Shown: in pieces, positions 1 through 27,751 of the stretch
How the letters are laid out: each line of letters begins with the position of its first letter
Position numbering within the stretch: position 1 is the stretch's first letter
Assembly: GCA_001953115.1 (NCBI GenBank)
Contig: LSSL01002711.1
Span: 1-27,751, forward strand
Reading direction: 5' to 3'
DNA from: Smittium mucronatum
Taxonomy: Eukaryota > Kickxellomycota > Harpellomycetes > Harpellales > Legeriomycetaceae
Length of the DNA: 27,751 bases
Notes under the pieces: generated by a model
Seen by the model: the letters and a program-made list of their open reading frames with translations, nothing else
The model's database searches: none
Told to the model about the DNA's origin: nothing
Translations under genes and position numbers: made by a program

Positions 1-104
1 CCCAACACTCAATTCACAGCGCCCAACACTCAATTCACAGCGCCCAACACTCAATTCACAGCGCCCAACACTCAATTCACAGCGCCCAACACTATATTCA
101 CAAC
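1..104. repeat. 21-bp tandem repeat array, truncated by the window edge
   Basis: A 21-bp unit beginning CCCAACACTCAATTC and ending ACAGCG occurs four times without a mismatch at 1-21, 22-42, 43-63 and 64-84. A diverged partial fifth copy (CCCAACACTATATTCACAAC) runs from 85 to 104. The units abut directly with no unique spacers, so this is a minisatellite and not a CRISPR array. It is much richer in C than the DNA that follows. The array starts at base 1, so it probably continues outside the window and its true copy number is unknown. Confidence 0.95.
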
Positions 105-2782
105 ACATAATACCCATCACTTTTTACATTAATCTTACATCCAATAACACGCATACATCATATTGTAATTCAATCATTCGTTTTACATCTGCTTGCACTT
201 AATACGAAAATTCCATTTCATAAAATCAGTTCATATTGTATATTTAAAGTATTTTCTTTTATATTTATATAACTTTATAAAATTTTTATACTCTGAGCAC
301 TTATCTATTTTGTCTATATCAGGCTTGAATATTCACTGCTACCAAAAAATTTCATTCTTCTTGATATATGTTTTTTTACCTCATCTGTCCTTTAAGTCCT
401 ATTAAATAATAATAATAATAATAACCTTTATATATATAAATAAAATCAAAATTTGTCATTCTTACACAATTTTCATATTTTTTATATACCATTTGATTAT
501 TTTTCGTATGAGTATATATATTTTATCATTATAATTTATTATTTACAAATAAAAATATATAAAACTATAAATTTATGTATATATATTCAGTTAGTATAAA
601 TTAATTTTTACAAAAAAATTTATGTTGCTAATTTTTAATAAACATCTATGTATTTGATAGAAAATTTTTTATCTAATACACAAACATTCTATATAACATC
701 TCATCGATCATATATACAATAAAATATAAAATATATATTATAACTTTTATTAACGAACGACCCATTTGAATAAATATGTTCGTTTTGCATATCGTTTCGA
801 GTTTTTTGTATCATTATAAATACTATGATATTATATTCTGAAGCACAAATACAATTTAGAAATTTATATATTTTCTTTTTATATCGCATACCGGTTGAGG
901 TTTTGGGGTAAATATTTGAAAATCTAAAGTTAATAGCAGAGCTCAAATATCTTCAAGGAATTGTTCAATTTATAGAAAACTGGGGAAAAGTCGATATATT
1001 TATGCATTTTATATTTTCAGTTTCTCGCATCCCCCTTCCCCCCAAAGTATTCTGCTCTATTTTAATTCTGCTAAAGGTTTTCCGAAAACCAAATCATTTT
1101 AATATTTTAATATTTGTTCCTTAAAAGCATAGAAATATTTAATTTTATTCTAGAAACTAGTCTAAATTAGTTCTTCTCAACTGGCATAATGTGATTTTTA
1201 GAATTTTTTATGCAAAATATGCAGTATGTAGAATTATTAAGCTATGCATATTGGTAAATATTCATATATTAATTTATAAGTATTAGTAATTAGGTTTTAT
1301 ATTTGATAGGTCAAAATGAATTTATGCAAAATAGATAATGTACGAAAAGGGAAATGTGTCTGCTTGATAGTATGCGAAATGGTTATTGTTTATATTGGCA
1401 AGTGTATTAGTTTGTTATTGTGTTAAAAACGTGTGTGAAGTTATAAGTGTGAGGAATTGTAGTGTGTCAATAGTCATGGCACTATGCTATACATATATAT
1501 TGTTTTACATGTAATTTATAAAAAATAAAATAATTATTAATTTAATTTTATAATTGGGTAATAATCTATTGAGATATGTATTTTTTTTCTTTTTTCTTTC
1601 TTAATTTATTTTGAAATCAGTGCTAATAGGCTCACGCAAAAGAAAATTTGTCTTTGACTTTTTTTCATTTTTAATAGTAAAGCCTTGACCCTTTCGTTGT
1701 GATTTAATGACCTTGAAATAAATAATAATAAAAAAATATTATTATTAAAAAATGATAAAAAATATATTTCCTTAATATTCAATTTTTAAATTTATAAAAA
1801 ATATTTATTAAAAATATTTTCTCCCAAACACTAAAAATTTTTTTTTTGATTAAGAAAAATCGCTATATAATTAAATTATTCAATTTTTTAATTTTAGAAT
1901 TTTAAAATTTCTAAAAATAAAATTACAATAAGAAATATTCTAAATATTTATTGAATTTTTTTGCAGATGTATCTATAATAAATAATTTTTTAAGCTAAGA
2001 CAGCCGTCTTTGGATCTAATTATAAATTATTGAAGATCAAATGTGTTAATTTAATAATTAAATATATTTTCTATATTTATGCAAATTTTTACCACGTGAT
2101 ATATACAGATAAATATTTTGGTCTCAAATAAATAAAAAATTATAAGTAGAAAATATAAAATAGAAACTAAATTTTAAATTTTATAAATGAGGAAAAATAA
2201 TCAATTAAAAATTTAAAATTTAAAATATATTATTTTTTTAAATATAATAGGTTTGTTTTTTATTAAAAAAGTAATTTTATTTTTGTGTCATACAGTTATA
2301 ATTATTTTTAAATCATTTAATATACTCATTCAAACCGATTCTGTATGTTCAAAAAACAAATTCAGGATGTTATACCCATTTAATATACCATATTGAAAAT
2401 TTTTAATAGGAATTAAAACAGGATCAGAGTGTATTTTTTTCTAATTCGTTTTTCACTTTTTTCATTTTCTTATTAAAAGACCAAAGTATTTAATAATATA
2501 TATATATATATATTAATTTCATTTATTGAACAAAATTTATAATTTTTAAAATGTTTCTTTTAAATATCTGATATTATTGATTATTTTTATAAATATATTT
2601 TATTTTTTCAAAAAAATTTTGGTAAAGATTTTACTGATGTGTTTATAAAAATATCACAAAACTTACATTATCATAAATTTAGAATTTTTTTTTTATTAAT
2701 TATGATTTCATTTACTTTCAATTTTAATTTTTTTTAAGGATTTCTTGAAATATATTTCAAATTTATAGTAAAAATATTATTA
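105..2782. other. A+T-rich intergenic DNA, no gene recognised
   Basis: This stretch is dominated by runs of A and T. It contains simple repeats: (AAT)n at 405-424 and (AT)n at about 2489-2512. Short open frames at 193-405 (plus) and 701-946 (minus) have biased Ile/Phe/Tyr/Asn/Lys composition and no motif I recognise; they look like chance frames in A+T-rich DNA. A C-rich patch lies at about 1030-1045. I see no tRNA, transposase motif or convincing exon. Confidence 0.6.
405..424. repeat. (AAT)n microsatellite
   Basis: About seven consecutive AAT units lie in otherwise irregular A+T-rich sequence. Confidence 0.85.
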
Positions 2783-2784
2783 TA

Positions 2785-3013
2785 CACACCTTTTCTAAGG
2801 CAAATTCAAAAAAAGTAAAGGTGATTTCAAAAAAGGTAAATTTGAGTTGATATTAGTACATCCAAATAGAAATTATGTGTATTTAAATTTAAATTTAAAA
2901 AATTTAAATTGTTATTCGTAGAAGTAAAAACAATACAAAAAAAAAGATAATTTATTGGAAAATAGTGTTAACTATTTAAATAAAAGTAAATATGAACTGA
3001 AAAAAAGTAAGCC
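2785..3013 (+). repeat. Left terminal inverted repeat of the Tc1/mariner-type element
   Basis: The reverse complement of 4711-4930 aligns along this whole stretch, for example GGCAAATTCAAAA, CATCCAAATAGAAATTATGTG and GGAAAATAGTGTTAACTATT occur in both. Two copies of AAAAAAAGTAA lie inside it, an outer one at 2808-2818 and an inner one at 3000-3010, in the same orientation. That is the inverted-repeat/direct-repeat layout known from some Tc1-like elements, where the direct repeats bind transposase. Binding here is inferred, not shown. Confidence 0.9.
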
Positions 3014-3062
3014 TTATTATGAAAAAACTATTAAAACATGTTTTAGCTAATAAAGACAACAA

Positions 3063-4058
3063 TTAAGATAAAAAAGAATTTTCAATGAGCTGTATAGCGT
3101 TAGAAAACAATTTAATAACATGCGAATCAAATCTTCTGCACATATCAGGAGTTAAAACGCCAAAATATTGTTTAATTGTAGATTTTATGGTTCTTGTTGC
3201 CCATTATTTTTGAGTAGATTCATTTTTTCGGCCACCGGTATGTAAATTTTTTATTTAATTGAACATAATTCTATTTATATCTGATTTTATTACGCCCCAA
3301 GCGCTCTCTATCTGATTTAGCATTGGCGAATAAGTTCCCAGAATAAAAATATAGCTCCAGGGTTTGCGTCAATAATTTCACATATACTGATATGGAAACT
3401 GGGATTGCCAGATACCATTGCTAAATTTACCAAAGACACTCCAACAGCAACTAGTAGCTGAATAATCCCGGTGACCCATTCATTACAATCCTCTATCCTA
3501 TAGTCATTTTTTTAGACTTAAAATATAAAATACCTAAATATGAAAGCCATTAAATCATGTTTACTTTCAGAAATCCTGTTTTTTGTCGTTTAAATATGCA
3601 CCTCTTCCATTTTTTAGATCTACCCCAACCTCTGAGAGGAAATTATTTGAGGTTACTTTCATCGATAAACACGAAAACTTTCCCAAACAGGGATACTCGA
3701 GATAATTACAAAATATTATCGTCTCTTTTATTTGTTTTCCGGAGACTTAGCCTGTATTGGCTTATTATATATTCTCTTTACGATAATAGGCTAAAATTTA
3801 ATCTCCTGCTTATATTTTGGGCCCAAACTCTTAGATTTAATTCCAAATATTGGAATTACATTAATTCTTTAAGCTTAAACGGAAGATTTTCCTTTATTCT
3901 TTTGATTATAAAATAAACATGTTTTCACTTCATTTTATTGGATCCCTCCCTATTCCCATCTCTGGGGCTTGAGTATTTTCTTTTTTATTTTATTCATTAG
4001 TATACAGATGAATGGGGTATATTGTATGCTTATATGAGTCCTTAAAAATCACCTTCAT
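3063..4058 (-). pseudogene. Tc1/mariner (IS630-type) DDE transposase, decayed
   Basis: Reading the minus strand from about 4058 down to a TAA at 3063-3065 gives most of a transposase of usual length. An N-terminal helix-turn-helix-like part contains PFKLKELM and QNISRRLN (about 3880-3790). The first catalytic block VFVFIDESNL, with the first Asp, follows at about 3675-3645, then LRGWGRSKKWKR. A frameshift near 3500 leads to AMVSGNPSFH at about 3420, where the usual DN.S.H second Asp is replaced by Gly. After another shift, GTYSPMLNQIESAWGVIKSD (about 3350-3290) matches the family's SP.LNPIE..W block with the third acid. The tail TPDMCRRFDSHVIKLF fits the C-terminus of related eukaryotic transposases. 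Several in-frame stops and at least two frameshifts make it non-functional. The start at 4058 is only a guess. Confidence 0.85.
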
Positions 4059-4710
4059 TTTCTCTAGTGTAATTATAGCTAATCTAATGGATGATGTGCT
4101 GAATTTTTATTTACCCATAAAAACTGAACTCTATATTGATGTATTAATTATTGACAAGTTTATTTATAATTTGGATAATTAAAGTTTAAAAAAAATGGAA
4201 TTATCTAAAAGCCCCTATTTAAAGCCTTTCCTTTTTTTTCTATTACCAAATATATTTTAGAATGGTGATATTTTTAGACTGAAATTCAGATGAGCTTTTA
4301 TTTTTTAAATTATTTGGTGTCTCATGACAATTTTACTTGGTATTAATACGATTTGTGTAATATCATATTTCAATATAAAGTCAGACCTTACCCAATATAA
4401 ATTAAATAGATATTAAAATCAAAAACACCTTTAATTTGAAATTTCGATTCAACCATTTTAAATTCTATTTCTATTTAAATAAATCCGATTAAAAAATTTA
4501 ATACAAAATTAGGTCATCTAATTTCGCACTTTTTTTATAATTATAATTTTTTACTGATATGGATAATGGAAATGGTTTCGAATTATAAACAATTCCTTTA
4601 GATTAAAATAATATTTTATCGAACTATAGAAAAGAATTATGGGTAATATGTTTATTATATCTGAATAGAAATTCTCATTAAATTATGTTTTACAATTTTT
4701 TGCTAATTAG

Positions 4711-4930
4711 GGCTTACTTTTTTTCATTTCATATTTACTTTTATTTAAATAGTTAACACTATTTTCCAACAAATTATCGCTTTTTTTTGTATTTTTTTAA
4801 TTCTACGTATAATTATTTATATTTTTTAAATTTAAATTCACATAATTTCTATTTGGATGTATAATATCAAATCAAATTTAAATTTTTTGAAATCACTTTT
4901 ACTTATTTTGAATTTGCCTTAGAAAGGGTG
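4711..4930 (-). repeat. Right terminal inverted repeat of the Tc1/mariner-type element
   Basis: This is the reverse-complement partner of 2785-3013. Its inner boundary is GGCTTACTTTTTTT at 4711-4724 and its outer end is CTTAGAAAGGGTG at about 4918-4930. The direct-repeat motif recurs on the minus strand as an exact inner copy (4714-4724) and a one-base variant outer copy (4899-4909), about 185 bp apart, similar to the 192 bp on the left side. Confidence 0.9.
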
Positions 4931-4932
4931 TA

Positions 4933-5425
4933 ATATATCCCTTTTTCATATTATTTGAATAAATTTCTTTATAATATCTCTAAAAAAAAGTAAAATTACA
5001 AATCCTAGATTTTTTATTCTAAATCTTTTAGACAATAAAAAATATTTTACTATTAGTGGTCTTACTTTTATGGTTAGTAATAAATTTCGACAAATTTAAG
5101 CAGAATTCCACTATATTGTGCACATTTAAAATTTAATAAAAAACTTCGACCATTTTAAATCACTTTTGACTAATTTTGAATATTTACCCAATCAAATCGT
5201 TAAAATCTTTACATAACTTTCCACTAATCTTAAAAGAGATCAATCAAAAATGCAGAGGTAAATGCAAAAGATATAATTTGATTTTTTTTATGCGACAAAT
5301 TTAGATACAATATTATAATTTTATATTCTTATAAAGCATAATTGTCGGATTGATGGAAAATATAGCCTATTATTTGAATGTTAAGTTTTAACAAATGAAA
5401 AATAAATATCCATTGGAATTAAACT
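4933..5425. other. Intergenic, with a possible solo transposon end
   Basis: No gene is visible. At about 5155-5191 the sequence TTTTAAATCACTTTTGAC followed by TAATTTTGAATATTTACCC closely resembles the outer part of the neighbouring element's right inverted repeat (4884-4920). This may be an end of a second, deleted element or a MITE, but I found no convincing left partner. Confidence 0.4.
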
Positions 5426-5596
5426 TTAACCCTTTACGAGCCAGAATCTTTGCCTTATTCCCATGATTGATAATTAGCTAATTCAATTTTCTAGGGTTTT
5501 TAATGTATTCGATAATGTAAAAATATAGTTTTTTTAATGGAAAAATTTAATCATAAGTTTATTCCATTTCTGTGCTTTCGGCTCTGAAAGGGTTAA
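5426..5596. mobile_element. TTAA-bounded MITE, copy A (171 bp)
   Basis: It starts TTAACCCTTTACGAGCC and ends GGCTCTGAAAGGGTTAA, giving imperfect terminal inverted repeats of CCCTTT.nGAGCC flanked by duplicated TTAA (5426-5429 and 5593-5596). TTAA target sites and short CCC/GGG termini are typical of piggyBac-type elements. There is no coding capacity, so it would depend on a transposase elsewhere. The interior, with TTAATGTATTCGATAATG around 5500-5518, is shared with copy C in the opposite orientation. Confidence 0.85.
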
Positions 5597-5664
5597 GAAA
5601 ATACAAATGCAGTTTTTAGAATATAATAGCTCTTAAATAATGACAAGATCTTGTATATCAAATT

Positions 5665-5835
5665 TTAACCCTTTCCTGGAACAAATTTGCGCCTTTACCC
5701 TATTTGCATATACTTGCAATTCCAATTGGTTCGAAAATATGATCAGCCCAATGGTATAAAATAAAATTAAACTAATAATAAAATTGAGCAAAAATTGGAA
5801 GACATTTTTTGTACCATCGCACATGAAAGGGTTAA
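5665..5835 (-). mobile_element. TTAA-bounded MITE, copy B (171 bp)
   Basis: TTAA at 5665-5668 is followed by CCCTTTCCTGG and the element closes with CATGAAAGGGTTAA at 5822-5835. Its length is identical to copy A. In reverse complement its interior (TGGTACAAAAAATG, then ACCATTGGGCTGATCAT) matches the start of the copy at 24148, so these belong to one subfamily. A 63-codon minus-strand open frame inside it (5633-5824) is not conserved in the sister copy and is not treated as a gene. Confidence 0.85.
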
Positions 5836-5994
5836 GGGTCGGGAGTAAAAAAATGGAATGAACTTTTGATTTTATGTTATCATTAAAAAGATTATATTTT
5901 TACATTATTGGATACATTAAGAAATATAGTCAATTTAATTAGTTAATAAGAACTATTGGGAGCGTCGCAAAAATTTGGACATAGAAAGGGTTAA
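5832..5994 (-). mobile_element. TTAA-bounded MITE, copy C (163 bp), one end damaged
   Basis: The right end CATAGAAAGGGTTAA (5980-5994) is canonical. The left end shares the TTAA at 5832-5835 with copy B but continues GGGTCGGGAG in place of the CCCTTT terminus. In reverse complement the body is clearly related to copy A: CTAATTAAATT, TTAATGTATCCAATAATG and AAAAATATA appear in the same order. The simplest reading is that copy B landed in, or next to, the terminal TTAA of copy C and the junction was later eroded. Confidence 0.7.
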
Positions 5995-8900
5995 AATAAA
6001 TACCATGTTATTGTTTGAGTTGGTGAAATAGGGCGATTGTTTTATTTTTTATTATGAAAATACAAATAATGAGCAGTTATTGAAAAAAAAATTTTTACTC
6101 ATTTCCAAAAAAAAAAAAATAGTCGATAAACCGGTAAAAAATTTGAGCGTGTTAATTGGATAAATTCTTATATTAGTATAAATTGATTTAAATGGACCGA
6201 GAACGATTGTTTAAAGCTTTGAATTGCTAAAAACAGATGATTAAAGCATATATCGGTCTAAATTTACTATTATACCTATTATTATTATTTTCAATTTATG
6301 CACCCAGTAAAACTTTTTTTGAGGATAATAAGAAGAATTTGATGCTTTTATAAATCGAAGAGCTTGTATATTAATTATATATATAATTAGAAACATCTCA
6401 AAATGTCCCATTTAGAAATATTGACAAATTTTTTGATCGAAATCCTCTCTTCAATTAAAAATTTATATATTTATAATTTTTTACGTGATTTTTATTTCAA
6501 TTTAGTATATTTTATTAATTAGATTGGGTGGGATTGGTAAATATATAGTATAAAATTTAAATTTAATTAATTCCCTGTACTTCTATGAAAATTAAATTGG
6601 GATTTTTATATATATTATAAAATAAATTGCTATGAAATTAGATTTAAACCTACATTATGGCATATAAATTATAATTAACCCAAATATTTATAAAATGAAA
6701 AAATAAATCTATTCAAATTTTTTTTAAAAACGATCTTATGAAATATTTTATTTATTATTTATTATTTATTATTTAAATAAATCAGGCCTATTATAAATTA
6801 AAAATTAAAATTATAAATATATAATTAGTGTGAAAAATTCCCCTCAAAATCATTTTTTTCCATTAAATGTTCCATTAAAACAGGATAAATATTCAATTCA
6901 ATTTTTAATGGGATAATTTTTTGAAGAATCTTTATATTAAATAGTAGTCATTTTATAACGCTTTCTTATTGATTTTCTAGATTTACGTATGAAATCGAAT
7001 ATTTATAAATTTAAGAAAAGAATAACTAAAATATCCTTAGATTTAACCTCCTTATAACACATTTTATTAATATCTGTATATATACTTATTTCAATCATAT
7101 TTTTAAAAATTACACTATTATAAAATATTTATACGAAAAATTATAACCATCTTTAAAGCTTTTTTTAAAAAAGTTTCGAATTTAGTTTTTAGTTTTCATT
7201 TATAGGGATTTTATAATCTATATATAATTAATTTTAATCGTATTAAAGTTTTGCAATTTAAGCAAAATTAACATTTTAATTCGATTTTAATTCATATTAA
7301 TAACCGAAAATATATGAATATATGGAAAATTTCCAGACTCTTAACTGTTTTGGAGGTACATATCTCTGGATAGTTTGTCGAATTTATTTTGAATTTAATT
7401 TAATTTGTATAATATTATAATTTTTAGGGCTATAACTTCAAATTTTTACTTAAAAGGGATTAAGAAATTATAGTATATTTAATCGAAAAATATAAATTCG
7501 ATTTTTTATATAAAAATTCTAAAAAACATTAAAGATTGATTTCAAACGAATATTATTTCCGAAAAATTCCAGACTAATTCATAGATCTTTATTATGAGTT
7601 TTTATAATTTGGTTAATTTTTTATGTGATTAGGTTTACTGCTCTCTATTTTTCTCATTAACTCGAACATAAAGATAGTAGGCATCTTTTTTTCAGAAGAT
7701 GAAATAATAATGTTTTAATCAATATTTAATTACTAATGAAATACTCCGACAGCATTTAATTTTTCATGAAAATATGTCTATAAAGATGGTATGCATTTAA
7801 TTTCAAATAATCACCCTAATGTCTTTCAAATAAAATGTAATACCTATTTGAAATGGATTTATAAGTATTTTTACAAGTAAGATTATTTCCCTTTTATTTA
7901 GTTTTCCAAAAAAAAAAATATCGATTTTTTTTTTGATGCTGCTCTCATAACGACACTTCCATCTTTACTTTTCGATGATAATTTTTAAAAAATAATTAAA
8001 AAATACTTCATCGTGTTTTTCACGAAAAAATATCTTTAAAACTCTCGATAAATATACATTTTATTTTTTACTTTGACTTCTGTGTTCTCAAAAATTGAAT
8101 AATTTGTGATTCATATTTAAGACAAAAAATCATTTTTATTAATTTTACATAACAATGTATATCAATATATAACAATATACTAAAATATTTTACTTATAAT
8201 TATATTCAAGTTGTTGGATAAGCCTGAATAGGATTTTAGCTTGGTTTAGCTAATTTTTTTATCATTTTATTAACACGAAAAAGGTCTATAAAAATTTCAA
8301 GAAATTTTTTTCTGGTAATCACTGGTATAAATTTTTCAATTGAAATTAATTTTTTATGTAGATTGGATTTATCAATCAATTCCTTATATGTTTGATAAAA
8401 AATATTTAAGTAAATTTTGTTAATTCCTATGATGTTTTTTTTGAATGGCCAAATAATCTGGGAAATTTACTAGATTTAATTTTAAAAAATTTTAAATCGT
8501 TAATAAATTATTTTGGATGTTTTTAATCGATTTTTTTAAGTCTTAATTCCCTGTTTTACAAGTTATTTCTTTTAAATAATTAAGTAATATTTATTAAAAT
8601 ATAAAAGCTTTTAATAATTTATAATACATTAACAAGTATTATTTATTTATTTTTTCGAGTATATTTTATCACGGATCATTTTAAATATATTCAATTTCAA
8701 TATTTTAATGGTATTTAAAGATTCATTTCACTAAAAAAAAAGTAAAATTAAATATAAGAATGTGAAAATTTTTAATTTTTTGGATTATAAAGATTTCAAA
8801 TTTAATAATGTAAAAATCATAATTTAATAATATGTGTATAAAAATGGGCCATTTAAAATCCAAATTCTCATAGTCTATGTCAGATAATTTTCTAATTTAA

Positions 8901-9568
8901 AAATAAATCAGAACACAATCTCACACTCTCTATATTATCATTAACTTATAAAATAATGAAAATTCATAACTTTTTTAAATTAAAAAAAAATAAAAATAAA
9001 TATCTCATTAAAAAAATCAAAAATTTATCATTAACTTATAATGTTTTAATTTCAATTTAAAATAGATGAACTATCCGGCTTTTGGGCTGTTATAGATATT
9101 GGATATTGGATATTTTCTTCCAGTTCAAAAATTCTATTTCATAATTTTTTGATGTATTAATTTAGTAAAAGATAAAGATATAAAATTTATATTTTATGGA
9201 TATAATACCTTGTAGTTCGATTATTATTTTATTATCGTTATCAGAAAACCTAAAAAAAATTGATGAAAATATATACTTCTGTTTTTAAACGATTTAATTC
9301 CAAAATGATTTTATTCGGAATAAACTTAAATATTCGGAAAATAATTGCATATAGAAGATTTTTTTAAATATTTATATTTTTTCTGTCATTAAAATTATTT
9401 ATTATAAATCAAGGATTAATTTATCAATTCTGATATTATTATAAAATAGTTTTGGTAATAACAAAAAACGGAATTTTAAATTATTACAGAAAAACATTAA
9501 TAATTGAAAAATAAAATAATCGAGATAGAAAAAACAATAAATCGTTATTAATTTGTAGAATAAACTCC
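5995..9568. other. A+T-rich intergenic DNA, no gene recognised
   Basis: There is no open frame of meaningful length and no motif I recognise on either strand. A TTATTTA-type microsatellite occurs at about 6748-6774, and A and T homopolymers are frequent (for example near 6086-6119 and 7921-7937). The base composition resembles the 12.7-23.1 kb stretch. Old transposon remains may exist but are not recognisable by eye. Confidence 0.6.
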
Positions 9569-9679
9569 ATATTAAATATTCTAGATTTCTATAGTATATG
9601 CCTATTTAAATATGTACTAAATGTTTAATATATTATTTTAATTACAAAATTTCTCACGGATATTAAAATTTATTCCCAA

Positions 9680-9916
9680 TCAAATTAAAAAAAATTCGCA
9701 AAAAATGTGCACAATTCCTCGATGAAAAACACCCCATCTCAAACAGTCAACAACATTTCCCAATATGAATGGAATTTTTTTATAAAAAATAAGGATGTAT
9801 TTTCTAAAGACTCCAGTTTCATTTCTCAAAAAACCAAGCAATATTTTGAAAGAAGAGAAATTCCAAAATTCGCTATTTTTTTTAAAAACCCCAATTTTAC
9901 ATATAATCATTCCTAA
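9680..9916. other. Overlapping open frames on both strands in the left arm, unrecognised
   Basis: A 69-codon plus-strand frame (9707-9916, starting at a GTG, ending YNHS) and a 76-codon minus-strand frame (9680-9910) overlap almost completely, and both recur in the right arm at 12368-12577 (minus) and 12374-12604 (plus). The plus-strand frame is rich in Asn, Ser, Lys and Gln with few hydrophobic runs, which looks more protein-like than its antisense partner. I do not recognise either. They could be an accessory peptide, transposase debris, or chance frames preserved by arm identity. Confidence 0.3.
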
Positions 9917-10036
9917 AAAGGTTCTTTATAATATCTTTTTGGTTTTTATTTAAAATAATATTTAATAAAAATATTTTTTAAATATGTGACTAATCAAAAC
10001 ACTCTTTCTCTGGACACTAAAATTGAATAAATTTTT

Positions 10037-10258
10037 TTATTTATTTATTTGTAAAATTTTGTCTAAAAGTAGCATACTTTCTTTTTCTTTTTTTATTCGA
10101 AAATTAACTCCAAGTTTTTTTAATTGATCAGTATAATGACGGATCATCTTCGAAATCATCTGATAAAATTTTAAACGTCTTTCTCCTAAAATAGAACACC
10201 CATAAATTTGAAAATTCGATGCTGAATTCAAACACAGTGGTAAGTACACACATTTATA
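10037..10258 (-). pseudogene. Transposase C-terminal remnant in the left arm
   Basis: This is the mirror copy of 12026-12247, where the evidence is described. It faces outward, toward the left end of the element. It is identical to the right-arm copy over the whole open frame, including the apparent frameshift, so the two did not decay independently. Confidence 0.5.
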
Positions 10259-11199
10259 CCCGTTTAAATTTATGCTTTTATTGGGAATTTGTGATATGTT
10301 TTTTTATGGAGGGTTTTTTAAAGAATTCTTTTGTAACTTTGGAAAATGTTTAAAGACCTATAAATTTATCCAAATATAGAAAAAGGGTGTTATTTCTGAG
10401 TAAAAAGTTTAGTTTTGGAAATAATTTGTTTCTCAGTTTCATAATATATATAAATCAATCTATGTTACTAAAAGAATTTTTTGATTTTTTGACTAAAAAA
10501 TTTCTCATAGGCTCTCAATTTGTGAGATTTTAATATATTTCAAGATAATTATTGTAATTACACATAAAAATTTGTTTATTTAGCCTTAAAAATGTAAATC
10601 AAACAGTTTATTAAAGCCCAAAAATAACTAAATTTGTATAAAATTTCAAAATAAAGCTTCATTATTGATACTACTAATAGATTGAATCATTAATCGGATG
10701 GTTCGAATTATTTTAACGATGTAATATTTGATATATTTCATGGTCTCGATGATTCTGCTCTTAATTTATTAGCCAGATAAAAAAAAACGCTATTTTTTTA
10801 ATAAGATATGATCATTAATTTTATCAATAAATATGAAAATAGAACATTCGTTAGACAGCTATAATCTGAGTTATATATTTCAATTTTTATTTTAAATCCT
10901 AACTTTGATAAATATATTAATGTTATTTTTAATATAGAAAGCTAGCTAAAATCAACTAAAAACTAGTTACAAAATAAAAAAGAAAAATCGAAAAAAATAA
11001 TTTAATATCAATTCTAATTTCTCAAAATCCACCTATAACTTATATTAACTTAAAAACCTTCTCTCTAATGAGATAATTTTAATTCGTGTATCTTCTATCA
11101 ATAGGGAAATTATTGGAATAGTTCTATCAAGAAAAAAAGTAAAATAAATGCAAATTTAAACATATATCAATAGAATCATCTATAATATAAAAAAAATTG

Positions 11200-11707
11200 G
11201 GGAAATTAGCGTTATATCTAATGAAAATATAGTTTACGTAGATAAGACCGGAATTAACCTAAATCTCACTAAAGCATACGGATTTTCTTCTTAAAAAAAA
11301 GCTTTTATTAATTTTCCAAGAAATAGATATTCAAAAATTTCTATTTTGGCAGCTATAAATTTAAATTAATAATAGAATTTTAAACTATTAAATTAAATTT
11401 TAAAAATATTTCTTTCAATAATTTCCTAAATATCAAATTATTTACCAAAACCAGAAATACGCAAATTCTAATCTATAGTAAAGCAAATATACATAAAACT
11501 AAAATAATTAAAAATACGATTTATTCATGAAGGAATAGTTTCGAATTCTTTCCAGCATATTCAAAATATTATAATCCTATAGAGCAAGTGTTTTCTACAT
11601 TTAAAGCGCGATAAAAGCTTATAAAATCAAAGCCTAAAAATATTCAAATGATAAAGATATGCTCTTTAAATTTTTTGGATTTTTTTGATTATAATTTAAC
11701 AAACTAA
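11200..11707 (+). pseudogene. Tc1/mariner (IS630-type) DDE transposase fragment
   Basis: The frame starting near 11200 reads NENIVYVDKTGINLNLTKAY and shortly after KISILAAINLN (about 11329-11367). This is the first catalytic block (VDETG type, with Glu changed to Lys) and the following strand of the DDE_3 fold. Further on, KANIHKT at about 11481-11501 is where the second Asp block is expected, but the Asp is gone. Then FEFFPAYSKYYNPIEQVFST at about 11551-11610 matches the SP.LNPIE.VF block that carries the third acid. Stops interrupt the frame (after FSS, after INLN, after IYS, and after FKAR), and it ends at TAA 11705-11707. The N-terminal DNA-binding part is not recognisable upstream. It is clearly dead. 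Confidence 0.85.
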
Positions 11708-11811
11708 TTACGTGTAATGAAAAAGCTGGTTGATCTGGAATAGAAAAAAAATCCGTGTATCTAATTAAAATTTTCGATTTTTTTATAATTACACAAAATA
11801 AATAAATATTA

Positions 11812-12715
11812 TTTAGTAACATAGATTGATTTATATATATTATGAAACTGAGAAACAAATTATTTCCAAAACTAAACTTTTTACTCAGAAATAACACCCT
11901 TTTTCTATATTTGGATAAATTTATAGGTCTTTAAACATTTTCCAAAGTTACAAAAGAATTCTTTAAAAAACCCTCCATAAAAAAACATATCACAAATTCC
12001 CAATAAAAGCATAAATTTAAACGGGTATAAATGTGTGTACTTACCACTGTGTTTGAATTCAGCATCGAATTTTCAAATTTATGGGTGTTCTATTTTAGGA
12101 GAAAGACGTTTAAAATTTTATCAGATGATTTCGAAGATGATCCGTCATTATACTGATCAATTAAAAAAACTTGGAGTTAATTTTCGAATAAAAAAAGAAA
12201 AAGAAAGTATGCTACTTTTAGACAAAATTTTACAAATAAATAAATAAAAAAATTTATTCAATTTTAGTGTCCAGAGAAAGAGTGTTTTGATTAGTTACAT
12301 ATTTAAAAAATATTTTTATTAAATATTATTTTAAATAAAAACCAAAAAGATATTATAAAGAACCTTTTTAGGAATGATTATATGTAAAATTGGGGTTTTT
12401 AAAAAAAATAGCGAATTTTGGAATTTCTCTTCTTTCAAAATATTGCTTGGTTTTTTGAGAAATGAAACTGGAGTCTTTAGAAAATACATCCTTATTTTTT
12501 ATAAAAAAATTCCATTCATATTGGGAAATGTTGTTGACTGTTTGAGATGGGGTGTTTTTCATCGAGGAATTGTGCACATTTTTTGCGAATTTTTTTTAAT
12601 TTGATTGGGAATAAATTTTAATATCCGTGAGAAATTTTGTAATTAAAATAATATATTAAACATTTAGTACATATTTAAATAGGCATATACTATAGAAATC
12701 TAGAATATTTAATAT
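11812..12715 (-). repeat. Right arm of the 904-bp inverted repeat
   Basis: This is the reverse complement of 9569-10472, ungapped and practically identical. It begins about 105 bp after the stop of the spacer transposase pseudogene. Such an arm pair could form a cruciform or a large hairpin when single-stranded. Confidence 0.97.
12026..12247 (+). pseudogene. Transposase C-terminal remnant in the right arm
   Basis: A frame open from about 11981 reads NLNGYKCVYLP at about 12014-12046, the usual strand before the SP.LNPIE block. A shift into the frame of the ATG at 12031 gives EFSIEFSNLWVFYFRRKTFK (about 12055-12114), then DDFEDDPSLY, a stop, and SIKKTW. This resembles (L)NPIE.LW...KRK followed by an acidic stretch and a final helix, as at the end of Tc1/mariner transposases. 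In the first frame the DNA stays open to 12247, encoding a Lys-rich 70-residue tail starting at a GTG, not an ATG. I infer a decayed transposase end; a novel small protein is the alternative. It lies downstream of, and is distinct from, the spacer transposase. Confidence 0.5.
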
Positions 12716-15700
12716 TTATTTCTATTTTTTTAATTTAAAGATATACAAAATTTACTTATATTTAAAAAAGTATGTTAAATGTTGGTATCTTCACCCAATA
12801 TATATATATTATGTATTTGTGTTCCATATTTAATTTCTAATTTATTAATGTAATATTTATGTGGATTAATTATTTTTAAGATTTTCTTGGTCCAACGTGG
12901 CTTTAAAAATTATATTTATTGAGTGATAAATCTGATAACTTAAACAGTATCGATCAAGAAGCCTTTTTTTATTTTATGAAAAATTTGAATACAATTAAAT
13001 TTTTTTGTATAGAATTATAAAATAATTCAATGACATATTTATAAGATATTTTTTAAAAATTATTTTTCAATATATTTGCTATTTACTAATAGTTCAATAA
13101 TATTAATATATACCCCTTAATCCCTTTGCTTTTATTAAATATAAGTATCTGTAATTAAATTATTTTAGTTTAAAATGTGAATATATGTTAAAAAAATAAT
13201 ATGAACTAATGAAATTTTTACTGATTATACTAATTATGTAGAGAAATGAAAAATTGTTTGTATTAAGTCTAAAAAAATGAATTTTACTGGTAAATAACTA
13301 ACAAATTTGTAATAAAATTTGATTAGTCCATGAATAATATATATTATTTATCTAAATATACAAATATATATATATGCTTATTTTGTGATGAAAAAATTAA
13401 AAAACTTTTATTAAATATTGATTTAAAAAATATTTATTATGTAATTAAATGTTCGATATGAAGATAATTATCTAATAATTTCCAATAATAGTAATAATTA
13501 TATTTAATAACAGTAAGCTGAGGATAATATCCACAAAAAAATTACTGCATCCATATGAGGGTAGTATCTGTTTAAGATATATATATATATGGACTAATAT
13601 ATTATGATAATTTTACATAACCAAATGAAATATCGGATTTTAAAATTTAAGTATCTTTTTAACCATAATTTTGGAACTCTTGATAATTTTAATTTAATTT
13701 ATATAAGCTGTTTTAATTTGCAAATTTCAAGTATTTTTTGGAGATATTATTTGTATATAGTGGATCATAAATCGGTCTTTATTAGAAACTTGTATTTTCC
13801 AAATAACTGTTATACAATTTTTGTTTTTGGTTGAAATTTTATTTACTCATATATTACGTTTAATAAAATTTTTGCATATATTTTATTATATTTTAGCGTT
13901 TATCCTTATAATTTTTATTTTTATTTATTTTTACGGGAAATTTATTTTAAATTATCTTTATCAAGAACTTCAAAATTTTTTGGTAGGTATAAAAACATAC
14001 CATCCGTATATAGTTTATTTTTTAATTTTAATTTATTTGTAAATTTTTAAAAAAACATAAGAATGTTTTTTTAAGATACAGAAAATCGAGTTTACTTTTC
14101 AGAAATAAAACGAAAATCCTTTCATAAGAATTAGGTATTTTAAATAATAAAATTAAAGGATTTTTATGATACATTTCATTATATTTTCCACAAAAAATCG
14201 AATTCTCGCTTCGAAATTAAAAATCTGGATATTGAGATTATAGCAAGCCATAACAAGTATATAATTATGTGATCCTAAAGGTTATTTATGGGCTTTTCTG
14301 TTTGTAATATATTAAAAAAATAGATTAAATTTATTTTTAGATTTCAAATCCTTGTTTTAGTGACATTAAAGTTATTATATATCTATTTTTTACCGATATA
14401 AATACAATTTTTTAGCTTAATATTTAACTTAATCTTGATTTATATCTTCATCGAGACCGTTTTAATCTTGAAAAAAAAAACTCTAGTAAATTTTGATATT
14501 TATTATTATCTACACTATATTATATTATTTAGATTGTATTATTTACAACACTAATCGATTTACTGCAAAAGTTTCAAAAATAAAATAGTTTTATCTTGAA
14601 AAAATTATTGGTTTAAGAAATATAATCTTTTTTTTTAATTGATGTCGATTAATAAGAAATACGAAATTAGAAATACGAAATTTGATACTCTGAAAGATCC
14701 ACTAGATATTTAGCATTAGACATAAAATTTAGATTAAATTTTTCTTTAAAAAGTGTAAGTTAGAATACATATCCCATTAATTTTTTTTATACTATGTCTA
14801 ATGCATAATTTATTTTTAATTTTGATAAATTTGGATAATTAAATTGCTTTGAAATTTAAATCATGAGAAGATTAAAAATTTTAAACACAAATACTACCAT
14901 AAATATTTCTACAAAATATTAAAAAGTTAAAAAAAAATCCTAAAGAATAAAATGCAATAGTGAGATTTTTTTGTTGACCGTAATATTTTCAAAATTATAT
15001 TCTATTGGAATAAAATCTTTTATTGATCTTTTTTAATCTATATAAAAATTGAAATCAGAGAATAATAATCAGTATTAGATATATTTATTCATTTGAAAAA
15101 AATTTTAACTAATATATTACATCCAAAAAATTTCATCTTTTAATTTGGTTTAGATTTGGAAATTTCCAAGAGAATATAAAGAGTTTTAAATTGATGGGTC
15201 ATATTAAATAATAATCCATATATTCACGTTATGTATGAATTTCGGATACAAAAAATTTAAAAAATTGAAAATAATCTTTGTAACGATAAATAAACTCTTT
15301 TATTATCAAAAATTCTATAAGTATATCCTTGATGAAATTTTCCGAATTATCAAAGTATTAATCAAAATAAAAAAAAACTATTAAGGATTTTTTTTTCAAA
15401 TTATTTATCTAATTAAATTTAAATAAATTGGTTAAATATAGCATCATAAACAAAATTATTAAAGTATTATATTTTATATTTTATAGTTTTTTTATTGAAA
15501 GCAAAAATTTTCACATTTTTTAACCATAAATTTGAATGTATATTTAAAAAAAAATCAGAAAATAAAAGTAATAATTTTTTTTATCAATAAGTTTATCTTA
15601 TTTTATAAATATGATTCTTATTTTTTGTTTTTTTATTGATAATTGTAATTTCATTTTAGTATCATGTATCTCTAATAATAAAATAAATTAAAAAAGCTTA

Positions 15701-17363
15701 TTTATTTGAAAAAAATCCTTGTTCAAAATCTATTTCCAGTTAAGGCAATTATGTACCCACCGTAAATATTTTCAATTTTATTTAATTTTTTCACTTATTT
15801 ATAATAATTTTATGGACAATAAAGAAAATTATTTTATTATTTGTATTTATTTGGCGGAAAAAAATAAATAAAAACATAAATTCTATATTTTCCATATTTA
15901 ACGAATAGATGATCAAGTTTTCTGTTAAACGCAAAATTTTAACTAATTTTATCCGTAATTATGAGTCATAACAGCTATATTATCACTAAAATATGGGTAA
16001 AAAAATGCCTGTATATTCGGTTTTATATGTAAAATCTAAAAAAAATTCCTGATTTTATATTTAGATTTATGCTAAAATAAAAGTTTTTATTTAAAAATAT
16101 TTTAAGAAATAATGTATATATAAACAAATTAATATAATTTTAAATTCAATAATATCTTTTTTTATGCAAACAGAGACTTTAATGCTCTATATTAACCTCT
16201 CCACTTAATTATGAGCTAAATATCCTGATTTACAGGAATATTTTTAAACAAAGTTTTCAACTGCTAAAAGCTTAAACCTAAGAAAAAAAACTATTGATAT
16301 GTTAAAATGATATTATATAGTCAAATAATCAGAAAATATTTAAATTATAGAATTTTTTTTGAAATATTAGTGAATCGCCGATTTAAAAAAATATTTGAGA
16401 TAACATATATATTTTTTTACGACTTATGAACGAGATTTAATTTATAAAACTAAATAATTCTGTGATTTAAATTAAATTTTTATGTGTTTTCTATAAAAAA
16501 TATGAATAAATATATCATACCTTGAAATATAATCAGAAAATTAAAATCATGATTTTTTTTAAAATTTTTTATTCCTAATAAAGATTTTAAATCATATTTG
16601 TAAAATTTATAAATAAAATCAATTAAAGTTATTGAAAATTTACCAAATGATTTTTTATGTATATTTTTATGCAAATTTATCATTAACTGAAATTTTAAGC
16701 TCTACTGGTATCTATATTAAGTTATTGATACATAATGAATTTATCTTAAATTTTTAGATGCGTTTATGTATTTGGATAAAAAATATTCTTCTATCAAGGA
16801 ATTATGCAATGGAAAAAAGTCTTTATAAAATCAATTATATAAATAAAGTTACCGAAATCCATCTCTTTATAAATAAGAAATGGTCAGTTATTTAATAAAT
16901 TTATGTTAAAAGGCATCTAAAACATCCTAAAAACAAAGATCTAATTAACAAGTTCAGTTTTTATCGATTAAATAGGAAAAAAACGTAAAAAAACAGTTTT
17001 AAAACTTAGAAATGATAAAATGTAAATATTATGATTTTATAAAGTAAATATAAAATTCATTAAGAACTTATTTTACCTCAAATTTAAAAATTCGAACATT
17101 TTTCTAATTTAAGGAAAATTTATCATTATTTTTTTGATCTTAAACTATTTTTAAAACCAAAAAAATAACAGTAAAAATTTATTAAACTAAAGCAGAAAAA
17201 ATATTATATCTTAACCTATAAAAATGATTTAAATTTTATAAATTTTCGATTTTTTATTATATATTATAGAATATCGTATTGATTGATTTTCATTTTATAT
17301 AAAGGAAGCATAATATATTTTTCATTTTAATAAAAGTAAATATCGAAAAAGTGATTAAAAAAT

Positions 17364-17375
17364 GGGGGGGGGGGG
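17364..17375 (+). repeat. G12 homopolymer
   Basis: Twelve consecutive G residues sit between AAAAAAT and AAGTTC in a region where G and C are otherwise rare. It may be a slippage-prone mononucleotide tract or a sequencing or assembly artefact. Confidence 0.9.
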
Positions 17376-18337
17376 AAGTTCAATATCACAAATTTAGTAT
17401 TATAATTAAAAGATATTTTTTTAGAAAATATTAGCCAAAATTTATGGGTCAAATAAAAAAAGCTTAAGATATTTTCAAATTTTATATTTTTTTGTAAAAA
17501 AAATATAAAATACATAAATTCATTTTTTTTAATAATAGTGCTTTAATAAAGATAGAAAATATAATTATGATCCAAGAAATATTTCTTCTAAATCTAAAAA
17601 ATATTATTGAATAGCTTCATTAAAATTATTACTCCAATTACTAAGTGATTTTTAATAAATTTTAATTTATAATAATAGATAGAATTAATATATATCATAA
17701 AATATTTCTGGAAAAATGAAACATTTTATTTCTACATTTTAAATGTTTAAAAAAGAATTTAAAAATAAATTAACTAGATTTCGACATTAAGAAAAATTGG
17801 GTTTAAATATCTTTATATATAACAGGGGCTTCTGAGATTTTTTTAAAAAATAATATGCATAAATATCCTAAAACTTGTATTTTAAAACATTAAAATATCT
17901 GTGGTGATTTTAATTCTTCTTGAGATAATATTTAACTGAAGTCTAATATTTTTTATATGTACCATACAAAATGAAAATGAAAATGACTGTATTTTATATA
18001 GATAGAAAAATATTGTGGTAAATCACAATTAAAATATAAGGGAATCGTTTATAAAAACTATTCTCTGGTTTATTTATATGTTTTAAATAATAATAGTAAA
18101 TATAATGATATCACACTATAGAAATTTTATAGAAATATATTATATTAAACCTAATAATAACTTCAGAGTATTTAACAAGAAAAGAATTATTTTCTATTAG
18201 AATATTACTCAATAAAATGAGGAAATAAATATTTTTTATAAATAAATATCAAAAAAAAGCTTTTTTAAAAGAAAAGAACCCTAATATATAAAAATATGGT
18301 CATTCAAAATACACTTAAGATGTCTTTATTGAATTGA

Positions 18338-18391
18338 ATATATATATACATATATATTATATATATATACATATATATTATATATATATAC
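18338..18391. repeat. AT-rich tandem repeat with 21-bp period
   Basis: An alternating AT tract is punctuated by single C residues exactly 21 bp apart (18349, 18370, 18391), and TATTATAT recurs in phase, giving about two and a half units. It is nearly self-complementary and would form hairpins. Confidence 0.85.
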
Positions 18392-21300
18392 ACTATAAAT
18401 TATTAAAATTCCGGCGTTTTTTATAAATACATCATGTATTTGAGAAATTTTAGGATTTTAAAAAAAAAACAATAAATATTAATTTATGGTAGATTTTTTT
18501 ATATTTTACTCGTAAATTTATAGACGATATTATAGTTATTTAGGATCTAAATTAAACGAATTAGAAGTATAAAAAAATTAAGATAAATTTGTTAATAAAT
18601 TTATGTATTATCATGATATTAATTTTAATTTATTTTTTAACATTGTAAAAATCCAAAAAATATACACAATGTCTTTTTAGATTCATCACTTTTCTATTAG
18701 TCCAATTTTGATAAAAATTAATTTTTAAATATTCAAATAATAGTTTAAAAGATATTTGATAGTTTAATTCAAAATTCAAAAAAAATTCAAAAAAAGGATA
18801 TTTTGACAAAAATCCATTATATATTCTTATATTTGTGCAATTATTTATATTTATATTTGAATAATTATATTTAAAATTCATTTTTTTGGACATTAAAAGT
18901 ATACTAAGTGTAAAATTAAATATATTTTATGGTTTCTATAATCATTCCATTGAAATCTAACCAATACCGATTAAAAAACGTATTAAATATCTGAAATTGT
19001 GGCTCAGCAAATAAAATGAAAAGTTAATAGAATTTCATAATCGAAATTACACCACATATCACTTCTAATTTTGTGATTTTTTTATTGTATTCACATTTTA
19101 TGAAATCCTGTATTTATTTGAAATCAATTTTTGTTTATATTTAAGATAATTAATATATCTCTTATTTAAATTAAATTTTATTGACCCTTTTCAGACTCAA
19201 ATTGTTTCTTGATTGGTATTTGGTTATTTCAATAAATTCAATGAGCTTTAATTTTTGAATTATTCAATAAATAGCAATGCTACGTGATCAATGGTAGCGG
19301 CGGGGAAAAAATTGAAACCTATCTTTATATGATCAGCTATGAAAGAGTACAAAAATGGGGCTTTTTAGCTCTATATTGGTGGATATTTATATTAAATAAT
19401 TAATAGAATACTATTTATGCTGTTTTCTCACATTATCTCTCTGTCTTCATTAAAGTTTATCAAAAAGATACGCAATTTATCTTTAAAAAAATTACATATC
19501 ATATAGTTATTAGTAAGTTTTTTAGATCCAATTAAATCCCAAAAATAGTTGATTTTATTTGTTTAATCATGAAATTTACATTCTAGGTTAGTGATAAATA
19601 TGGGGTTTTTTGAGCTTAAATTTTAAAGATCAAATTATATTGAAGGATTTCTTAACGGGAATTTGCTGTATAAAATAAATAAAAATCCAAGGTTCTTACT
19701 ATTATTAAACAAAAAGCATTGCTAACAATAATAAAAGCCATATTTTCAGTGATATAATGTGTATTTTCAATTATGAAGTGCTAAGAAATTTTAATTTTAG
19801 AGAGTCTTCTATAATTTCAGTGATTAATGTCATTATTTGGTTGGTTAAATGCAGATTTTAGTTTCTTAACATTTCCCCAATTAGATTATTATCATTTCCG
19901 ATAATAAATAAAAAGATAAATAGAAAATAATAAAGTATGGTTCTCGTAATCTTTTTTTGATTATTTAAAAGCTAATAAAGTATAAAAGATCATCGATAAT
20001 CAATTTTAGATATTTATGTACAAAAAAAGGACCAAATAGTTGATAAAAAAGTTAATTAATATAATCAATATTTATAGAAATTAAACATTAATGAGGTTTA
20101 ATTTCAATTGTTCCACCATATATTAATATTGATCTTTTAGATAATTTTTTTAGAAATTCCTAAAATTTCTGAACCTTCATGTGATTTTAACAAGTAATGA
20201 GGTGTTTAACTATAATTCTCAACAAACAGAATTTACACTTTTTGATTGATTTTTTGAAAAATGAGGTTGAATAAGTCTGTAATGTGTATTTTTCCATTTT
20301 TTTAGTTTTTTTTACATAAAACCCCGAAAAAATAATATCTTAGTAATATATTAAAACAATTTATACGAAAAGAGATTCTTCGCCTCAGCTATATTTCAGT
20401 TGAAAAAAAAAATTATATATGGGTTTAAGGATGAAATTTCATTATTTAATAAAAAAAAATCTCAAAGATAGTTTTTCATAAGTGTGGATGTAAATAAATA
20501 TGTTTTTTAGTAAATTTTTATCCACAAAAAAAAGATTGATACTAAGAATTTTTCCAAGAGCACCTTTTTTTTGACACCAAAGTACTATTTATACCAACAA
20601 AAATATTATGTTGATCACTAATCACTTATTTTAATTAACTATGTTCTAAATTTCTCATCTTCAAAAATTTAACATTTCAAAAAAAAAACAAACAAAAAAC
20701 AATGTATTTTTTATAGAAAATCTAAAGAGGAAAATCAAGATGAGTTTAATTAAAAAAACTTGATAAATTAGCTTAGAAAAATATTCACTTGAGGATTTGA
20801 ATTATTTTATTTAACGATTATATATCACAACAAGAGTGGAAATAAAGAAAATCAAAAACTAAATTACGATCTATCTTTTTTTTCTTTTTTTTCTTTATAT
20901 AAATAAAAGCTCACTTTTAAATGATATCTTGGAAATTTTAATAGTTTAATATTATGATTAAATTTCTTCGAAATTTTTAAAGCTAGTAGGTCCAAAAATG
21001 AAATGTTGTGTTAAAAAAAATATTATTTAAGTTTATTTTAAGATAAGATTAGATTTTAATATCTTGAAATAGTAAATATCAATATTAAATTTCTAATATT
21101 CAAGTGATATGTAAATTTTACTGCGAGCTAAAGCGATTGCATCTAAAAATCCACATTTTAAAAAATGAATAGCTTTTTCAAGGATTTATTTTATAATATA
21201 ATTTTCGAAGAAATTAGAGTATATGGTCGATTATTTCTGTCCTTATCATATTTATTAAATGTTATAGCTAACAGATAGAGGCCTTCTGTTCTCTTATAAG

Positions 21301-23130
21301 ATAAAAAAAGTAATTAACACTCTGGTTTATGATAACCTATCTACCAAGTGTATTTTAAATTAAAATATTTATATCTTTTTTACACTGCTGTTCATCGAGC
21401 AAAAATATATAAGTCAATTAAATCTAAAAAGATTTTCACTTTAAACAAAAATATCCCTTAAAAAGAACTTTATAGTATTTATAAAATAAATCTTACTATG
21501 GGCATTCCAATTAAATCAATTATCAAATATTAATAAAAGACTTTCTGTAAAGCCGATTTTTTACTAGAAAAAATAAATTCTGTCACGTTTGTTTTTTTAA
21601 AAAACAAAATATATATACACCAAATCTAAAAATAACAACGTTTGATGTCTTTTATTTATGAAAAGAGAATCGATCTTATTTTCAAAATCAGATAAATTTT
21701 GATTTTTTAGAATATTCATCCAATAGAAGATGTTGATATTTTTTTTATGACGAAAAATATTATAGATGGATTTTTTTTCAGCTGAGGAGTGATTTATATT
21801 AAATATGGCCCATATTTTCTTAAGTATAAACAGGTTTAATGCATGAGATTTTTTTCCTATTTTGATACTTTTATTCTAATGGCTTATTGGAAGTTTTTGA
21901 TTGAAAGGTTTGAAGTTTTCTTATTATAAAATTTCGAAATAAAAGTTAGAAGAGGTACTTATTTAAAAATAAAAATATTTGTCAGTAAACAATTTTAATT
22001 TCAAAAATTACTCGGACCAGACCAATTATGAACATAATTAAACCAAATCATATATAATTCATTGGTGGGACATGTTTATTTTAGGATATGTATGGACCGA
22101 TATAAAATTTATTGAATATATTAAAGTTACAAGTAATAAAAAAACTGGATTAAAATGTTTGATGAACAATCTATAAAGAAATTTAAACGAAGTTTTAGAT
22201 ATTGTAAAAGATAAAAGCAAATTTGGATTTCGTTTAATGTTGGAAAATTTTCCAAATACAATTTTTTTCCTATAAGAGACATGTTTATTATATAAATTCT
22301 TAAAACTGTAAAAACAGAAAAAAAAATTCTTATCTTTATCAATAATTTTTTTTAATAAAAGTTATTATTTCCGCATAAGAAAGTCATTAAATTGTGATTG
22401 ATGGATTTAGCTTAATAAAATAGACACACTCAAGTCTAAGGACCAAATATTTTCCCCATTAAGCTCATCTTTTTATGAAGGTTAAAGTTTTTTAAGCTTG
22501 ATACATTTGTGCTCAACATACCTTAGCTCTTTCTAGTCTGGTTGTACAAAAATAATCCCACTTTTTTTAAGCGTTATTTGATTTTTAATAATTATATTCT
22601 TAATTAGATCAAGAAGTTAGGGGCATTGAAATTTATAAACACACAAATATAAATGGAGCAAGAATTTGTACCGAGAAAATTTTGAAATTTACCGATAACA
22701 AAAGTGTACAGAGTTAAAATTTGTACAATTTAAAATTTTTATTCTGCCGTGTCGAAATTAACATTATTTAAAAGTTATTATATTTTAAATACTTCCACTA
22801 AAAAAGTTTTGATATTTTTAGTACCGCTGACTTTGAAACGGCGAAATTATGAGATTTAATAGGTTTTAACAACAGTTTCAATCTCCTGTATGTCTTCAGT
22901 CATGAAAACCCTGAAATAGATAAGTCCGGAATAAAAAATAGGTGTTCAGTTTTCGGTAAATATAGATAATTAATTTTTTATTATATATTGATAATTGGAC
23001 CATTATTTCCGAACATAAAGTAATAAGATGCAACAATTATGAATAATGAACTTTTTTATCGACAGTTTATTGGTGGGAAACACCGTTAGCATTGTGACAA
23101 AAAAAAAAGCAAAAAAAGTGCAAGTCATAA

Positions 23131-23495
23131 AAAAGATTAATATTATACCCATCAACAGTTTGCTTAGCTGATATGCCGACTGCCCACTTAGAAGTTAGAT
23201 CCATATTTAACATCCATAGTGTACTACCTGGTATTGCTCTAAGTAGGCATTATTACTGAGGATATGAATTATTTCTTAGTTTATATTCTGATCTTAGTGA
23301 TAATTTAAATCTTTATAGATTTATGTTTATATCATGGGATTTCATTGCAAGATTTTTAATCCTTTGGGTGAAATGGATTTTGGAGTTTGCTTGCGTGGGT
23401 CTAATATTTATACTAAAAAAATCGAATAATCATCATATAAAATATACAAAACCAGTTGGAATTTGTGATGTATTAATTAATTTGAAATTAGAATG
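23131..23495 (+). pseudogene. Unrecognised long frame with one internal stop
   Basis: One plus-strand frame from about 23131 to a TGA ending at about 23495 has a single internal TGA near 23260. It includes VCLADMPTAHLEVRSIFN before the stop and FMFISWDFIARFLILWVKW after it. The DNA is noticeably less A+T-rich than its surroundings, which favours former coding sequence. I recognise no family. It lies just upstream of the TTAA-MITE at 23575, but no link is shown. It could be a transposon or gene relic, or chance. Confidence 0.2.
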
Positions 23496-23574
23496 ACTTC
23501 GCTCCTCCAAGCCCGAAAGCACTCTCTAAAAATAATTTTTTTCATATCAATTCGCTAAATCATAGAATAAGTGT

Positions 23575-24151
23575 TTAACCCTTTCAGGGGCTAAATTTTT
23601 ATATAAATTTTTTTGAAATGTGCAAGGGATATTATATAATATGATAGGTTGCTATAGGTCAATTACATAAGATTCAGTTTTCCGAAATTAAATTTGAAAA
23701 TAAAAACGATACTTTCCGTACAATATGGTCTTTTTTAACATTTAAACTATAAACCTTGATTACTGTAGTGTATTATTAGTCAAAAATAATCGAGTTCAAA
23801 CAAATAAATGTAGATAAAAATGACATTTTCTGGGCAGATAGTGCATTTTTTTACATTTAAACTGTAAAATTATTTTTTCAGCAAAGTTAATTTGCCATAT
23901 TAACAATAGAAATTTACCAATGCGATTGTCAGCATCTAATTAATAAATGTTTATTTTTTTATAATTCTATTTCAGCAATATCTTTTAACTGGTCATCACT
24001 TTTTTTATTTGTAATACAACATTATAAATGCATTTTAAAGATGCGATTCTATTTACTTTTGATACCGTAATGATTTGATTTATTGGCTCTATTGACTTTT
24101 GGGGACTTTACTTTGAAGCCATTTTTGTACACCCTGCCCTTAAAGGGTTAA
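23575..24151. mobile_element. TTAA-bounded element, copy D (577 bp)
   Basis: TTAACCCTTTCAGGGGC opens at 23575 and GCCCTTAAAGGGTTAA closes at 24151, giving inverted termini with duplicated TTAA. In reverse complement the right end (GTACAAAAATGGCTT) matches the left end of the adjacent copy E (GTACAAAAAATGGCTT), so it belongs to the same family with a longer interior. The interior holds a partial internal duplication: ACATTTAAACTATAAA near 23738 and ACATTTAAACTGTAAA near 23852. No transposase frame is visible, so it is non-autonomous. Confidence 0.8.
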
Positions 24152-24579
24152 CCCTTTCAGGGGCCATGGTACAAAAAATGGCTTTCACTTTTCGTTCAAT
24201 GTTATAATTAGTTTAATATTATTTGTGTACCATTGGGTTGATCATGCATTTGGGCAAATTAGAATTGTAACTATGGCAGATTCTTAGACACACCAGGCGT
24301 TTTACTTATAAGAGTTTCTTATTTTATTTTTAATAAAAATATGATTACTAATTAGCTTATTTTTATAAATTAAAATCAAATTGTAGCAAATAATATTAGG
24401 AAAAATCTAAATTAGGCAATTTTGCCACAATTTTGAAAAATATACATGGTTATTAATCCAAAAGCATAACTAAGAGAATATGTCACAAGACTTATAGGAA
24501 AAAAGCGTCTGGTCTTGAAAAGAATCTCCCATATACACAAATAGGGGCAAAGCAAAAATTTGGGCCCTGAAAGGGTTAA
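24148..24579 (+). mobile_element. TTAA-bounded MITE, copy E (432 bp including a nested insert)
   Basis: It begins TTAACCCTTTCAGGGGCC, sharing its first TTAA with the end of copy D, and ends GGGCCCTGAAAGGGTTAA at 24579. The outer parts match copy B in reverse complement on both sides: GGTACAAAAAATG and ACCATTGGGTTGATCAT on the left, CAAATAGGGGCAAAG on the right. Removing the 260-bp nested insert and its extra TA leaves 172 bp, essentially the 171 bp of copies A and B. Confidence 0.9.
24272..24533. mobile_element. TA-flanked MITE nested in copy E
   Basis: Inverted repeats of about 40 bp lie at 24274-24313 (TGGCAGATTCTTAGACACAC, then CAGGCGTTTT) and 24491-24531 (reverse complement TGGGAGATTCTTTTCAAGAC, then CAGACGCTTTT), both followed by TATAAG on the inner side. 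They are bordered by TA at 24272-24273 and 24532-24533. The uninterrupted sister copy B has a single TA at the corresponding place (GCAAGTATATGCAAATAGG against GTAACTA...TATACACAAATAGG here). TA duplication and this size point to a non-autonomous Tc1/mariner-type element. Its termini differ from those of the 2783-4932 element, so it had another driver. Confidence 0.85.
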
Positions 24580-25865
24580 GGAGATATTTAGTTGTCAAAA
24601 CATGTCTTCTCTAATTTTCTATTTTTCATTAACCAGCAAATAATCTTCTGTTGTTACAACAAGTTTTAGTGTGCAAAAATCCTCTGGTGATAAAAAATAG
24701 ATTTCCAAAAATATAAATGTCTCGTATTTGAATATCTATTTTTTACTTATTGATTAATAAAATATAGCGAATTAAAATAATGAAATATATATAATTTTTA
24801 TTTTTGACCAATAATAAGATTCCGTTGTTACAGCACTGGTTCAAAGGTATAAATAAACTGGGGCCCTATTTGAATTCATATGTTATTGCTGATAAAATTA
24901 TTGGCTTACCTAATTAAAGGTATATTAGTGGGCTGTTTATTTTACATAGTCAATATGTGTAATGGATGTTAGCTTTAAGCAAAAATATTTTAGTCATAAT
25001 TATCAATTATTATAACCCTGCTTTTTTCCAAATTATTTATTCGCTGAAAAAATATCCGTAAACTATCATGCTTTCTTTATAGGAAGTTGATAAAAATTAA
25101 ATGGGATTGCCACTCTCAAAAAGAATCTCAAATCTGCGATACCCTCAGCATGGAATGTAGAATGAAATAGGAAATCAGAGCCATTTTATTCGTAAGAATA
25201 ATAGTTTCAAGATTTCAATGGGTTGAGTCAAAAACCAAATAAGATTTATAAGATACATCAAAAAAAAGAGTCCATTTCCTATTCTTTCCAGCTTATTAGC
25301 TATCAATCCCTGATTTCTATTAATACTTGAAGGGAATAAATAGTTATATTACTTTCAGCAGGAAAGTTAGTGAGAGTGGTTGGTACTCAACTCAGGGCAT
25401 GATTTATCGGTTTAACCCTTTTTATAAGCTACAATTCAATCGAAGTTTATTTTTTTTTAAAATAGTCATTTCAAAATATATGTAAGATTTTATTTTATCG
25501 TAATTTTGCATATATTATTGGTTGTTTTCTCCATACAACTAACTATTTGCAAACAGTTTACATAATAAATTATAATTAGACAAATTTGTAATTTGCGATT
25601 TATTAATAGAATGACCAACCAGACGAAGCTTATTTCATCATTTATTAGTAGATATCAATAATATGAGGGTATATTAATTTCGAAATTACCAAATTTCTAT
25701 ACTAAAAACTAGATAATTTAATAAGCTATTTTTATAGTCAAATAACGTGTTTTTATTATCCACCTCCCATTAATTGGTGGATTGATTAGTTGTATATGCC
25801 ATCATAAGAGCAGCATTTTTTTTAAAAAAGTTCTTGATTATGGAATAGTGGCAAAATAGATATCC
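24580..25865. other. Intergenic region upstream of the protease gene
   Basis: No gene is recognised. Base composition is less extreme than before. A diverged direct repeat occurs at 24631-24660 and 24806-24834 (both with CTTCTGTTGTTACA or ATTCCGTTGTTACA). A lone TTAACCCTTTTT at 25412-25423 resembles one MITE terminus but has no partner. Distal promoter elements of the protease could lie here, but none can be named. Confidence 0.5.
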
Positions 25866-25875
25866 TATATAAATA
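25866..25875 (+). promoter_or_regulatory. Possible TATA box of the protease gene
   Basis: TATATAAATA lies about 170 bp upstream of the ATG and is flanked by less A+T-rich DNA (ATCC before, GGATTATGG after). If used, it would give a 5' leader of roughly 135 nt. TATA-like strings are common in this DNA; another, ACTATAAAG, lies at 26012-26020 only about 20 bp before the ATG. The assignment is tentative. Confidence 0.3.
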
Positions 25876-26036
25876 GGATTATGGCTAACCACTGGGAGAA
25901 TGATGTAAAATTTCCATTCATTTGCATCTTTTCCACATTCATAGCGAAATAACGCATATATCTGATATTACATATAGATATATTTATCGAATATTCATTA
26001 ACATTGCATAACACTATAAAGTAGTTAGTCACGAAA

Positions 26037-26930
26037 ATGCACGCCGCTCCAATTTCAACCTTTTTGCTTGCCCTTTCTGGGATGGTCTCGGCTAAATATG
26101 GATTTTCATACAGCGAAGATGATTTCAGAGATTCTGGAATGAGAATGTATACTAAAGTTATCAATGGAAAGATTACTGGGACCAATTATTACCCTTTTAT
26201 TTCTCAGCTTTTTAGAACTGATGATGGTGGTTCCAATTTCAGCTTTGAATGCACTGGGTCTCTTATTGGGTCACAATACGTTGTTACTGCTGCTCATTGT
26301 GTTCACTACAGCGACAGAACCATTATGCCAGCAAAAGCTTTCGGACTTATGATTGGTAGTGCTGAATTAGCTACTGCAGACGATGTCCAGGATTTTTATA
26401 ATGTTACTGATATTTATGTTGATGGTTACAGAACTGAATCAGCAAATGATATCGCTATTCTTAAACTTGATCGCGAAGTTCTCCCCACTGTAGCTACTCC
26501 TGTCAAAATATACCCATACCAGGTTACTTCTAGCTTGCCCGTCGAAGTAGCAGGTTTTGGAATTACAAAACTAGACTCTACTGACTTGTCTCAAGAGCTC
26601 ATGAGAGCCTTGGTATCTGTATCTAATAGCACTCAGTGCGAAGACTTCAACTCAAGTTGGGACAATAATTCTGGGCCTCTAATTTGCTCTATTAATGAAA
26701 ATGGAAACGATTCCTGCAAAGGTGACTCCGGTGGTCCATTGGTTGCTAAGCTTAATGGAGAGCGTACTCTTGTTGGAATTACCAGCTGGGGTGTCAATAT
26801 GGACTTTACCAATCCTTCACAATGTGGGAATAACACTATCTCATACTACGTAAGAGCAGCTAACTTTGCCAAATGGGCCGCTTCTACCATGGGCGTGGAT
26901 TATACCACTGTTATTCAGCTTAAAGATTAG
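26037..26930 (+). CDS. Secreted trypsin-like serine protease (S1 family), 297 aa
   Basis: This is an intact single-exon S1 (chymotrypsin-fold) protease. Residues 1-19 form a signal peptide ending VSA. A short propeptide runs to Lys40, followed by VINGKITG, the activation-site form of the usual IVGG, so cleavage after Lys40 would give a 257-residue mature enzyme. The catalytic triad is His87 (TAAHC), Asp138 (NDIAILKL) and Ser231 (GDSGGPL). Asp225, six residues before Ser231, is the S1-pocket Asp that gives trypsin specificity for Lys/Arg, supported by SWG at 250-252. Six Cys (72-88, 201-217, 227-263) match the three conserved disulfides. Sequons at Asn67, 122, 197, 205, 210, 224 and 265 suggest glycosylation. 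The ATG has A at -3 and begins the signal peptide directly. Likely role: extracellular protein digestion; the substrate is not known. Its base composition is far less A+T-rich than the flanks. Overlapping frames on both strands are shadows. Confidence 0.97.
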   Translation: MHAAPISTFLLALSGMVSAKYGFSYSEDDFRDSGMRMYTKVINGKITGTNYYPFISQLFRTDDGGSNFSFECTGSLIGSQYVVTAAHCVHYSDRTIMPAKAFGLMIGSAELATADDVQDFYNVTDIYVDGYRTESANDIAILKLDREVLPTVATPVKIYPYQVTSSLPVEVAGFGITKLDSTDLSQELMRALVSVSNSTQCEDFNSSWDNNSGPLICSINENGNDSCKGDSGGPLVAKLNGERTLVGITSWGVNMDFTNPSQCGNNTISYYVRAANFAKWAASTMGVDYTTVIQLKD

Positions 26931-27190
26931 TTTTTACTTCTCTTTGCATTAAATATATTATGTTTAAAGTCTTTCATTTAAAGTTTTAAATTACTCGATT
27001 TCGTTTTGTTTTTTTTGTAAAAATCGCTCTTTTCTACTTTTTGCCACATCATTTAAATTTAATGGTTGTTTATATATTTGAATGTCCGATGTGCTGTACA
27101 TATTGATGTTAAGGAGTACATTAGTTTGGGATATCGACTGCACTTTCTCATGAATTTGTCTGATAAATTCTTGTTACAAACTACCCTCTA
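26931..27190. other. 3' flank of the protease gene
   Basis: The stop TAG (26928-26930) is followed by a T-rich stretch and ATTAAATATATTATG near 26948, which could act in 3'-end formation; no canonical AATAAA is close by. From about 27120 the composition changes toward that of the LINE fragment downstream, so its 5' part may already be present here but is unreadable. Confidence 0.4.
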
Positions 27191-27382
27191 TCGGGCTCGA
27201 AAAATCTATTAAATACGCCATTGGATTTCATTCAGTATTGCTGTCCAGCCTCACCTATACTCTTCGATTTCTATATTAACGATCTTTTCAAGGGCGTCCA
27301 AGGCGTACATGTCCCTGGTATCACCTCTAGGATACCTGGTCTGCTTTTTGCCGATGACGCCGTACTATTGGCCGAACTCTAA
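27191..27382 (+). pseudogene. LINE (non-LTR retrotransposon) reverse transcriptase fragment
   Basis: The frame from 27224 to the TAA at 27380-27382 encodes 52 residues including CPASPILFDFYINDLF and GLLFADDAVLLAEL. These are the QGCP.SP..F..YIND block and the catalytic FADD block of non-LTR retrotransposon reverse transcriptases, at their normal mutual spacing. Just upstream, in another frame, KSIKYAIGFH (about 27204-27233) is the preceding segment, so a frameshift lies near 27231 where Gly of QGCP would be. Only part of the palm domain remains: no endonuclease or C-terminal domain is visible, and the frame stops right after AEL, 10 bp before the 156-bp duplication. The copy is dead. The clade cannot be assigned from this length. 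Confidence 0.88.
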
Positions 27383-27391
27383 AAACTTGGG

Positions 27392-27547
27392 CTCTCTCTC
27401 TCTCCTTTAGATTTTTTTATTTGAATTAGCCAATAAAATTTCTGAATTCCATTACCAAAAAAAAAAGTTTATTTCTATTTCCATTTTTTATATTATCGAC
27501 ACTAAGCCAGCTGCTTAAAGCTGACCAGATAGTACCAGAGAGCTGTA
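27392..27547 (+). repeat. 156-bp tandem duplication, first unit
   Basis: The unit runs from (CT)6CCTTTAG through an A10 tract to AGAGAGCTGTA and is directly followed by the second unit at 27548. The two agree apart from one CT unit and two A residues, which cancel so that both are 156 bp. It directly follows the truncated reverse transcriptase frame. No coding motif is recognised in it. Confidence 0.95.
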
Positions 27548-27703
27548 CTCTCTCTCTCTCTCCTTTAGATTTTTTTATTTGAATTAGCCAATAAAATTTC
27601 TGAATTCCATTACCAAAAAAAAGTTTATTTCTATTTCCATTTTTTATATTATCGACACTAAGCCAGCTGCTTAAAGCTGACCAGATAGTACCAGAGAGCT
27701 GTA
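27548..27703 (+). repeat. 156-bp tandem duplication, second unit
   Basis: This unit begins (CT)7CCTTTAG, has an A8 tract where the first unit has A10, and ends at the same GAGAGCTGTA. After it the sequence becomes unique (TATTGTATACAGGC) to the window end. The polymorphic CT and A tracts, with otherwise identical sequence, indicate a recent duplication. Confidence 0.95.
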
Positions 27704-27751
27704 TATTGTATACAGGCTATCTGTACTTAGTGATTATCAATAACTAAACGC

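Follow-up and report, generated by a model that had tools for sequence, protein, structure and literature searches.

Arm-to-arm copying in place probably keeps the arms of relict long-repeat transposons alike in Smittium mucronatum

How does a transposon with a broken transposase come to carry two arms that differ by a single base? The question is posed by a palindrome in the fungus Smittium mucronatum (assembly GCA_001953115.1; 73.8 Mb, 2957 contigs), located on contig LSSL01002711.1 (C1492), the whole of which, 27,751 nucleotides and free of N runs, is referred to here as the window. A sequence-only reading had paired each base x of 9569–10472 with base 22284 − x around a spacer of 1339 bp (10473–11811), and computational alignment of the arms upholds both the pairing and the spacer, with 904 ungapped pairs and one mismatch, G at position 9988 (plus strand) and T at 12296, giving an arm identity of 99.9%. 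Outside the arms, full 50-bp bins pair at 9–24 positions of 50, which is the level of chance.

The palindrome is thus as claimed, but neither of its 904-bp arms is a single unit; each consists of a transposon end and 74 bp of flank. The borders were placed by aligning 20 arm ends from the same genome, 18 of them outside the window (two of the 18 being both sides of one element). TA lies in a common column in 16 of these 18, the exceptions being C2040 and C1577, the terminus reads GTA in 13, and the flanks beyond the TA are unrelated. The transposon proper spans 9645–12639 (2995 bp), with a left terminal inverted repeat (TIR) of 828 bp at 9645–10472 (plus strand), supported by the arm pairing, the arm-end alignment and relatives in the assembly, and a right TIR of 828 bp at 11812–12639 (minus strand), supported by the first two; the TA borders, from the arm-end alignment, lie at 9643–9644 and 12640–12641. 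Past the TA the matches run on unbroken for 74 bp, such that the left flank stretch (9569–9642, plus strand) is an exact inverted copy of the right one (12642–12715, minus strand), inside the palindrome and outside the TIR. In a search of the 73.8-Mb assembly this stretch was matched at these two places only, and the idea that it belongs to a dispersed repeat was dropped.

The spacer contains a decayed transposase on the plus strand, has no stop-free frame of 70 aa, and retains a DDE_3 (PF13358) remnant at 11357–11620 (plus strand; E 4.4e-9, 41.9 bits, above the family cut-off) that contains one TGA and two TAA. When the element was searched against the assembly, at least 64 matching stretches came up, the window's own included, and the dispersed copies, TA borders and DDE_3 remnants bear out the earlier proposal of a long-repeat DNA transposon: judged by its sequence, the palindrome is a relict long-TIR transposon of the IS630-Tc1-mariner kind with a broken transposase. 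Among the matches listed, one other copy, C817, has both arms (72%), and many contigs end within an arm. The reading frame is broken in C817 as well, a copy that yields a stop-free DDE_3 piece (E 1.3e-10; a piece in L035 gives E 2e-10). Across the assembly DDE_3 is matched 93 times, and in 77 cases the match is interrupted by one or more stops; at least three further groups of elements with inverted repeats were told apart by visual inspection of their ends. The N-terminal helix-turn-helix part was matched in L038, which belongs to another family, mostly below the cut-off, and had no match in the L039 piece; no solved structure resembles the L039 transposase piece in sequence at E 0.1. We note that L038 (1324–2334, minus strand) encodes an unbroken DDE_3 transposase of 336 aa, in a 3.4-kb locus for which no inverted repeat longer than 21 bp was reported.

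A recent inverted duplication had been suggested as an origin of the arms. As such an origin it is unsupported, since C817 has the same layout and the same 1339-bp spacer at ~72% identity; the 74-bp extension into both flanks, seen in the window copy only, does stand as a local event. Nor do near-identical arms imply a young insertion, because any other place matches the window element at no more than 74% among the matches listed, as against 99.9% between its own arms. The same holds elsewhere in the genome. C2040 and C1577 are contigs that hold opposite sides of one element; over 771 bp their arms are 99.87% identical, and any third arm matches either of them at 74% or less. C2835 and C1552 are identical over 493 bp, as are C29 and C1984 over 461 bp. 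Two families were compared further, family C, a related one and the best sampled, being represented by L035 and L046–L053, i.e., all nine two-armed copies from the 40 of 158 candidates scored; from a second list of two-armed copies four were used, and C1451 and C228, whose pieces are scattered, were left out. In family C, arm identity is 0.960–0.997 within copies and 0.718–0.889 between copies (mean 0.793, 144 comparisons), and the tree is star-like. The arms of one locus are more alike than those of different loci in both families: all nine arm pairs of family C (support 1.000) and all five of family A are mutual nearest relatives, the identical C2835/C1552 pair having no support value. These comparisons show, as far as the assembled sequence records it, that sequence is transferred between a copy's own arms, with little or no transfer among the sampled copies.

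Changes private to one copy point the same way. In family C, 155 private substitutions are shared by both arms and 16 are confined to one; for private gaps the counts are 18 and 8. Without transfer, changes arising in a fixed copy would be expected in one arm, with the caveat that the count would include changes predating the copy's last move. From copy to copy the spacers have diverged as far as the arms have, at 75.5% and 79.3% identity, respectively, and the longest stop-free frame among 11 spacers is 112 aa. Because the copies carry broken transposases, their arm identity is unlikely to be owed to selection for transposition. GC-biased conversion was considered as well, and its signal is absent, a point against conversion, the arms being GC-poorer than the spacers in 13 of 14 copies.

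Recent transposition would account for like arms by a different route, if each copy were a recent arrival, possibly mobilised in trans, derived from a source whose arms were identical, so that divergence had not yet set in. Cut-and-paste movement leaves no sibling, so that lone copies with like arms are possible, and the unbroken transposase in L038 exists; however, each of the nine family-C spacers has accumulated 2–11 private frame-breaking gaps, and the edges of the identical blocks are in the wrong places. If identity merely dated the insertion, the block should fill the TIR and end at the TA. In the window, identity overruns the TA by 74 bp on both sides. In L046 the match continues ~32 bp past the element, 29 of them alike, whereas within the arm two of 634 bp mismatch, both close to its inner end. 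In C2040/C1577, by contrast, agreement stops inside the element, the next 90 bp having 54 matches with 45 gap columns, and both ends have diverged from the family terminus, yet each is still recognisable. In addition, the terminal bases, presumably those needed by the transposase, are the least alike and are unequal in six of eight copies (L035 and L047–L051). The terminal 20 bp hold 14 mismatches in 160 positions, compared with 26 in 5035 interior positions (odds ratio 18, p = 4.5e-12; eight copies, namely the six above, the window copy and L046, excluding L052, in which identity begins some way within the element, and L053, in which the contig ends in the arm). This contrast calls for caution, as an assembler that merges near-identical paths could have erased interior mismatches and spared the outermost ones. 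The contrast is independent of L050, which contributes 18 of the 26 interior and two of the 14 terminal mismatches. Taken with the frame-breaking gaps, these edges make recent transposition very unlikely. L049 and L050 have the same pair of unequal ends, oriented alike relative to the transposase, despite arms that differ by ~17%, and this end asymmetry seems older than their split.

The 74-bp flank match, and that match only, could also be the target itself, had the element inserted into the centre of a pre-existing perfect palindrome of 150 bp. Tc1/mariner elements tend to favour symmetric AT-rich targets, the match is symmetric about the TA, and nine flank bases match in L048. Yet in five of the eight copies the flanks are at chance from the first base, the search matched the flank stretch nowhere else in the assembly, and the overshoot of L046 contains three mismatches in 32 bp, compared with the two in 634 bp of its arm, as an older conversion edge would. 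We regard insertion into such a palindrome as unlikely.

Another explanation places the identity in the assembly, the arms truly being different and an assembler or polisher having overwritten one of them, or an amplification chimera having made the inverted copy. The many contigs that end within arms are in keeping with such an error, and merged paths would yield identical interiors with unequal outermost bases. Path merging, however, should not invent an extension into the flank, and arms ~20% apart, as other copies are, share too few words to be merged. Isolated interior mismatches persist in the window, L035, L047 and L050, two different flanks follow the arms, and the inverted layout is common to C817 at ~72% identity. 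Arm identities grade from 74% to 100%, most pairs having distinct flanks, and a pure assembly artefact, which the sequence-only reading had allowed for, is unlikely.

The reading that we prefer, and consider probable, is that dead elements undergo, in situ, repeated gene conversion from arm to arm or repair templated by folding back; conversion is here deduced from one assembly rather than observed as events. The two arms would pair as a hairpin, as a cruciform or via the sister chromatid, and the partner arm would be chosen for its nearness, 1.3 kb being close enough for folding back or for an encounter on the sister chromatid. Damage (a break) or a stalled fork in one arm would then be repaired from the other, the copied tract replacing the old sequence. 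Such a tract would usually halt a few bases inside the element, the outermost bases escaping because homology is missing beyond them. Occasionally synthesis would go further; in the window copy it would have overrun the end by 74 bp into one flank and been sealed to the opposite side, an overrun that would lengthen the palindrome outward into host DNA. The data fit either break repair or replicative template switching.

Homogenisation is not universal, as seen in L050 (94.6%), L031 (90.8%) and L040 (85%). Arms are 74–91% alike in L031, L040, L034, L036, L039 and the second element of the window, mostly over short blocks. Blocks of at least 470 bp (15 copies) have arms 94.6–100% alike and shorter blocks (eight copies) 74–97.6%, a comparison in which length and age are confounded, as diverged arms also align over shorter blocks, and from which L056, with a 322-bp block cut by the contig end, was excluded. 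Among the fetched loci, L031 and L052 contain one N run each. A family-A cluster on C986 (L012 1653–9901, and L041) surrounds an element with 473-bp arms that are 99.2% alike; two family-A arms lie ~6.6 kb apart there and are ~70% alike over 194 bp, possibly separated by nested insertion. This nested pair was dropped as a distance control, since its pieces, which may belong to two elements, overlap in window coordinates by ~75 bp.

Several other features share the window with the palindrome. The second inverted-repeat element, more decayed, lies at 2786–4931, with arm blocks of 166 bp (84% alike) and 70 bp (91% alike) and, by eye, ends resembling those of family C and, on the minus strand, a DDE-like piece. 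A further inverted repeat at 5425–5995 has 164-bp arms that are 72% alike and 243 bp apart. Positions 26037–26930 encode a trypsin-like serine protease, intact at 297 aa (Pfam Trypsin, E 5.6e-31), whose closest proteins are from Smittium culicis (60% identical) and S. mucronatum, as is probable for this one gene in a Smittium-like gut fungus. Near the contig end, 27392–27703 is an exact head-to-tail duplication with a spacing of ~156–158 bp, which may be an assembly end effect. No structural RNA or tRNA genes were reported in the window.

The arms also contain regularly spaced motifs. In 14 family-A arms, TTCCCA recurs at 20–23, 41–44 or 62–66 bp in 61 of 66 intervals, and is seen 80 times compared with 2.2 expected from base composition, the arms being partly related. 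Family-C arms carry AAAAAGTR-like motifs at ~21 bp; the motifs of the two families are unrelated and have a nearly equal pitch of ~21 bp, i.e., two helix turns. Partly open frames in the outer arm were considered as coding, but they track the TTCCCA repeat with its 21–22-bp pitch and are better read as a non-coding array. By analogy with Galileo, for which binding sites in the TIRs are reported to have been shown (PMC3688188), the arm motifs may be transposase sites.

If conversion of this kind operates, the genome supplies arm-to-arm gene conversion in many natural replicates, away from both sex chromosomes and animals, and TIR identity is unusable for calling a transposon young. The ends that escape conversion, and the tracts that spill into the flanks, would reveal where such repair stops. 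A bolder proposal, which we advance tentatively and think somewhat doubtful, is that in this fungal lineage the rectification of inverted repeats lying close together is frequent enough to turn dead transposons into self-maintaining palindromes, which can also grow outward by overshooting repair, the added flank then being open to homogenisation in its turn. Were this so, the age of a copy could not be told from the divergence of its TIRs, and the rate of conversion would be recorded in the spacer, which decays while the arms last.

Compared with known systems, the window element resembles IS630-Tc1-mariner transposons in its DDE_3 transposase, in the TA at both borders, in having TIRs and in its length of ~3 kb. 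TIRs in that group typically measure tens to a few hundred bp, whereas those of the window are 828 bp, and the motif array of family A at 21–22-bp pitch is a further difference. In the open literature, which leaves most subscription papers outside and thus makes for a weak claim of absence, we found no description of outward spill into host flank; under the same limit, which weakens the claim equally, we found no report of a fungus in which so many decayed copies have homogenised arms. In the Wolbachia element ISWpi1, the TIRs of one copy are reported to recombine with each other, and conversion tracts were inferred from an unequal base (PMC3004938); the outcome there is inversion of an element with 23-bp TIRs, whereas here long TIRs are homogenised. 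The arms of sex-chromosome palindromes are kept more than 99% alike through gene conversion (PMC3723533, PMC8981503). Such palindromes are large and often gene-bearing, unlike the sub-kilobase TIRs on many dispersed dead transposons considered here.

A further close likeness in arm behaviour is with Galileo, a foldback-like member of the P superfamily in Drosophila, which has long TIRs with repeated motifs and shows within-copy TIR homogeneity, the TIRs being more than 99% alike within copies and ~7% different between them (PMC2775673); conversion between TIRs with inward extension has been proposed for it (PMC3573991). Membership of Galileo or the P superfamily would entail a P-type transposase with a THAP domain and a 7-bp target duplication, in place of which DDE_3 and TA are found; the four transposase pieces scanned gave no match to the THAP domain, the N-terminus of the window's own protein being lost. 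Target duplications of 7 bp are reported for Galileo, whereas the window element combines DDE_3 with TA, and the Smittium elements differ further in that divergence between copies is far larger and in that copying appears to spill outward into the host flank.
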